A stretch of DNA of 64,000 nt, taken from Methylosinus sp. H3A. Lineage in GTDB: Bacteria; Pseudomonadota; Alphaproteobacteria; Rhizobiales; Beijerinckiaceae. Positions 1 to 64,000 of the stretch are shown piece by piece; position 1 is the first letter of the stretch, and the number at the start of each line of letters is the position of its first letter. A program made the position numbers and the translations under genes. Where the stretch lies: contig NZ_JADNQW010000005.1 of the NCBI RefSeq assembly GCF_015709455.1, forward strand, positions 2,968,501 through 3,032,500, given 5' to 3'. The notes beneath the pieces are model-generated. The model was not told where the DNA came from and searched no databases. It saw nothing but the letters and a program-made list of their open reading frames with translations.

Positions 1-2
1 CG

Positions 3-353
3 TGGGAGGCGCTCGCGGATTATCCGCATCCGCCGCAGGCCTGCCTCGTCAATTTCTATGCGCCGGAGGCGCGCATGGGGCTGCATCAGGATCGCGACGA
101 GGCCGATTTCACCGCGCCGATTCTCTCCGTTTCCCTCGGCGCGGATTGCCGATTCCGTCTCGGCGGGGCCAAACGTTCCGATTCGTCGCAGGTCTTCGCG
201 CTATCGTCCGGCGATGTGCTGACGCTCGGCGGGCCGGCGCGATTGCGCTTCCATGGCGTCGATCGGCTGTTACCGGAGCTCGCGCCGCAGCTCGCTTCGC
301 CGCTTTTTGCTGCGGGCGGACGCATCAATCTGACGCTGCGCCGCGTTACCTGA
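3..353 (+). CDS. alkB: AlkB-like alpha-ketoglutarate-dependent dioxygenase (3' part)
   Basis: The gene enters from the left edge, so its start is missing; about 116 C-terminal residues are visible. The Fe(II)/2-oxoglutarate dioxygenase core can be read: NFYAPEARMGLHQDRDE holds the HxD iron ligands, RFHGVDRL the distal histidine, and INLTLRR near the end the arginine that would bind 2-oxoglutarate. AlkB enzymes remove alkyl groups from damaged DNA or RNA by oxidative demethylation in the cytoplasm. The order and spacing of motifs match the family. What is inferred is the substrate; bacterial AlkB paralogues differ in preference. The gene is followed by about 240 bases without a gene before the cytochrome c. 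Confidence 0.85.
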   Translation, partial: WEALADYPHPPQACLVNFYAPEARMGLHQDRDEADFTAPILSVSLGADCRFRLGGAKRSDSSQVFALSSGDVLTLGGPARLRFHGVDRLLPELAPQLASPLFAAGGRINLTLRRVT

Positions 354-594
354 GCGGGGTTTCGACGAAGCAGGGACGGGCTTTTGCTAAAAACCTCTGC
401 TTCTCGCGAAGATTCTGAACGGCTGCTCGACGAGATTTCAGGCCCCGTTCAGCAAGGGGAGCATATTGTCACCAATAGCGCTCCGATATAGTTTCCCGGC
501 CGCGGGATGAACGATCGGCGCAGGCGTCACGCCAGGGCCGGCAAATTAAGACAGTCGGTTCCCAGGGGACGACGCTTCGAGGAAAGGAACGAGG

Positions 595-993
595 ATGAAA
601 TCTGTGACCAGACTGGCGCTCGCTGCGGGCGTCGTTTTCGCCGCCATGGCCGGCCAGGCGATCGCCGCCGGCGATCCCGCGGCGGGCGAGAAGGTCTTCA
701 ACAAGTGCAAGGCCTGCCATCAGGTCGGCGAGACCGCCAAGAACGCGGTCGCTCCGGAGCTGAACGGCATCAACGGCCGCAAGGCCGCCGCGGTCGAGGG
801 CTACACCTATTCCGACGCTCTCAAGGGCGCCGGCATCACCTGGGACGAGGCCGTCTTCAAGGAATTCGTCAAGAATCCGAAGGCCAAGGTCGCCGGCACC
901 AAAATGGTGTTCCCCGGCCTCGCCAAGGAGCAAGAGCAGGACGACGTCTGGGCCTATCTCAGCCAGTTCGGCGCGGACGGCAAGAAGAAGTAA
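595..993 (+). CDS. periplasmic class I cytochrome c (cytochrome c2-like)
   Basis: A 132-residue secreted electron carrier. Residues 1-25 form a Sec signal peptide ending in AIAA. The haem motif is C38-K-A-C41-H42, and M104 in GTKMVF is the likely sixth iron ligand; the FPGL and DDVWAYL segments are also typical of cytochrome c2/c550. It would shuttle electrons in the periplasm between a dehydrogenase or bc1 complex and a terminal oxidase. In a methylotroph it might take electrons from methanol dehydrogenase, but no such gene is near and this is only a possibility. A GGAAAGG-like ribosome binding site sits upstream of the ATG, and a strong intrinsic terminator follows, so the gene is probably monocistronic. 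Confidence 0.93.
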   Translation: MKSVTRLALAAGVVFAAMAGQAIAAGDPAAGEKVFNKCKACHQVGETAKNAVAPELNGINGRKAAAVEGYTYSDALKGAGITWDEAVFKEFVKNPKAKVAGTKMVFPGLAKEQEQDDVWAYLSQFGADGKKK

Positions 994-1017
994 TCCGAGC
1001 ATTCCGTTCGGTTGGCG

Positions 1018-1048
1018 AAAGCGGCCCCTTCGGGCCGCTTTTTCTTTT
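1018..1048 (+). terminator. intrinsic terminator of the cytochrome c gene
   Basis: A perfect 7-bp GC stem (GCGGCCC / GGGCCGC) with a CTTC tetraloop is followed by TTTTTCTTTT. It begins 25 bases after the cytochrome c stop codon and ends the transcript before siroheme synthase. Confidence 0.92.
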
Positions 1049-1096
1049 GCCGGATCGGAGCTAAATGCCCTCGTGACGGGGCGAAGAGAGAGCCGA

Positions 1097-2503
1097 GTGA
1101 CGCGCAAGCCAGACGAAGTCCCAGCCGAGCTGATGCAGGAGCTCGCGACGCTGCCGGTGTTCTACGCGCTCGAAGGGCGGCGCGTCGTCGTCGCCGGCGG
1201 CTCGGATGGCGCGGCCTGGAAGGCCGACCTCGCCGCCGCGGCGGGCGCGAAGGTCGATGTCTTTACCGCGGCCCCGTCGCAACGTCTGAAGGAGCTCGCC
1301 GGAGCAAGGCCGCGCCTCACGCTCGTCGAGCGCGGCTGGCGCAAGGACGATCTCGCCGGCGCGGCGATGGCGCTCGCCGTCATCGAGGACGACGTGGAGG
1401 CGCAGGCGTTTCGCGACGCCGCCAAGGCGCATGGCGTTCCCGTCAATCTCACCGACCGGCCGGCGCTCAGCGATTTTCTCATGGGCGCCATCGTCAACCG
1501 CTCGCCGCTCGTCATAGGCGTCTCCACCAGCGGCGCCGCGCCGGCTTTCGCCCAGGCGGTGCGCGCGCGCGTCGAGACGCTCATACCGTCGAGCTTCTCC
1601 GCCTGGACCAAAGCGGCGCGCGCCTTTCGTCCGCGCGTTATGGCCTCGGGTCTCGATTTTTTCGCACGCCGCGACTTTTGGCGGCGTTTTACACGCGAGG
1701 CTTTCGCGCGTGTCGAACATGCGCCGCAGGACGAAGATCTCGACGCGCTGCTCGAGGAGACGCGCCGCGCCGATGAAGCCTCCGCGCGCGGCCGCGTGAC
1801 GCTGGTCGGGGCAGGGCCGGGCGATCCGGAGCTGCTGACGCTCAAAGGACTGCGCGCGCTCGTCGGCGCCGATGTCGTTCTCTTCGACGATCTGGTGCCG
1901 GCCGCGGTGCTCGATCTCGCGCGACGCGAGGCGACGCGCATCAATGTCGGCAAGCGCGGCTATGCGCCTTCGGTGAAGCAGGAGGAGATCACAGCCCTCT
2001 TGGTGAAGCTCGCCAAGGAGGGCAAGAATGTCGTGCGCCTCAAGGGCGGCGATCCGATGATCTTCGGCCGCGCCAATGAGGAGATACGCGCCATTCGCGC
2101 CGCGGGCCTCGAGGCGGAGATCGTGCCGGGGGTGACGGCGGCGCTCGCCGCTGCGGCGGCGCTCGAAATCTCGCTCACCAATCGCGACACGGCGCGCCGC
2201 GTGCAATTCGTCACCGCGCATACGAGCGACGGCAAATTCCCCGAGGACATCGATTGGCGCGCGCTCGCCGACCGCCGCGCGACGACGGCGGTCTATATGG
2301 GCAATCGCACGCTGCCGGCGCTGTCGAAGCGTCTGCTGGCCGAAGGCATGGACCCTTCGACGCCGGCCTTTCTCGTCGAGCGCGCGAGCACGCCGCAGCA
2401 GCGCATCATCGCCGGCACGATTCGTGATCTGCCGGAGCGCGTGGCGCAGGAGACGCTCGAAGGGCCTTGCCTCGTGCTGATCGGCGCGACGCTCGGCGGC
2501 TGA
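1097..2503 (+). CDS. cysG: siroheme synthase (precorrin-2 dehydrogenase / uroporphyrinogen-III C-methyltransferase)
   Basis: A multifunctional enzyme that makes sirohaem, the cofactor of sulfite and nitrite reductases. The N-terminal ~200 residues carry an NAD-binding fold (VVVAGGSDGAA) for precorrin-2 oxidation and ferrochelation; STSGAAPAFAQAVR is typical of that domain. The C-terminal ~250 residues are the SAM-dependent uroporphyrinogen-III methyltransferase, with VGAGPGDPELLTLKG and VRLKGGDPMIFGR. I chose the GTG at 1097 because an AGAGAG sequence lies just upstream; an in-frame GTG at 1073 would add eight residues. The ferrochelatase function is inferred from the family. No cysteine-biosynthesis or nitrite-reductase genes adjoin it. 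Confidence 0.92.
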   Translation: MTRKPDEVPAELMQELATLPVFYALEGRRVVVAGGSDGAAWKADLAAAAGAKVDVFTAAPSQRLKELAGARPRLTLVERGWRKDDLAGAAMALAVIEDDVEAQAFRDAAKAHGVPVNLTDRPALSDFLMGAIVNRSPLVIGVSTSGAAPAFAQAVRARVETLIPSSFSAWTKAARAFRPRVMASGLDFFARRDFWRRFTREAFARVEHAPQDEDLDALLEETRRADEASARGRVTLVGAGPGDPELLTLKGLRALVGADVVLFDDLVPAAVLDLARREATRINVGKRGYAPSVKQEEITALLVKLAKEGKNVVRLKGGDPMIFGRANEEIRAIRAAGLEAEIVPGVTAALAAAAALEISLTNRDTARRVQFVTAHTSDGKFPEDIDWRALADRRATTAVYMGNRTLPALSKRLLAEGMDPSTPAFLVERASTPQQRIIAGTIRDLPERVAQETLEGPCLVLIGATLGG

Positions 2504-2507
2504 CCCT

Positions 2508-4667
2508 TCAATATTTGAACGACAATGTCGCCGAGATCGACCGCGGCTCGCCGCGAAAGAGCGCGCCGCTGGATGTGAAATTCGGCCGATCGGTGAGATT
2601 GCTGGCGCTCACATCGAGCTTCCAATGTTCGTCGAAGCGATAGCCGAGCGAGGCGCCGAGCATTTGCTGCGGGGCGAGGGTGAAGCCATAGGCGTTGGGC
2701 AAGGTCGCCTCCGCCGCGCTCGCATAATAATAGCTCGCGCCGAGCTCCAATCCGCGCAGCACGTCCCATTCCGGCTTGTAGTCGAGGCTGACGCTGAACA
2801 CGCGGCGCGGCGCGCCCAGGAGATCGCTGCCCGCCTGCGTCGGGACATTGGAGTCCTTGGCGACTACGGCGTGCAGAAAAGTGGCGGCGCCGCTCGCCTG
2901 CAGGCCGGGAAGAATTTCGCCGGAAAGATTGAATTCGACGCCATGGCTGTGCTGGCGGCCGGTGACGAGGGCGTAAAATCCGCCGGGATCGGCGGGATCG
3001 GTGATGGCGACATGGTCGCGCGTCACATCGAACAGGCCGATTTCGAAACGCGCCTTATATTCCGGAAAGCGCTGCTCGAAGCCGATCTCATATTGGGTGT
3101 CCTGCTGCGGGGGCGGCGCGTCGCCCCCTCTCACCCGCACCGAAATATTTGGAATGAGCGAGCGCCCGAAGGCGGCGAAGAAATGCGTCTGCTCGTCGGG
3201 GCGAAACAACAGGCCGGCGCGTGGGCTGAAATAGCCTCTCGTTCCCTTGCCGAGCGTGGAGGAGGATGTTCCAGAGAGAGCGCCGAAGGGATCGAAGACC
3301 GTCTCGCGCTGCGCCAGCAGATCATAGCGGCCGCCGAGGAGAATGCGCCATTGCGGCGAGAGGTCGATGAGATCCTGCGTGTAGACCGAGTGGCTCCAGG
3401 CGCGCGCCGCGCCATTGGCCCATTGCGCGCCGGAATAGTCGACGCCGAGCGGATAGATCGGCGCGCCTATGTCGATCTTCGGCAGCGGATCGCGCGCGAA
3501 TAATTCGTCATGGCCGTAGAAATAGTCCCAATGCTCGAGGCCGAGAAAGACGGTGTGCGCGACATCGCCCGTCATGAAACGGCCGTTCAATCGCAATTGC
3601 GCATCGAAATTTCGCTGCGCGAAATGCGATTGCGCAGGGCGGCCGAGCGTGACCGAATGCAGGCCGTCATAGCCCCAGCCGAGGAACCAGCCATAGGTGC
3701 TGCCGCTCAGCGAATAGTCGACGACCGTGGCGAGCGACCAGTCGGCGTCGAAGGCGTGCTCATAGGTGAAGGTGAAATCCGCAGATTGCGGCCGCTCATG
3801 CTCATTGACCGGAGCGCCCGCATAGAACTCGCGCGGCGTATGCAGAAATATCGGCGAGGCGGGAACGCCGTCGCGATAGACGAAACGCCCCGTGCGATAT
3901 TCGGCGCGCAGCGTCGCCCTGTCGCCATTGTCGAGGACGAGCGTCGCCGCCGGCGCGAGCAGAACGGCGCGGGAGCGCACATAGTCCACGAAGCTGCCGA
4001 CGCTCTGCGCGAAGCCCGTCATGCGGAACAGCAGCGTCTGCGCGTCGTTCAGCGGCGTGTTGACGTCGAATGTCGTGCGATAGACGTCGAATGCGCCGAT
4101 CGTCGCCGTTCCGCGCGCGAAGCGCTCCGCGAGTGGAGCCTTGCGTATGTAGTTGGCCGAGCCGCCATAGCCGCCGAGCGCCTTGCCGAACAGCATGGCG
4201 CTCGGGCCTTTGTAGAACTCCACATGGTCGACGGTCGAGAGATTGACGTCTTGCGCGGTGAAGCCATGCGCGGCGCCGTCGAACAGAGTGAGGCCGCCGG
4301 GAAAGCCGCGCATCACGAAGCTCGGCGAATAGCCGGAGTCGGAGACCGACGCATTGACGAAGACGCCGGACACGTCCTTGCCGAGCGTCTTCGCCTGCGG
4401 CGCGGAGCCGTCGTCTCGCTTTTTCTCGCTCGATTGCGCGCGTTCGATCGTCGGTCGCTCGTCGCTCTCCTCGGCGAATGCGGGGCCCGCGAAGGCCACC
4501 AGCGAGACGACGGCGGCGTCGCGGAGGCGCCGGCCGAGCGGAGGCGCGGAAAAAATGCGCGACGACTCTTCGAGAGGCGTCTGCGCAAAATGGATTTTCC
4601 TCGAACCTTTTCCCGCGACGCGCGATGACAACAGAACTGCGCTGAGCGCGTCCGGACGAAAGCTCAC
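2508..4667 (-). CDS. TonB-dependent siderophore receptor
   Basis: A 719-residue outer-membrane receptor for ferric siderophores. After a signal region (LRDAAVVSLVAFAGPAFA, about residues 48-65) comes the plug domain: FVMRGFPGGLTLFDG, VEFYKGPSAMLFGK and GGSANYIRKAPL are classic siderophore-receptor plug motifs. The rest is a predicted 22-stranded barrel ending in the aromatic terminus SATLSFKY. The N terminus is unusual, because about 45 polar residues precede the hydrophobic signal stretch, so the true start may lie further downstream. The substrate cannot be told from sequence. The gene converges on cysG with four bases between stops. Upstream lie an imperfect palindrome (4756-4777) and a decayed PepSY-type membrane protein fragment, a frequent companion of such receptors. 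Confidence 0.9.
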   Translation of the reverse strand: MSFRPDALSAVLLSSRVAGKGSRKIHFAQTPLEESSRIFSAPPLGRRLRDAAVVSLVAFAGPAFAEESDERPTIERAQSSEKKRDDGSAPQAKTLGKDVSGVFVNASVSDSGYSPSFVMRGFPGGLTLFDGAAHGFTAQDVNLSTVDHVEFYKGPSAMLFGKALGGYGGSANYIRKAPLAERFARGTATIGAFDVYRTTFDVNTPLNDAQTLLFRMTGFAQSVGSFVDYVRSRAVLLAPAATLVLDNGDRATLRAEYRTGRFVYRDGVPASPIFLHTPREFYAGAPVNEHERPQSADFTFTYEHAFDADWSLATVVDYSLSGSTYGWFLGWGYDGLHSVTLGRPAQSHFAQRNFDAQLRLNGRFMTGDVAHTVFLGLEHWDYFYGHDELFARDPLPKIDIGAPIYPLGVDYSGAQWANGAARAWSHSVYTQDLIDLSPQWRILLGGRYDLLAQRETVFDPFGALSGTSSSTLGKGTRGYFSPRAGLLFRPDEQTHFFAAFGRSLIPNISVRVRGGDAPPPQQDTQYEIGFEQRFPEYKARFEIGLFDVTRDHVAITDPADPGGFYALVTGRQHSHGVEFNLSGEILPGLQASGAATFLHAVVAKDSNVPTQAGSDLLGAPRRVFSVSLDYKPEWDVLRGLELGASYYYASAAEATLPNAYGFTLAPQQMLGASLGYRFDEHWKLDVSASNLTDRPNFTSSGALFRGEPRSISATLSFKY

Positions 4668-4755
4668 GCGAACCTCACAAGAAATCCCCCGCCGAACTGG
4701 GGCCGGCTTTAGCGTATTGTATTATGCGGTTCGACGCCGTTGCAATCGAGCGAGG

Positions 4756-4777
4756 AGAATATTCGCAGCGAATTTCT
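4756..4777. promoter_or_regulatory. candidate operator upstream of the siderophore receptor
   Basis: AGAATATTCGC and GCGAATTTCT face each other around a single A, giving an almost perfect palindrome with one extra base in one arm. It lies about 90 bases upstream of the receptor ATG in an AT-richer stretch, where an iron-responsive regulator such as Fur, Irr or RirA would be expected to bind. I cannot match it to one consensus, so the regulator is unknown. Confidence 0.3.
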
Positions 4778-4816
4778 TGTCTGTCATGAACCTTTCATGA
4801 GACATTTCTCCGTGGC

Positions 4817-5011
4817 TCATGCGTCGATCTTGGCGGTGAGGCTCTTCTTTGCCGAATGCGCCTCGCGCGCGGCGCGCTTCTTCCACCAGATATAGACGCC
4901 GGAGCCGGAGGGCATGGCGATGGCGAGGCCGCGCGCGCGGACGAAGATGGAGTAGGGCGGGCCGAACAGGCTCGCCTTATGCAGAGCGGAATCATGAGCG
5001 CGGGCCTGCAT
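4817..5011 (-). pseudogene. remnant of a PepSY-associated transmembrane protein
   Basis: The reading frame contains LHKASLFGPPYSIFV followed by GLAIAMPSGSGVYIWWKKR. This closely resembles the C-terminal signature of PepSY-associated membrane proteins (LH-x-G-x-x-FG ... LxGLxxxxLxxTGVYLWWRKR), which usually sit beside TonB siderophore receptors and are thought to help release iron. Only the last ~50 residues of a protein that is normally 350-500 residues remain, and the membrane helix is broken by charged and helix-breaking residues (VRARG, MPSG). I read it as the decayed 3' end of such a gene between recQ and the receptor. It could instead be a chance small ORF. Confidence 0.45.
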
Positions 5012-5077
5012 CGGCCGGACGTCGCCGCCGCTTTTCGCTCGTCGTTTCCTCGCGCGGGAGACCGAGTTGTCGCGCCG

Positions 5078-6889
5078 TCAGCGCAGCGCGTCCGACAGCG
5101 CCTCGAGGAAAGCCTCGCCATAATGCGTGAGCTTGTGATCGCCCACGCCATGCACGGAGCGCATTTCGTCGAGCGTCGCCGGGCGGCGAGACGCCATGTC
5201 GATGAGCGTGCGATCGGAGAAGATCACATAAGCGGCCACGCCCTGCGCGCGCGCGAGCTCCAGCCGCTTGCGCTTCAGCGCCGCCAGCACGCGCTCCTCC
5301 TGCTCGTCGAGCCCTTGCGCGCGGGCCGGCTCGCCGCGTTTGGTCCGCGCCGATTTCGCGGCGAGGCTGTCGCCCCGCAGCGCGATCTGCGCGCGGCCGA
5401 AGAGAATATCCTCGCCCTTCGGCGTCAGCCGAAAGCCGCCATGCTCGGCCGAAGCGAGCGCGAGCGCGCGCGCCGCGAACAGCTGGCGGATGATCGCGCC
5501 CCATTCCTGCTTGGAGTGATCCTTGCCGACGCCGAAAGTCTTGAGACTGTCGTGATGATTGCGGCGCACCGCCTCGCTGGCCTCGCCGGTGAGAATATCG
5601 GCGAGATAATTGGCGCCGAAGCGCTGGCCGGTCCGCATGGCGGCCGACAGCGCCTTTTGCGCGTCCACGGTGCCGTCGTAGATTTTGACCTGTCCGAGAC
5701 AAATGTCGCAGCGTCCGCAGGGCGGGCTCTCTTCGTCGAAATAGGCGAGCAGCGTCTGGCGCCGGCAGGAGGGCGTCTCACACAGCATGGCGAGTGCGGA
5801 GAAGCGATCGTGCTCGATGCGCTTGCGCTCCTCGGGCACTTCTTTCTGATCGATCTGCCGGCGGCGGAAGGCCATATCGTCGAGGCCGTAGAGGGTCAGC
5901 GTGTCGGCCGGCAGTCCGTCGCGGCCGGCGCGGCCGATCTCCTGATAATAGGATTCGACGCTCGACGGCATGTCGGCATGGGCGACGAAGCGCACATCCG
6001 GCTTGTTGACGCCCATGCCGAAGGCGATCGTCGCGACCGCGATGATCCCATCCTCCTGCAGGAAGCGATCCTGATTGCGGTTGCGCTTCGCCTGCTCGAG
6101 CCCGGCGTGATAGCAAATCGTCTCATGGCCCTGCTCGGCGAAGAAGGCGGCGAGCTTTTCCGTCGCATCGCGCGAGGAGCAATAGACGATGCCGCTCTCG
6201 CCGCGATGTTTTTCCAGGAAGCGCAGCAGTTGCCGGCGCGGGCTGTCCTTGGCCGCGAAATTGAGCGCGAGATTTGGCCGGTCGAAACTATGCAGGAAGA
6301 CATGCGGGCCGGTCGCGAACAGGCGCTGGGCGATGTCGGCGCGCGTCGCTCTGTCGGCTGTGGCGGTGAGTCCGACGACCTGCGCGCCGAGCGCCTTCGC
6401 CGTCGCGCCGAGCTCGCGATATTCCGGGCGGAAATCATGGCCCCATTCGGAGACGCAATGGGCTTCGTCGATCGCGAGTCGCGTCGCGCCGGCGCGGGAG
6501 AGCTCGGCGATGAGGCCGGGCATGACGAGCCGCTCCGGCGAGACGAACAGAAGCCGCAATTCGCCCGAGCGCATGGCGCGGCGCGCTTCGTCATTCTCGG
6601 CGGCGTCGTTCATGGAGTTGAGCGTCGCGGCGGGCACGCCGAGGGCGCGCATCTGCCGCACCTGATCGCGCATCAGGGCGATGAGCGGCGAGACGACCAC
6701 GGTGAGCTTGCCGTCGACGAGGGCGGGCAGCTGATAGCACATGGATTTGCCGCTGCCCGTGGGCATGATGGCGAGGACGGGCTCGCCGGCCAGCACGGCG
6801 GCGATGATCTCGGCCTGGCCGGGCCGGAAATCCTCATAGCCGAACACGGATTTGAGCAGCGCGCGCGCCTGCGGCGGAAGGGACGACAT
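5078..6889 (-). CDS. recQ: ATP-dependent DNA helicase RecQ
   Basis: A 603-residue 3'-5' superfamily 2 helicase for recombination repair and restart of stalled forks. Domain order is complete: helicase core with Walker A MPTGSGKSMCYQ (residues ~42-53), DEAHC box, and motif VI region YYQEIGRAGRDG; a RecQ zinc-binding region with four cysteines (CETPSC ... CGRCDIC); a winged-helix region; and a C-terminal HRDC domain ending in VHGVGDHKLTHYGEAF. Length is normal for bacterial RecQ. It is transcribed away from the multicopper oxidase gene, and only the PepSY remnant separates its stop from the siderophore receptor upstream region. Confidence 0.97.
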   Translation of the reverse strand: MSSLPPQARALLKSVFGYEDFRPGQAEIIAAVLAGEPVLAIMPTGSGKSMCYQLPALVDGKLTVVVSPLIALMRDQVRQMRALGVPAATLNSMNDAAENDEARRAMRSGELRLLFVSPERLVMPGLIAELSRAGATRLAIDEAHCVSEWGHDFRPEYRELGATAKALGAQVVGLTATADRATRADIAQRLFATGPHVFLHSFDRPNLALNFAAKDSPRRQLLRFLEKHRGESGIVYCSSRDATEKLAAFFAEQGHETICYHAGLEQAKRNRNQDRFLQEDGIIAVATIAFGMGVNKPDVRFVAHADMPSSVESYYQEIGRAGRDGLPADTLTLYGLDDMAFRRRQIDQKEVPEERKRIEHDRFSALAMLCETPSCRRQTLLAYFDEESPPCGRCDICLGQVKIYDGTVDAQKALSAAMRTGQRFGANYLADILTGEASEAVRRNHHDSLKTFGVGKDHSKQEWGAIIRQLFAARALALASAEHGGFRLTPKGEDILFGRAQIALRGDSLAAKSARTKRGEPARAQGLDEQEERVLAALKRKRLELARAQGVAAYVIFSDRTLIDMASRRPATLDEMRSVHGVGDHKLTHYGEAFLEALSDALR

Positions 6890-7056
6890 GGGGAGGGGGT
6901 AGCACGGCGGCGGCCGAGGCGCGAGGGCGATGCTCGCTCGTCCGATCTTCGGCGGGAGAGAAGACGAGCCGCCACATTGTTCGCCTAAACAGGGGCGATT
7001 ATCCTCGCCGTCGCGGTTTCGCGATGTTTTTCGTTTCGTCTCGAGGATTTTGTTTC

Positions 7057-9309
7057 ATGCTGATCAAATTCGACAATCACCTGCCGCTCGCCGCCCTCGA
7101 CGTGATCGGCGCCGGCCAGACCGGGGGCTGGGGGAAGATCGCCGTCTCCATCGAAGCGCGCAGCGTCAAATATACCGACGCCGTCGCCGCGCCGGCCGCC
7201 CCCAACGCCTGGTGCTATATTCGTCAGGGCTCGCCGCAGGAGCGGGCCGTCAGCCTCGAGAATTATCTCGGGCCCGTCGTCAATGTCACGCGCGGCCGCC
7301 CGCTCGAGATCGTCTGGATCAACCGAATCGGCTCCATGCCGGCGGAAAAGCCCGGCGACGCGCGTTCGCTCGCCATGCCGCCGATCGACCCGCCGCCCAT
7401 GGACCTCGCGGAAGACATAGACCAGTATAAATCGATGAATTATCCGGTCGGCGTCGTCACTCATCTGCACGGCGCCAAGGCGCGGCCCGATTCGGACGGC
7501 TGGCCGCTGAGTCCGGCGAGCTTCGAGGGCAATCCTTACGGAATGCCGGCCTATCGCTCCTATTGCTTTCCCAATGACCAGCGCGCGGCGATGCTGTGGT
7601 TCCACGACCATGGCATGGACAATACGGCGGTGCAGGTGCATGCCGGGCTCGCGGGCCTTTATTTCGTGCGCGACAATTCCGACGCCGAGCTCTTCCATCT
7701 CATCGGCGACGAGACGCAGGAATTGCCGCTCGTCATCCAAGACCGCTGCCTGAACGCCGACGGCGCCGGGGTGAGCTACAGCAAAGGCGTGCCGATCGAG
7801 ACGGACGCTGCGACGGGCAAGCGCGTCTTCATTCGTCCGGAGTTTCTGGGCGACACGATTTTCGTCAATGGCCGCCCCTGGCCGCATGCTCATGTCAATC
7901 CGAAGATCTATCGCCTGCGCATTCTCAACGGCTCCAACGCCCGCAGCTATGCGCTGACGCTCGCCGATCCGGACGGCAAGATCGGCGGCAAAATCTGGTA
8001 TGGCGATCTTCTCACCGCGATCGGCAATGACGGCGGCCTCTTCAGCCGCGGCGAGGCGCTCGAGGAGAATGACTATCTGCTGCTCGCGCCGGGCGAGCGA
8101 CTCGATGTGCTGGTCGATCTCACCGCGATCGACCATGACGTCCTCGGCTCTCTGCATCTCGTCAATCTGTCGATCGCCGGTTATGATTCCGCGCAGCCGG
8201 AGCAGGAGCCGATTTTCCAGAACGATGCGGATTCCGTCTTCGCGCCGGGAAGCGTCGAGGCGCTGAAGGCGATCTCCTTCACGATACAGAGCGACGGTCC
8301 GCACGCCGATCTGCCGCTCGCCAATGTGATGGAGTTCCGCATCGTCGCGGCCTCGCACAGCCATGGCGCGGCGGCTCCCGGCGCGCCGGCGACGGCGCAT
8401 GGGGCGGCGCATGCGGCCGCGCATCCTCCGCTCGACCGCGCGACGCTCGACAAGATCCTGCTGCGCTACGCCGATGACGAGAGTTTCCGTTGGGACGCCA
8501 GCAAGCCGGCGCTCACGCGCGCCAATGCGGACGCGCCAATCGCGCGCAATCGTTTCGTGCTGCTGATGAACGACACCGCCGGCAAGGCCGATGTCGAGCC
8601 GGTCAACGCGATCACCGGCGGCCCTTGGCGCGACACGCAAATGTGGGAGCTGCGGCCCTCGACAGCGCCCGCCGGCGATGCGAGCGCCTTTGTCCTTCCC
8701 TTCGACGCCAAGCTCGCGACGCCATGGGAGGAGGGCCAGCCTGCGGCGGGCGTCGCCTATCAGGTCTCGCGCGCGTATTTCTTCGAGCCGGCGGACCCCA
8801 ATCCGCCCTATGCCGCTCGCCACGCCGATCCGCTATGGCCTCTCGCGACCGACAATGTCGATCCCGCCGGCTATCCGCCCATCTATCGCTACGCCCATCT
8901 CTATCGGCACAATCCGGCGGCGGGCCGCGCCATCATCCGCCCGCGCGAGGGCAGCTATGAGCGCTGGTATGTGGCCAATATCGGCAATGACCAGGCCAAT
9001 CTCGCCGGCGGGACGCCCGATATGCATCCCTTCCATATGCATCTCGTGAATTTCGTCGTGCTGCGGCGGTTCCGCCTGCGCAAGGACGCATCCGAAAAAT
9101 CGGTTTTCGGGCGCATAGAGCGGCGGCTCGATTTCGACGGCGTCGTGCGCCACGATACGGTCCGCATCCAATCCAATGAGCTCGTCGAGCTCTTGGTGCA
9201 TTTCCCGCGCGGCTATACCGGCGTCTATCCCTATCATTGCCATCTCGTGGAGCATGAGGACATGGGAATGATGCTGCACTTCGACGTGCAGCCGCAGGGC
9301 GCGCCGTGA
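7057..9309 (+). CDS. multicopper oxidase (CotA / phenoxazinone synthase-like)
   Basis: A three-cupredoxin-domain copper oxidase of about 750 residues that couples one-electron oxidation of a substrate to reduction of O2 to water. All four copper motifs are visible: HLHGAK (~residue 134), WFHDHGMD (~181), HPFHMH (~656) and HCHLVEHEDMGMM (~727), the last holding the type 1 copper Cys and an axial Met. The ATG at 7057 has a GAGG ribosome binding site; an ATG 33 bases upstream is in frame. No signal peptide is seen, so it may be cytosolic or exported by an unusual route. A His/Ala-rich insert (~432-459) lies in the second half. Substrate is unknown; related enzymes oxidise phenols, bilirubin or metal ions. 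Confidence 0.92.
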   Translation: MLIKFDNHLPLAALDVIGAGQTGGWGKIAVSIEARSVKYTDAVAAPAAPNAWCYIRQGSPQERAVSLENYLGPVVNVTRGRPLEIVWINRIGSMPAEKPGDARSLAMPPIDPPPMDLAEDIDQYKSMNYPVGVVTHLHGAKARPDSDGWPLSPASFEGNPYGMPAYRSYCFPNDQRAAMLWFHDHGMDNTAVQVHAGLAGLYFVRDNSDAELFHLIGDETQELPLVIQDRCLNADGAGVSYSKGVPIETDAATGKRVFIRPEFLGDTIFVNGRPWPHAHVNPKIYRLRILNGSNARSYALTLADPDGKIGGKIWYGDLLTAIGNDGGLFSRGEALEENDYLLLAPGERLDVLVDLTAIDHDVLGSLHLVNLSIAGYDSAQPEQEPIFQNDADSVFAPGSVEALKAISFTIQSDGPHADLPLANVMEFRIVAASHSHGAAAPGAPATAHGAAHAAAHPPLDRATLDKILLRYADDESFRWDASKPALTRANADAPIARNRFVLLMNDTAGKADVEPVNAITGGPWRDTQMWELRPSTAPAGDASAFVLPFDAKLATPWEEGQPAAGVAYQVSRAYFFEPADPNPPYAARHADPLWPLATDNVDPAGYPPIYRYAHLYRHNPAAGRAIIRPREGSYERWYVANIGNDQANLAGGTPDMHPFHMHLVNFVVLRRFRLRKDASEKSVFGRIERRLDFDGVVRHDTVRIQSNELVELLVHFPRGYTGVYPYHCHLVEHEDMGMMLHFDVQPQGAP

Positions 9310-9314
9310 CAAAG

Positions 9315-9347
9315 CCTCGCGCGACGCCGTTCGGGCGTCGCGCGAGG
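9315..9347. terminator. bidirectional hairpin between multicopper oxidase and thioesterase genes
   Basis: A perfect 14-bp GC-rich stem (9315-9328 with 9334-9347) around a GTTCG loop lies between two converging genes, six bases after the oxidase stop. There is no strong T run, only CTTT on the minus side, so termination efficiency is uncertain. Confidence 0.6.
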
Positions 9348-9356
9348 ATGTTGCGG

Positions 9357-10106
9357 TCAGCTGAAAGCGCGTCGGCTCTCGCGTTCGGCGAAAGGCGCGA
9401 AGCCGCGCAGCAGATTTCGCAGTTTCGCGAGAAAGTCGCTCTCTCGATCTCTGATGAAGAAATGGCCGCCGTCGAACATTTCCAGCGTGGCGGCGGCGGA
9501 GGTCTCGATCGACCAGGCCGCGAGCCGCTCCTCCTCGATCTCGTCGTCGAGGCCGCCGAAAACATGCAGGCCGACATCGAGCGGCGCGCGGTCGAATGGT
9601 CGAAAGCTCGCGCAAATTCGGACATCGGCACCGAGTAGATCGAGCGTCATCCGCAGCAGCTCCGGATGCTCGAACACATCCACGGGCGTGCCGTTCATTT
9701 TTTTCAGCTCTTCGAGCAGGGCGTCGTCGGTTTGCAGTCGCGCGAGCCTTTCTTCGTTGCGTCGGGTCGGCGCCGCGCAGCAGGCGAGAAGGAGCGCTCT
9801 CGCGCTCCGCTCGCGGCGGTCGCGCAAACGATGCGCGCAGCCATAGGCGAGCAGCGCCCCCATGCTGTGTCCGAAGAAGGCGTAATTCGCAGGAAGCGCG
9901 CCCGAGAGCTCGTCGCTCAGACGATCGACCAGCGTCTCGTAATCATCGATCAGCCGCTCCGTGATTCGCGAGCCGCGTCCGGGAAGCTCGACCGGCTCGA
10001 CGTTTATCCAATCGGGCAGACGCTTGCGCCAGCGGATATAGGTCGTGGCGCTGGCTCCGGCGCAGGGGAAGCAGAAAAGCGTCAAAGGTTTGGAGTCGCA
10101 GAACAT
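9357..10106 (-). CDS. type II thioesterase (alpha/beta hydrolase)
   Basis: A ~249-residue alpha/beta hydrolase of the GrsT/RifR type. Such enzymes hydrolyse misprimed or stalled acyl groups from the phosphopantetheine arm of NRPS or PKS carrier domains. Motifs: LFCFPCAGASATTYIRW near the N terminus, the PGRGSR loop, nucleophile elbow FFGHSMGALLAYG, and GGHFFI with the catalytic histidine near the C terminus. The frame remains open upstream, but the segment before MFCDSKPL is Arg-rich and unlike the family, so I start at 10106. No NRPS or PKS gene is in the window. An Sfp-type phosphopantetheinyl transferase lies 28 kb away, so a megasynthase elsewhere in the genome is likely. Confidence 0.85.
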   Translation of the reverse strand: MFCDSKPLTLFCFPCAGASATTYIRWRKRLPDWINVEPVELPGRGSRITERLIDDYETLVDRLSDELSGALPANYAFFGHSMGALLAYGCAHRLRDRRERSARALLLACCAAPTRRNEERLARLQTDDALLEELKKMNGTPVDVFEHPELLRMTLDLLGADVRICASFRPFDRAPLDVGLHVFGGLDDEIEEERLAAWSIETSAAATLEMFDGGHFFIRDRESDFLAKLRNLLRGFAPFAERESRRAFS

Positions 10107-10337
10107 GGGCGATCTGGTCCTGTCGTCTCGCCTCTGACGGAGGGGCGCGCCGGGCTCGCGCCCCCGGGATGATTCGGGCGCGCGCCACGACGGCGCCGCG
10201 CCGAGAGAACGAAAGCCATGCCGAAGAAGACGTTTCGGCGGGGCCGAACGCGTCAAAAAAGCGCGGGCCTCGGCCGGAGACCGGCGCCGCGCGGAAAAGG
10301 CGTTGCGGAGCGATGCGCCTTCGGCCACCATCGCGCC

Positions 10338-11882
10338 ATGCCGCTCGGACCCTATCCGCCCGAACTTCTGACCACCGCGCAAATGGCCCGCGCCGATCGC
10401 CTCACCATAGAGAGCGGCGTCGCCGGCATGGCGCTGATGGAGAAGGCCGCCGCCGCCATCGCCGCCGCGGCCACCGCCTTTCTGGTGAAAACGGCCGGGC
10501 GGCGGGTGCTGGTGCTCTGCGGTCCGGGCAATAATGGCGGCGACGGCTATGTCGCCGCGCGCATATTGCGCAGCCAGCGCTTCAAAGTGCGCGTCGCCGC
10601 CCTCGCGCCGCCCGACACTCTGCGCGGCGACGCGCGTGAGGCGGCGGCGAGCTGGGACGGCCGCGTCGAGGATGCGGTCACCTGCGATTTTCAGGGCGTC
10701 GACCTCGTCATAGACGCGCTGTTCGGCACCGGCCTCGCGCGCGATCTAGACGGCCCCGCGGCCGATCTGATTCGGCGCCTCAACGCCTGGCGCGAGGAGA
10801 CGAAGCAGAAGATCATCGCCATCGACATTCCCTCCGGCGTCGATGGCACGAGCGGCGCCATTCGCGGCGTCGCGGTGCAGGCCGATTCGACGGTCACCTT
10901 CTTCCGCCTCAAATGCGGTCATCTGCTGCTGCCGGGTCGGCTGCGCTGCGGAACCATCTCCTGCGCCCATATCGGCATCAGGTCGAATGTGCTGGAGAAA
11001 ATCCAGCCGCAGACTTTCGTCAACGAGCCGGCCGCCTGGCGCGACGCTCTGCGCCTGCCGAGCGTCGAGGGCCATAAATATGCGCGCGGCCATGCGGTGG
11101 TCGTCTCCGGCGGCGCCGCGCATACGGGGGCGGCGCGGCTCTCCGCGCTGGCGGCGCTGCGCGGCGGCGCCGGGCTCGTCACTCTGGCGACGCCGCAGGA
11201 GGCCTTCGCGGTCAATGCGCCGGCGCTGACCTCGGTGATGCTGCGAGTCGCCGACGGACCCGCCGGTCTATCCGCCCTTCTCGAGGACAAGCGCAAGAAT
11301 GTCGTCGCTCTGGGGCCTGGCCTCGGCGTCGGCGAGGCGAGCTGCGCTCTGGTCGAGACCGCGCTCGCCCCATCCGCCGAGCGCCGCGCCGTGGTGCTCG
11401 ACGCCGATGCGTTGACGAGCTTCGCGCTCGCGCCGGACCGCCTGCGCGAAGCGATTCGCACGGCGCCCGGACCCGTGACGCTGACGCCGCATGGCGGCGA
11501 ATTCGCGCGGCTCTTTCACGGCCAGCGCTGGGAGAAGACGATCAGCGGCGCGCCCATCTCCAAACTCGAGCGCACGCGTGACGCCGCGCGCGACATAGGC
11601 GCGGTCGTCGTGCTCAAAGGGCCGGACACGGTCGTCGCCGCGCCGGACGGGCGGGCCTCCATCACGCCGGCGGCCTCGCCCTGGCTCGCCACGGCCGGCT
11701 CCGGCGACGTTCTCACGGGAATTGTCGCCGGACTGCTGGCGCAAGGTATGGAGCCCTTCGCAGCCGCCTCCTGCGCGGTCTGGATGCACGCCGCGGCAGC
11801 GGATGACTTCGGCCCGGGCCTCATCGCCGACGACATCATCGACCGTTTGCCGGCGGCGTGGCGTCGGCTCGTTGCGATCTGA
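10338..11882 (+). CDS. nnrD: bifunctional NAD(P)H-hydrate epimerase / ADP-dependent NAD(P)H-hydrate dehydratase
   Basis: A ~514-residue metabolite-repair enzyme that restores damaged (hydrated) NADH and NADPH. The N-terminal half is the YjeF_N epimerase (VLVLCGPGNNGGDGYVAAR; VIDALFGTGLARDLDG). The C-terminal half is the ribokinase-like dehydratase (SGGAAHTGAARL; LTPHGGEFARLF; VVLKGPDTVVAAPDGR; ATAGSGDVLTGIVAGLLAQG). I start at the ATG at 10338 (MPLGPYPPELLTTAQM), since the open frame upstream codes for an Arg-rich stretch unlike the family. The fused two-domain form is the common bacterial arrangement. It is divergent from the thioesterase gene. Confidence 0.95.
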   Translation: MPLGPYPPELLTTAQMARADRLTIESGVAGMALMEKAAAAIAAAATAFLVKTAGRRVLVLCGPGNNGGDGYVAARILRSQRFKVRVAALAPPDTLRGDAREAAASWDGRVEDAVTCDFQGVDLVIDALFGTGLARDLDGPAADLIRRLNAWREETKQKIIAIDIPSGVDGTSGAIRGVAVQADSTVTFFRLKCGHLLLPGRLRCGTISCAHIGIRSNVLEKIQPQTFVNEPAAWRDALRLPSVEGHKYARGHAVVVSGGAAHTGAARLSALAALRGGAGLVTLATPQEAFAVNAPALTSVMLRVADGPAGLSALLEDKRKNVVALGPGLGVGEASCALVETALAPSAERRAVVLDADALTSFALAPDRLREAIRTAPGPVTLTPHGGEFARLFHGQRWEKTISGAPISKLERTRDAARDIGAVVVLKGPDTVVAAPDGRASITPAASPWLATAGSGDVLTGIVAGLLAQGMEPFAAASCAVWMHAAAADDFGPGLIADDIIDRLPAAWRRLVAI

Positions 11883-12265
11883 TTCTTGCCCGCTTCATCC
11901 GCTCCTGACGCATCGACTCTTGGAAGGCGCCGTAAGGGATTGCGCCGAATTGACGCCGCCGCGGCGCGCCTCGATCATGATCCGAACGATTTCATTTCGG
12001 ATATTTCGATGCTTTCATTGCCGACATGGCGAGGACGCCGGATGCGCAGGACATTCGGCGGACATGAATATCGGACGGGCCAAGCTGACGTAGACATACC
12101 GCGTTCGACCCTCCCATTTCTCCTCGCGCCGACAATCGTCGCGCGCCTCTTTTCATCTGACGGTTGCGGCAATGCGGCTCGGCTCTTTGTGAAAGCCGCG
12201 GAGCCGTATGACCGAGGTCGTCGACGATGGCGGCATTTCGGCGAAGCGATTTGCGGAGTCGCGCG
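11883..12265. other. intergenic region without a convincing gene
   Basis: About 380 bases. Small open frames occur on both strands but none shows a ribosome binding site plus a recognisable product. The stretch from about 11970 to 12010 is AT-richer than its surroundings and probably contains the promoter for the acyltransferase. Confidence 0.5.
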
Positions 12266-14119
12266 ATGAGCCACGCCATTGCCGAGCGGAGCGCTTCGGC
12301 AGACGCCTCGGTGCCGGCGACGCGGCATTGGCCCGAGATCGACGGGCTGCGAACGATCGCGGTCGTCTCCGTTCTCCTGTTTCATCTCGACCATCGTCTT
12401 CTCGAAGGCGGCTTCGTGGGCGTCGACGTGTTCTTCGTCATATCGGGATTTCTGATCACGACGCTTCTCGTCGGCGAGATGGACGAAGGGCGATTCCGCA
12501 TTCTAGACTTCTATCGGCGTCGCGTCGCACGAATCGCGCCAGCCGCGCTTTTCGTCGTCGCAGGCAGCATTCTCGTCGGCGCCTTCGTCTATTCGGCGCA
12601 GGATTTCGCCTCGCTCGGCGCAAATAGCCTCGCCGCGGTGCTCGTCGTCGTCAATCTGAAGCTTCTCATGCAGGGCGACTACTTTGTGACGTCGTCCGAC
12701 GCACAGCCGCTCCTGCATTTCTGGTCGCTAGCGGTAGAGGAGCAGTTTTACGCGCTTCTTCCGCTGCTGTTGGCCATCGCGGGGAAAGGCCAGCGACGCG
12801 CGCGCACACTTTTCGCTTGCTGCGCGGCGAGCTTCGTCCTGTGCGTCGCGGCCACCGCCATTGCGCCTTCTGCGGCGTTCTATCTTCTGCCGACGCGGGC
12901 ATGGGAGCTGCTCGCCGGCTCGTTGCTCGCGATCGGCGCCTTCGGCGGCTTGCGCGAGCGGCGCGCCTCCGCCTGCCTCACATTCGGCATGGTCCTGCTC
13001 GCGTTTTCGCTCGTGCTCGTCGGGCGCGAGCAGTTTCCAGGCTGGATCGCGGCGGCGCCGGTCATTGCGTCAGTGGCGATCATCGCGGGACTCGTCGGCG
13101 GCGGCTCAGGCGCGGCGCGGAGCATTCTCGCGCATCCGGCCATGGTTTTCGTCGGTCGGCGCTCCTATTCGCTCTATCTTTGGCATTGGCCGATCTTCTC
13201 CTTCGTCGACTATCGCTTTTATCTCGAAGACCCGAGCTTCGGACGGGCGCTCAAGATCGTCCTGACAGTTGTTGCGACTCTTCTCACTTATCGCCTGCTG
13301 GAGCATCCGCTGCGCTTGCGCCTCAATGCGCTTCCGCCACGCGCCGCACTCGGCGGATATCTGATCTGCGCCGCAATCCTCGGCGCGCTCGGTTACGCGA
13401 TCCGCGACAGTCACTACCTCGGCGCCGATGCGCGCTCGGTCGCGAGAGGCGGCGTCATGATCCATCCAGAGGGCGCGGCGCATGTCGTGGTGATCGGCGA
13501 CAGCCAAGGGGCGATGTATGGCTACGAGCTCTCCTCGCTCGCTCGAGAACTCGATTTTCGCCTCAATCTCCTCAGCGTCCCGGACGGCAACGAGCTTCCC
13601 GGTGAGCGCAATACGCTCTGGCCGCAGGTCTGCGAGTTTTTGAGCCGCAATGAGCCGGATGTGATCCTGCTCGCGCAGGCGTGGTCCTCCAAGCTCGGGG
13701 AAAGCCACAAAGACGCGCTTCGTCTCGCCTTCGTCCACCTTTCCTCGCATGCGCGCGTCATCGTGCTCGCGCAGCCTCCGAAACCGATGCGCGATGCGAC
13801 GCGCGCGGCGATTCTCGCTGGCGCGCGTCCTCCGTTCTTTCCGGAGCCCGAACATGAGCGCGAGCGCAGTCGCGCGACGGCGATCTTGAAGGAGCTGGAG
13901 AGCGAAAGCGTCAGCGTTCTCGAAGTGGCGGATCTGTTCCTCGATGCGAACGGAGCGATCCGGTTCATCGGCGTGGATGGACGTTCGAACTATCATGACC
14001 CAGATCATCTTTCCGACACGGGCGCTGCTCGCGTTCGCCAACGCCTTCAGCACATGCTTCGGTCGGCGCTCGCGTCGCGTCTTCGTGTCTTCGAGCAGGA
14101 GCGCGTCCACTCGCATTGA
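12266..14119 (+). CDS. acyltransferase 3 family membrane protein with C-terminal SGNH domain
   Basis: A ~617-residue OafA-like O-acyltransferase. The N-terminal ~340 residues form about ten membrane helices of the acyltransferase-3 fold, with the hallmark IDGLRTIAVVSVLLFH, GVDVFFVISGF, and LHFWSLAVEEQFY motifs. The C-terminal ~230 residues are a periplasmic SGNH hydrolase-like domain starting at VVVIGDSQG and ending with a D-x-x-H-like DPDHLSDTGAARV. Together they would take an acetyl group across the membrane and attach it to a surface polysaccharide such as O-antigen or exopolysaccharide. The ATG at 12266 has a GGAG site seven bases upstream. Codon use looks slightly less GC-biased than in neighbours, which may mean acquisition by transfer. 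Confidence 0.93.
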   Translation: MSHAIAERSASADASVPATRHWPEIDGLRTIAVVSVLLFHLDHRLLEGGFVGVDVFFVISGFLITTLLVGEMDEGRFRILDFYRRRVARIAPAALFVVAGSILVGAFVYSAQDFASLGANSLAAVLVVVNLKLLMQGDYFVTSSDAQPLLHFWSLAVEEQFYALLPLLLAIAGKGQRRARTLFACCAASFVLCVAATAIAPSAAFYLLPTRAWELLAGSLLAIGAFGGLRERRASACLTFGMVLLAFSLVLVGREQFPGWIAAAPVIASVAIIAGLVGGGSGAARSILAHPAMVFVGRRSYSLYLWHWPIFSFVDYRFYLEDPSFGRALKIVLTVVATLLTYRLLEHPLRLRLNALPPRAALGGYLICAAILGALGYAIRDSHYLGADARSVARGGVMIHPEGAAHVVVIGDSQGAMYGYELSSLARELDFRLNLLSVPDGNELPGERNTLWPQVCEFLSRNEPDVILLAQAWSSKLGESHKDALRLAFVHLSSHARVIVLAQPPKPMRDATRAAILAGARPPFFPEPEHERERSRATAILKELESESVSVLEVADLFLDANGAIRFIGVDGRSNYHDPDHLSDTGAARVRQRLQHMLRSALASRLRVFEQERVHSH

Positions 14120-14189
14120 CGAGTTCGTCTTAGCGACATGTTCATGCGCTTTGATAATGATGCGCGCCAAACGCAAAGGGAGAGTTCGC

Positions 14190-14711
14190 ATGTCCGATCT
14201 CGTTGTCATCGTCTATCCGACCGAGGCCAAGGCCGAGGAAATAAGACAAAAGCTATTCGATCTGCAGAAGGAATATGTGATCGAGATCAGCGACGCGGTC
14301 ATAGCGGTGAAGGAGCCGAGCGGCCACGTGAAGCTGAACCAGCTCCTCAACACCACTGCGGCCGGCGCCGTGAGCGGCACCTTCTGGGGAGCGCTGATCG
14401 GGCTCATCTTCCTCAATCCGCTGCTCGGCGCGGCGATCGGCGCAGGCGCGGGCGCGCTCAGTGGCGCTCTTACCGACTATGGCATCAATGACGCGTTCAT
14501 GAAGCAGCTCTCGGAGACGCTTCAGCCCGGCAACGCCGCTCTCTTCGTGCTGATCCGCAAGCTGACGGCCGACAAGCTGCTCGATGCGGTGAAGGGCACT
14601 GGCGGCGTCGTGCTCAAGACCTCGCTGGATCACAGCAAGGAGCAGGCGCTGCGCGATGCGCTCGCGGCGCATGTCGCCACGCCGGCGGTGACCGCGCCGT
14701 CGACTCCGTGA
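14190..14711 (+). CDS. DUF1269 family membrane protein
   Basis: A 173-residue protein of the DUF1269 family. It begins with a ferredoxin-like SDLVVIVYPTEAKAEEI segment, has one Gly/Ala-rich hydrophobic hairpin (roughly residues 54-92, GTFWGALIGLIFLNPLLG and AIGAGAGALSGAL), and ends in a soluble tail. The start follows a strong AAAGGGAGAG ribosome binding site. Function is unknown in the family; members are often associated with the inner membrane and stress. It stands alone between the acyltransferase and a converging phosphodiesterase gene. Confidence 0.88.
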   Translation: MSDLVVIVYPTEAKAEEIRQKLFDLQKEYVIEISDAVIAVKEPSGHVKLNQLLNTTAAGAVSGTFWGALIGLIFLNPLLGAAIGAGAGALSGALTDYGINDAFMKQLSETLQPGNAALFVLIRKLTADKLLDAVKGTGGVVLKTSLDHSKEQALRDALAAHVATPAVTAPSTP

Positions 14712-14720
14712 GACGACGAA

Positions 14721-14754
14721 GCGCCCTCTCCCGCGATAGCGGGGGAGGAGGCGC
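14721..14754. terminator. hairpin between converging DUF1269 and GDPD genes
   Basis: GCGCC-CTCTCCCGC pairs imperfectly with GCGGGGGAG-GAGGCGC around a GATA loop. It sits exactly between two converging stop codons and could terminate both transcripts, although no T run follows. Confidence 0.55.
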
Positions 14755-15530
14755 TACGGCGTAAATCCCTCGAAGACGATCTGATCGGCGAAGGCGAGCG
14801 CCGCCTTCGCCTGTTCCGCGTCGCGCACCGTCCATGTGGTGACCGGAACGCCGCGCTCCTCGCGGCAGCGGCGCGGAATCTCATGCGGCAGATCGGCGAC
14901 GTTCCAGGAGAGAAAATCCGGCCGCGTGCGCTCGACATGCGAGAATTGCGTCAGCTCCTCCCGTTGCGCGGCGGTAAGGAAGCTCCAATCCGCCCCTTCA
15001 TAGGAGGCCTGCGCGACGATCCCGAGCGGCACGCCCACGATTCCGAAAGCGTCGAAATGCGTGCGCAATTCGGCGATCGGCGCTGGATCGAAGCTCTCGA
15101 TCGCCGCGAGGCCGTGATAATGCGCGACGATCTCCGCGACATTGCGGGCGAGGGCGAGATCGCCGTCGAAACGGCTCTTGATCTCGATGAACAACGGAAC
15201 ATGTCCGCCGATCGTCGCGAGAAAGTCGCGCAATGTCGGCAGGCCCTCGCGCGTTCCGCGCAGCGTGAGGCGCGCGATCTCGAAATGGCTCAGCGCGTCG
15301 AGACGCCCGGCTCCATCGGTCAGGCGCTCTAAAGTCTCGTCATGGAAGACGACGACTTCGCCATCGGCGCTCGCCTGCACGTCGCATTCGATCGCATAGC
15401 CCGCGCAGGCGGCCGCACGCGCCGCCGACAGCGAATTTTCGACTATGCCCTTGGAGAAATCGTGCAGGCCTCTATGCGCGATTTTATGTTCTGTGAGCCA
15501 GTGATAGGAAGCGCCGCCGCCGCGCGTCAT
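14754..15530 (-). CDS. ugpQ: glycerophosphodiester phosphodiesterase
   Basis: A 258-residue cytoplasmic GDPD-family enzyme that hydrolyses deacylated phospholipids to glycerol-3-phosphate and an alcohol. Signature residues are visible: IAHRGLH near residue 17, ENSLSA, YAIECDVQASADGEVVVFHDETLERLTDG (the E-x-D metal site and catalytic HD), and LFIEIKS. No signal peptide is present, consistent with the UgpQ rather than the GlpQ type. Its ATG lies three bases after the stop of the RidA-family gene, so the two form an operon. Confidence 0.92.
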   Translation of the reverse strand: MTRGGGASYHWLTEHKIAHRGLHDFSKGIVENSLSAARAAACAGYAIECDVQASADGEVVVFHDETLERLTDGAGRLDALSHFEIARLTLRGTREGLPTLRDFLATIGGHVPLFIEIKSRFDGDLALARNVAEIVAHYHGLAAIESFDPAPIAELRTHFDAFGIVGVPLGIVAQASYEGADWSFLTAAQREELTQFSHVERTRPDFLSWNVADLPHEIPRRCREERGVPVTTWTVRDAEQAKAALAFADQIVFEGFTP

Positions 15531-15533
15531 CGC

Positions 15534-16019
15534 CTACTCCAATATTTCGAAGGTTCCATCCACTTCCACGGCCGCGTCGAGCGGAAGCTGAGCGACGCCG
15601 ACGGCGAAGCGCGCATGGCGGCCATTCTCGCCGAGCACTGTGGCGACGAGATCGGAGGCGCCGTTCAACACTTGCGGGAGCTGGCCGAAATCGCCGGCGC
15701 TGTTGATGAAGCCGCCGAGCCGCAGCGCGCGCAGCTTGGCGAGATCGCCGCCCGCCGCCGCGGCCGCCTGAGCCAGAAGATTGAGCGCGGCGACGCGCGC
15801 GGCGGCCTGGCCGGCTTCGAGTGCGACGCCCGCGCCGAGCTTGCCCTTATGCGCGGGATCGATCGCGCCGCCGGGCCCGACGGGCAATTGTCCAGAGACG
15901 AAGACGAAATTGCCGGAGCGCGTCCAGGGGACGTAATTGGCGACGGGCGCCGCCGGGGTGGGGAGGGTCAGCCCTAAGGCCTCGAGCCGGGCCAGCGGGG
16001 TCTGCGCCGTGTCGGTCAT
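15534..16019 (-). CDS. RidA family protein
   Basis: A 161-residue YjgF/YER057c/UK114 protein. RidA members deaminate reactive enamine/imine intermediates released by PLP enzymes. It has the family start LPTPAAPVANYVPW, then GNFVFVSGQLPVGPGG, and a C-terminal RFAVGVAQLPLDAAVEVDGTFE. Its length matches the longer RidA subfamily (~150 residues), which often lacks proven deaminase activity; the canonical catalytic arginine near the C terminus is not obvious here, so true enamine deaminase activity is uncertain. It is the first gene of a two-gene operon with the GDPD. Confidence 0.9.
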   Translation of the reverse strand: MTDTAQTPLARLEALGLTLPTPAAPVANYVPWTRSGNFVFVSGQLPVGPGGAIDPAHKGKLGAGVALEAGQAAARVAALNLLAQAAAAAGGDLAKLRALRLGGFINSAGDFGQLPQVLNGASDLVATVLGENGRHARFAVGVAQLPLDAAVEVDGTFEILE

Positions 16020-16285
16020 CGTTCGTTCCTTTCCGAATCTTTAATGAATCTTGCACCTTTGTCTCCGACCGTAATTTGGCCAAGGTCGGGAGGCAATGCG
16101 TCCCGTGAGACTTCGCCTCGACATCTTGTTCGTCCGAGATAGAGTGGTCGAGCGAGCGCAGCGCGCAGCTACGACAGCCGGAGCGAAGAGAGGCCCCCTC
16201 CGGCCCCGGTCGAACGTCGACGCGAAGCGCCGGGAGACGCCGGATCGTAACCAACTCGAGCTCGACAGAGGGAGAAAGACCCCAC

Positions 16286-17149
16286 ATGGCTCTACAACGA
16301 ATGATCGGCGCGACTCTCGCCTGCGCCTCCTTCCTCGCGCTCGCGTCGCACGCGGCGCAGGCCGACGCGACCGCGACCGTGGCGGCCGTCGCCGCTCAGC
16401 CGTCGCTCGCGCCGCATCGCGCCGTCTATGATCTGACGCTGGCGCAGGCCTCCGGCAGCAAGGCCCCGACCGCAGCGCGCGGCCGCATCGCCTTCGATTT
16501 CACCGGCTCCTCCTGCGAGGGCTGGGTGCAGAATTTCCGCCAGATCACCGAGCTTCAGCCCTCGGAGGGCCCGCCGCGCCTCTCCGACATGCGCTCCGCG
16601 ACCTTCGAGGCCGGCGACGGCAAGGATTTCCGCTTCCGCATCGAGACCAAGCTCGACAATGTCCAGGCCGAGGACATAGACGGCAAGGCCAAGAAGAAGA
16701 CTGGAGCCGCGCTCTCGGTCGATCTCGCCCGGCCCAAGCAGTCGACGGTCTCGCTGGACGGCGGCGCGCTGTTCCCGACCGAGCATTTGCGCCACATTCT
16801 CGGCGCGGCGCTCGGCGACGAGCGCATTCTCGAGGCCAAGGTTTTCGACGGCTCCGGCGACGGCGAGAAAGTCTTCGACACATTGAGCGTGATCGGCAAG
16901 CCCACCAATGGCACCGTGACCGAAAAGGCCGCGCAGATCAAGGAGCTCGCTGGCCTCAAGCGCTGGCCGGTGTCGATCTCCTATTTCGAGCCCGGCAAGC
17001 GCGACGAGCAGCCGGTCTATGTGCTGTCCTTCGATCTCTATGAGAACGGCATCTCGCGGGCACTGAAGCTCGACTATGGCGATTTCGCGCTCATCGGCGA
17101 GATGACCGAGCTCTCGCTGCTGCCGAGCGCCGCCAACTGCAAGATGTGA
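16286..17149 (+). CDS. eipB: EipB/DUF1849 periplasmic cell-envelope integrity protein
   Basis: A 287-residue exported protein. Residues 1-26 form a signal peptide (CASFLALASHAAQA). The mature part starts APHRAVYDLTL and matches the DUF1849 family, whose Brucella member EipB is a periplasmic beta-spiral protein needed for envelope integrity. Two cysteines remain after cleavage, one in GSSCEGW and one in the C-terminal NCKM, corresponding to the conserved disulfide pair in EipB. It is divergent from the RidA-GDPD operon. The family is largely restricted to Hyphomicrobiales and relatives, which supports the taxonomic call. Confidence 0.9.
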   Translation: MALQRMIGATLACASFLALASHAAQADATATVAAVAAQPSLAPHRAVYDLTLAQASGSKAPTAARGRIAFDFTGSSCEGWVQNFRQITELQPSEGPPRLSDMRSATFEAGDGKDFRFRIETKLDNVQAEDIDGKAKKKTGAALSVDLARPKQSTVSLDGGALFPTEHLRHILGAALGDERILEAKVFDGSGDGEKVFDTLSVIGKPTNGTVTEKAAQIKELAGLKRWPVSISYFEPGKRDEQPVYVLSFDLYENGISRALKLDYGDFALIGEMTELSLLPSAANCKM

Positions 17150-17182
17150 CGAGGTTTTCTTTCTTCGCCTCTCCCCCACGAC

Positions 17183-17373
17183 GTCATGGCCGGGCTCGTC
17201 CCGGCCATCCACGCCAACCCGCCGCGGTGTCTCGGATGGTCGGCGAGATGCCGAAGTTCCGGCGACCCTATCGGGCCCTGCCAGGAACCTGCCCGACGCA
17301 AGCCGAAATCCGTCGATTTCCTTAAATTTCATAGCTGCTTGGCGTGGATGGCCGGGACAAGCCCGGCCATGAC
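17183..17373. repeat. REPIN-like pair of inverted palindromic repeats
   Basis: Two 34-base units, 17183-17216 and 17340-17373, are inverted copies of each other with 33 of 34 positions matching. Each is itself a palindrome (ATGGCCGGG ... CCCGGCCAT). They enclose about 120 bases of non-coding sequence between eipB and the carbonic anhydrase gene, filling most of this 317-base gap. The arrangement resembles REPINs, pairs of REP sequences moved in trans by RAYT transposases. Similar GGCCGGG units are common in rhizobial intergenic DNA. No other gene is seen in this gap. Confidence 0.8.
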
Positions 17374-17466
17374 GGCCGCTGGGTTCGCTATGTGTGAATC
17401 CGATAGCCCGCCAGCGGCGCCGGCGGGGAGAAGGAAGCGGCGAGGCGGCGCGAAGCGGCTGACTGG

Positions 17467-18045
17467 TCAGGCGGCGCGTCCGGCCTCGGTCGCCTTGGGA
17501 ACCTCGATCAGCTTCCCGCTCTTCACATCATAGATGAAGCCGTAGATCGGAATGTTTTTCGGCGCCAGCGGATGCTCGCGGATGCGTTTCACGTCCTGAT
17601 AGACGCTCTCCTCCTGCGACTCGATGGTGAGCCATTTCACGAAATGGCCCGCCGTGCAGCCGCCGCCATGCTGCGGATTGGACCAGGCCGTCCCGTCGAA
17701 GGCGGCGGTCGCCAGGCTGTCGTCCAATAGGTCCGCCATCACCTCGTCGCAGAACAGCTCCATGCCGCAATCGGAATGGTGGATCACGAACCATTCGAGC
17801 GTGCCGAGCAGCTTGTGCGAGATGATCAGCGAGCGAATGGCGTCGTCGGAGGCGCGCCCGCCCGCATTGCGGATCACATGCGCGTCGCCTTCCGAGAGGC
17901 CGGCGTATTTGGCGGGGTCGAGCCGCGCGTCCATGCAGGTCAGTATCGCGAAACGCCGCGCCGGCGGCAGAGCGAGCTGCGCCTTGTCTCCGAAATCCGC
18001 GACATATTTGTCGTTTGCCGACAACACTTCCGCGAGAATCGTCAT
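17467..18045 (-). CDS. beta-class carbonic anhydrase
   Basis: A 192-residue enzyme interconverting CO2 and bicarbonate. Zinc ligands are visible: C37 in TCMDARLD, and H90 and C93 in HHSDCG; D39-R41 supply the catalytic dyad. IRNAGG, at residues ~58-63, is a further family signature. The short length and sequence fit the clade of compact beta enzymes found in actinobacteria and alphaproteobacteria. No signal peptide is seen, so it is cytoplasmic. It may supply bicarbonate for carboxylases. It stands alone, about 100 bases upstream of the copC-copD stop. Confidence 0.93.
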
Positions 18046-18152
18046 TTGTTTCTCCCATTGGCTTTTCGCCGTACGGAATTTCTAGGGCGCGGGCTTTCCG
18101 GGTTGGAAATGCAGAATTTTCATGAGGCCATGAAAAGCCTGCATGAGGAGAA

Positions 18153-19790
18153 TCACGCTTCCCGATAGGCGAGCAGCATCAGCCCCGCCAAAGTGAAGGC
18201 GATCGGCCAGACGATTCCGGCGATGCGCGCGCCGCGGCCGGGAAGGCGAATCTCCAGCCAGCGGGCCGAGGAGGCGAGCAGGCCGACCAGCGCCAGAGGC
18301 GTATGGGTGATCTCGATCAGAAACTCTTCCCTTATATTGGCGAGGCCGTGCGAATGGGCGAGCAGCAGCGCGCCGCCGACGCCGGTGATGAAGGGGAAGG
18401 CGAGCGGCGCCCATTGCGTCTTCACGCGCTGCGTCCGCACGCGCCATTCGAAAATGCCGAAGCCGATGATGAGCGCGAGGAAGATGCGGTGCTGCGCGAT
18501 CTCCGGATCGCGTAGGCTTTCGATGAGTCCGAGCTGGCCGAGCGGCCAGACCGCCTCGTCCGCGCGCAGGAACAGGAAGCCCGCGAGGCCCAGCATCAGC
18601 ATCGGCCAATGGCGCGCGAAGGGGGCGAGGCGGGGCCAATGCTCGAGCAGCGCCAGCAGGCCCATCGCCGCGACGAACAGACCGGCGATATGGTGATTAT
18701 ATTCCGACCAGGCGATGTCCTGCGCGTTGCGCTGCGCGATTATGGAAGCGGTGACGGCGTCCGACGGCGGCGCGTCATCGGCGCGCGCGGTCTGGATCGG
18801 CGGCAGCGAAGTGGAGAGCGCGGCGTGGTCTGGGCTCTCGAGGCGCGGCGGCCAGTGCGGCGTCAGCCGCTCGACGATCTCGGCGACGCTCACCCGATCA
18901 CGCGCGAGATCGACCGCCGGCGGCAGCGAGGACAGCGAGGCGGCGGCGAAGACGACCGTCCATCCGACGCCGATCTCGACTTCCGCGAAGCGGCGCAGCC
19001 GCGCAAAGCCGTGCGAATCGGCCGGTTTGCGGCGAACAGCGAAGAAATTGAGCGCGCCGAGCGACAACAGGCCAGCGAAGAGGATCGTCTTCGCGCCCAC
19101 CATCACGCCATAGGAGACGCCGTAGAAATTCTCGATGGCGCCGATATAGACGAGCGACATCGCCACGCCGCCGGCGGCGATCATCGCCACCGCCGCCATG
19201 CAGAGATGCGAAAAGCGCAGGCCGATCGCGCGTTGCGTCTCGCCGTCCGGCGCACGGGCGAGCGCCATGAGAAAATAGGGGATGCCGCCGATCCAGAGAG
19301 CGACGCCGGTGAGATGGGCCAGCTCCGCGGCGACGAGGCCGGGCGGATTGTCGAGACGACTCACCGCATGGGTCGCGCCGAGCCGCGCGCAGACGAGCGC
19401 CGCCGCGAAGACGGCGAGGGGCAGGGGGCGGAGGTCGGGGCCGCGAATGGCGAGAGCGAGCGCCAGGGCCGGCGCCGCAGCGAGCGCATCCGCCTTCACC
19501 GCATCGGCGGTCAGCGCATCGGCGAAGGAGAGCTCCAGCGCGCCGACGAGCATGGTCGCGAGCGCCGCGGCGTCGAGTGTGACGAGCAGGGCGATGGCGA
19601 TGGCGCTCCAGAAGACCATGGTCCGCGTGCGCGTGGCGATCGTCTGCGCCGCCGCGCCGAGCCGCGGCGCGAGCGGCCGGGCGACGAGCAGCAGAAATAC
19701 GACGCCGCCGACCGCGAGCGACAGCGCGCTCGAAATGGAGCCGCGCAGAATGACGCTCAGAAAGCCGTAGATTTCGATGAACTGTTGCAT
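18153..19790 (-). CDS. copD: CopD-family copper transport membrane protein
   Basis: A 545-residue integral membrane protein with roughly 14 hydrophobic segments. The middle part has the CopD signature ELAHLTGVALWIGGIPYF followed by FSHLCMAAVAMIAAGG and YGVMVGAKTILFAGLLSLGALNFF. The C-terminal third (from ~residue 360) continues with additional helices and histidines (NHHIAGLF, LLLAHSHGLA). CopD works with periplasmic CopC to bring copper into the cytoplasm. Its ATG lies three bases after the copC stop, so copC-copD is an operon. In copper-demanding bacteria this pair is linked to copper uptake rather than resistance; which applies here is not shown by sequence. Confidence 0.9.
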   Translation of the reverse strand: MQQFIEIYGFLSVILRGSISSALSLAVGGVVFLLLVARPLAPRLGAAAQTIATRTRTMVFWSAIAIALLVTLDAAALATMLVGALELSFADALTADAVKADALAAAPALALALAIRGPDLRPLPLAVFAAALVCARLGATHAVSRLDNPPGLVAAELAHLTGVALWIGGIPYFLMALARAPDGETQRAIGLRFSHLCMAAVAMIAAGGVAMSLVYIGAIENFYGVSYGVMVGAKTILFAGLLSLGALNFFAVRRKPADSHGFARLRRFAEVEIGVGWTVVFAAASLSSLPPAVDLARDRVSVAEIVERLTPHWPPRLESPDHAALSTSLPPIQTARADDAPPSDAVTASIIAQRNAQDIAWSEYNHHIAGLFVAAMGLLALLEHWPRLAPFARHWPMLMLGLAGFLFLRADEAVWPLGQLGLIESLRDPEIAQHRIFLALIIGFGIFEWRVRTQRVKTQWAPLAFPFITGVGGALLLAHSHGLANIREEFLIEITHTPLALVGLLASSARWLEIRLPGRGARIAGIVWPIAFTLAGLMLLAYREA

Positions 19791-19793
19791 GGC

Positions 19794-20165
19794 TCAGCGG
19801 CCGACGCGAAAGGAGATATCGCCGCGCGTGATGTGGCCGTCGACGCTCAGCACCTGCCAGTGCAGCCGATAGGCGCCGTGTCGCAGAGCGGTGAGAACGG
19901 CGCGCAATTGGTCCGCGGCCTCGCTCTCGAGCAGAGGCAGAACGGTCCCATGCATGTCCGGCGAGATCAGCAGCAGCCGCGAGCGGCGCGCGTCGATGCG
20001 GCAGTTGAACCGCAGCCCCACCTCGAGATCGGGACCAGAGACGATCTGCGCCTCTCGCGGCGTCGATTCCGAGAGGACCGCATGCGCCTTCGCGGGCTGC
20101 GCCCCCTCTATCCAAATTGCCGTCGCCGCCCCGCCGATCGCCAAGACGATATCACGCCCCCTCAT
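19794..20165 (-). CDS. copC: CopC-family periplasmic copper-binding protein
   Basis: A 123-residue exported protein. The signal peptide is cleaved before AHAVLSESTP, giving the mature N-terminal histidine expected as a Cu(II) ligand. The C-terminal SVDGHITRGDISFRVG carries the conserved Asp and His ligands. No Met-rich Cu(I) loop is present, so it belongs to the Cu(II)-only type of CopC. It binds copper in the periplasm and passes it to CopD, whose gene follows three bases downstream. Confidence 0.92.
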   Translation of the reverse strand: MRGRDIVLAIGGAATAIWIEGAQPAKAHAVLSESTPREAQIVSGPDLEVGLRFNCRIDARRSRLLLISPDMHGTVLPLLESEAADQLRAVLTALRHGAYRLHWQVLSVDGHITRGDISFRVGR

Positions 20166-20314
20166 GCCCGCCTTGCACTCCCTCGCTGTCGCCGGCGGCG
20201 TGACAATAGCGCGGCGAACGGCCCTGCGCGCGGCTTTTTTGCGGGCGCCGCGCCTCGTTGACCGGCGCGCGCGCCGCGACTAGCCTGCCGGCCGCAGCAT
20301 GGGGACAGATGCAA

Positions 20315-21241
20315 ATGACCGCGCCAGACAGATTTTCTCCCGCCCGCTCGTTCCAGGGCCTCATTCTGACGCTGCAAAATTTCTGGGCGGCGCAAGGGTG
20401 CGTCATTTTGCAGCCCTACGATATGGAGATGGGCGCCGGCACGTTTCACCCCGCCACCACGCTGCGGGCGCTGGGCCCGCGGCCCTGGAAGGCCGCCTAT
20501 GTGCAGCCGAGCCGGCGTCCCAAGGACGGCCGTTATGGCGAAAACCCCAATCGCCTCCAGCACTTCTATCAGTATCAGGTGATACTGAAGCCCTCGCCGC
20601 CGGATTTGCAGTCGCTCTATCTCGCCTCGCTCGAGGCGATCGGCGTCGACGCCAAGCTCCATGACATCCGCTTCGTCGAGGACGATTGGGAGAGCCCGAC
20701 TCTCGGCGCCTGGGGGCTCGGCTGGGAGTGCTGGTGCGACGGCATGGAGATCTCGCAATTCACCTATTTTCAGCAGGTGGCCGGCTTCGATTGCGCGCCT
20801 GTCGCGGGCGAGCTGACCTATGGCCTCGAGCGCCTCGCCTGCTATCTGCAGGGCGTCGATTCGATCATGGAGCTGAATTTCAACGGTGGCGAGGAGGACA
20901 AGGTCACCTATGGAGACGTCTTCCGGCAGGCCGAGCAGGAATATTCACGGCATAATTTCGAGGCCGCCGATACGGAAAAGCTGTTCTCCGATTTCCGCGC
21001 CGCCGAGGCCGAATGCCGCGCTCTGCTCGCCTTCGGCGACAAGGGCGAGGGCGAGCGGCATCTGATGGCGCTGCCGGCCTATGATCAATGCATCAAGGCC
21101 AGCCACGCCTTCAATCTGCTGGATGCGCGCGGCGTGATCTCGGTCACCGAGCGGCAGAGCTATATTCTGCGCGTGCGTGAATTGGCGCGGGCTTGCGGCG
21201 CCGCCTGGCTGCGCACCGAGGGCGGCTCGGCCGCAGCATAG
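20315..21241 (+). CDS. glyQ: glycine--tRNA ligase alpha subunit
   Basis: A ~308-residue subunit of the alpha2beta2 glycyl-tRNA synthetase; it forms the glycine and ATP site. [50 protein letters not shown] and WEVWCDG-like [18 protein letters not shown] are characteristic. I start at the ATG at 20315 (MTAPDRF), which has GGGGA eight bases upstream; an ATG two codons earlier is possible. The beta subunit gene glyS, usually directly downstream, is absent: the next gene is an unrelated small SOS-type gene. glyS must therefore lie elsewhere. Confidence 0.96.
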
Positions 21242-21260
21242 TCGGCGGCTCGATCCGTGT

Positions 21261-21295
21261 TTGACAAACGTTCTTTTTATGTTCTAAGTTTGTTC
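21261..21295 (+). promoter_or_regulatory. SOS promoter with two overlapping LexA boxes
   Basis: Three GTTC half-sites lie at 21270-21273, 21281-21284 and 21292-21295, each pair separated by exactly seven bases. This gives two perfect overlapping GTTC-N7-GTTC boxes, the LexA operator of Alphaproteobacteria. TTGACA at 21261-21266 and TAAGTT at 21285-21290 (18-base spacing) form a plausible promoter that LexA would cover. The first possible start codon of the small gene downstream is 35-45 bases away. I found no other such box in the window. Confidence 0.82.
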
Positions 21296-21330
21296 TTGTC
21301 TTTCTTCGAGTCCATTCCGTGAGGGTCGTC

Positions 21331-21726
21331 ATGTTCGTGGTCGATCGGGTCGAGCGCCGGGACGGGAGACCGGCGGAGAATTCCATCATTCGCGGCCGGG
21401 AATTGGCGGCGCTGGATCAAACCTCGCTTCGCGAGCGTTTCTACTCCTGGCGCGCCGCCGACGGCGAACGCTATGTCTGCACGATCTTTTCGGCCGAGGA
21501 GGAGGCGCTGGTGGCGGGTTTCGCGCGCGCCGTCGTCATCGGCGTCGCGTGCGACGGCGGCCAGCGCCGTCCGGTCTGCGTGCTCGCTTCGGAGGATTTC
21601 TACACGAAGAGCGGGCGTCTCGCGCGTGTCGCCGCCGGCGCTCTGGGGGTGAACGAATGGCATGTGCGCTTCTGCGCGCTGCCGGGCGCGCTCGCGCGCC
21701 GTCTCGCCAAAGCCTTGCTGAACTGA
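21331..21726 (+). CDS. predicted SOS-regulated small protein of unknown function
   Basis: A ~131-residue soluble protein I cannot assign to a named family. The start at 21331 has GAGGG five bases upstream; a GTG at 21319 would add four residues. Visible features are SLRERFYSWRAADGERYVCTIF in the first half, a hydrophobic core AVVIGVACDGG, and FYTKSGRLARVAAGALGVNEWHVRFCAL towards the end. There is no signal peptide or membrane segment. The promoter holds two overlapping LexA boxes, so it is predicted to be induced by DNA damage. It could be a regulator or inhibitor acting in the SOS response, such as the small cell-division inhibitors of Caulobacter, but nothing in the sequence proves a role. 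Confidence 0.75.
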   Translation: MFVVDRVERRDGRPAENSIIRGRELAALDQTSLRERFYSWRAADGERYVCTIFSAEEEALVAGFARAVVIGVACDGGQRRPVCVLASEDFYTKSGRLARVAAGALGVNEWHVRFCALPGALARRLAKALLN

Positions 21727-21732
21727 TGTGTC

Positions 21733-22906
21733 ATACGGGTTCCGGCTGATTGACTCGGCGACGGGGATTCCCGGGGCGAATCGAAGTAGCTAAGCTGTAT
21801 CGCCATGAATCGCTGGAGGCGGGTCATGGCGACGATAGCTGCGCATTTGAGCGTCGATGCGTTGCGTGAACGGTATGTTTCGAGTTCGAACGCGCGCGAG
21901 GCGCGGCATTTCCATGCGATCTGGCTGCTCGCCAAGGGCCACACGCTCGGCGAAGTCGCCGAGATGACGTCCTTTGCCCAGCGCTGGATCGAGCAACTCG
22001 CGGCGCGCTACAACGCAGAAGGACCGGAGTCTCTCGGCGACTTGCGCCGGCGCAACGGCTCGACGGCGACGGTGTTGAAGCCCGATCTGCTCGCCGAGCT
22101 GCGCGTTCGGCTGAACGAGCCCCCCGACGACGGAGGCTTGTGGACGAGCGCGAAAGTCGCGGCTTTTCTCGCGCGCGAATTGGGGCTGGAGAAAGTTGCG
22201 GTTCAGCGCGGCTGGGAAGCGCTGAAAGCCTGCGGCATGTCGATCCAGGCTCCACGCCCCAAAAATCCGAAGGTGGCTTCGCCCGAGGAGGCGGCGGCGT
22301 TCAAAAAAACCTCGAAGACGCCGTCGCGGAGGAAGCCGCGAAGCATCCAGAGCGATCGGTCGAGGTCTTCGCCAGCGACGAGCACAGGCTCGGCCTGAAA
22401 CCGGTCACGCGGCGCGTCTGGGCGCCCGTCGGCGAGCGGCCGATCGCGCATGGCCATCATCGCTTCGACTGGCTCTATGTGACCGCCTTCGTCTCGCCGG
22501 CGAGCGGCGAGACCTTCTGGTACGTGCACGACGGCGTCTCGAAGCCGTTTTTCGCGGCGCTGCTCGAGACCTTCGCGCGCGAAGCCAAGGCCGGCGTCGA
22601 TCGCACGATCGTGCTCGTCATCGACAACGCCGGCTGGCACGGCGAGGCTGGTCTGAGCGTGCCGGATGGCGTGCGACTGGTTTTTCTGCCGCCCTATACG
22701 CCGGAGCTGCAACCCGCCGAGACCTTATGGGCTCTCGTCGACGAGCCGATCGTCAACAAGCACATCGGAACGATAGAGGAACTCGACGCGATCATCGGCG
22801 AAAGATGCGCCGCGCTCGCGAGCGAGCGCGACATCATCAAAAGCCGCGCCGGCTTCCATTGGTGGCCAAAAATCGCCAAGCCGAAGTAATCAGCCGGAAA
22901 CCGTAT
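21733..22906 (+). mobile_element. IS630-family insertion sequence
   Basis: Terminal inverted repeats of 19 bases match at 18 positions: ATACGGGTTCCGGCTGATT at 21733-21751 and the reverse complement of AATCAGCCGGAAACCGTAT at 22888-22906. The outermost TA pairs (21734-21735 and 22904-22905) are consistent with the TA target duplication typical of IS630 elements. The element sits between the stop of the SOS gene and the stop of the converging chaC-like gene; the chaC TGA begins one base outside the right TA. Neither flanking gene seems truncated. Length is about 1.17 kb, normal for the family. Confidence 0.9.
21826..22889 (+). CDS. IS630-family transposase, two frames joined by a -1 shift
   Basis: The upstream frame codes for a helix-turn-helix DNA-binding part (AKGHTLGEVAEMTSFAQRWIEQLAARY; LWTSAKVAAFLARELG) and would end at 22398. 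The downstream frame, -1 relative to it, codes for the DDE catalytic part: D in FASDEHRLGLKP, D in LVIDNAGWH, E in TPELQPAETLW. The frames meet at a run of seven A's at 22303-22309, a plausible site for programmed ribosomal or transcriptional slippage, as known for several IS630 relatives. I start at ATG 21826, which has GGAGG six bases upstream. It may be an active element rather than a damaged one, because no other defect is seen. Confidence 0.88.
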
Positions 22907-23466
22907 CAGGCGCGCTCGGCGGCGAGTGTGGCCGTCGGAGCGGAGAGCCGGCGCACGATCTCGGCGAGGGCCGGGTCGTGAATGTCGAGCTGCTGGAGAT
23001 GTTCATGCGTGTTGCGGACATAGGAGGGATTGTCGCCCGAGGCGCCGACGCCCCCCTCCACGAGCCGCGTCATCTCGTCGATCGACAGGCGTCCGGCATA
23101 TTGCTCATGGGCGCGGTCGACGATGAAAGCGAGCGCGCGGGCCGAGCCGCCCTCGGCGAAGCGCAAACCGACGTTTCGCTCGACATAGACCGAGGTCACC
23201 AATTCGCGGGCGCGAAGATAGGCGATCGTCTCCTCGCGCGCCGCCGCGGCGACGCGAAAGGCGACCCCGAGACAAGAGCCGCCATAGTCGAGGCCGAGCA
23301 CTAGGCCCGGACGCTCCCGCGTTCCGCGGTGGACATGGGAGAAGACGCAGAGAGAGCGGTGATAGCCATGCACCCAGGCGAGGGCGCTTTCGTGAAATTC
23401 GAAGCCCGGTCGCCACATCAACGAACCATAGCCGAACACCCAGAAATCGCCGTCCATCGTCGCCAT
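22906..23466 (-). CDS. chaC: ChaC-type gamma-glutamylcyclotransferase
   Basis: A 186-residue enzyme of the ChaC branch, which degrades glutathione to 5-oxoproline and cysteinyl-glycine in the cytoplasm. The substrate-binding FGYGSLMWRPGF motif is at residues ~11-22, and the catalytic-glutamate region can be sought in the ARELVTSVYVERNVGLRF stretch. ALAFIVDR and IDEMTRLVEGGVGASGDNPSYVRNTHEHL follow the family closely. Its stop codon abuts the right end of the IS630 element, but the C terminus appears intact. It could affect glutathione turnover, which is relevant to thiol-dependent formaldehyde metabolism if the host is a methylotroph. Confidence 0.92.
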   Translation of the reverse strand: MATMDGDFWVFGYGSLMWRPGFEFHESALAWVHGYHRSLCVFSHVHRGTRERPGLVLGLDYGGSCLGVAFRVAAAAREETIAYLRARELVTSVYVERNVGLRFAEGGSARALAFIVDRAHEQYAGRLSIDEMTRLVEGGVGASGDNPSYVRNTHEHLQQLDIHDPALAEIVRRLSAPTATLAAERA

Positions 23467-23578
23467 CGATCTCCAACCCTCTCCTTTCGCGCTCCAGATT
23501 CGTTCGATTCCGCCGCCGGGTAAAGCCTTTTGTGGCGCCCAGCCGGCGCGCCGCCGCAGCTTCGGCCGATTCGATCGC

Positions 23579-24871
23579 TCAGAGCCTGTGATCTTCGATG
23601 GTGGCGACGAGCAGGGCGACGATGCCCCACACGACGGCGAAGCCGAGGAAGATCAGCAATGGGAAGGTCACCCTATGCGGATAGCGCGAGATCTCGGGGG
23701 CCGCCGGGGGAACGAATACGGTGAGATAGATGCTCTGCCGATTGGCGCGCAATTGGGCGCGGTCGAGATCGGCCTTGGAGAGCGCGTAGAAGCGTTCGGC
23801 CATGGCCTTGCGGACCTCGAGCTCCTCGAATTTCGCCAGAATTCCAGCCAGTGTGGAGCCGGACGCGCCCGTCCCGTCATTGGAGGTGAGCTTCGCCTTC
23901 AGCTCTTTGATCTGTCGTTCTGTGGCGTCGAGCTGCTCGCGCAGAACGCGCACTGTCGGCGCGTCACGCGACAATTCATGGCCGGCCACGAACAGCTCGC
24001 TGTCGAGCTTGATCTTCTGCGCGACGAGCGGCGCGAGCAGACGGCCGATCTCGCTGCCGGTCAGCGTCGGGTCGATCACGCCGAACTCGTCGCGGAATTT
24101 GTGGAGATCGGCCAGAGTCACCTGCACCGCTTCGAAGGAGCGGCGGACATCCCTCTCCGCCATTGCGGTGGCGTCGCGCCGCGCGCGCTCGGAAATGCGA
24201 TTGACCAGCGCCTCGCTCGCCGCGACGATCGCCGAGGCGAGCGTGTAGGCGTCCTCCTTGCGGAAGGCGCGGACATTGACGGTGACGAGGCTGGAGTTGG
24301 CGTCGACTGTGGTCTCGACCATGGATTGCCAATAGTCGGTCAGTTCGTCGATCGTCGCATTGCGGCGCAGACGGGTCAGAAAATCGGCTTCCGGCCGGCG
24401 GTAGAGCGCGCGCAGATCGAGCTTCGCCATGACATCCGTGACGATCGCCCGGCTGCGGATGTAGCTCGTCACGATATAGGCGTTTTGGCCGGAGGGCGTG
24501 AAGGTGAAGGTGGCGGATTCCCCCTTCGGCGTCGCGACCGCCTCCAATTCGATGGCGCGCACCGCAAAACGCGTCTCGACCGTGAATTGATCGGCCGCGA
24601 AAAAGGCGAAATAGACGGTCGCCGCGAGGGATGGGACGATCACGAAGGCGATGAAGCTCAGCCAGATCGGCGGAATTCTGGAGCGGCTCTCGAGCGCGCG
24701 ATTGGCCTCCGTCGCGATTCTCTCGACCTGGACGACGAACTGACGCGCGGCCTCGGGCGCATGGGCGAGCGGCCGCAGCCATGCGGGCGGAGCGAGCGAC
24801 CGCGGGCGCGCGTCCGGGCGCAGGCGAACGCCTTCGTCCTGCTGGTCCAGCGGCGGTTTCGTCTCGATCAT
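23579..24871 (-). CDS. KpsE/BexC-type capsule polysaccharide export inner-membrane protein
   Basis: A 430-residue polysaccharide co-polymerase/export protein. It has a cytoplasmic N terminus, a first membrane helix around residues 68-92 (IWLSFIAFVIVPSLAATVYFAFF), a long periplasmic part with coiled-coil character (residues ~190-370), and a second helix near the C terminus (FPLLIFLGFAVVWGIVALLV). This is the topology of KpsE/BexC/CtrB proteins, which connect the ABC transporter to the outer-membrane channel. RYPHRVTFP before the last helix is a typical signature. No kpsM, kpsT or kpsD is present here, so the partner genes are elsewhere. The gene follows an unknown protein by about 75 bases. 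Confidence 0.87.
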   Translation of the reverse strand: MIETKPPLDQQDEGVRLRPDARPRSLAPPAWLRPLAHAPEAARQFVVQVERIATEANRALESRSRIPPIWLSFIAFVIVPSLAATVYFAFFAADQFTVETRFAVRAIELEAVATPKGESATFTFTPSGQNAYIVTSYIRSRAIVTDVMAKLDLRALYRRPEADFLTRLRRNATIDELTDYWQSMVETTVDANSSLVTVNVRAFRKEDAYTLASAIVAASEALVNRISERARRDATAMAERDVRRSFEAVQVTLADLHKFRDEFGVIDPTLTGSEIGRLLAPLVAQKIKLDSELFVAGHELSRDAPTVRVLREQLDATERQIKELKAKLTSNDGTGASGSTLAGILAKFEELEVRKAMAERFYALSKADLDRAQLRANRQSIYLTVFVPPAAPEISRYPHRVTFPLLIFLGFAVVWGIVALLVATIEDHRL

Positions 24872-24947
24872 CGGAGCTTGCCGACAATTCGCGCCGAATG
24901 CGGCGTGCGCGTGGCGGCCGGCGCATTCGCGGCGTCATGCATCGTCG

Positions 24948-25982
24948 TCAAAAGGCCTCCTCGATCGCCTCTTTGGCGGTGTGGTAGATTTCGAGGTCTT
25001 GCTCGATCAGCAATTCGACCTCCGGCAGCCGGCGCAGCTCCCGCGCCAATTCTCCCACGGCCGCGAAATGGGGAATCGTCGGCAGCGTCGCGGGCTCTAT
25101 GTCCAGCAGAGCTTCGACCTCCTCTAAAAAGCGGTCCTGATTCTCTCGCAGTCCGACCACGGTGAAGCTGGCGAGAGCGGCGAGCGCCTTGGCGACGCCG
25201 TTCTTGGGCGGCGGCTCGTCCAGCGCATCGGAGGCGAGCTGCCGCGTCAGCGGATTGGCGAGCACGCCGATGACGTCGCGCGGCATGGCGTCGAAGGCGC
25301 GGCGCAGCCCGGAGCCGTCGGGCTCGATCTGCTGCGCGAATTCGATCGCCCGTTGATAGGAGATCATGTCTCTCGCCCCGAGCAGCTCGTCGCCGAAGCG
25401 CGAGACATGCTTCAAGGTCAGCAGCCGCTCGGCGAGCTCGAGATAGGGGTCGTGCATGAGGATGATGGTCTTGAACTTGTCGTGGATGTAATTGGAATAG
25501 GAGCTGAAGGTCAGCCGGCCGCTCACATAGAGCGAGGTGACATTGTCGAGCAGGAACACCTGGAGCGCGGTCTCACGCCCGTGCCGCTCGACGCCCTTGT
25601 GGAAGAATTGAAACTTATGCTCGACTTTTTCGTCCAGGCGCCACAGCGGAAAGAGATGTGTCTCCAGGCGAAAGACGCGGCGATGCGTGACCTCCGAGCC
25701 ATTGCGCCGCCGATAGATCATTATGCCCGACTGGGACTCGCGGATCTCGAGGCTCTGATTCAGAGCGAGATCGGGGACGATCGAATTGTCGACGGTGAAG
25801 CCGCAGAGGCCGGTCGCATGCCGGCCGGCGGCCACGAGTGAGGGCCGCGCCTCGCGGCAGGGCAGCTCCGCGATCTCTATGCCGCTCTGGGTGATGCGAA
25901 GCGTCGGCGAGGCGGAGTAATCGTCCGGTACGACATAGCCGACGATCTGGTCGCCACGGTCGGCTTCGATGTTGAACAACAT
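24948..25982 (-). CDS. conserved hypothetical protein next to the KpsE-like gene
   Basis: A 344-residue protein I do not recognise as an enzyme of known function. There is no signal peptide or clear membrane helix. The N-terminal ~110 residues look like a small beta-rich domain (GYVVPDDYSASPTLRI; GRHATGLCGFTVD; GIMIYRRR). The rest is helical, with RLETHLFPLWRLD, LQVFLLDNVTSLYVSGRLTFSSY and LMHDPYLELAERLL. The same-strand position 75 bases ahead of the kpsE-like gene suggests a shared transcript and a role in capsule production or its control. GT or sulfotransferase activity has been considered, but no nucleotide-sugar or PAPS motif is seen. Confidence 0.75.
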   Translation of the reverse strand: MLFNIEADRGDQIVGYVVPDDYSASPTLRITQSGIEIAELPCREARPSLVAAGRHATGLCGFTVDNSIVPDLALNQSLEIRESQSGIMIYRRRNGSEVTHRRVFRLETHLFPLWRLDEKVEHKFQFFHKGVERHGRETALQVFLLDNVTSLYVSGRLTFSSYSNYIHDKFKTIILMHDPYLELAERLLTLKHVSRFGDELLGARDMISYQRAIEFAQQIEPDGSGLRRAFDAMPRDVIGVLANPLTRQLASDALDEPPPKNGVAKALAALASFTVVGLRENQDRFLEEVEALLDIEPATLPTIPHFAAVGELARELRRLPEVELLIEQDLEIYHTAKEAIEEAF

Positions 25983-26276
25983 GAGCCCAATTCCGTTTCC
26001 GGCCCGTCTCGATCTCGCCGGCGTCCTTCGGCGCCCAAAGAGGGCAGGGACGCCGATTCGTCACGAATCGGCCGCCGCGCGCGCCGTCTTCGCGCGCTGT
26101 TTCGCATATAGGCGGGCCCGCCTCAAGCGCGCAGCTCTCGGCCGGCTTCGCCCCATGCTTGGTCTTTCTTACCGTATTGCTGCGCTGCGGGAAACGGCGC
26201 GCTGCATTGCGGCGAAAAATCGCGGAAGCGTCCGTCTTTCGTCAGATTTTCGCCCCGTTCCGGCAGCGGTAGGCGA
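25983..26276. other. intergenic region without a convincing gene
   Basis: About 294 bases between the start of the unknown capsule-linked gene and the stop of the small lipoprotein gene. I see no recognisable ORF, repeat or terminator. The promoter of the unknown gene is expected near its start, but no clear -35/-10 pair stands out. Confidence 0.4.
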
Positions 26277-26534
26277 TCACCACCAGCCGCGGCCCCAATA
26301 CCCGCCCCGCGGGCCATAGCCATAGGGGTAGTCGTAGCGGACGGCGCGCCGATCGGCGGAACGGTCGAGGTCCACCTGCAGCAGGCATTTCGAAAATGGG
26401 TCGGTCCCCGGCCGAAAGCCGTAGTTGCGGCAGCGCACTTCGTCGGCGGCGCGTTGCTCGGCCAGGCTCGTGGTGTTGCAGGCTCCGACGAAGAGCGCCG
26501 CGGCCGCCGCGATCAGCAGCTTGGTGATCGGCAT
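26277..26534 (-). CDS. small conserved lipoprotein
   Basis: An 85-residue predicted lipoprotein. Residues 1-18 form a signal peptide ending in a lipobox FVGAC, so C19 would be lipidated. The mature part contains RCRNYGFRPGTDPFSKCLLQVDL, where the spacing C-x3-GF-xPGT-x3-F-xxC is shared by a family of tiny rhizobial lipoproteins of unknown function. The tail is rich in Gly, Tyr and Trp (YPYGYGPRGGYWGRGWW). It stands alone and is divergent from phaR. Confidence 0.82.
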   Translation of the reverse strand: MPITKLLIAAAAALFVGACNTTSLAEQRAADEVRCRNYGFRPGTDPFSKCLLQVDLDRSADRRAVRYDYPYGYGPRGGYWGRGWW

Positions 26535-26868
26535 GTCGTTCTCCTGTCCGCCACCGGGCTCCCATGCGGGAGCGCGAATGATATCGATAATATAGCCGAG
26601 GCCGTGGCGCAGATCGAGAGGCGCGCGCCCCCGGAATCGGCCGCCGCGCGACGAAAAAAGCCATTTCTCGACGAATTCATTGCGGGATGCGTGCGGTTGC
26701 GGCTATCGTTCGGTCGAGAGTTGCGGTCGCTGTTCGCGTCGCGGGACGAGAAACGAGGAAATTTTGCTACGCACGCCGAAATATGAGAAGGGGGCCGGCG
26801 CACAACCTGCCGGCGCCGAGAAGATCGTGGCGGCGCGACAGAGCGACGACGGAGGCGGCGGGCGAAAC
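26535..26868. other. divergent intergenic region between lipoprotein gene and phaR
   Basis: About 334 bases. It must contain promoters for the lipoprotein gene and for phaR. An AT-rich patch with GATATCGATAATATA at about 26579-26594 is the best candidate for promoter DNA. No gene is supported here; the open frame upstream of the phaR start does not resemble the PhaR family. Confidence 0.45.
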
Positions 26869-27483
26869 ATGGCGACCGAGAAAAAGCCGACGACGATCAA
26901 GAAATACGCGAATCGGCGTCTCTACGACACGGGCACCAGCACCTATGTCACGCTCGAGGATCTCGCGGGCATGGTCAAGCGCGGCGAGGATTTCGTCGTC
27001 TGCGACGCCAAGACGGGGGAGGATATCACCCGCCCCGTTCTGACACAGATCATTTTCGAGCAGGAGAGCAAGGACGGGCAGAGCCTCCTGCCCATCGCTT
27101 TTCTGCGCCAGCTCATCCGCTTCTACGGCGATTCGATGCAAATGCTGGTGCCGAGCTATCTCGAATTCAGCATCGATCGGCTGACGCGGGACCAGCAGAA
27201 GTTCCGCGATCAGGTGTCGCAGGCGCTCGAGGGCGCGCCTTTCGGCGCGCCGACCCGTCAGGCCTTCCAGTCGCTCGAGGAGCAGGCGCGCAAGAATATG
27301 GCGGTGTTCCGCCATGCGCTGACCATGTTCAATCCCTTCGGCCTGCCGGCCGAGCCGCCCGCCGCCTCCACCGAGACCGCGGCGGCCACGGAGCCGCCGC
27401 CGCGCTCCGATCTCGACGAGATGAAGCGCCAGCTCGACGAGCTGAACAAGCGCATCGACCAATTGTCGAACAAGAACGGCTGA
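26869..27483 (+). CDS. phaR: polyhydroxyalkanoate synthesis repressor PhaR
   Basis: A 204-residue transcriptional regulator that senses PHB and represses phasin and PHA genes. The N-terminal PHB/PHA accumulation regulator DNA-binding domain is complete (TIKKYANRRLYDTGTSTYVTLEDLAGMVKRGEDF, residues ~7-42), followed by two PHB_acc helical repeats (TRPVLTQIIFEQE; FYGDSMQMLVPSYLEFSIDRL). A Pro/Ala linker and a coiled-coil-like C terminus (DEMKRQLDELNKRIDQLSNK) follow. GGAGG lies upstream of the ATG. PHA genes are not adjacent. The gene ends at a strong hairpin. Confidence 0.95.
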   Translation: MATEKKPTTIKKYANRRLYDTGTSTYVTLEDLAGMVKRGEDFVVCDAKTGEDITRPVLTQIIFEQESKDGQSLLPIAFLRQLIRFYGDSMQMLVPSYLEFSIDRLTRDQQKFRDQVSQALEGAPFGAPTRQAFQSLEEQARKNMAVFRHALTMFNPFGLPAEPPAASTETAAATEPPPRSDLDEMKRQLDELNKRIDQLSNKNG

Positions 27484-27493
27484 CGCCCGCAGC

Positions 27494-27523
27494 TTCCGCT
27501 CGAACGATTTTGTTCGAGCGGAA
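27494..27523. terminator. hairpin between phaR and the converging EAL gene
   Basis: A perfect 12-bp stem (TTCCGCTCGAAC / GTTCGAGCGGAA) with a GATTTT loop lies between the stops of phaR and the GGDEF-EAL gene. It probably ends both transcripts. A related sequence occurs at about 38596-38632, so the motif may also be a dispersed repeat. Confidence 0.7.
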
Positions 27524-27534
27524 AATGCTCCGTC

Positions 27535-29328
27535 TCAGGCCCGGCGGGCGAGATCGTGCGCCTCGGTCGGCGAGGACGCCACAATCGCCGAGCCGAACAG
27601 CGAGCCCTGGAAGAAGTCGACGCCCCAGCCGCGCAGCAATTGCGCGGTCGCTTCATCCTCCACCCATTCCGCGACGATCTTCAGCCCGAGATGTTTGGCG
27701 AGATCGGTGAGGGTGCGGACGAAGAAGCGATCGTCCTCCGATTTGATGATGTTCTGGATGAAGACTCCGTCGATCTTGACGAAGTCGAAGTCCAGCAGGC
27801 GCAGATTGCGGAAGGACGTGTGTCCGGCGCCGAAATCGTCCATCGCGAATTTGATGCCCATCTGCTTGCAGTCGCAGATCAGCTGGCGCGTCTTGTCGAA
27901 ATCGTCGATCAGCGTCGTCTCGGTGATTTCGATGGTCAGTCGATCCGCGACGCCCGCATAGACCCGCGTCGCATTGGCCAGCCACTCCGGCCATTCCGGA
28001 TCGTGCAGCGTGGCGACCGAGGCGTTCACCGAAATTTGCAGCGTGGGGTCGGCGCGCAGGCGCGTGAGCGCCAGCTCCAGCACGCGCTGATCGAGAAGAC
28101 GCACGAGCCCGGATTTCTCGGCGATCGGCAGAATGTCGCCGGGAACGACGATGGAGCCGTCGGCGAGCCGCACGCGCAGCAACGCCTCGTAGAAGGCGGT
28201 TTCGCCGGACTGAGCGAGGACGATCGGCTGAAAGGCGAGCTCGACGCGGCGCTCGTTGAGCGCCGAGACGACGCTGTCGGAAATCTGCAGAGCATGCAGC
28301 CGCCCATTGTCGCGCGCGAGCGAGGTGGCGTAGCAGACGAGCCGCTGGGCGTTGCGCTGGCGCGCCGCGTCGAGCGCCTCTTCGGCGTGCTGGAACAGCA
28401 CCGCAGGCGATCTTCCGTCGCGGGGCGCGACGACGGCGCCGATCCGCGCCGACACGGAAATCGAGCCGACTTCGGTCGCGAAAGGCGAGTGGGCGATGAC
28501 TTCGATGAGCCGCTGGCCCGACGCCTTGGCCTGCTCCACATCGCAATTCTCGAGCAGCACGGCGAATTTATTGCCGGCGTAGCGCGCCACGAGATCATTG
28601 ACGCGGACGTTGGTCCGCAGCCGCGAGGCCAGTCCGACGATCATCTCATCGCCGGCGTCATAGCCGTAGGTGCGGTTGAGCGCGAAGAGATTCTCCAGCG
28701 CGACCAGCAGGATGGCGAAGGGCTTGCGTGATTTTTCCGGCTGTCCGAGCAGGCGCAGCGAATGTTCGGCGAGCAGCGCGCGGCTCATCGCGCCGGTGAG
28801 CGCGTCGAATTGCGCGCTGCGCGTCATCCGGCGCTCCATCTCGTGGCGCTCGGTGATGACGCGGACGACGCCATGGGCGCGGCTCGGTCGACCGTCGTGG
28901 CCGGCGAACCATTTGCCGCTATCTTCGACCCAGACGAGCGGGCCGCCGCCGGTCTCGCGCGGCGGGACGAGGGCGTAGATCGCATTGAAGAACACGCCGC
29001 GCCCATCGTCGCTGCCCGTCGACATGACGATGGCGTCGAAGCGCGAGGTGGCGCTCTGCGCGCCGAGCCGCTCGCCATAGGCGCGCCCCGTCGAGAGATC
29101 GACATGCGCGAAGGGAGCGAGCACTTCGGCGAGAGTCTCGCCCCAATCGAGCCGATCGGTCGCTATGTCCCATTCATAGGAGAGCATGCCGATCGAGGCG
29201 AGAATGCTGAGAGAGTTTGGCCCCGCCGGCTGCTGCTGCGCGGTCGGAGCGGCCGCCGCGGTGGGGGAGGAGGCCGGCTCCTGCAATCCCGCGGGAACGG
29301 CCTTGTCGGCGAGATGGCGCAATTGCAT
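27535..29328 (-). CDS. cyclic di-GMP phosphodiesterase with degenerate GGDEF domain
   Basis: A 597-residue signalling protein. Residues ~40-170 look like a PAS-type sensor (LSYEWDIATDRLDWG ... GVVRVITERHEMERRM). The GGDEF domain follows (~180-330), but the active-site motif reads AGNKF instead of GGDEF, so it should not make c-di-GMP. The EAL domain (~345-590) keeps its catalytic set: FYEALLRV, SVNAS, EITET, MDDFGAGHTSF, VKIDG and AEWVED. It is therefore predicted to degrade c-di-GMP, with the GGDEF part perhaps sensing GTP. There is no membrane helix. It converges with phaR, with no evident functional link. Confidence 0.92.
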   Translation of the reverse strand: MQLRHLADKAVPAGLQEPASSPTAAAAPTAQQQPAGPNSLSILASIGMLSYEWDIATDRLDWGETLAEVLAPFAHVDLSTGRAYGERLGAQSATSRFDAIVMSTGSDDGRGVFFNAIYALVPPRETGGGPLVWVEDSGKWFAGHDGRPSRAHGVVRVITERHEMERRMTRSAQFDALTGAMSRALLAEHSLRLLGQPEKSRKPFAILLVALENLFALNRTYGYDAGDEMIVGLASRLRTNVRVNDLVARYAGNKFAVLLENCDVEQAKASGQRLIEVIAHSPFATEVGSISVSARIGAVVAPRDGRSPAVLFQHAEEALDAARQRNAQRLVCYATSLARDNGRLHALQISDSVVSALNERRVELAFQPIVLAQSGETAFYEALLRVRLADGSIVVPGDILPIAEKSGLVRLLDQRVLELALTRLRADPTLQISVNASVATLHDPEWPEWLANATRVYAGVADRLTIEITETTLIDDFDKTRQLICDCKQMGIKFAMDDFGAGHTSFRNLRLLDFDFVKIDGVFIQNIIKSEDDRFFVRTLTDLAKHLGLKIVAEWVEDEATAQLLRGWGVDFFQGSLFGSAIVASSPTEAHDLARRA

Positions 29329-29404
29329 CGGCTAGGCCTGATCGACAGAATACGGATGTCGGCCAGTATTGGGGCCCAAAAGTAAACGGGGCGTTTAGCG
29401 CGGC

Positions 29405-29869
29405 CTATTCTCCCCCGTCCGGACGCGGCGGCCGGAAATGGGCGGGCGCGAGCTCGAAGCGGGAGAATTCGAATCCCGGCGCGACGGTGCAGCCGACGAG
29501 CGTCCAGGCGCCGAGGCTGCGGGCGCTCTGCCAATGGCCGGCGGGCACGACGATCTGCGGACGCTCGCCGCGCGTGAGGCCGGGCCCGAGAATACGGCGC
29601 TCGGCGGCGTCGCCGATCGCTGAAATATCGACGGCGAGCGGAGCGCCGGCGTAGAAATGCCAGATCTCGGCGGCGTCGACGCGATGCCAGGCGGAGACCT
29701 CTCCCGCGCCGAGCAGATAATAGATAGCGGTGGAGGCGGCGCGGCCGTTCTCGACGGCGCGCGGGTCGCGAAAGGTCTCGCGATAGAAGCCGCCTTCAGG
29801 ATGCGGCGCGAGTTCCAGCAGCCGCGCGACATCCGCCGCCGAGAGCGGGGCGTTCGACTCCATCGTCAT
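29405..29869 (-). CDS. DUF985 cupin protein
   Basis: A 154-residue single-domain cupin of the DUF985 family. Family motifs are present: LELAPHPEGGFYRETFRD at the N terminus, STAIYYLL, SAWHRVDAAEIWHFYAG, and VPAGHWQSAR, with the HPEGG and WHRV signatures. The fold binds small ligands or metals, and its substrate is not known. It overlaps the upstream gloB by four bases, so it is translationally coupled and co-transcribed with it. Confidence 0.9.
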   Translation of the reverse strand: MTMESNAPLSAADVARLLELAPHPEGGFYRETFRDPRAVENGRAASTAIYYLLGAGEVSAWHRVDAAEIWHFYAGAPLAVDISAIGDAAERRILGPGLTRGERPQIVVPAGHWQSARSLGAWTLVGCTVAPGFEFSRFELAPAHFRPPRPDGGE

Positions 29870-30639
29870 CGGAATGCATTCTTTCTTTCGCGCATTTCGG
29901 CGAAGACGCGGACAGGGTCGGCGTTCTCCATTCCGAGCGCCTCTTGCAGCTGCGGGTTCTCCGCGCGCAGGAAGGGATTTGTCGCGAGCTCGAGGGCGAT
30001 CGTCGTCGGCAGAGTGGGTTTGCCCTCGGCGCGCAGCGCATCGACCTCGCGGGCGCGGTCGGCGAGCAGACGATTGCGCGGATCGACGGTGTGGGCGAAG
30101 CGCGCATTGGCCTGCGTATATTCATGGCCGCAATAGACGCGCGTCTCCGGCGGCAGCTCGGCGATCTTCTCCAGTGACGCGTACATGACATCCATCGGCG
30201 TCTCGAAGACGCGGCCGCAGCCTAAGGAAAACAGCACATCGCCGACGAACAGGATCGCATCCTCCTCGAAGTGATAGAGAATATGTCCGATCGTATGCCC
30301 CGGCGCCTCTATGACGCGCGCCGCCGCGGAGCCGACTGTCACAAGATCGCCCTCGCCGACCTCGAGATCGAGGCCCGGAATGCGTCCCCGATCCTTGCGC
30401 GGGCCGACGACGCGCGCCTGTGGATAGAGGTCTTTGAGCCCCGCTACGCCCTGGATATGGTCGGCGTGATGGTGGGTGACGAGAATATCGGTGAGCCGCC
30501 AGCCGCGCCGCGAAAGTTCGGCCGCTATGGCGCGGGCGTCGGGCGCGTCGATCGAGGCGACGGCGCCTGTGGCTTCGTCCCGCAGCAGCAGGCCGAAATT
30601 ATCGGCGAGGCAATTGAACTGAACGACCTCTACGCTCAT
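29866..30639 (-). CDS. gloB: hydroxyacylglutathione hydrolase (glyoxalase II)
   Basis: A 257-residue metallo-beta-lactamase-fold enzyme that cleaves S-lactoylglutathione to lactate and glutathione, the second step of methylglyoxal detoxification. Metal site THHHADHIQG is at residues ~54-63, with EAPGHTIGH, FVGDVLFSLGCGRVFE and YCGHEYT following. The C-terminal HAGH domain (LPTTIALELATNPFLRA) distinguishes it from generic hydrolases. It is the first gene of an operon with the DUF985 cupin, overlapping by four bases, and is divergent from the methyltransferase gene. Confidence 0.96.
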   Translation of the reverse strand: MSVEVVQFNCLADNFGLLLRDEATGAVASIDAPDARAIAAELSRRGWRLTDILVTHHHADHIQGVAGLKDLYPQARVVGPRKDRGRIPGLDLEVGEGDLVTVGSAAARVIEAPGHTIGHILYHFEEDAILFVGDVLFSLGCGRVFETPMDVMYASLEKIAELPPETRVYCGHEYTQANARFAHTVDPRNRLLADRAREVDALRAEGKPTLPTTIALELATNPFLRAENPQLQEALGMENADPVRVFAEMRERKNAFR

Positions 30640-30737
30640 TCTGCCGCTCCTGTCGACGCGCCGGCTCGCGTCGTCGGTCGTGGCCGCGACCGTTTCACGC
30701 GCTTGCGTCGCGCCGAAGATATTGCGAAATAGCAGAT

Positions 30738-31496
30738 ATGTCTCTCGACGTCGTCGACCTGCGGAATTTTTACGGTTCGCCGCTGGGCCAGGTGGCGCGG
30801 CGTCTCGTCGGGCGCATGGCGCGGACCCGCTGGGAGGACCATTCCGGCCTGCGTGTGCTCGGCATCGGCTACGCCACGCCCTATCTCGTCGATTTCCAGG
30901 AGCGGGCGCAGCGCGTGCTGGCCTTCATGCCGGCCGCCCAGGGCGTCGTTCACTGGCCGAACGGCGGCCGCTCGGCCTCGGCTCTCGTCGAGACCACGAT
31001 GATGCCGCTGCCGGACGCCAGCGTCGATCGCATATTGGTCGTCCATGCGCTCGAGGTCGGCGAATCGCCACGCGACATATTGGAGGAGATCTGGCGCGTT
31101 CTCGCGCCGGGCGGGCGGGTGATCGTCGTCGTCCCCAGCCGCTCGGGCCTATGGGCGCGCGTCGACACGACGCCGTTCGGCCACGGCCACCCTTATTCGC
31201 GCGGCCAGCTCCAGAGCCTGTTGCAGGAGACGCTGCTGCTGCCCGTCTTCTGGGGAGAGGCGCTCTATGTGCCGCCTTTCGCCCGCGCCTCGCTGCTGCG
31301 CTCGGCGCCGGCCTTCGAGAGGATCGCCGGCCGCTTTTCGCTGCCGGGCGGCGGCGTCCATATCGTCGAGGCGACGAAGCAGCTCTACCGGCCGGCGGGC
31401 TTGCGCCGCGCCGTGCGCCGGGCGCTGCCGCCGCTCGACGAAGTGCTCGCCCCGGTCGGCGCGGGCGCCGGCCGCGACGCCGCCCCGGCGCTCTGA
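30738..31496 (+). CDS. class I SAM-dependent methyltransferase
   Basis: A 252-residue methyltransferase. Motif I is read as VLGIGYATPYLVDF, slightly degenerate, followed by a post-I region (VVHWPNGGRSASALVE) and motif IV ASVDRILVVHALEVGESPRDILEEIWRVLAPGGRVIVVVPS, which is typical of the Methyltransf_11 family. The region HGHPYSRGQLQSLLQE also fits. The substrate is unknown. Its place next to gloB is conserved in several alphaproteobacteria as far as I recall, but this is not shown here. The ATG is 98 bases from the divergent gloB start. Confidence 0.87.
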   Translation: MSLDVVDLRNFYGSPLGQVARRLVGRMARTRWEDHSGLRVLGIGYATPYLVDFQERAQRVLAFMPAAQGVVHWPNGGRSASALVETTMMPLPDASVDRILVVHALEVGESPRDILEEIWRVLAPGGRVIVVVPSRSGLWARVDTTPFGHGHPYSRGQLQSLLQETLLLPVFWGEALYVPPFARASLLRSAPAFERIAGRFSLPGGGVHIVEATKQLYRPAGLRRAVRRALPPLDEVLAPVGAGAGRDAAPAL

Positions 31497-31514
31497 GGCA
31501 AGGCTCGGCGAGGC

Positions 31515-32210
31515 TCAGCGCCCGCCGCGGCGGGCGAATTCGACCGGCAGGCCGAAGCTTCTCGCCAGAAACAGCCCGCCATGCAGCAGGCCGGCGTTGT
31601 CGATGCCATGGTCGAGACCGGCGGAAAGATGCCACTGCGTCGGCACATCTGCCTTGGCGAGCGCATTGGCCGAGAGCAGCAGCGCTTCCGCCGGGATCAT
31701 CGAATCCTCCTCGCCATGGACGAGCAGAACCGCCGGCGGCTCGGTTCCGAATTGCGGTGGAATTTCCGCCGGATCGCTGCCCGCCACCAAAATTCCCGAA
31801 TAGCCGAGAATGGCCGCGGGCGGCCGGCGCAGCCGCAGGCCCACATGCAACGCCAGCATCGTCCCCTGGCTGAAGCCGACCAGCGCCAATTTGCTCTCGT
31901 CGAGCTCGTTCTTGGCCAGTTCCTCGGCGAGAAAGGAGTCGAGCAGGGGCCGGGTCGCCACGACGCCGCGCCAACGCTCCTCCGGGTCGCGCATGGTCAG
32001 CGGAAACCATTGCCGCCCGGCCGGCGACACGGCGCAGCGCTCCGGCGCATGGGGCGAGACGAAAGCCGCGTCCGGCAGGAAGGCGCGCCATTGCCGGCCG
32101 ATCTCGATGAGATCGGCGCCGTCCGCGCCATAGCCGTGGAGGAAGACGACGAGCTGCTTCGCCTTGCCGGATTTGGGTTGAATTCGGGGGCCGTCGATCT
32201 GGGACGCCAT
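31515..32210 (-). CDS. phospholipase/carboxylesterase family serine hydrolase
   Basis: A 231-residue alpha/beta hydrolase of the YpfH/carboxylesterase group. The oxyanion region VVFLHGYGADGADL, nucleophile elbow LVGFSQGTMLA, acidic residue in VHGEEDSMIP and catalytic histidine in GLDHGID are all visible. There is no signal peptide. It likely hydrolyses short acyl esters or lysophospholipids; the natural substrate is unknown. It lies between the methyltransferase (convergent) and the EamA transporter (same strand, 39 bases apart), and the latter may be co-transcribed. Confidence 0.9.
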   Translation of the reverse strand: MASQIDGPRIQPKSGKAKQLVVFLHGYGADGADLIEIGRQWRAFLPDAAFVSPHAPERCAVSPAGRQWFPLTMRDPEERWRGVVATRPLLDSFLAEELAKNELDESKLALVGFSQGTMLALHVGLRLRRPPAAILGYSGILVAGSDPAEIPPQFGTEPPAVLLVHGEEDSMIPAEALLLSANALAKADVPTQWHLSAGLDHGIDNAGLLHGGLFLARSFGLPVEFARRGGR

Positions 32211-32249
32211 GTCGTATCTCGCAATTCTAAGGATGCGGCCAGCGGGCCG

Positions 32250-33161
32250 CTATCCGCCGTTCAATACGGCCGCGACGCCGGCGATCAGCATCGCCACGCC
32301 GAGCCATTCCCGCGCTCCGGTCCTCTGCGCGAACATGCGGCGCGTGACCATTTGCGCGAACAAGACTTCGATCAACGCCAGCGTGCGCACGCGCGGCGCC
32401 GTCTCGAGGGCGAAGGCCAGGAACCAGAACAGCGTCGCGAAGGCGCCGAGCAAGCCCGCCGACAGCGATTCCCGCCAATGGATGAGGATGGCGGCGAGGC
32501 CCGCGCGGTCGAAGACGCTTAGATAGAGCAAGATCAGCGCCGTTTGCAAGACGAGGCCGAGAACCAGCTCGGTCGCGGCCGCGACGACGAAGGAGGGGCC
32601 CCCGAGCGCCAGCACTCCCTCGCGGTAGCAGACCGTGGAGACGCCGAATAATGTGGCCGAGACGAGGCCGTAGAGAATCGGCCGCCAGGGCGCTTCGCCG
32701 CGCAGCGCCGCGGCGGGATCTGGCAGCGACATGGCGAGCACGCCGAATGTCGCCGAGAGAACGCCGAGCGTGAGCGGCGGCGTCGCCGCCTCGCCCAGAA
32801 ACAAAAGCCCGAAGACGACGATCTGCACCGCCTCCGTCTTGAGCAGCGCCGTCACGATGACGAAGGATCGCTCTCGCATCGATATGAGCATCAGCGCCGT
32901 GGCCGCGATCTGCAGCGCGGCCGCCGCCGCGATGACGAGCAGAGCGCGCGCGTCTGGAACCGGCGGCGGCGCGCCCATGAGCGCACAGGCGGCGGCGAGG
33001 AAGACGAAGGAGAAAGGGCAGCCGAAGAGAAAGCGCACGAAGGTCGCGCAGGCCGCGCCGAGCGAGTCGGTGAGGTCGCGCTGTAGAGCGTTGCGCAGCG
33101 TTTGTCCGCCGGCGGCGGTGAGCGTGAAGGCGGCCCAGGCCCAGGCGGGGGCGGATGTCAT
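32250..33161 (-). CDS. EamA-family drug/metabolite transporter
   Basis: A ~303-residue inner-membrane carrier with ten predicted helices in two EamA repeats. The first begins FTLTAAGGQTLRNALQRDL, the second about residue 158 (LYGLVSATLFGVSTVCYREG). C-terminal motif LIEVLFAQMVTRRMFAQRTGAREWLGVAMLIAGV is typical of DMT exporters. The open frame continues far upstream, but that part is antisense to the neighbouring outer-membrane gene; the family match starts at the ATG at 33161. The exported compound cannot be predicted. Confidence 0.9.
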   Translation of the reverse strand: MTSAPAWAWAAFTLTAAGGQTLRNALQRDLTDSLGAACATFVRFLFGCPFSFVFLAAACALMGAPPPVPDARALLVIAAAAALQIAATALMLISMRERSFVIVTALLKTEAVQIVVFGLLFLGEAATPPLTLGVLSATFGVLAMSLPDPAAALRGEAPWRPILYGLVSATLFGVSTVCYREGVLALGGPSFVVAAATELVLGLVLQTALILLYLSVFDRAGLAAILIHWRESLSAGLLGAFATLFWFLAFALETAPRVRTLALIEVLFAQMVTRRMFAQRTGAREWLGVAMLIAGVAAVLNGG

Positions 33162-33246
33162 TTGCGGCGGAGCTCTGGTTGCGTCGCATTCTTCTAACGC
33201 GATCCGCACCGAAATATCCACGCCGAATTGGAGCGACAAATGCGAA

Positions 33247-33271
33247 GAGCCCGGCCATGGAGGCCGGGCTC
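33247..33271 (-). terminator. hairpin downstream of the outer-membrane protein gene
   Basis: A perfect 10-bp stem (GAGCCCGGCC / GGCCGGGCTC) with a five-base loop lies 28 bases after the outer-membrane protein stop. It is followed on the minus strand by a mildly T-rich stretch, and it probably ends that transcript. Confidence 0.65.
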
Positions 33272-33298
33272 TCACGATCTGCAAGCGTGATGATCGGA

Positions 33299-34303
33299 TC
33301 AATATCTCGCGATGACCGGCACCGGCGGCGCCGACACGAAGTGATAGTTGATGCCGACGCGCGCGATATGTCCGTCGAATTTCACGCGCGTGATGCCCTG
33401 ATTGAGCGACGCCAGGAGCGGCGACGTGACGCCGAGCACCGTGACCGACGGGCCGACCGCGGCCAGTGGGCTGTTCAGATAACGCGCCGTGCCGAGATCG
33501 TAGTAGAGATATTCGGCCTTGAAGCTCAGGTTCGGAGCGAACAGCCATTCGATGCCGCCGCCGACCGTCCAGCCGATGCGCGATTGATCGTAGCGCGAGA
33601 AGCCGCCGATCGACGCATAGGGGACGTTGACCGAAACGAGCGGAGGGAGCAGGGAAAGCGTGTTGTTCACAGCGAAGGACTGATGGGTCGTCGCCTGAGT
33701 GCCGCCGTAGGCGAGACCGCCGGTGGCGTAGATCAGGAACGACGGTCCCCAGATGTAGCCCAAACGGCCGCGCACCGTGCCGAGCCAGTCGGTGCGCGTC
33801 GTCACCGTGGTGGCGCCGGCCGCAGAGCGATCCAACCTGAGGAGGCCGGGACCGATGTCGAAAGCGTTCCACGAGGAGCCGCTGGTGAAGCTGTTGTCGC
33901 TGCGGATGCCGGCGCCTTGCAGATCGGCTTCGAGGCCGATCAGGAAGTTGTTGCCGAATTGAAAATTGTAGCCGACCTGGCCGCCGCCGATGAATCCGTT
34001 GCGCTGGCCATTGGCGGTCCCGCTCGCCCCGAGGGCGGCGGAGCTGGCGGACGGATCGATGACGATAGGAGCGAGGAAGCCGGCCGGGCCGAGCGAGTCG
34101 TAGACATTGGCCGTCGTGACGTCGACCTGGTTCGACGCGCCGAACGAATAGCCCGCGTTCAGACCGAGGTAGAATCCGGTCCACAGGGGCGGCGGCGGCA
34201 GCGGAGGCGGCAGCGGAGCCTTGAGAGCGGGGAGATCCGCGGCGAGCGCCGCTCCAGCGGAAAGAGCCAGTGCAATCGCTGTGGCTGAGAATAACTTCTT
34301 CAT
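33299..34303 (-). CDS. outer-membrane beta-barrel protein (Omp25/31-like)
   Basis: A 334-residue porin-like protein. Signal peptide: MKKLFSATAIALALSAGAALAA. It is followed by a Pro-rich linker (LKAPLPPPLPPPPLWTG) and FYLGLNAGYSFG, the standard start of Omp25/Omp31/RopB-like barrels. Alternating strands with GGQVGYNFQFGNNFLIGLEADLQG, VRGRLGYIWGPSFLIYATGGLAYG and FKAEYLYYDLG follow, ending in IARVGINYHF and a terminal aromatic. Such eight-stranded barrels anchor the outer membrane or act as small porins. Many paralogues usually exist per genome. Confidence 0.93.
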   Translation of the reverse strand: MKKLFSATAIALALSAGAALAADLPALKAPLPPPLPPPPLWTGFYLGLNAGYSFGASNQVDVTTANVYDSLGPAGFLAPIVIDPSASSAALGASGTANGQRNGFIGGGQVGYNFQFGNNFLIGLEADLQGAGIRSDNSFTSGSSWNAFDIGPGLLRLDRSAAGATTVTTRTDWLGTVRGRLGYIWGPSFLIYATGGLAYGGTQATTHQSFAVNNTLSLLPPLVSVNVPYASIGGFSRYDQSRIGWTVGGGIEWLFAPNLSFKAEYLYYDLGTARYLNSPLAAVGPSVTVLGVTSPLLASLNQGITRVKFDGHIARVGINYHFVSAPPVPVIARY

Positions 34304-34604
34304 CGAGGAATCCTTTTCAACAAAGTTTTGTCACCGCATCGGGCCGCGCGCAGTCGCTGTCCGCTCGCCGTGGGTAATGCGGCTATTGAAATGCTAAGTC
34401 TCACTCCGAGATTCGGTCAACGACGGCGAGCCGCAATCGCGTGAAACGTCGTCGAATTTCTGTGACTGTGACGCGCATGCGACCTTAGCGGAAAAAGCTA
34501 CGTATTCATTTGTGTGGACGAGCATGAAAGACGCGAGCGCGAGCGTGAAAACATATTGTGAATCTAAAGGAATTCATGCGCGCGCCGATGAGAGGAGAGT
34601 CGTC
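34304..34604. other. divergent promoter region between the Omp gene and the gamma-lyase gene
   Basis: About 300 bases, AT-richer than average, containing the promoters for both neighbours. A strong AGAGGAGAG ribosome binding site for the lyase gene ends the region. I see no small gene or repeat in it. Confidence 0.45.
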
Positions 34605-35882
34605 ATGAGCAGCGAACGCTATCACAAGACCCGCATCGGCGAGCATCGTCTCCACGCAGAGACATTGATGCTCGGCTACGGCTACGATCCGGCTCTCTCC
34701 GAAGGCTCGGTGAAGCCTCCGGTGTTTCTCACTTCCACATTCGCGTTTCGTACGGCGGAGGATGGACGCGACTATTTCGATTATATGGCCGGCCGCAGCG
34801 CGCCCGAGCGCGGCGAGCAGCCGGGCCTCGTCTATTCGCGCTTCAATCATCCAAATCTCGAGATCCTCGAGGATCGTCTCGCCGTGCATGAGAACGCCGA
34901 AACGGGGCTCGTGTTTTCTTCCGGAATGTCGGCGATCGTGACGACGATCCTCGCTCATGCGAAGCCGGGCGATGTCATTTTGCACAGTCGCCCGCTCTAT
35001 GGCGGAACGGAAATGCTGATCGGCCGCACGCTCTCGCCATTCGATGTGAGAAGCGTCGGCTTCGCCGACGGCCTCGACGAGCATGTCGTGCGCGGCGCGG
35101 CCGAGCGAGCGATGGCCGCCGGCAATGTCGCGATTATTTTCGTCGAGACGCCGTCCAATCCGATGAACAGTCTCGTCGATATCGCCATGGTGGCGCGCAT
35201 CGCGCAGGAGATCGGCGAGCGTCAGGGACGCCGTCCGATCCTATGCTGCGACAACACATTGCTCGGCCCCGTGTTCCAATCGCCGCTCGAGCATGGCGCC
35301 GATCTGTCGCTCTATTCGCTCACCAAATATGTCGGCGGGCACAGCGATCTCATCGGCGGCGCGGTCATCGGCGCCCATGCGGCGCTCGCGCCGATCCGCA
35401 CAATGCGCAACGCCATCGGCACGCAGCTCGATCCGCATTCCTGCTGGATGCTGGCGCGTTCGCTGGAGACATTGTCGCTGCGCATGCGCCGCGCGGCGAG
35501 CAATGCTGCGGTCGTCGCCGAATATCTCGCCGCGCATCCCAAGGTCGTGCGCGTGCATTATCCGCCGCTGCTGCCGCAAGATCATCCGACGCGCGTGTTG
35601 ATGGAGCGCCAATCGAGCGCGGCCGGCTCCACCTTCTCCTTCGAAGTCGAAGGCGGACAGAGCGAGGCTTTCGCCTTTTTGAATCGCTTGCAGATATTCA
35701 AGCTCGCGGTGAGCCTCGGCGGCACGGAATCGCTCGTCTGCCATCCTGCGACAACGGTGCATTCGGGGCTCGCCGAAGCGGCGCGGCGCGAGATCGGCAT
35801 CACGCCGGCGCTGGTGCGAATGTCGATCGGCATAGAGCATCCGGACGATCTCGTCGCCGATATCGCTCAGGCTTTCTCCTGA
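34605..35882 (+). CDS. PLP-dependent Cys/Met metabolism enzyme (methionine gamma-lyase / cystathionine gamma-synthase family)
   Basis: A ~425-residue aminotransferase-fold enzyme. The PLP lysine is in [15 protein letters not shown], with the phosphate-binding [22 protein letters not shown] and [11 protein letters not shown] motifs. It cleaves or forms C-S bonds at the gamma position. The insertion [24 protein letters not shown] before the YSR motif and the longer length place it near a subfamily annotated as cystathionine gamma-synthase family protein, so the exact reaction is uncertain. The start is fixed by an excellent AGAGGAGAG site. Its 3' end overlaps a small minus-strand gene by 16 bases. 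Confidence 0.9.
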
Positions 35883-36139
35883 GCGATCGGGCTTCGCCGC
35901 TTCGCCATCGTGGCGCGCCATGCGTCCGCTGTTTCGCGGCGCATGACGCGCGCCGCGAAATCGGCGCAGCGTCGCCGCAGGCATTCGTCCGGACATTCCG
36001 TCGAATAATATTCGCTCGCGGTGATCATGCAGAATTCGGCGAGCGCGCTCTCGTCGGCGCGCACATTCGCCGGCGCGGCGCGCGCCGCCCGCTCGAGCAG
36101 AGCGTCGATCTTGCGCTTCTCTCCTCGGATGTCGCACAT
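35867..36139 (-). CDS. small Cys-containing hypothetical protein
   Basis: A 90-residue soluble protein of unknown function. Its most distinctive stretch is [23 protein letters not shown], with four cysteines within about 23 residues (C-x11-C-x3-C-x4-C), which might bind a metal or form disulfides. The ORF has the same GC-rich third-position preference as neighbours and a GGGAAGG ribosome binding site four bases before the ATG, so I think it is real. It is divergent from the haem-monooxygenase operon and overlaps the 3' end of the gamma-lyase gene by 16 bases. Confidence 0.6.
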
Positions 36140-36346
36140 GGGCCTTCCCTTTCGTTGGTTCCATCGACGCCGATGATCGCGGCGTTTCGGGCGATATCGT
36201 GGAGCCGCGCCTGGAAAGCTTGCAGAGTGGGATTTTAGAAATCTTGCAGTGTCTTTGGCCTAGGCGGGGCTTGATCGCGAGGCGGCGCCGCGCGACGATG
36301 GCCCCAATCCGAGCCGCCGCGCGCGGCTCCTGAAAAGGAGCTCGAC

Positions 36347-36694
36347 ATGTTCATCGCGATGAATCGCTTCAAGGTCGTCAAGGGAGAGGAAAAGGCGTTC
36401 GAGCAGATATGGGCGTCGCGCCGCACCCGGCTCGAGGAGATGGAGGGCTTTATCTCCTTCCACCTCTTGCGCGGGCCGGAGCGCGAGGATCACACGCTCT
36501 ACGCCTCGCATACGATGTGGGAGACCAAGGCGAGCTTCCTCGCCTGGACGACGTCGCAGCAGTTTCGCGATTCGCACAAGGACGCCGGCAAGAACAAGCC
36601 GCTCTATGTCGGCCATCCGGAGTTCGAGGGTTTCGACGCCGTGCTCGAGCAGACCAATGCGGGTCACGACGCCGTCGCGGAGGCGACGCCATGA
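36347..36694 (+). CDS. antibiotic biosynthesis monooxygenase / haem-degrading monooxygenase (HmoA-like)
   Basis: A 115-residue ABM-domain protein. FIAMNRFKVVKGEEKAFEQIWASRR at the N terminus and FISFHLLRGPEREDHTLYASHTMWETKASFLAWTTSQQFRDSHK match the IsdG/HmoA-like haem oxygenases; the histidine in QFRDSHK would be the axial haem ligand. Such enzymes open haem to release iron. The start follows AAAAGGAG. The stop overlaps the DUF2325 start (ATGA), and the Sfp-type gene follows by another overlap, so the three are one operon. A TTTAGAA half-site about 110 bases upstream could bind Irr, the alphaproteobacterial haem/iron regulator. Confidence 0.88.
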   Translation: MFIAMNRFKVVKGEEKAFEQIWASRRTRLEEMEGFISFHLLRGPEREDHTLYASHTMWETKASFLAWTTSQQFRDSHKDAGKNKPLYVGHPEFEGFDAVLEQTNAGHDAVAEATP

Positions 36695-37947
36695 GCGAGC
36701 GGCGGCCTCTCGTCTCGTTGAGCGTGCTGAAATCCGCCATGGCGAGCGAGGGGTTCGAGCTCGCGCCCGTCGCGCGTCGGGAATCGGGTGCGCGACGGCG
36801 CATATGGGAGATCATAGGCGCGTCGCATTGCTCGATCATCGGCACATGCCTGACGATCGTGGAATTGCGCAAGCTGGCCCGGCGCACCGGCTTTCTCGGC
36901 AATGAGGCGAGCTACAACGACTATCAGGTCCATGGGCTCTTCGTCGAGAAAATGCACGACGAGAATGTCGTCTCCCGCGCCGTGCAGAAACATCTGGACA
37001 CGAAATATGAGGGCCTGCTCCGCAAGGCCAAGGCGCTCGACGGCGAGGAGCAGCTTTTCGACTTTTGGGAGACCGCTATCGACAATGGCGTCGTTCCCGG
37101 CGCCTATTGGGCGCTGATCGCGCATCCGCGTCTCACATCTCGCGTCGAGACGCGGATTTTCGGCGATATTCACATGATGTCGCATATCAGTGGCGCAGCG
37201 CATCGCGGCGATGCGCGCGAGATCGCCGAGGCGCGACGCGAGAAGGCCGAAATCGCGCGACGTCTCGCCAATGTCATCGCCGAGCGCAATGGCGAGCTGG
37301 CGCGGCTGCGCGCCGAGATCGGCCGGATGAGCGAGCAGCTTCGCGATGCGCGCGAGCTCGCTGCCGAATGCGAGAGCCTGCGGCTGGAAATCGGCGCCTT
37401 GCGCGCCGGGGAGAGAAGCGACGAGACGCTGCGCGAGCTCGACGCGCTACGCCTCGCTCACGCCGATCTGCGCGAGGATCATGCGCGTCTCGAGGGGCGT
37501 CTCGCGAGGCTGAAGGCGAAGGAGGCTCGCTGCGCCGCGACGGAGCCGCCGCGACGCGGCCCGCCGTCGCCGCTCGCTTCCGAGATCGCAGTCGAGGCCG
37601 AGGCTCGCGCAGAAGAGATCGAGACGGATCTCTGCGGGCGTTGCCTGCTCTATGTGGGCGGGCGACCGCGCACCGTTTGCCGGTTGCAACGGCTCGTCGA
37701 GCGCCGCAATGGTTCGCTGATCCATCACGACGGGGGCATGGAGGACAGTCGCGCCATGTTGAGCGAGCTCGTGCGGCGCGCCGATGCTGTGTTTTTCCCG
37801 GTCGATTGCGTCAGCCATCGCGCGGTCGGCGCGGTGAAGAGCCTGTGCGAGAGCCATGGCATTCCCTATTGTCCGCTGCGCAGCGCGAGCGCATCGGCTT
37901 TCGAGAGGGCGATCGAGACGCTCGGCGCGCGAGAGGAGAGCGCGTGA
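36691..37947 (+). CDS. DUF2325 domain protein with coiled coil
   Basis: A 418-residue protein. The first ~160 residues are globular (HCSIIGTCLTIVELRKLARRTG; DYQVHGLFVEKMH), possibly binding a ligand through the histidines and cysteine. A long Arg/Glu-rich coiled coil spans roughly residues 165-285. The C-terminal ~105 residues are the DUF2325 domain: LYVGGRPRTVCRLQRLVERRNG, IHHDGGMEDS, ADAVFFPVDCVSHRAV and CESHGIPYCPLRSAS. DUF2325 has no proven function. The ATG overlaps the stop of the haem-monooxygenase gene and the stop overlaps the PPTase start. Association with a haem-degrading protein suggests a role in haem/iron handling, but this is inference. Confidence 0.85.
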   Translation: MSERRPLVSLSVLKSAMASEGFELAPVARRESGARRRIWEIIGASHCSIIGTCLTIVELRKLARRTGFLGNEASYNDYQVHGLFVEKMHDENVVSRAVQKHLDTKYEGLLRKAKALDGEEQLFDFWETAIDNGVVPGAYWALIAHPRLTSRVETRIFGDIHMMSHISGAAHRGDAREIAEARREKAEIARRLANVIAERNGELARLRAEIGRMSEQLRDARELAAECESLRLEIGALRAGERSDETLRELDALRLAHADLREDHARLEGRLARLKAKEARCAATEPPRRGPPSPLASEIAVEAEARAEEIETDLCGRCLLYVGGRPRTVCRLQRLVERRNGSLIHHDGGMEDSRAMLSELVRRADAVFFPVDCVSHRAVGAVKSLCESHGIPYCPLRSASASAFERAIETLGAREESA

Positions 37948-38591
37948 CGCGATTATGGACTCCCGATGTCGGCGATGGGCGGATAGAGGTCTTGCGGCTC
38001 GATTTCGACCTCGAGGCGCCGTGGCCCGACGCCGATTGGGACGTGCTGACCGCGGAGGAGCGCGAACGCGCGTTGCGTTTCCTGCGGCATGAGGATCGGC
38101 TGCGCATGATCTCGACGCGCGCCGCTCTGCGTCGGCTGCTCGGCGAGAGGCTCGGCGTCGATCCGTCGACGCTGCGCTTTACGGCCGGACGCTATGGCAG
38201 GCCGGAGCTGGCCGGCGGAGTCTCCTTCAATGTCTCGCATTCCGGCGATTTCGCTCTCATCGCGATCTCGCAGCGTTGGGCGGTCGGCGTCGACATAGAA
38301 CAGGTGAGGGAGACGTCCGATCTCGCCGGACTCGCGTCGCTCGCGCTGACGGCGGAGGAGCACGAAGGGATAGACGCCGCCGGCTTTTTCGCGCGCTGGA
38401 CCGCCAAGGAGGCGGCGTTGAAAGCGTTGGGACTCGGCATAGTGGAGAAGCTGCAGGCCTTCTCCGTCTGGCCGGGGCTGGGCGATCTTTATGAATTGCG
38501 CCATGCCGAGGCGGATTGGGGCGATCTTCGCGCGGCGCGTCTCGAAGCTCCGTCGGGCTATGCGGCGGCGCTCGCCTGGAAGTCGCCTTAA
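37944..38591 (+). CDS. 4'-phosphopantetheinyl transferase (Sfp type)
   Basis: A 215-residue PPTase that transfers phosphopantetheine from CoA to carrier-protein serines. Key motifs: GRYGRPELAGGVSFNVSHSGDFALIA, then WAVGVDIEQV (the Mg-binding D-x-E), and FFARWTAKEAALKALGLG (W-x-x-KEA). The GTG start overlaps the DUF2325 stop (GTGA), with GAGAGGAGAG upstream. Sfp-type enzymes activate NRPS, PKS or related synthases, none of which is in the window. Its position third in an operon with a haem-degrading protein is unusual. Confidence 0.92.
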   Translation: MTRLWTPDVGDGRIEVLRLDFDLEAPWPDADWDVLTAEERERALRFLRHEDRLRMISTRAALRRLLGERLGVDPSTLRFTAGRYGRPELAGGVSFNVSHSGDFALIAISQRWAVGVDIEQVRETSDLAGLASLALTAEEHEGIDAAGFFARWTAKEAALKALGLGIVEKLQAFSVWPGLGDLYELRHAEADWGDLRAARLEAPSGYAAALAWKSP

Positions 38592-38595
38592 AGCG

Positions 38596-38632
38596 CTTTC
38601 CGCACGAACGGGATCGTTCGAGCGATCGGAAT
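38596..38632. repeat. imperfect palindrome related to the phaR hairpin
   Basis: TTTCCGCACGAACGGGATCG followed by TTCGAGCGATCGGAA lies between converging genes and resembles the hairpin at 27494-27523 (TTCCGCTCGAAC ... GTTCGAGCGGAA). The shared core suggests a dispersed intergenic repeat that may also act as a terminator. Confidence 0.5.
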
Positions 38633-38647
38633 TCGCCCGAAACTGGT

Positions 38648-40678
38648 TTAGCGCCGAGCGCGCAACGCGTCTTCGAGTTCCGATGCCGAGACGATCGGCA
38701 GCGAGCAGCTTGCGCCGCGGCAGACATAGGCTGCGGCTGCGCCGTCGATCTGCGACTTGCCGGCGGCTGGATGCGAAGGCGGGAAGGCGGTGCCGGGCGC
38801 GACGATGGCGAGCGTGCGTCCGGGGAGGCTCGCGCCATGGATTATGCGCAGCAGCGCGGCCGTGTCGGGCGCGGAGCGCTCGCCGACGATGACGATCTGC
38901 AATCCCTCGCGCAGAGTTTCGGCGCCGTTCAGCAGAGTCGAATAGCCGAGCAGGCCGCGCCGCACGACGCCGGCGAAAGCGGCGAGGATCGCGTCGGCGC
39001 GCTCGCGATAGCGGTCTTCGCCAGTCAGATGATAGAGCTGCGCCAGCACTTGCGTCATTGTTCCATTGCCGGAGGGCAGAGGAGCGTCCTCGGCGATCTT
39101 GGAGCGGCGGATCAGCGCTTCGGCGTCATCGGCGGTGAAGAAATAGCCGCCGGCGCTCTCGTCGCGGTAATGCGTCTCGACGATCTCGATCCAGTCTCGG
39201 CAGCGCGCGAGAAAGCGCGTCTCGCCCGTCGCCTCGTGGAGGACCAGCGCGGCGCGGCCGAGATCGGCGTAATCGTCGAGCACGGCCATATGTTTGGCGC
39301 GTCCGGCGCCATAGGAGTGCAGCAGACGGCCGTCGGCGGTCGTCATATGCGCTGCGATGAAGTCGAAGGCCGCGGTCGCCGCCGCGAGCCAGTCGCGCCG
39401 CTCGAAGACTTGCGCGGCCGTCGCGATTGCGGCGATCATCAGTCCGTTCCAATCGGCGAGCGCCTTGTCGTCACGGCCCGGACGCACGCGCGCCGCGCGC
39501 GCCGCCAATAATTTTGCGCGATCCTCCGCGAGCGCCGCCTCTTCTTGCGCGGAAAGCAGCTCCATGCCGCGCAGACGATTGGGGATGGATTTGCCCTCCC
39601 AATTGCCGCCGTCCACAATGTCGTAGACGGCGCGAAAGGACGCAGCGCGCGGACCGAGGACGGCGTCGACCTCCGCCGCGGTCCAGACATAGAATTTGCC
39701 TTCCTCATGCTCGCTGTCGGCGTCGAGGCTGCTCGCGAAAACGCCCTCGGGCAAGCGCATCTCGCGCAGCGCCCATTCGATCGTCTCGGCTATGCGCGCG
39801 GCGTAGAGCGGTTTGCGCTCCTCTTGCCAGACGAGCGTCAGCAGATCGACGAGCTGCCCATTGTCGTAGAGCATCTTCTCGAAATGCGGCGCGAGCCAGC
39901 GCTCGTCGGTCGAATAGCGCGCGAAGCCGCCGCCGAGATGGTCGTAGATGCCGCCCTGGCAGATATGGTCGAGCGTCGTCAGCGCCGCCTCGCGGAAGGA
40001 GGCGCGGCCGGTGCGTTCGAACGCCCGCCATAAGAACTCGAGGCTCGCCGCCTGCGGGAATTTCGGCGCGCCGCCGACGCCGCCATGCTCGCAGTCGATA
40101 TAGCCGTCGAGCTTCTCGGCGATCGTCTCGACGAGTTCGGGTGATATGGGCTCGGCCGGGGCGGTCTCGGCGAGACGGTTCAGCCCGTCGCCGATCGCCG
40201 TCACATTGCGCGTGACGACATCGGGCTTCTCGCGCCACAGCTCGGAGACGGCCTTCAGAATATCGCCGAAGCCGGGCATTCCGTGGCGCGGCTCGGGCGG
40301 GAAATAAGTGCCGCCCCAAAAGGGCTCGCCGTCCGGCGTCAGGAACATGGTCAGCGGCCAGCCGCCGCGCCGCCCGGTGAGCTGAAGCGCCTGCTGATAG
40401 AGATGGTCTATGTCCGGCCGCTCCTCGCGATCGACTTTCACATTGACGAAATTCTCGTTCATCAGCGCGGCGATCGCCTCGCTCTCGAAGCTCTCGGCGG
40501 CCATCACATGGCACCAGTGGCAGGCGGCGTAGCCGCTGGAGAGCAGGATCGGCCTGCCGCTCTCCTTGGCGAGCGCCAGCGTCTCCGCCGACCATGCGCG
40601 CCAATGCACGGGATTGTCCTTGTGCTGGAGGAGATAGGGGCTCGTCTCCTCGCCGAGGCGGTTGCGGTCGTCGGTCAC
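38648..40678 (-). CDS. thioredoxin-domain protein of the DUF255/YyaL family
   Basis: A 676-residue protein. The N-terminal ~165 residues are the DUF255 thioredoxin-like domain with SPYLLQHKDNPVHWRAW, a C53-H-W-C56 redox pair in ACHWCHVM, and VKVDREERPDIDHLY. The remainder is an alpha/alpha-barrel related to six-hairpin glycosidases (YDHLGGGFARYSTDERWLAPHFEKMLYDN). The family includes the human SPATA20; its function is not settled. It starts from a GTG/ATG region divergent from the amine oxidase gene. Confidence 0.93.
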   Translation of the reverse strand: MTDDRNRLGEETSPYLLQHKDNPVHWRAWSAETLALAKESGRPILLSSGYAACHWCHVMAAESFESEAIAALMNENFVNVKVDREERPDIDHLYQQALQLTGRRGGWPLTMFLTPDGEPFWGGTYFPPEPRHGMPGFGDILKAVSELWREKPDVVTRNVTAIGDGLNRLAETAPAEPISPELVETIAEKLDGYIDCEHGGVGGAPKFPQAASLEFLWRAFERTGRASFREAALTTLDHICQGGIYDHLGGGFARYSTDERWLAPHFEKMLYDNGQLVDLLTLVWQEERKPLYAARIAETIEWALREMRLPEGVFASSLDADSEHEEGKFYVWTAAEVDAVLGPRAASFRAVYDIVDGGNWEGKSIPNRLRGMELLSAQEEAALAEDRAKLLAARAARVRPGRDDKALADWNGLMIAAIATAAQVFERRDWLAAATAAFDFIAAHMTTADGRLLHSYGAGRAKHMAVLDDYADLGRAALVLHEATGETRFLARCRDWIEIVETHYRDESAGGYFFTADDAEALIRRSKIAEDAPLPSGNGTMTQVLAQLYHLTGEDRYRERADAILAAFAGVVRRGLLGYSTLLNGAETLREGLQIVIVGERSAPDTAALLRIIHGASLPGRTLAIVAPGTAFPPSHPAAGKSQIDGAAAAYVCRGASCSLPIVSASELEDALRARR

Positions 40679-40815
40679 TGTCGTCTCTCCATCGGAGGCC
40701 GCGCCGACTTTGCATGCCGGGCGCCAGCCCGGAAAGGGCGTAAAAGCGACAAAATCCGCGGCACGCCCTTTGCGTCGCTTTGCCGCAAAAGGCCAGACGG
40801 CTCAGGAGCTGAACG

Positions 40816-42429
40816 ATGCTGGACGTTGTGATTGTCGGAGGCGGGGCCTCCGGCTTGGCGCTGGCGCGCGGTCTCGCCGCGGCGGGGGTGAGTTTTGCGC
40901 TCTATGAGGCGCGTCCGCGGCTCGGCGGCCGCGTATTGTCGGTCGAGGACACGGCCTCGGGACAGCGCGTCGATCTCGGGCCGACCTGGTTCTGGCCGGA
41001 CACGCAGCCGATGATCACCGCGCTGGTGAAAGAGCTCGGCCTCGCGGATTTCCCGCAATATGATCCGGGCACGGCGCTGCTGCTCGCCTTCGGCGATAAA
41101 AAGCCCGAGACCCGCATGACGCCCAATCTCCATTCCGGCGCGCGCCGGCTCGCCGGCGGCATGGCCTCGCTCATAGAGGCGCTGGCCGCCACGGTTCCGG
41201 CGGAGGCGATCCATCTCTCCGCAGCGTTGCGCTCCATCGCCGATCGTGGCGACCATGTGGAGCTCACCTTCGAGACGGATGGCAAATCCGAGACCGTGAC
41301 CGCGAAACGGGCGGTGCTCGCGGTTCCGCCGCGTCTGCTGGCGGAGCATCTCGCCTTCGAGCCGGAGCTCGACGCGATGAGCCGCAACGCCCTGCGCAGC
41401 GCGCCGACCTGGATGGCGGCGCAGGCCAAGGCCGTGGTCGGCTTTGCCGGCGCCCCCGCCTGGCGCGCGGATGGGCATTCCGGCAACGCTTTCGCCACCC
41501 ATGAGCAGGCGGTGCTGGGAGAAATCTTCGACGCTTGCGACTCGACGGGCGAGCGCGCGGCGATCGGCGGCTTCTTCGCGCTTTCCGCGGAACTGCGGGA
41601 AGCGTTCAGCGGCGGCATGTTCATGCTGCTCGAAAGTCAATTCGTCCAATTGTTCGGCAAGTCGGTCGAGGATGGCGAGCAGCATGTGCAGGATTGGGCG
41701 CGCGAGCCCTTTACCTGCTCGACGATCGATCTGACGCCGCCCTCCGAGCATCCCGATTATGGCGATCCGCTGCTGCGGCAGGCGTTCTGGGAGGGCAAGC
41801 TCTATCTCGGCGGTACCGAGACGGCGCGCGAGGGCGGCGGCTATCTCGAGGGCGCGCTGGTCGCGGCCGAGCGCATCCGGCTGCGCCTTCTCGATCAGAA
41901 GGAGACGTCGATCATGATTTCCGGCGCGAGCGAAGGCGCTACCGGCGAGGCGCTCAATGAAGCGAGCATGGCGCGTTTCCGCGAATGGGTGAACGCCAAG
42001 CGCGCGCCGACATTCGCCAGCTATCGGCAGCGGCTGAATTTCGGCCTCTCCAACGGCCAGCGCGAGCAGATCACCCAGCGCGCCATGCTCGGCGCGATGG
42101 AGGCGGTGCTGAAGGAGGCGATCGCCGTGCTCGAGGGCCTGCCCTTCGACCATTCGGTGGTCGCGGTGGACAAGGGGCGCTCCGATCTGACGCCTCTGGC
42201 GCAAAAGGCGTTCGACGGCTTCATCCAGGAGCTGCTGGACGGCGTCATCGACTATAACCGCACCTCCTGCGCGCTCTCCAATTTCCCCGACGAGCACAAG
42301 CCGTCGAAGGATTATCTCAACGTCACGCTGCTCGACATTGCGGCGGCGTGGAAGGAGTTCTCGCTCGACGCCAATCAGATATTGCTCGACAAGCGGCTCG
42401 CCGATCAGCAGGCGACGCGCAGTCTCTGA
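40816..42429 (+). CDS. FAD-dependent amine oxidase with additional C-terminal domain
   Basis: A 537-residue protein. Residues 1-362 form a monoamine oxidase-type flavoprotein: dinucleotide motif VVIVGGGASGLALARGLAAAG, EARPRLGGRV, and LYLGGTETAREGGGYLEGALVAAERI at the expected C-terminal end of the family. Residues ~367-537 are an extra domain with no family I know (REWVNAKRAPTFASYRQRLNFGLS; LSNFPDEHKPSKDYLNVTLLDIAAAWKEF). An AAGGAG sequence and ATG (41914) occur at the junction, so the extra part may also be translated separately. The substrate is unknown. Confidence 0.88.
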   Translation: MLDVVIVGGGASGLALARGLAAAGVSFALYEARPRLGGRVLSVEDTASGQRVDLGPTWFWPDTQPMITALVKELGLADFPQYDPGTALLLAFGDKKPETRMTPNLHSGARRLAGGMASLIEALAATVPAEAIHLSAALRSIADRGDHVELTFETDGKSETVTAKRAVLAVPPRLLAEHLAFEPELDAMSRNALRSAPTWMAAQAKAVVGFAGAPAWRADGHSGNAFATHEQAVLGEIFDACDSTGERAAIGGFFALSAELREAFSGGMFMLLESQFVQLFGKSVEDGEQHVQDWAREPFTCSTIDLTPPSEHPDYGDPLLRQAFWEGKLYLGGTETAREGGGYLEGALVAAERIRLRLLDQKETSIMISGASEGATGEALNEASMARFREWVNAKRAPTFASYRQRLNFGLSNGQREQITQRAMLGAMEAVLKEAIAVLEGLPFDHSVVAVDKGRSDLTPLAQKAFDGFIQELLDGVIDYNRTSCALSNFPDEHKPSKDYLNVTLLDIAAAWKEFSLDANQILLDKRLADQQATRSL

Positions 42430-42698
42430 TAGCCGAGAAAGGCGCCCCAGCCGTCGAAGACCGGGGCGTTCACGAGACAGCCGTTGCGGGCGTAGACGTA
42501 AGGATAGGGCGCCGGGTAGCGGTAGAAATAAGAGTAAGGCGTAGCGGTGAGCACGCCCGGCGTGAGCACGGGCGTCGCTGCCGGCGCCGTCCAATCGGGA
42601 ACGAAAAATCCATCGGCCTGCGCCAAAGCGGGGGCCGAAGCGCAGGCGAGAGCGACCGTAAGGCCGGCCGCCGCGAAGCGTCGAAATGTCATCTGCAA
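42405..42698 (-). CDS. small secreted Tyr/Pro-rich protein
   Basis: A 97-residue predicted exported protein. Signal peptide about residues 1-28 (FAAAGLTVALACASAPALAQA). The mature part is rich in Tyr, Pro and aromatic residues (TPYSYFYRYPAPYPYVYARNG), with two cysteines (CLVNAPV; VAC). The function is unknown. Its 3' end overlaps that of the amine oxidase by 25 bases on the opposite strand. An ATG two codons into the frame is an equally good start. Confidence 0.7.
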   Translation of the reverse strand: MQMTFRRFAAAGLTVALACASAPALAQADGFFVPDWTAPAATPVLTPGVLTATPYSYFYRYPAPYPYVYARNGCLVNAPVFDGWGAFLGYQRLRVAC

Positions 42699-42807
42699 AT
42701 CTCCGTTGAAAAAACGGGTCGAGACATAAACGCGAATCGGCGATCTGAAATTTCTATCGCATCGCGGCGAAGCCTGTCGATCCGCGAGCTAGCCGCAGGA
42801 GCGTGGC

Positions 42808-43203
42808 TCAGCCGCGCGGGCGCGGCTGTTGCTCGCCGAACTGCTGCTCGTCCCAATAGGGGCGCGCGTGATAATGCTCGTGGACGCGCTTCTCCCAATC
42901 GCGATCGCTCCAGCTGTCGTCGCTGAACTCGGGCGCATCCTGCAGCTGCTGCTCGATGATGTCGGCGACATAGCCTTCGCGCTCATTGTCATAGGCGAGC
43001 GAATTCCACGGCAGCGGATAATGGCTGTGACCGAGCCCCAAGAATCCGCCGAAGCTCATCACGGCGTAACGTACGCGGCCCGAGACCTTGTCGATCATGA
43101 GATGATCGATTTCGCCGAGCTCATTGCCGAGCCGATCGAAAACGGTCGTGCCTTCCACGTCCTCGCTCGAGACGAGATTGAAGTCCGGATTGGCGCTCGC
43201 CAT
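42808..43203 (-). CDS. PRC-barrel domain protein
   Basis: A ~131-residue protein with one PRC-barrel domain: NLVSSEDVEGTTVFDRLGNELGEIDHLMIDKVSGRVRYAVMSFGGFLGLG, followed by HYPLPWNSLAYD. PRC barrels are small beta domains in photosynthetic reaction-centre H subunits and RimM. Stand-alone versions like this are common in rhizobia and are of unknown, perhaps stress-related, function. The start at 43203 has CAGGAGGAG upstream. The C-terminal ~35 residues are acidic and aromatic. Confidence 0.9.
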   Translation of the reverse strand: MASANPDFNLVSSEDVEGTTVFDRLGNELGEIDHLMIDKVSGRVRYAVMSFGGFLGLGHSHYPLPWNSLAYDNEREGYVADIIEQQLQDAPEFSDDSWSDRDWEKRVHEHYHARPYWDEQQFGEQQPRPRG

Positions 43204-43305
43204 TTTCTGCTCCTCCTGATTGTCCCCGAGCAACGCCGCGCCCGGAGAAAGGTTCCGTGATGGCGCGGGCCTGGCGGCGGGGTTCCGAGCAGGATTTCTC
43301 TCGGC

Positions 43306-45609
43306 TCAGCCTTTCGCCGTGAGCGGGTGCTCGCGCACATCCGGATCGAAGACGAGCGACACTTGGACGTCGCCGATCGTGCGCAGCACATTCAGCGAAA
43401 TCGCCGAGCGTGCGTCCTGCCGGAGCGCTATGTCGACGCGCGCCTCGCCGAGCGAGAGATCGCGAATGACGATCTCGCCGGCGGATACGGGCACGATCGG
43501 ATTGACGAGGCGAATCTGCCGCGCCTTGTGGTCGAACTCGAGGCCGAGCATCGTCTGAATGAACAGGAAGGGCGCGCTCGCCGCCCAGGCCTGCGGCGAG
43601 CAGGCGGCGGGATAGAGCGTCGGGCCGCGCCCGTGACGGCGCCGGAAGCCGCAATAGAGCTCCGGAATTCGGCGCGCCTCCATATAGCTCGCGGCGCGCA
43701 TCAGCGAGTCGAATATGGCGGCCACGCCGTCCTTGAAGCCATAGCGGCCGAAGCCATGAGCGATGAGCGCATTGTCATGCGGCCAGATCGAGCCATTGTG
43801 ATAGGACATGGGATTGTAGCGGCTCTCGCCGCGCGCCACCGTGCGGACGCCCCAGCCGGAAAAAAACCGCGAGTCGAGCAGTCCTTCCGCGACGCGCTGC
43901 GCGCGATCCGGCAGCGCTATGCCCGAATAGAGCGCATGTCCCGCATTGCTCGTGCGCACTTTGCATTGCTTCTTGTCGCCGTCGAGCGCCAGCGCATAAG
44001 TGCCGATCTCCTCGCACCAGAAGGCCGCCTCGAAACGTTCGCGCAAAGTCTCGGCGGCGCGCGCGAGCTCGGTCGCGCGATCGTGGAAGCCGAGCACGCG
44101 CGCGCAATGGGCGGCGAGGCGCCGCGCGGCATAGACATAGGCCTGCGCCTCGACGAGCGCGATCGGCCCTTCCGCGAGACGCCCGTCGGCGTGGAAAACG
44201 GAATCGTGAGAATCCTTCCAGCCCTGATTGCTGAGGCCCTTTTCCGTATGGCGCGCATATTCGATGAAACCGTCGCCGTCCGGATCGCCGGGCCCGTCGA
44301 TCCAGGCGAGCGCGCGTTCGATCGCCGGCCAGAGCTCGGAGACGAGTCCGTAATCGCCGGTGCGGCGGGCGTAATAGCCGGCGAGAACGACGAAGAGTGG
44401 AGTCGCGTCGACGGTTCCGTAGTAGAGGCCGAAAGGCACTTCGCCGAGCGTCGCCATCTCGCCGCCGCGCATTTCATGCAGGATCTTGCCCGGCTCCGCA
44501 TCCGCGCGCGCATCGAATCCGGTCGCCTGATGCGCGGCGAGCCGCTTCAGCACGCCGACGGCGATGGAAGGGTCGAACCACAACATTTGCAATGCGGTGA
44601 TGATGCCGTCGCGCCCGAATGTCGTCGAATACCAGGGGATGCCGGCATAGGGGTAGGGGCCTTCCGGCGTCTTGGTGAGCAGCATTCGCACATCCGCCGT
44701 CGAACGCCAGAGAATCTGATTGAGCGTCGGATCGGAGGTTTCGACGCGCGCGCTCTGGCCCGCGGCGGCTTTCAGCTCGCGATGCAGGCCGGTGAGGCCG
44801 TTGAAGAAGGATTGCGTCGATTTGGGCAGGCGCCCGCGGCTGGCCGCGGTGAGGAAGATGGTCTGCGCCTGGCGCGGCGCGAGCCGCAGCGAATAGGTCG
44901 CGACACTATCGACGAGCAGCGACGGATCGGGCTCGAAGGAGAGCGCCGTCTCGCGCAGCACGCCGTCGAGTCCGCGATAATAGAGCGCGACGGCGCCGGC
45001 CGCGAGCACTTGCGCCCAGGCGCGTCCGCGCCGCGCGCGCCGCACGCCGCGCACCTCGAATATATCGGCGAAATCATTGCCGAAGCCGATCGACAGATTG
45101 AGCCGAACCTCCTCTGCGCTCTGATTGGAGATTTCCAGCCGCTCGCGCAGCGAGCCGTCCTTGAGATACAGCGTGCGCGAGACATAGACGGAGTCTTTCA
45201 GCAGAGCGATCTTCTCGTCGCGAAAAATGTCTGGATTGGTGAGATCGACATAAAAGCTCAGATTGTCGTCGCGTATGGCGGAGTCGAGCAGCAGCGGCTG
45301 CGCGCCTTCGATGAGCAGCTCGAGATGCGAGAGATAGCGCGTGTCATGGTCGAACAGCCCGTCCGGCCCGCCCGCCGTCGCGCCTATGTCGCCATGGCTG
45401 TCGAAGACGGCGAATGTGTCGTCGTGCTTGAGCGTGCGACGCGGCCGGGACGGCGGCCCCGTAGCCGGAATATAGAATTGCAGCTCATGCGTCTGCAACG
45501 CGTCGGCGCCCGCGTCTGGCGGCGCGTCGGCGTTCTGCGCGGCTCGCGCCCCGTCGCTCGGGCTAGGGCGTGGGATATGAGTTGTCCGGTTCGATCTGGT
45601 CCTCGACAT
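43306..45609 (-). CDS. amylo-alpha-1,6-glucosidase / glycogen debranching-like enzyme
   Basis: A ~767-residue cytosolic protein. An N-terminal GDE domain (~40-240, DTFAVFDSHGDIGATAGGPDGLFDHDTRYLS) is followed by an (alpha/alpha)6-barrel with GIPWYSTTFGRDGIITALQMLWFDP and NQGWKDSHDSVFHADG, typical of debranching-like amylo-alpha-1,6-glucosidases. Family enzymes release glucose from branch points; some relatives act on other alpha-glucans. The start is unsure: the ATG at 45609 lies within the 3' end of the upstream glycosyltransferase gene, giving a 47-base overlap, and the frame is open further upstream. The overlap supports co-transcription with the glycosyltransferase. Confidence 0.88.
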   Translation of the reverse strand: MSRTRSNRTTHIPRPSPSDGARAAQNADAPPDAGADALQTHELQFYIPATGPPSRPRRTLKHDDTFAVFDSHGDIGATAGGPDGLFDHDTRYLSHLELLIEGAQPLLLDSAIRDDNLSFYVDLTNPDIFRDEKIALLKDSVYVSRTLYLKDGSLRERLEISNQSAEEVRLNLSIGFGNDFADIFEVRGVRRARRGRAWAQVLAAGAVALYYRGLDGVLRETALSFEPDPSLLVDSVATYSLRLAPRQAQTIFLTAASRGRLPKSTQSFFNGLTGLHRELKAAAGQSARVETSDPTLNQILWRSTADVRMLLTKTPEGPYPYAGIPWYSTTFGRDGIITALQMLWFDPSIAVGVLKRLAAHQATGFDARADAEPGKILHEMRGGEMATLGEVPFGLYYGTVDATPLFVVLAGYYARRTGDYGLVSELWPAIERALAWIDGPGDPDGDGFIEYARHTEKGLSNQGWKDSHDSVFHADGRLAEGPIALVEAQAYVYAARRLAAHCARVLGFHDRATELARAAETLRERFEAAFWCEEIGTYALALDGDKKQCKVRTSNAGHALYSGIALPDRAQRVAEGLLDSRFFSGWGVRTVARGESRYNPMSYHNGSIWPHDNALIAHGFGRYGFKDGVAAIFDSLMRAASYMEARRIPELYCGFRRRHGRGPTLYPAACSPQAWAASAPFLFIQTMLGLEFDHKARQIRLVNPIVPVSAGEIVIRDLSLGEARVDIALRQDARSAISLNVLRTIGDVQVSLVFDPDVREHPLTAKG

Positions 45610-46750
45610 GCATGTTGAAATAGGTCGGCGGAACGACAATGGGACATGCGCGTAGCTCCGCCGGCGCCGGCGCGCGCAACAGCCGGCGGTAGATCGCGAC
45701 ATATTCCTTCGCCATGCGCGCGGCGGAAAAGCGCGTTTCGAAGCGCCGCCGGACCTTGGCGCGGTCGAGCGAGAGCACATGAGCGAGGCGCGATATCGCC
45801 TCCTCGACGCTGTCGACGAGGCAGCCGGTCACGCCCTCCTCGACGATCTCCGGCGCGGAGCCGCGACGAAAGGCGAGCACGGGCGTGCCGCAAGCCATGG
45901 CCTCGATCATGACGAGGCCGAAGGGCTCCGGCCAATCGATCGGAAACAGCAGCGCGCGCGCGTCGCCGAGAAAGCCGTTCTTGCGGCGATCGCCGATCTC
46001 GCCGACGAATTCGACGCCGGGAAGCGAGAGCAGCGGCTCGATCGTCTCGTGAAAATAGGCTTGGTCCGGCAGGTCGACCTTGGCCGCGATCTTGAGCGGC
46101 AGGCCGACGGCGCGGGCGATGGCGATCGCATGGTCGAGGCCCTTCTCCGGCGAGACGCGGCCGAGAAAGGCGAGATAATCGCCGCTTGGACGAAGCGTCG
46201 GCGCGAAGAGATCGAGCGGCAGGCCGTTCAGCACGGTTCCTGCGAAATTGGCGTGCGGAACCGCCACGCGCTGCGAATCCGAAATCGAGACGAGCGGCAT
46301 TTCGGGAAAGCCGGCGTAGAAGCGCTCTATATCCGGGAGATCCTGGCGCCCGTGGAGCGTCGTCAGCGTATGCGCGGCTATGTCGCGAAACAGCGGGAAA
46401 TGAAGCTGATCGACGTGGAAGTGCAATATGTCGAATTGCGAGGCCATGCGCCGCGCGCGATCGAGCATGAGCAGATAATGCGGCGTCGGATCGGGAGCGC
46501 CCTTTTGGCGGAGCGGCAGATCGCTGCAGCAGACGTGCCGCGCCGAGGTGACCGAGCCTCCGCTCGCGAACAAAGTGACCTCGTGCCCCTGCGCCACGAG
46601 CTCCTCGGTGAGAAAGGAGACGATGCGCTCCGTTCCGCCATAGAGCCGCGGCGGCACGCTTTCGATCAGTGGCGCGATCTGCGCGATTTTGAGAGGCGGC
46701 GACCGCGTCCATTCGATCGCGTCGCGCCATTGTGGCGGCATCGTGTTCAT
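45563..46750 (-). CDS. GT4-family glycosyltransferase
   Basis: A ~395-residue GT-B-fold glycosyltransferase. PPRLYGGTERIVSFLTEELVAQGHEVTLFASG marks the acceptor half, and GRVSPEKGLDHAI plus EPFGLVMIEAMACGTPVLAFRRGSAPEIVEEG mark the nucleotide-sugar half with the EX7E motif. It is of the type often found beside debranching-like enzymes, and overlaps that gene. Together they probably work on an alpha-glucan or related storage/compatible polysaccharide. The ATG at 46750 was chosen; 46762 is also possible. Confidence 0.9.
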   Translation of the reverse strand: MNTMPPQWRDAIEWTRSPPLKIAQIAPLIESVPPRLYGGTERIVSFLTEELVAQGHEVTLFASGGSVTSARHVCCSDLPLRQKGAPDPTPHYLLMLDRARRMASQFDILHFHVDQLHFPLFRDIAAHTLTTLHGRQDLPDIERFYAGFPEMPLVSISDSQRVAVPHANFAGTVLNGLPLDLFAPTLRPSGDYLAFLGRVSPEKGLDHAIAIARAVGLPLKIAAKVDLPDQAYFHETIEPLLSLPGVEFVGEIGDRRKNGFLGDARALLFPIDWPEPFGLVMIEAMACGTPVLAFRRGSAPEIVEEGVTGCLVDSVEEAISRLAHVLSLDRAKVRRRFETRFSAARMAKEYVAIYRRLLRAPAPAELRACPIVVPPTYFNMHVEDQIEPDNSYPTP

Positions 46751-46775
46751 TTGGCGAGTCAACGCTCTGCGAGCG

Positions 46776-48392
46776 TCATGGTTCCTCGCGCGCGCCTCGG
46801 CGCCAGAAGGCTTCGAGCGTCTTCAAAGACTTTTCGGTCTTTTTCCAATCGACGGCCGCGCCCTCGCGCGCATGGGCGCACCAGCCTATGGCGAAGCCGC
46901 TCGCCGGCGCGAGATCGGCCTCGGCATCGCCGAATTCGCGCAGCAGCTCGGCCGCGACGGTCAGGTCGTTGAAGGCGCCGAGCTTGTCCTGCAGCGCGGA
47001 CGTCCGCCGCAGGTAGCGGCGCGCCTTTCCCTGCGCGTCGAACAGAGATTCGAAGAATTCCGCGGCGTAGCGCGCCTTCTTGAAGGCGATGCGCGCGTCG
47101 TGGCGCTGCTCCGGTGTGAGCGAAGCGAGGTCGCGGCTCTTCTTCATCGCGCGGCGATGCAGGCGATCGAGCGAACGCACGGCGAATTCCTTCGCCGAGC
47201 CGGGCGTGCTCGGATCGAGCGCCGGGTGGTGAGCCTCGTCGGGGAGCGGGCGCCAGTTCTTCGCGGCCAGAGCGGCGCGCAGATCGATGACGAATTGCGT
47301 CGTCTGCGGCGCCGCGACGAGCGCCGCGACCGTCGTATGAGCCTCGATGCGCCGCCGCTCGACCGCGTCGAGCAGCGCATAGAAGCTCGGCTCGCCATTC
47401 GCCTGCGCGAGCGGGCCGGCGACCAGCATGTCGCCGAGCACGTCCAGATTGCGCGCGGCGCCGAGCGTGGCCGAAATGTCTCGCGCGCGGGCGGAGGCCG
47501 TCTCCAGCGCTTGGCTCGCCACGCCCCGGCGCAGCAGTCCGACTCCGGCGCGCAAGCGTCGCAGCGCCACGCGCATCTGGTGAATGGCTTCCTCGGGCGC
47601 GAGACATTGAAGCGCCGGCCAATTGGCCACGAATTGATCGAGACAGGCGGACAGAGTCGCGACGATCGCCTCGTCGAGCGACGCATCCGGGGCGAGCTTC
47701 GGTCGGCGGCCCTTCACCGGCGCGATCCCGGCGCCGGTCGCGCGGGCGAGAGCCAGCTCCGCCTCGCTCATGGGCAGAAGGCGCGCCTTCGCGCGCGGCG
47801 CGAGCTCGGCGGCGACGCTCCACAGCTCTTCTTCCGCCCCCTCGAGGAGCTGCAGCTCGATCTCGTGAAAATTGGAGCGCCGCCCGCCGCATTCGACGAA
47901 GCCATCGTCGAAGCAGACGGCGATGCGCGTTTGGGCGCGCTCGAGCACGCGCTCCCGCCGCTCGGTCTCGGCGACGCTGCGCGCCTCCAGCGGCCGGCCC
48001 GCGATGGACCGGCGCAAAGGCTCCGAAAAGCCGAGCATTTTGCCGACCTCGAGCGTCGGCACGCGCAATTCGATCGAGCCTCGCGCGCCGCCGGGCGTGA
48101 CGGGTCGGGCCCAGCTCAGCTCGACGAAAGCGGCGCCGTGCATCTCATAGCCGCGCAGCACGATATTCTGCTTGCCGAGGTCGTCGACGGCGGTGTCGAA
48201 GATGACCGAGCGGATGCGCCGCGTCGGCCGGGAGACGGCGCCGACGGTGAGGCTCTCGCAGCGCGCGGCGGCGGTCATGCCGGCGCGATCGGTTCCGAAA
48301 CGGATGCGCGGACCTTCGCCGCTCCGCCTGCTCCGCAGGGCGCTGCGCGCCGCCTGCTGGGCGGATGCGCTCGACGCGAGAAGGCGATCCAT
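46776..48392 (-). CDS. CHAD-domain protein with divergent CYTH-like N terminus
   Basis: A ~538-residue protein. The C-terminal ~290 residues are a CHAD domain with its conserved basic helices (AIHQMRVALRRLRAGVGLL; ARNLDVLGDML; HDARIAFKKARYAAEFFESLF), which binds polyphosphate. The N-terminal ~210 residues correspond to the CYTH triphosphate tunnel fold, with HEIELQLLEGAEEELW as the late E-x-E strand, but the normal first E-x-E-x-K motif is missing. The enzyme function is therefore doubtful, while polyphosphate binding is likely. The ATG at 48392 is preferred to the 48431 start. It is upstream of the GT4 gene on the same strand. Confidence 0.85.
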   Translation of the reverse strand: MDRLLASSASAQQAARSALRSRRSGEGPRIRFGTDRAGMTAAARCESLTVGAVSRPTRRIRSVIFDTAVDDLGKQNIVLRGYEMHGAAFVELSWARPVTPGGARGSIELRVPTLEVGKMLGFSEPLRRSIAGRPLEARSVAETERRERVLERAQTRIAVCFDDGFVECGGRRSNFHEIELQLLEGAEEELWSVAAELAPRAKARLLPMSEAELALARATGAGIAPVKGRRPKLAPDASLDEAIVATLSACLDQFVANWPALQCLAPEEAIHQMRVALRRLRAGVGLLRRGVASQALETASARARDISATLGAARNLDVLGDMLVAGPLAQANGEPSFYALLDAVERRRIEAHTTVAALVAAPQTTQFVIDLRAALAAKNWRPLPDEAHHPALDPSTPGSAKEFAVRSLDRLHRRAMKKSRDLASLTPEQRHDARIAFKKARYAAEFFESLFDAQGKARRYLRRTSALQDKLGAFNDLTVAAELLREFGDAEADLAPASGFAIGWCAHAREGAAVDWKKTEKSLKTLEAFWRRGAREEP

Positions 48393-48601
48393 GACGATGA
48401 AACCAACAGGTTTTCGGGGACGACGCGGCAAGTTTCGGCTCTCCGGGCCAGCCGGTCAAGGGGAGGCCCGAAAGATTAGATATCGCGGGAAGGGCGATTC
48501 TCTATTCATCCTTACCGCGGCAAAAGGGCCGGCGCAGCCGGAAGGGTCTTAACTGGCGGGTGAAATCTCAGTATATGCCTCGGGCGGAGAATTGAGGTCG
48601 T

Positions 48602-49444
48602 ATGGCGAACATCGCGGACTTGTTTCGGGAGGGCGCGTCCAGCGCCTGGCTGTTCGCGCCGACGGCGGTGGCGCTCGGCGCGCTGCATGGTCTCGAGCCC
48701 GGCCATTCCAAGACGATGATGGCGGCCTTCATCGTCGCCGTGCGCGGCACGGTCGGGCAGGCGATTCTGCTGGGCCTTTCGGCGACGATCTCCCATACGG
48801 CGATCGTCTGGATCGTGGCGCTCGCCGGGCTCTATTTCGGCGCCCATTGGAACGCCGAGGCGAACGAGCCCTATCTGCAGATCGCCTCCGGCGCGCTGAT
48901 CCTCGCCGTCGCGGCCTGGATGACATGGCGCAACTGGCGTGACCATCGGCCGCGCGACCATCGTCACGACCATTCGCACGATCACCCACATGACCACGAC
49001 CATGTGCATGACCACGCGCATGACCATTTGGCGGCGGAGACGTCTTCGATCGCGCTCGACGAAGAGACGATGGACGCGCATGAGCGCGCCCATGCCGAGG
49101 ACATTCAGCGGCGCTTCGCCTCCGGCCATGTGACGACGGGGCAGATCATTCTGTTCGGCCTGACGGGTGGCCTCATTCCCTGTCCGGCCTCGATCACCGT
49201 GCTGCTGCTGTGTCTGCAGCTCGGCCAATTGTCGCTCGGCGCCGCGCTCGTTCTGTGCTTCAGCGTCGGCCTCGCGCTGACCATGGTCGCCGTCGGCGTC
49301 GCGGCCGCGCTCGGCGTGCGCCACGCCTCGAACCACTGGTCCGGCTTCGAGGCGATCGCCGGCAAGGCGCCCTATCTCTCCGGCGCGCTGATCTCTCTCG
49401 TCGGGCTCTACACGCTCTATTCCGGTTTTTCGGCGCTCGCCTGA
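48602..49444 (+). CDS. RcnA/NicO-like nickel/cobalt exporter
   Basis: A 280-residue inner-membrane protein with six predicted helices. LGALHGLEPGHSKTMMAAFIVAVRG and ISHTAIVWIVALAG carry the HX4D-like histidine and glutamate motifs of the NicO family. Between helices 3 and 4 lies a very His/Asp-rich loop (residues ~119-141, for example HSHDHPHDHDHVHDHAHDH), a metal-binding feature of RcnA. C-terminal GLTGGLIPCPASITVLLLCLQLGQLSLG is also typical. It would export Ni(II) or Co(II). It has no RcnR gene beside it. It converges on the SDR gene with ten bases between stops. Confidence 0.9.
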   Translation: MANIADLFREGASSAWLFAPTAVALGALHGLEPGHSKTMMAAFIVAVRGTVGQAILLGLSATISHTAIVWIVALAGLYFGAHWNAEANEPYLQIASGALILAVAAWMTWRNWRDHRPRDHRHDHSHDHPHDHDHVHDHAHDHLAAETSSIALDEETMDAHERAHAEDIQRRFASGHVTTGQIILFGLTGGLIPCPASITVLLLCLQLGQLSLGAALVLCFSVGLALTMVAVGVAAALGVRHASNHWSGFEAIAGKAPYLSGALISLVGLYTLYSGFSALA

Positions 49445-49454
49445 GCGTGCGCCT

Positions 49455-50321
49455 TCAGCCGCCGAAGGGGATTTTCTGCACGCCGGCGGTGACCGGCGCG
49501 TCGAGGAAGAAATCCAATATCGCCGGAACGCTGGGATCGACCGCATAGGGAACGAAATCCGTGACGCCCTCTTGCATCAGCACATTCACGTCGATGAAGA
49601 AATTGCCCGTGCAGGCGCGCGCGTCGCGCGTCAAAATCGCATGGGCGGCGTCGGCGACGATTTCCGGCTTGCGCGCGCGGCGCAGCACGGCCTCGCCGCC
49701 GAGGAGATTGCCGACCGCGGCGGTGGCGATCGCCGTCTCCGGCCAGAGCGAATTCACCGCGACTTTCCCCGCCAATTCGCGCGCGAGGCCGAGCGTGACG
49801 AGGCTCATGCCATATTTCGCCATCGTATAGGCGAGATTGGGCGAAAACCAGCGCGGGTTCATGTCGAGCGGCGGCGACAAAGCGAGGATGTGCGGATTGT
49901 CGGATTTCTTCAGATAGGGCAGAGCGAGCTTCGCGCAGAGAAAGCTTCCGCGCGCATTGATCTGATGCATCAGATCGAAGCGCTTCATCTCTATGGCTTC
50001 GACGCCGCGCAGATCGATCGCGCTCGCATTATTGACGAGTATATCGACGCCGCCGAAGATCGCCGCCGTTTTGTCGAAGGCTTCTTCCACTTGCGCGTCG
50101 AAGCGAATGTCGCAGGGCAGAGCGAGCGCCCGACCGCCCGCTTTCTCGATCGCCGCAGCGGCGGTGTAGATCGTCCCCGGCAGCTTTGGATGTTCCGAGA
50201 CGCTCTTGGCGACGATCGCCACATTGGCTCCGTCGCGCGCGGCGCGCTCCGCTATGGCGAGGCCGATGCCGCGGCTCGCGCCGGTGATGAACAGCGTCTT
50301 ACCGAAGAGCGATCCCGCCAT
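49455..50321 (-). CDS. SDR family oxidoreductase (HSDL2-like)
   Basis: A 288-residue short-chain dehydrogenase. NAD(P)-binding TGASRGIGLAIAERAARDG (residues ~14-32), NNASAI, and a Y-x3-K catalytic pair in YTMAKYG are visible. The active-site serine is in LALSPPLDMN, unlike the usual IVNISS, as in the HSDL2-type (hydroxysteroid dehydrogenase-like 2) subgroup. The substrate is unknown. It follows copA on the same strand by 13 bases and might share its transcript, although no copper role is implied. Confidence 0.9.
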   Translation of the reverse strand: MAGSLFGKTLFITGASRGIGLAIAERAARDGANVAIVAKSVSEHPKLPGTIYTAAAAIEKAGGRALALPCDIRFDAQVEEAFDKTAAIFGGVDILVNNASAIDLRGVEAIEMKRFDLMHQINARGSFLCAKLALPYLKKSDNPHILALSPPLDMNPRWFSPNLAYTMAKYGMSLVTLGLARELAGKVAVNSLWPETAIATAAVGNLLGGEAVLRRARKPEIVADAAHAILTRDARACTGNFFIDVNVLMQEGVTDFVPYAVDPSVPAILDFFLDAPVTAGVQKIPFGG

Positions 50322-50334
50322 CTGCTTTGCCTCG

Positions 50335-50541
50335 TCAGGCTGCGACGCGCGCCGGATAGCCGGCGTCGGTGATGATCTTGGCGAGGCCTTCCGGATCCTT
50401 GGGCGAGGGCGAGACCTCGACCTTGCCGGTGGCGAGATCGATCTTTACCTGTGCCTGCGGCTCGGCCTTCTGCACCGCTTCGGTCACATGCTTCACGCAT
50501 TTGCCGCAAGACATTTCCTGCACGTCGAAGGTCGTCGTCAT
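50335..50541 (-). other. possible separately translated CopZ-like metallochaperone
   Basis: An internal ATG at 50541 within the copA frame is preceded by GAGGAGGAA, a strong ribosome binding site six bases away. It would give a 68-residue product that equals a complete CopZ-type HMA domain (MSCGKC site). This is a prediction only: the frame is continuous with copA. A product of both sizes would resemble the E. coli copA gene, which makes both the pump and a free chaperone, though there by frameshifting near the 5' end. Confidence 0.4.
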
Positions 50542-53154
50542 CTGTGCTTCCTCCTCTATGGTCGCGGGTGAGAGCGAGCCGGTAGGCTCGCGATCCATGG
50601 CGTCCTCGGATCGCGAGTCTACCGGCTCGCTCTCCTCGAGCTTCATCGGCGTCGCGCTCGCCTCCACCGGCGGCCGGAAGCGCCTCAGCCTCAGCGCATT
50701 CGTCAGCACGAAGACGCTGGAAAAGGCCATGGCGCCGGCGCCCAGCATGGGCGAGAGCAGCATTCCATTCACCGGATAGAGCGCGCCCGCCGCGACGGGA
50801 ATCAGAATCACATTATAGCCGAAGGCCCAGAAGAGATTCTGCGCGATATTGCGCATGGTCGCGCGCGACAAAGCGAGAGCGGCCGGCACTTTGGAGACAT
50901 GGCCGGACATCAGCACGACGTCGGCGGCCTCGATCGCTATGTCCGTCCCCGTGCCGATCGCGATGCCGACATCGGCGGCGGCGAGCGCCGGCGCGTCATT
51001 CACGCCGTCGCCGACAAAAGCGATCTTGCGGCCGTCGCGCAGGCGTTGGAGCGCGGCGACCTTGCCCTCCGGCAGCACGCCGGCGACGACCTCGTCTATG
51101 CCGAGCTTCGCCGCTATGGCGCGGGCAGTGCGCTCGTCGTCGCCGGTGATCATCGCCGTCGCCACGCCTTGGGCATGCAGAGCCGCGACGGCGGCGACGC
51201 TCGTCTCCTCGAGCGCGTCCGCGACGCAGAGAATGGCGGCGAGCCGCCCGTCGATCGCGACATAGAGCGGCGTCTTGCCCTCCGCCGCCAGCCGCGCCGC
51301 GACAGTCTCGAAAGAGCCGACATCGAGGCCGAGCGTCTCCATGAAGCGGGCGGCGCCGACGGCGATCTTTCGTCCATCGGCCTTCGCCTCGACGCCCATT
51401 CCGGGCGTCGCCGAAAAATCCCGCGTCTCCACGATGGCGAGGCCGCGCGCTCTCGCCGCGGCGACCAGAGCGCCGGCGATCGGATGCTCCGAGCGCGCCT
51501 CGACGCTGGCGGCGAGCCGCAGCGCCTCATTGGCCTCGAAGCCGGGCGCGGCCTCGAGATCGGTGAGCTCTGGCTTGCCGCGCGTGAGCGTGCCGGTCTT
51601 GTCGAAGGCGATCAGCGTCACATCGCGCAGGCTCTGCAGCGCCTCGCCCTTGCGGAACAAAATGCCGAGCTCGGCGGCGCGTCCGGTGCCAGTCATGATG
51701 GCGGCGGGCGTGGCGAGGCCCATGGCGCAGGGGCAGGCGATGATCAGCACGGCAACCGCCGCCACCAGCGCATAAGAGGCGTCGCGCTGCGGCCCGAAGG
51801 CGAGCCAAATGACGAAAGTGAGAAAGGCGATGGCCAGAACCGCGGGGACGAAGACACCGGTCACGCGATCGACGAGCGCCTGAATCGGCAGCTTGGCGCC
51901 CTGCGCCTGCTCCACCATGCGAATGACGCCGGCGAGCACAGTGTCCGCGCCGACGCGCGTCGCGCGGAAGGTGAAGGCGCCGGTCGTGTTGACCGTCGCG
52001 CCGGTGACCTCCGAGCCCTTGCGCTTGCCCACGGGCGCGGGCTCGCCGGTGATCATGGATTCGTCGACATGAGAGGCGCCGTCGACGACGACGCCATCGG
52101 TCGCGACGCGCTCGCCCGGCCGCACGTTCACGAGATCGCCGACGACGACATCGTCGATCGGCAGCTCGATCTGTTCTGCGCCGCGCAGCACGCGCGCGGT
52201 CTTGGGCGCCAGCGCGGCGAGCGCGCGGATCGCCTCGGAAGTGCGGCCTTTGGCGCGCGCCTCCAGCGTGCGGCCGAAGAGGATCAGCGTCACGATGACG
52301 ACAGCGGATTCGTAGTAGACATTGGCTGCGCCATGCGGCAGCAGGCCGGGCGCGAAAGTTGCGACGACCGAGTAGAGATAGGCGCTCATCGTGCCGATGG
52401 CGACGAGCGAATTCATATCCGGATGGCCGCGCCAGAGCGAAGGAAAACCCTTCTCGTAGAAGGGGCGGCCCGGCCAAGCGAGAACCAGCGTCGCCAGCGC
52501 GAAGGAGAGATAGCGCGCCGTCTCATGGCCGATATTGGCCATGAGCCAATCGCCGAGGCCCGGAATCATATGGGCGCCCATCTCGAGGAAGACGACCGGC
52601 GCGCTCAGCGCCGCGGCGACGAGCAAGCGCTCGCGCAGCGACGCGGCCTCTCGCTCGCGCGCGTCCTTCTCGCGATCGGCGGCTTTGCTCCCGCTCTCGA
52701 TTTCGCGCGCTTCGTAGCCGGCCTCCACGACCGCGCGGCGCAGAGCTCCGCCGATCTCGCCGCCGCCGAGCGCGCGCACACGCGCCCGTTCGGTCGCGAG
52801 ATTGACCTCGGCGCCGATCACGCCGGGCACGGCGCGCAGCGCCTTTTCGACATGGGCGACGCAGGAGGCGCAGGTCATGCCGCCGACGCCGAATTCGATC
52901 GTCTCCATGGCCGGCTCATAGCCGGCTTCGCTCACGGCTTTCGCCAGCGTCGCGAGATCGGCGCCGGGCGCGAGAGCGACATCGGCGCGCTCGGTCGCGA
53001 GATTGATGGAGGCCGAGAGGACGCCGGGCGCGCCACGAAGCGCTTTTTCGACATGCGACACGCAGGAGGCGCAAGTCATCCCGCGCACGCCGAAGGAAAG
53101 CCGCGTTCCATCGCCCGCGGCGGGCAAGTCGGCGCGAGTCGAGGCGTCGGGCAT
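50335..53154 (-). CDS. copA: copper-exporting P1B-type ATPase fused to a CopZ-like domain
   Basis: A 939-residue Cu(I)-exporting ATPase. Two N-terminal HMA domains carry [15 protein letters not shown] and [15 protein letters not shown]. The membrane CPC motif is in [25 protein letters not shown]; phosphorylation motif [10 protein letters not shown]; hinge [16 protein letters not shown]. The ATPase proper ends near residue 835 ([11 protein letters not shown]). It is followed by a linker encoded by a 27-bp inverted repeat, then a third HMA/CopZ domain from residue 872 ([15 protein letters not shown]), which is normally a separate chaperone. The ICMT-like gene is upstream (27 bases) and an SDR gene downstream (13 bases). 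Confidence 0.95.
50570..50634. repeat. 27-bp inverted repeat inside the copA reading frame
   Basis: The arms 50570-50596 and 50608-50634 match at 26 of 27 positions around an 11-base loop. It encodes copA residues ~841-861 in the linker between pump and CopZ-like domain ([17 protein letters not shown]). Such a long, near-perfect hairpin is unexpected in coding DNA. It may be an inserted palindromic element or a former intergenic hairpin between copA and a separate copZ. Confidence 0.85.
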
Positions 53155-53181
53155 TTCGGTTCGTTCCTCTCGCGCGTCAGT

Positions 53182-53667
53182 CTACAACCAACGGCGGGTT
53201 CTCGCGACATAGGCGTCGAATTGCGCGCCGAACTTTTGCGACAAATGGCGCTCTTCCCGCTCTATGGCGAGTCGCTGCAGACCGAAGGCCAGCGCGGGCG
53301 TCAGCAGGATCATCCAAACCGATCCGAAAGCGAGGCCGAGGCCCGCGACCAGAGCCACATGCGACACATAAATGGGGTTGCGCGACCAGCGGAACGGGCC
53401 CGCGATGACGAGGCTCGACACGGCGCGATCGGGCCGCATCGTCGTGCCCTGGCGCCGCATCAGCAGCGCGCACCAGATGTCGTTTGCGAGCGCCAGCGCG
53501 ACGATGAGGCCACCCGCGACGCGTGCGCTCGTCGGCCAGTGGCCGTCATAGAGCGGGAGAACCGCGTCGAGCAGCGCGCCGAGGGCGACCACCACGACGA
53601 CGAGCCGCGGCGGCCATGCGATCCGGGACGGCGGATCGGCCTCGGCTTCGCTGGCGTTCACGGGCAT
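53182..53667 (-). CDS. isoprenylcysteine carboxyl methyltransferase (ICMT) family protein
   Basis: A 161-residue membrane protein with about four hydrophobic segments. The C-terminal ICMT/PEMT signature is clear: GPFRWSRNPIYVSHVALVAGLGLAFGSVWM followed by EREERHLSQKFGAQFDAYVARTRRWL. It probably methylates a lipid or small molecule using SAM; bacterial members are uncharacterised. It lies 27 bases upstream of copA and is likely in its operon, as ICMT-like genes often are beside copper or metal-resistance genes. Confidence 0.9.
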   Translation of the reverse strand: MPVNASEAEADPPSRIAWPPRLVVVVVALGALLDAVLPLYDGHWPTSARVAGGLIVALALANDIWCALLMRRQGTTMRPDRAVSSLVIAGPFRWSRNPIYVSHVALVAGLGLAFGSVWMILLTPALAFGLQRLAIEREERHLSQKFGAQFDAYVARTRRWL

Positions 53668-53830
53668 GGGCGCGTCCTCTCGTTTCTGCTCAGATCGCGT
53701 TGGCCGCGTGGAATTTCAAGCCGCGCGTCGAAGAAAAGCGGGCGCGGCGGCTTTTCTTGCCGTCCCGCCGCCGGCCGGCTATGTAACCGCCGCTTCGGCG
53801 CATCGGGGGACGCCGTTCGGAAAGGGTTTC

Positions 53831-54988
53831 GTGACGACAGATCACCGCGGGGGCGGCATCCTCGACGTCTATGCGGCGGACCTCGCGCGCCTTGCCGCGC
53901 AGGATCGGCTGCGCGCGCTCACGCCGCGCCGTGGCCTCGACTTCACCTCCAATGATTTTCTCGCTCTCGCCGAGTCGCCGGAATATCGCGAAGCCGCCGC
54001 GGCGGCGCTCGCGCGCGGCGTTCCCATCGGCGCCGGCGGCTCGCGCCTGCTGCGGGGCGACCATGAGGAGCATGCGGCGTTGGAGCGCGAGGCGGCGGCC
54101 TTCTTCCATGCCGAGAGCGCGCTCTATTTCGGCGCGGGCTTTTCCGCCAATGAGGCGTTGCTCGCCACGCTGCCGCAGCGCGGCGACCTCATCGTCCATG
54201 ATTCGCTCGTGCATGCCAGCGCGCATGAGGGCATGCGCCTCTCGCGCGCGGAGACCGTCGCCGCTCTGCACAATGACGCCGACGCCTTCGAGGACGAGAT
54301 CGCCGCATGGCGCCGCAGCGGCGGGACGGGCCGGCCCTGGATCGTCGTCGAGAGTCTCTACAGCATGGATGGGGATTTCGCGCCGCTCGAGTCTCTCGCC
54401 GAGATCGCCGCGCGCCACGACGCATTTCTGCTCATCGACGAGGCGCATGCGACGGGCGTCTATGGCCCCGCCGGGCGCGGGCTCGCCGCCGCTCTCGAGG
54501 GTCGGGACAATGTCGTCACCCTGCACACATGCGGCAAGGCGCTCGGCGTGTTCGGGGGCCTCGTGCTGCTGCCCGCGGTGTTGCGCGAATTTCTGATCAA
54601 CCGCTGCCGCCAGTTCATCTTCGCGACGGCGCCGTCGCCGCTCGTCGCCGCTTGCGTGCGCGCCGCGCTGCCGATCGTGGAGCAGGCGGAAGGACGCCGC
54701 GCCGCGCTGCGCTCACGCCTCGCCGTCGCCGCGCGCGAGCTGCAGGCTGTCGGACTCGCGCCGCCGAAATCGCAGATCGCGCCAATCGTCGTCGGCTCCA
54801 ACGCCCGCGCGCTGGCGTTGGCCGCGGCGATGCAGGCGCTCGGCTACGACATTCGCGCGATCCGCCCGCCCACTGTGGCGGAGGGCACGGCGCGGCTGCG
54901 CATCTCGCTCACTCTTCATGTGAGCGAGACGCAAATTTCCGCGATGATCGACGATCTCGCGCATGAGCTCTCGAGACTGCCGACATGA
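53831..54988 (+). CDS. bioF: 8-amino-7-oxononanoate synthase
   Basis: A ~385-residue PLP enzyme that condenses pimeloyl-ACP/CoA with L-alanine in biotin synthesis. Motifs: [80 protein letters not shown], and the PLP lysine in [14 protein letters not shown] use the GTG at 53831 (VTTDHRG), preceded by GGAAAGG; the frame further upstream does not match the family. The stop overlaps the bioD ATG by four bases, starting the bioFDA operon. Confidence 0.94.
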
Positions 54989-55620
54989 CGCGTTTTGTCA
55001 TCGTCGGAACCGACACCAATGTCGGCAAGACGGTGTTTTCCGCCGCGCTCGCCGGCGCGCTCGGCGCCTATTATTGGAAGCCCGTGCAATCGGGCCTCGA
55101 GGGCGAGGCGGACACGATGACGCTCGCGCGGCTCTCGGGCCTCGCCGCCGAGAGGCTTTTGCCCGAGGCCTATCGTCTGACGACGCCGGCGTCTCCCCAT
55201 CTCGCCGCGCGTCTCGACGGCGTCACGATCGATGTGGATCGCCTCGCTCCGCCAGATCTCGCGCCGCTCGTCGTCGAGACGGCCGGCGGTGTGATGACGC
55301 CGCTGACGGAAGAGGTTTCGACGATCGATGTTCTCGCGCGCTGGCGGCTTCCCGTCATTCTCTGCGCGCGCACCACGCTCGGGACGATCAATCACAGTCT
55401 GTTGTCGCTGGAGGCGTTGCGTCGTCACGGGATTCCGATTTACGGCCTCGTCTTCATCGGCGAGGAGAATGAGGATACGCAGCGAGTAATCGTCAAAATG
55501 TCCGGCGCGCGCGCTCTCGGCCGTCTGCCCTTCGTCTCACCGCTCACGGCCGAGAATTTGGCGGCGACTTTCGCGGCGCATTTTCGCCGCGCCGATTTCG
55601 ACGAGGCGTCGTCGCAATGA
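54985..55620 (+). CDS. bioD: dethiobiotin synthetase
   Basis: A 211-residue ATP-dependent enzyme forming the ureido ring of dethiobiotin from DAPA, CO2 and ATP. P-loop-like [24 protein letters not shown] at the N terminus; [25 protein letters not shown] (the E-x-AGG motif). Its ATG overlaps the bioF stop. bioA follows 21 bases after. Confidence 0.95.
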
Positions 55621-55641
55621 CGCCCGCTCGAGGAGGATGAA

Positions 55642-56904
55642 ATGACAGACTCTCCGGTCTGGCGGCCTTTCACCCAGCATGCGCTGCAAAAGCACGCGAT
55701 CCTCGTCGCGCGCGGCGAGGGCGCCTGGCTCGAGACGGCGGACGGCAGCCGCATTCTCGATGCGATCTCGTCATGGTGGGTCATCACCCATGGCCATCGC
55801 CATCCGAGAATCGTGCAGGCGATCAAGGATCAGGCGGATCGGCTCGATCAGGTGATTTTCGCCGGCTTCACCCATGAGCCCGCCGAGACTCTCGCGCGCC
55901 GGCTCGTCGCGCTGACGCCGCCGGGGCTCGATCATGTGTTTTATTCCGACAGTGGCTCCACTTCGGTCGAGGTCGCGATCAAAATGGCGCTCGGCTATTT
56001 CCGCAATCGCGGTGTCGCGCGCAATCGCGTGATCGCGCTCGAGCACGGCTATCATGGCGACACGATCGGCGCCATGTCGACAGGCGCGCGCTCTATTTTC
56101 AACGCCGCCTATGAGCCGCTGCTGTTCGATGTGACGCGCATTCCCTTCCCACGCGCCGGAGGCGAGCAGGAAACGCTCGACGCGCTGGAGGCGGCCTGTC
56201 GCGCCGCCGACGCTGCGGCTTTCGTCGTCGAGCCGCTCGTGCTCGGCGCCGGCGGCATGCTCGTCTATGGCGCCGACGTGCTGCGCGAGATGCGGCGCAT
56301 CTGTGCGACGCATGGCGTGCTCTTCGTCGCCGATGAGGTGATGACCGGCTTCGGCCGCACGGGAGCACTCTTCGCCTGCGAGCAGGCTGGAATCGTTCCC
56401 GACATCGCCTGCTACGCGAAGGGCATCACCGGCGGTTCGCTGCCGCTCGCCGTCACAATGTGCTCGGCGGAGATTTTTCAGGCGCATTATTCGACGGATC
56501 GCTCGCGCACATTCTTTCACTCGAGCTCCTTCACCGCAAATCCCATTGCCTGCGCCGCCGCGCTGGCGAATCTCGACATTTGGGAGAGCGAGGATGTGCG
56601 TGGCCGCATTGCGCGTCTCGCCGCTATGCAGGAGGAGCGGCTGCGACGCTTCGCGGGTGATGCGCGCTTCTCGGATGCGCGATGCGTCGGCACGATCGCG
56701 GCGCTCGATCTGCGCGCCGGCGACGCGGGCTATCTGGCGACCATCGGCCCAGCGCTCTATGAATTCTTCGTCTCGCGGGGGCTGCTGCTGCGGCCGCTCG
56801 GCAATACGGTCTATATTCTGCCGCCGTATTGCGTAGAGGCGAGCGAGCTCGATCTTCTCTATGCGGCGATCGACGAGGCCGGGACGAAATTCGGCGGCCG
56901 ATAG
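55642..56904 (+). CDS. bioA: adenosylmethionine--8-amino-7-oxononanoate transaminase
   Basis: A 420-residue class III aminotransferase converting KAPA to DAPA with S-adenosylmethionine as amino donor. It starts VWRPFTQHALQKHAI, contains SSWWVITHGHRHP (W-W motif typical of BioA), VFYSDSGSTSVEVAIKMA, the SAM-linked HGYHGDTIGAMS, FVADEVMTGFGRTG, and the PLP lysine in CYAKGITGGSLPLA. An AGGAGGATGAA ribosome binding site precedes it. bioB, the last step, is absent from the window, as are bioC, bioH and bioR. Confidence 0.95.
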   Translation: MTDSPVWRPFTQHALQKHAILVARGEGAWLETADGSRILDAISSWWVITHGHRHPRIVQAIKDQADRLDQVIFAGFTHEPAETLARRLVALTPPGLDHVFYSDSGSTSVEVAIKMALGYFRNRGVARNRVIALEHGYHGDTIGAMSTGARSIFNAAYEPLLFDVTRIPFPRAGGEQETLDALEAACRAADAAAFVVEPLVLGAGGMLVYGADVLREMRRICATHGVLFVADEVMTGFGRTGALFACEQAGIVPDIACYAKGITGGSLPLAVTMCSAEIFQAHYSTDRSRTFFHSSSFTANPIACAAALANLDIWESEDVRGRIARLAAMQEERLRRFAGDARFSDARCVGTIAALDLRAGDAGYLATIGPALYEFFVSRGLLLRPLGNTVYILPPYCVEASELDLLYAAIDEAGTKFGGR

Positions 56905-56914
56905 CGAAGAAGCG

Positions 56915-57499
56915 TCAAGATGTCGTCGCCATCGACTCGCGGCGGAGTCGGGCGGCGTTCGAGAGTTCGCCCATCGCCGTTGCGATCGTCGCTCGTATAT
57001 TTGGGGCATCGACGCCGCCGTCGGGTCTGATCTCGTCGCGGCGAATGGGAACGTCGACGCAAGCCCCCGCGACGACATCCGCGCCGGCTCGGTCGAGAAC
57101 GATGCGCAGGGCCGCATAGGTGTCCCGAGCGCCGCCATGTGTCGAAGGATTTATCCATCCGACGGGCAATTGGTAGAGGCTTCCCGCGCCGATGGTCCAG
57201 TCCAGCAGATTCTTGAAACTGCCGGGCAGAGAGCCGGCATATTCCGGCGTCGAGAGCAGCACGGCGTCGGCCGCCGCGAGCAGCGCCCGCATTTCGGCGA
57301 CCGTTTCGGGAAGCGGATCGCGATCGTCATCGGGATTGAAATGCGGAAGTTCGGCCATGCGCGCATAGATGAATGCGCGTGCTCCGGCAGGGCAGGTCTC
57401 GGCGGCGGCGGCGAGCGCAGCGCTATTGACCGAGGCGGCGCGAAGACTCCCGCCGATCAGCACGAGCGATAGAGAGTGCGTGTCCGCGCGCTTCGTCAC
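56915..57499 (-). CDS. NADPH-dependent FMN reductase family protein
   Basis: A 194-residue flavodoxin-like flavoprotein. Motifs: VLIGGSLRAASVN near residue 13 (phosphate loop) and LLSTPEYAGSLPGSFKNLLDW (flavin ring region). Family members reduce FMN, quinones or chromate with NAD(P)H. Its GTG/ATG start overlaps the stop of the acyl-CoA ligase gene by four bases, so the two are co-transcribed; a shared function is not known. Confidence 0.9.
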   Translation of the reverse strand: MTKRADTHSLSLVLIGGSLRAASVNSAALAAAAETCPAGARAFIYARMAELPHFNPDDDRDPLPETVAEMRALLAAADAVLLSTPEYAGSLPGSFKNLLDWTIGAGSLYQLPVGWINPSTHGGARDTYAALRIVLDRAGADVVAGACVDVPIRRDEIRPDGGVDAPNIRATIATAMGELSNAARLRRESMATTS

Positions 57500-59211
57500 G
57501 AGCTCTCCGCGCCTCTCGCGAGATATTCTTCCTTCAACACACGCCGCAGCACTTTGCCGACAGTGCTCTTCGGCAGGCTGTCGCGGAATTCGAAATTGCG
57601 CGGCGCTTTGTAATGCGTCAACGTCTCGCGGCAGAAGTCATGCAGCTCCTTCCCGGTGACGCTCGCGTCGCGCGGCACGATGAAGGCGAGCGGCGCCTCG
57701 CCCGAATGCGGGTCTGGAATGCCGATCACCGCGGCCTCCTTCACCTTCGGATGGCGCGTCAGCACATTCTCCACTTCGTTCGGATAGACGTTGAAGCCCG
57801 AGACGAGGATCATCTCTTTGAGGCGGTCGACGATCTTCAATTGTCCGTCTGGCAGCATCACGGCGACGTCGCCGGTGCGGAAGAAGCCGTCCTGCGTCGT
57901 CGCCGCGGCGGTCTCCTCCGGCTTGTTCCAATAGCCGGCCATGATCTGCGGGCCCTTCACGCATAATTCGCCGCGCTCGCCGAAGGGCGCGGGCGCGCCC
58001 GTGGGCAGGCGGATCGACACTTGCGTCGAAGGATAGGGATAGCCGATCGAGCCTGAGAATTCGACGAGATCGGGCCGGTTGCAGCTGATGACGGGCGAGG
58101 TCTCCGAGAGGCCATAGCCTTCGATGATCGGATGGCCGGTGACCTCTTTCCATTTGCGCGCGACGACATCCTGTGTCGCCATGCCCCCCGAGATGCAGAA
58201 GACGAGATCGGAGAAATCGACGAGTGGGAATTTTGGATGATTGGCGAGCGCCGCATAGAGCGTATTGACGCCGGAGATCATGGTGAAGCGCGATTTGCGC
58301 AGTGTCTTCACGAAGCCGGCTATGTCGCGCGGATTGGCGATGAGCAGGCAGGAGCCGCCGATCTTCACGATCAGCAGGCAACAGGCGGTGAGGCCGAAGA
58401 TGTGATAGAGCGGCAGCGCCGTCACCATCACTTGATCGCGGGCCGTCGGCAGATAGGGACAGAGCCAGGCCGCCGACTGCGTCACATTGGCCGCGACATT
58501 GCGATGCCGCAGCATCGCGCCTTTGGCGACCCCCGTTGTCCCGCCCGTATATTGCAGAAAGGCGATGTCGTCCGGGGCGATGTCGACGTTCCGCAGCGGC
58601 GCGTCGGCGCCGGCGCGCAGCACCTGCGAAAAGCGCAGGCTCTGCGGCAGGCGATAGCGTCGCACGGCGCATTTCACATAGCGTGAGACGAAATTCACGA
58701 TAGGACCGCACGGGCCGAGCAGGTCGCCGGGGGCGATCACGACGGCCTTTTCGACCCGCATCGACGGCCAAGCCGCTTCGACCGTATGCGCGAAATTTTC
58801 GAGCACGAAGATCATGCGCGCGCCGGCGTCGTCGATCTGGAACGCGAGCTCCTTGGGCGTATAGAGCGGATTGACGTTGACGACGGTCGCGCCGGCGAGC
58901 AGCACGCCGAAGATCAAGGGCGGATAGGCCATCACATTGGGCGCCATGATCGCGATGCGATCGCCCTTGGCGACGCCCTGAGACTGCAGCCAGGCCGCGA
59001 TGGCGCGCGCGGCGTGTCCGAATTCTGCGTAAGTGAGCTTGGCGCCGAAGCTCTCGAGAGCAGGGCGGTCCGAAAATTCGACGACGCTCTGGCGGAACAT
59101 GTCGACGAGCGTCGAATAGCTCGCCGGGTCGATCTCGGCGGGCACGGAAAGCGGATAGGACGCGACCCAGGGCCGGGCGGCATAGGGATCGGTGAGGGTG
59201 GCGGCAGTCAT
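57496..59211 (-). CDS. fadD: long-chain fatty acid--CoA ligase
   Basis: A ~571-residue acyl-adenylate-forming enzyme. P-loop: FLQYTGGTTGVAKGAMLRHRN; A5 region GYGLSETSPV; A7-A8 TGDVAVMLPDGQLKIVDRLKEMILVSGFNVYPNEVE; C-terminal catalytic lysine in LPKSTVGKVLRR. It activates fatty acids with ATP and CoA at the inner membrane. The start at 59211 (MTAATLTDPYAARPW) has GGAGG upstream; the longer open frame does not fit the family. The next gene overlaps its stop. Confidence 0.94.
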   Translation of the reverse strand: MTAATLTDPYAARPWVASYPLSVPAEIDPASYSTLVDMFRQSVVEFSDRPALESFGAKLTYAEFGHAARAIAAWLQSQGVAKGDRIAIMAPNVMAYPPLIFGVLLAGATVVNVNPLYTPKELAFQIDDAGARMIFVLENFAHTVEAAWPSMRVEKAVVIAPGDLLGPCGPIVNFVSRYVKCAVRRYRLPQSLRFSQVLRAGADAPLRNVDIAPDDIAFLQYTGGTTGVAKGAMLRHRNVAANVTQSAAWLCPYLPTARDQVMVTALPLYHIFGLTACCLLIVKIGGSCLLIANPRDIAGFVKTLRKSRFTMISGVNTLYAALANHPKFPLVDFSDLVFCISGGMATQDVVARKWKEVTGHPIIEGYGLSETSPVISCNRPDLVEFSGSIGYPYPSTQVSIRLPTGAPAPFGERGELCVKGPQIMAGYWNKPEETAAATTQDGFFRTGDVAVMLPDGQLKIVDRLKEMILVSGFNVYPNEVENVLTRHPKVKEAAVIGIPDPHSGEAPLAFIVPRDASVTGKELHDFCRETLTHYKAPRNFEFRDSLPKSTVGKVLRRVLKEEYLARGAESS

Positions 59212-59389
59212 TAGGGGCCTCCGGGCGTGGGCGCGATCGACCGCGGCCCTGCTGTCCGCTCTATGGATAGCGACGATTTGGAATAGCGACAATTTGCTGA
59301 CGAAAATATAGCGCGCCGCGGGCGCGAGCGCAGCCCCGCGCCGCGGGCGATCGTCGTCGCAGCGCAGCAATTCGCGCGGTGCGCGCGTT

Positions 59390-60409
59390 CTAGTTCAGGG
59401 ACGGCCCGATGCGCGCGCCGAGCAGCAGCGTGAGGCCGAAGGCGAGCACGAGAAGCGCGGCGAGAAGCTCGGCTGAGCGCAGCAGCGTTTCGGCGCGCCG
59501 CGATTTTCGCGCGGCGAGACGCGCGGCGAAATCCTTCGCGAAGACGGACGTCGCCGCCAAGGCGCCGGTGGTGATCGCCGTGCCGGCCGACATCAGCAGC
59601 GTCGCGCCGGCTCCGGCGATAAACACGCCTTGTGACAGGGTGAAGACGAGCACGAGAATGGCGCCGGAGCAGGGGCGAAGCCCCGCCGCGACGACAGTCG
59701 TCAGCGCATCGCCCCAGCGAAAGCCGGCGCCGAGGCGAGCGGCGTCGATCGCATGCATATGACCGCAATCCGGGCCGTGGAGATGCGTCGGATCGTCGAC
59801 GGCCTCGCAGGCGAAGGCGCCGCGTCGCGTCATGGCGAGGGCCGGCGCCGGCTCCCGCAACGCCGCGAGCAGCGCGCGCCCTTTGACATAGGCGAGGCGC
59901 GCCCCGACAGCGGCTATCGCGGCGTAGCTCGCCGTTTCGATCCATGTCGCCGCCTCGGTCATCCGTTGCGCGGTGGCGCCGAAGAGGATCGCCGCCACGC
60001 CGACGAGCGCGATAGCCACGCCGCCCTGCAGCAGCGCGGCGAGCGCGGCGAGCGTCAGCCCGCGCTTCAGCGCCGTTTCATTGGCGATCATATAGGAGGC
60101 GAGCACCGCTTTGCCATGCCCCGGCCCGGCGGCGTGGAACACGCCATAGGCGAAACTCGCAGCCGCCAGAGTCACGAAGGCGTAGCGGTCGGTCTTCAGC
60201 GCTTTTGCGGCGCTCTGCAGCTCCATGTGGAATTTGCTCTGCCATGCGAGCAGGAGGCCGGCGAGGCCGTTCGCCGCGCCGATCGGGCCCTCCGAGGGGC
60301 CGACGGCGAAAGGATGACGCGCCGCCTGGGCGAATGCGGCGTCCTGCAGAAGGAAGATCGCCCCCAGCGCCGCGGCTGCGAGCGCGCAATCCCGCGGCGA
60401 AACCTTCAC
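59390..60409 (-). CDS. ZevB/NicO-like metal ion permease
   Basis: A ~339-residue inner-membrane protein with six or more helices and an N-terminal signal-like helix. SFAYGVFHAAGPGHGKAVLASYMIANE carries the family histidine motif; the cytoplasmic/periplasmic loop has DDPTHLHGPDCGHMHAIDA, a His/Cys metal-binding patch; and VVAAGLRPCSGAILVLVFTLSQG is the second conserved segment. With the DUF1007 gene upstream it corresponds to the ZevAB pair, a zinc uptake system in Haemophilus; nickel or cobalt transport is possible for other members. The GTG start overlaps the stop of the DUF1007 gene (GTGA). Confidence 0.87.
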   Translation of the reverse strand: MKVSPRDCALAAAALGAIFLLQDAAFAQAARHPFAVGPSEGPIGAANGLAGLLLAWQSKFHMELQSAAKALKTDRYAFVTLAAASFAYGVFHAAGPGHGKAVLASYMIANETALKRGLTLAALAALLQGGVAIALVGVAAILFGATAQRMTEAATWIETASYAAIAAVGARLAYVKGRALLAALREPAPALAMTRRGAFACEAVDDPTHLHGPDCGHMHAIDAARLGAGFRWGDALTTVVAAGLRPCSGAILVLVFTLSQGVFIAGAGATLLMSAGTAITTGALAATSVFAKDFAARLAARKSRRAETLLRSAELLAALLVLAFGLTLLLGARIGPSLN

Positions 60410-61047
60410 GGGCAGGCCACGACGATGCGCGCCGCGAGCTTCATGCCGAAATCGGCCCCGGGCGACATATTGGCGAAAAAGGCCTCGCTGAGCTTTTGCG
60501 TGTCGATCGCGAGCAGCGGCTTCGGCTCCACGACGCTCGTCGAGCAGCCCGCCGGCGCCTTTGTCAGCGTCACCGCATTCTGCTTCTCGAGATCGAAGGC
60601 GACGAAATAGGTGGGATCGTAAATCTGGAAGGAGAAGGGCTTTTGCGCCGGCAGGGGCTTTTCCAGCGGCAAAGTGAAATGCATGGTGACGATCTTCTTG
60701 TCGTCGGCCTCGAGCCAGACGTCCTCGGGCGGGCCGAAGGCGGTCTTGGCGTTCTGATATTTGGCGAAAGTGAAATAGTCGAATTCGGCGAGCGATTCGG
60801 CGTTGGTCTTGGCGAGGGGGGCGAGCTCCTCGCGGCTCGGCGGCTTGCCGTCCTTGCCGAGGCCCTGAAGCGCGAAGGCCGAATACATGTCGTCGAAGGT
60901 CCAGGCGTGGCGCACGCCTTTGATCTTGCCGTCGTCGGTGAACAGCACCTCGCTGCGCACCGCGACCCACACATGGGGATGCGCGACGGCGGGAGCGGCG
61001 GCGAGCGTGGCGACGATCAGCGAAACAAATCCGTGTCTCATCGACAT
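60406..61047 (-). CDS. DUF1007/ZevA-like periplasmic metal-binding protein
   Basis: A ~213-residue exported protein of the DUF1007 family. Signal peptide: about residues 1-24 (GFVSLIVATLAAAPAVA). The mature part begins with HPHVWVAVRSEV, whose histidines probably bind metal, followed by RHAWTFDDMYSAFALQGL and HFTLPLEKPLPAQKPFSFQIYDPTYFVAF. It is the partner of the NicO-like permease downstream, four bases overlapping. ZevA from Haemophilus is the best-studied relative and is needed for growth at low zinc. The start could be 61047 or 61041, since both ATGs fit. Confidence 0.88.
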   Translation of the reverse strand: MSMRHGFVSLIVATLAAAPAVAHPHVWVAVRSEVLFTDDGKIKGVRHAWTFDDMYSAFALQGLGKDGKPPSREELAPLAKTNAESLAEFDYFTFAKYQNAKTAFGPPEDVWLEADDKKIVTMHFTLPLEKPLPAQKPFSFQIYDPTYFVAFDLEKQNAVTLTKAPAGCSTSVVEPKPLLAIDTQKLSEAFFANMSPGADFGMKLAARIVVACP

Positions 61048-61562
61048 TTTGGGCTCTCGGGGCAGGCTCTCGGGCGGCTCTCGCCTCGGTCTGCCGCGGC
61101 GTGTGGTCGTGCCGTGGCGCGGGTCTCCATCTCGCGAATCGCTCCCGTTCCGCGCGCTGTCCTCTAGGCGCCGAAGACGGCGGAAACAGGGCTGGCCGGC
61201 CTGTTTCGACAGCTTTTTTGCGCCTGCGAAGGCTGGCTTGCTGGCCTCGTGCGTCGTGACGTATAATGTCACGCCCGACGCCGCAATGACAAGCCGGGCG
61301 GGCGGCTCCGGGGCGGCGGCCGCCGCCTCGAAACGCGGACGGAATACGGATTTTCACGTATGAGGAGGACGGGAGTCTTTCCGCCGACGCGCAAATCCGC
61401 AATATGACCTTCGGAAGCGCCCCGCGCGAGAGCTTTCGAGCGGGAACGCTTCAAATGGAGAGCCGGCCCGCGCCCCTCTCCGAGACGATGACGTCGCGCG
61501 GCCCTGCGCGAGCGGGGCTCCCTCTCCGCGAGGGCTTCGCGCCGAGCGAGGAGAGAATTCGA
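61048..61562. other. divergent intergenic region with operator and promoters
   Basis: About 515 bases separate the zevA-like gene from the indolepyruvate oxidoreductase gene. I find no supported gene. The main feature is the palindrome at 61256-61272. The region just before 61563 holds a GAGGAGAG ribosome binding site for the oxidoreductase. The plus-strand stretch after the palindrome has no convincing start codon with family support before 61563. Confidence 0.5.
61256..61272. promoter_or_regulatory. palindromic operator overlapping a TATAAT box
   Basis: GTGACGTATAATGTCAC is a 17-base near-perfect palindrome (arms GTGAC / GTCAC, with seven of eight base pairs symmetric apart from the centre region). 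It contains a consensus -10 TATAAT at 61262-61267; TTGCTG 18 bases upstream could be the -35. The centre resembles Zur-type boxes (TATAAT/ATTATA core), which suits the adjacent ZevAB-like zinc transport genes. It lies 209 bases from the zevA start and 291 from the oxidoreductase start, so either could be controlled. Confidence 0.45.
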
Positions 61563-64000
61563 ATGGCGGAAAAAGTCGCCGGCGCCCTAAAAACCGGCTC
61601 CGCCTTCGGTGACGTCTCCCTCGCCGACCGTTTCGATCTCTCCAAGACTCATGTGCTGCTCAACGGCACGCAGGCGATCGTGCGTCTTCTGCTGATGCAG
61701 AAGGAGATGGATCGTCGCGCCGGCCTGCGCACGGCGGGCTTCGTCTCCGGCTATCGCGGCTCGCCGCTCGGCGGCATAGACGCGCAGCTGCATCGCGCCA
61801 AGCAGCTCTTCGACAAGAGCGATATTTTGTTCATGCCGGGCCTCAACGAGGATCTTGCCGCCACCGCCATTTGGGGCGCGCAGCAGGCCGAGATGCGCGG
61901 CGAGGGCAAATATGACGGCGTCTTCTCCGTCTGGTACGGCAAGGGGCCGGGCGTCGATCGCTCCGGCGACGCGCTGCGCCATGTCAATCTCGCCGGCTCC
62001 TCGCGCAATGGCGGCGTGCTGGCGCTGATGGGCGACGACCATACGGCCGAATCCTCCACCACGGCGCATCAGTCCGAATTTGTTTTCGTCGACATGATGA
62101 TGCCGATCCTCTCGCCCGCCGGCGTGCAGGAGATTCTCGATTACGGCCTCCTCGGCTTCGCGCTGTCGCGCTATGCCGGCGTCTGGGTGGGCTTGAAGCT
62201 CATCAAGGATACGGTCGAATCGACCGCCTCCATCGACGGCTCGTTCGATCGCGTGCGTCCTGTCGCGCCGCTCGATTTTCTGATGCCGCCGGGCGGCCTC
62301 AACATACGTCCGCGCGATCCTGTGCTGACGCAGGAAGAGCGCATGCAGGAGAGCAAGCGCGACGCCATGCTCGCCTTCATCCGCGCCAATCGCCTCAATC
62401 GCATCATCACCTCCGGCGGGCCCAGCGCCAAGATCGGCGTCATCACCGTCGGCAAGTCCTATCTCGACGTGCGTCAGGCGATGGACGATCTCGGCATAGA
62501 CGAGGTGAAGGCCAATGATTACGGCCTGCGCCTCTATAAGATCGCCTGTCCCTGGCCGCTGGAGCCGCAAGGCCTGCGCGAGTTCGTGCGCGGGCTCGAT
62601 CTCGTCATCGTCGTCGAGGAGAAGCGCTCGCTGATCGAGGTGCAGCTGCGCGAGCAGCTCTATGGCTCGTCGCATCAGCCCATCTGCATCGGCAAGAAGG
62701 ACGAGGTGGGCGAATGGCTCTTCCCGGTGAAGGGCTCGCTCGACGCCAATGACGTCGCCATCGCCATTGGCCGGCGCCTGTTGAATTACGTTCGCTCCGA
62801 TGATCTCGAGGGGCGCGTGCTCCGGCTCGAGCAGATGCAGGAGCGGCGCAAGGCGCTGACCGACGCGGGCGTGCGCGTGCCGCATTTTTGCTCCGGCTGC
62901 CCGCATTCGACATCCACCCATGTGCCGGAGGGCATGCGCGCCTATACGGGCATAGGCTGTCATTACATGGCGCAATGGATGGACCGCTCGACCGAGGGCT
63001 ACACACATATGGGCGGCGAGGGCGCCAATTGGATCGGCGAGGCGCCCTTCTCGACGCGCAAGCATGTGTTCCAGAATCTCGGCGACGGCACCTATAATCA
63101 TTCCGGCTCGCTGGCCATTCGCTTCGCTGTCGCGACGAAGACGAACATAACTTTCAAAATTCTCTTCAACGGCGTCGTCGCCATGACCGGCGGACAGGCG
63201 CATGAGGGCGAGCTGACAGTCGAGTCGATCGCGCATCAAATGGCGGCGGAGGGCGTCGCCAAAATCGCGCTGGTGTCCGACGAGCCGCATAAATATTCAT
63301 CGGTCATCCAATGGCCGCCGGGCCTCACCATCTATCATCGCAACGTCATCAACAGCGTGCAGAGCGAGCTGGCCGCGACAGATGGCGTCACCATTCTGAT
63401 CTATGATCAGACCTGCGCGACGGAGAAGCGCCGCGGCCGCAAGCGCGGCGAATATCCCGACCCGGATGTGCGCGTCGTCATCAACGAGCTGGTCTGCGAA
63501 GGCTGCGGCGATTGCGGCCGCGCCTCCAATTGCGTGTCGGTGCAGCCGCTGGAGACGGAGTTCGGCCGCAAGCGCCGCATCGATCAGTCGAGCTGCAACA
63601 AGGACCTCTCCTGTCTCGAGGGCTTCTGCCCGAGCTTCGTCACCGTGCATGGCGCGCGCATGAAAAAGGCCGCGCCGACCAGCGAGACGCAATGTCCGCC
63701 GCCGCCAGAGCCCGCCGTTCCGCAGCTCGGCGCGACGCCTTACGGCGTGCTCGTCGCCGGCATTGGCGGGACGGGCGTCGTGACGGTCAGCGCCATTCTC
63801 GGCATGGCGGCGCATCTCGAGGGCAAGGGTGTCGGCGTCATCGACATGGCCGGCCTCGCGCAAAAGGGCGGCGCCGTCTATTGCCATGTGAAGATCGGCC
63901 GCACGCGCGGCGATGTTCACGCGATCCGCATTGCCGCGGGCGAGGCCGATCTCGTGCTCGGCTGCGATCTCGTCGTCGCCGGCGGCAAGCAGATTCTCGC
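61563..64000 (+). CDS. indolepyruvate:ferredoxin oxidoreductase, fused subunits (5' part)
   Basis: At least 812 residues, cut off by the right edge. This fused 2-oxoacid:ferredoxin oxidoreductase decarboxylates aryl pyruvates (from aromatic amino acids) to aryl acyl-CoA and reduces ferredoxin. Seen in order: pyrimidine-binding/TPP region (GFVSGYRGSPLGGID, GLNEDLAATAIWGAQQ, SVWYGKGPGVDRSGD); TPP-binding region (FCSGCPHSTSTH, GIGCHYMAQWM, GGEGANWIGEAP); a 4Fe-4S cluster site (CEGCGDCGRASNC ... CNKDLSCLEGFC); and the start of the gamma-like domain (GVLVAGIGGTGVVTVSAILGMAA). The GAGGAGAG site at ~61549 supports this ATG. The long fused form is common in aerobic proteobacteria. Confidence 0.94.
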   Translation, partial: MAEKVAGALKTGSAFGDVSLADRFDLSKTHVLLNGTQAIVRLLLMQKEMDRRAGLRTAGFVSGYRGSPLGGIDAQLHRAKQLFDKSDILFMPGLNEDLAATAIWGAQQAEMRGEGKYDGVFSVWYGKGPGVDRSGDALRHVNLAGSSRNGGVLALMGDDHTAESSTTAHQSEFVFVDMMMPILSPAGVQEILDYGLLGFALSRYAGVWVGLKLIKDTVESTASIDGSFDRVRPVAPLDFLMPPGGLNIRPRDPVLTQEERMQESKRDAMLAFIRANRLNRIITSGGPSAKIGVITVGKSYLDVRQAMDDLGIDEVKANDYGLRLYKIACPWPLEPQGLREFVRGLDLVIVVEEKRSLIEVQLREQLYGSSHQPICIGKKDEVGEWLFPVKGSLDANDVAIAIGRRLLNYVRSDDLEGRVLRLEQMQERRKALTDAGVRVPHFCSGCPHSTSTHVPEGMRAYTGIGCHYMAQWMDRSTEGYTHMGGEGANWIGEAPFSTRKHVFQNLGDGTYNHSGSLAIRFAVATKTNITFKILFNGVVAMTGGQAHEGELTVESIAHQMAAEGVAKIALVSDEPHKYSSVIQWPPGLTIYHRNVINSVQSELAATDGVTILIYDQTCATEKRRGRKRGEYPDPDVRVVINELVCEGCGDCGRASNCVSVQPLETEFGRKRRIDQSSCNKDLSCLEGFCPSFVTVHGARMKKAAPTSETQCPPPPEPAVPQLGATPYGVLVAGIGGTGVVTVSAILGMAAHLEGKGVGVIDMAGLAQKGGAVYCHVKIGRTRGDVHAIRIAAGEADLVLGCDLVVAGGKQIL

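Follow-up and report, generated by a model that had tools for sequence, protein, structure and literature searches.

The gene at 21331-21726 on the forward strand of the window, as we call the whole 64-kb stretch of DNA analysed here, probably encodes a LexA-repressed, catalytically dead GIY-YIG protein that may act through binding to DNA or to a partner nuclease. We consider this description as a whole, an SOS-regulon pseudonuclease of Hyphomicrobiales that binds and does not cut, to be likely. Two of its parts merit higher confidence. The operator and its recurrence make SOS control of the gene very probable, and a dead GIY-YIG origin of the protein is strongly indicated by alignments and profiles, with the fold taken from a model of a family member. 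The third part, a role as a non-cutting binder or modulator, is a tentative proposal that may well prove wrong.

The promoter can be read directly from the forward strand, with TTGACA at 21261-21266, an 18-bp spacer and TAAGTT at 21285-21290, as the earlier note had described. A generic sigma-70 scan made no call at this promoter, and TAAGTT matches TATAAT at only three of six positions. Overlapping the promoter, GTTC occurs at 21270, 21281 and 21292, giving GTTC-N7-GTTC-N7-GTTC across 21270-21295, which ends 35 bp 5′ of the open reading frame. With exact seven-base spacing, these half-sites form the two overlapping candidate operators already proposed: LexA box 1, GTTCTTTTTATGTTC (21270-21284, forward strand), lies between the −35 and −10 elements, and LexA box 2, GTTCTAAGTTTGTTC (21281-21295, forward strand), covers the −10 element, the middle GTTC being common to both. 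The window contains one triple site versus 0.01 expected from 100 dinucleotide shuffles, and the whole genome contains two, the second copy, GTTCAAGGGCGGTTCCTATACGGTTC, lying elsewhere and having no A/T-rich spacers. The simple GTTC-N7-GTTC pair is less remarkable, with five occurrences in the window versus 1.3 expected and two of the 100 shuffles reaching five. The gene is present in nine of ten same-genus genomes; all nine copies keep the triple site and TTGAC, and seven have TTGACA (the window's own genome and copy are included in these counts). Outside the triple site, the same-genus promoters align only partially.

LexA is present in the host, whose lexA and recA promoters carry GAAC-N7-GAAC. 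Among 11 genomes tested, the motif accompanies the main lexA gene in all 11 and recA in five; one of these genomes has an additional lexA-like gene, which lacks the motif. GTTC-N7-GTTC matches the alphaproteobacterial LexA motif as given in parts of two published accounts (PMC3323433, PMC12700426). Section 8 of PMC3323433 names the alphaproteobacterial SOS genes parE, tag, comM, dnaE and splB, which share this operator type with the window gene; none of them belongs to the window protein's family. The text of that section, its regulon figure apart, makes no mention of the family, and our literature searches returned no paper that we recognised as concerning this gene.

LexA control, which the earlier note had proposed, is supported by the recurrence of the box before relatives in 23 of 33 sampled families (at least one boxed genome in each) and not before neighbouring chaC, plsC, tyrC or hisC. 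Sixty genomes were hand-picked, to spread over families, from the 175 with a homologue, and 42 of them carry GTTC-N7-GTTC, on one strand or the other, in the 400 bp preceding the match, versus an expectation of 0.018 per locus calculated from the rest of the sequence at those loci. Counted by locus, 90 of 156 distinct loci carry a box no more than 300 bp from the start, and 66 have none in that range. This set includes the intact homologue L115 described below and omits L067 (no matching open reading frame), 24 loci sharing the same last 90 residues and three with less than 250 bp upstream; gene starts and neighbour labels were assigned mechanically. At the same loci a box stands upstream of chaC in 0/93, plsC in 0/50, tyrC in 0/32 and hisC in 0/7 cases (0/182 pooled), with 0/6 for glyQ, 3/17 for nrdJ and 8/127 for the remaining genes. 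Majority letters across 94 forward boxes are GTTCTATTTTTGTTC. Distant relatives often have one box, and the overlapping triple site was seen in the window's genus only. Among the named loci, 76 of 77 were counted (one is too close to a contig end) and 32 are boxed; many of the 44 boxless ones (L066, L070-L111 and L114) are titled Hyphomicrobium, Hyphomicrobiaceae or Filomicrobium.

In boxless copies another conserved element, GAGCCAYAWTTC, is often present, in many cases with gGCTnnAAA after it. We found the element at 28 of 66 boxless loci versus four of 90 boxed ones, with a background of 0.005. It lies 64-148 bp before the start at L013, L037, L046, part of L071-L108, L197 and L218. Its strict form occurs at most once per genome in five genomes and is present in three of the five, at this gene.

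A homologue was found in 175 of 297 genomes in an order-wide sample. The class-level sample gave matches in 7 of 289 genomes, four of which lie beyond the order, so the family appears all but limited to Hyphomicrobiales; absences in both searches, and in the A4 profile search described below, are weak, because no more than 13-14 candidates were scored in each genome (14 at class level). In the window, the gene lies downstream of glyQ (20315-21241, forward strand; PF02091, E 8.7e-140) and faces a convergent ChaC-like gene, chaC (22906-23466, reverse strand; PF04752, E 2e-41). Across the order chaC often lies downstream of the gene, and at many loci tyrC and hisC come after chaC. The gene follows nrdJ in 58 of the 156 loci, plsC in 57 and glyQ in eight, and all eight loci of the last kind have a box. 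Pfam searches of neighbour-cluster representatives identified ChaC, ribonucleotide reductase, acyltransferase and prephenate dehydrogenase, together with DUF218, class I/II aminotransferase and DUF2125, with FtsX below the cut-off; exact neighbour gene names are our own assignment beyond these Pfam families. Placement after an nrdJ-like ribonucleotide reductase gene is seen, for example, at L017, L086 and L105, and the three boxes upstream of nrdJ, among the 17 copies available, lie within 300 bp. Between the gene and chaC, the window has two open reading frames in overlapping frames (21805-22889; HTH_33 and DDE_3) that look like an inserted transposase, presumably of IS630 type. Same-genus relatives (L003, L004, L007-L009) have chaC directly next to the gene.

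The ATG at 21331 is the best start, because the GAGG ahead of it is kept in all nine same-genus copies; GAGGG at 21321-21325 (forward strand), 5 nt before the ATG, is a probable ribosome-binding site. As previously described, the resulting protein of 131 residues has no recognised domain and no clear membrane segment: a Pfam search gave no match, NCBIfam gave a single match at E 0.21 that was of no use, and the best 19-residue Kyte-Doolittle mean is 1.57, in a stretch that covers, in the model, the end of a helix as well as a strand. We found 447 homologues; wherever a name is shown for the 120 of them that were listed, it is 'hypothetical protein', in keeping with the gene's description as uncharacterised; those listed include P0014 (Methylosinus sp., 84%) and P0007 (Methylocystaceae, 59%). 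Ratios of dN/dS are 0.06-0.29 among the six nearest species, as for a chromosomal gene that is being kept, and are higher in more distant pairs, which are near saturation.

The link to GIY-YIG nucleases came from an Ensifer adhaerens homologue, L115, which combines the family's W-x-G-x-S-G hairpin and E-x-H-x-H strand with a full GIY-YIG motif. We assembled thirty L115-like intact proteins, L115 included, into alignment A4. Its rows include S. meliloti SM11_chr0245, which UniRef labels GIY-YIG domain-containing, as well as proteins of Rhizobium that carry the annotation 'GIY-YIG nuclease family protein'. Comparison by hhalign of the window family (alignment A3) with A4, the two sharing no rows, gave a probability of 99.9% (E 1.8e-31, 111 columns), and 25 sequences from the window's genus and its nearest homologues gave 94.8% (E 5.2e-8, 87 columns) versus 0.5-1.0% for reversed alignments. 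A4 in turn matched GIY-YIG domains from the relatives' genomes at 85.8% (E 5.3e-6; reversed 0.4%), this set having 29 rows of UvrC and small GIY-YIG proteins, one of them out of frame. Direct comparison of A3 with the 29-row set gave no signal, which is expected if the motif residues are gone; profile homology to the superfamily runs via the intact intermediates. The A4 profile matches 144 of 297 genomes, many of them by eye at the places found with A3 (uncounted) and none of them the window's own genome. The model of a family member is suggestive of a GIY-YIG fold.

The open reading frame, its homologues, the profile link to intact GIY-YIG proteins and the family-member model thus mark the product as a putative GIY-YIG-type protein without catalytic residues. 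Its N-terminal hairpin, FYSWRAADGERYVCTIFS (residues 37-54; 21439-21492, forward strand), is placed by alignment columns W24/G26/S28/G29 of L115 and by the model; W-x-G-x-S-G is common to dead and intact members, and the window protein has G26 replaced by A and S28 by D. Alignment and model place two strands (residues 67-86; 21529-21588, forward strand) at the positions of GIY and YIG in intact relatives, with both tyrosines replaced, by V and C. The strand EWHVRF (residues 109-114; 21655-21672, forward strand) aligns with the family's E-x-H-x-H strand, its second H being R.

Catalytic residues were counted at five positions (Y, Y, R, E and N) on alignment A5, which holds 130 hand-picked sequences. 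Intact members have all five in 21 of 22 cases and four in the other. The 108 family members retain none of the five in 28 cases, one in 37 and two in 43, and never three or more; the window protein keeps 0/5 (V, C, K, A and a gap). Dead and intact groups alike conserve the W-G-SG hairpin and the E-x-H-x-H strand, together with a D-L pair in the last helix, some of these shared residues being changed in the window protein too. On a tree of 106 rows, dead proteins nest inside intact ones with two changes, one of which is the main clade of 76 (SH-aLRT 94), although the tree has only 142 columns, is rooted on five self-chosen intact outliers and has many open forks, its starred branches force only one change, and 78 of the 108 dead rows were kept after thinning. 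L176 (the same gene as L266), L178, L267 and L270, of family code f18 and behind a LexA-type box, perhaps represent a second, independent loss of the GIY-YIG catalytic residues; of these, L176 and L178 are in the tree.

Small intact GIY-YIG relatives with the W-G-SG hairpin also occur on mobile DNA (L115, L307 and L309-L312), their settings being IMG/VR contigs, a conjugative plasmid of Bradyrhizobium and, in Ensifer, a region next to a primase/helicase-like phage gene. L115 and L309 have genes of phage families nearby, primase/helicase-like ones and others for replication initiation, and the intact L115 and L259 carry a LexA box.

Placed among known proteins, the window protein appears homologous, via the intact small relatives, to the GIY-YIG superfamily (UvrC/Cho/I-TevI/Slx1; PF01541), with the same fold suggested by the family-member model. 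Unlike that superfamily, it has lost all five catalytic positions, and its family adds the N-terminal W-G-SG hairpin and has no further repair domain. Also close are the stand-alone GIY-YIG nuclease family proteins of Rhizobium, Sinorhizobium and Bradyrhizobium (SM11_chr0245, WP_231146028.1), which are similar in length and architecture and have the same W-x-G-x-S-G and E-x-H-x-H motifs. Those proteins keep Y, Y, R, E and N, and some lie on mobile DNA, whereas the window family is dead and chromosomal, with recurring neighbours. Cho, a UvrC homologue that E. coli induces in its SOS response, is likewise a GIY-YIG-domain protein under LexA control, the status proposed for the window gene, but it actively makes incisions, whereas the window protein lacks the active site.

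As a member of the SOS (LexA) regulon of Hyphomicrobiales, the gene would be repressed in undamaged cells by LexA, which, bound to GTTC-N7-GTTC at positions lying between the −35 and −10 elements and covering them, would block RNA polymerase; we infer this occlusion from the position of the site. RecA-driven cleavage of LexA after DNA damage is established, and here it would free the promoter. The product would be a small stand-alone protein composed of the W-G-SG hairpin and a GIY-YIG-type domain lacking catalytic residues, and because these residues are lost it most likely works without cutting. It may bind the target of its ancestor, either a DNA structure or a partner protein, and by shielding or recruiting could modulate nucleases during repair. 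Among the functions suggested by the earlier note, nuclease modulator is consistent with a nuclease relative without catalytic residues, and nothing points to a division inhibitor or a polymerase partner. More speculatively still, Hyphomicrobiales may early on have captured a GIY-YIG nuclease of a mobile element, which lost catalysis, kept LexA control and became fixed in the chromosome. On this view the pseudonuclease would be a permanent component of their SOS response, occupying branched or damaged DNA, or nucleases, to mark where not to cut.

The protein could still be an enzyme, with the E-x-H-x-H strand and the last-helix aspartate forming a new metal or catalytic site in place of the GIY-YIG one, which we consider unlikely. 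E94, H96, H98 and D113 (L115 numbering) are indeed kept in 101, 99, 100 and 101 of the 108 members, but they are not GIY-YIG catalytic residues and may be structural, since intact nucleases keep them too (H96, H98 and D113 in 22/22, E94 in 18/22), and the window protein has R for H98 and A for D113. We attach the same low probability to a domesticated immunity factor, in which the dead chromosomal copy pairs or competes with damage-induced active GIY-YIG relatives of mobile DNA. The plasmid, phage-gene and IMG/VR settings of the intact relatives, their LexA boxes and the nesting of the dead clade would all fit, but there is no co-occurrence enrichment: a separate intact copy is present in six sampled genomes (G030, G146, G153, G191, G199 and G244), and four of these also hold a dead one, versus 175/297 overall.

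Tight repression of a toxic product, which the earlier note drew from the doubled operator, is not supported, and doubling alone is no ground for expecting toxicity. The overlapping boxes in the window's genus would suit a toxin or division inhibitor held down in this way, but other lineages have one box or none and still keep the gene. SidA-type division inhibitors feature a transmembrane segment, a feature for which the hydropathy of the window protein gives no clear counterpart, and nuclease ancestry without catalytic residues further argues against a toxic effector, making it very improbable. We give hardly any credence to the repeats being a promoter feature or another regulator's site, with the gene outside the SOS regulon. 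The different upstream element of many boxless copies would speak for that reading, but the exact GTTC-N7-GTTC recurs across the sampled families, is mostly missing from neighbouring promoters and is the very motif found at lexA.

The preferred reading, a LexA-repressed pseudonuclease, concerns a gene that over half the genomes sampled from a large order possess and whose operator is kept in most sampled families, yet which has neither name nor domain. If true, it would add to the SOS response a component of a new kind, a conserved pseudonuclease controlled by DNA damage, and it raises the question of what role in DNA repair a nuclease relative unable to cut may have.
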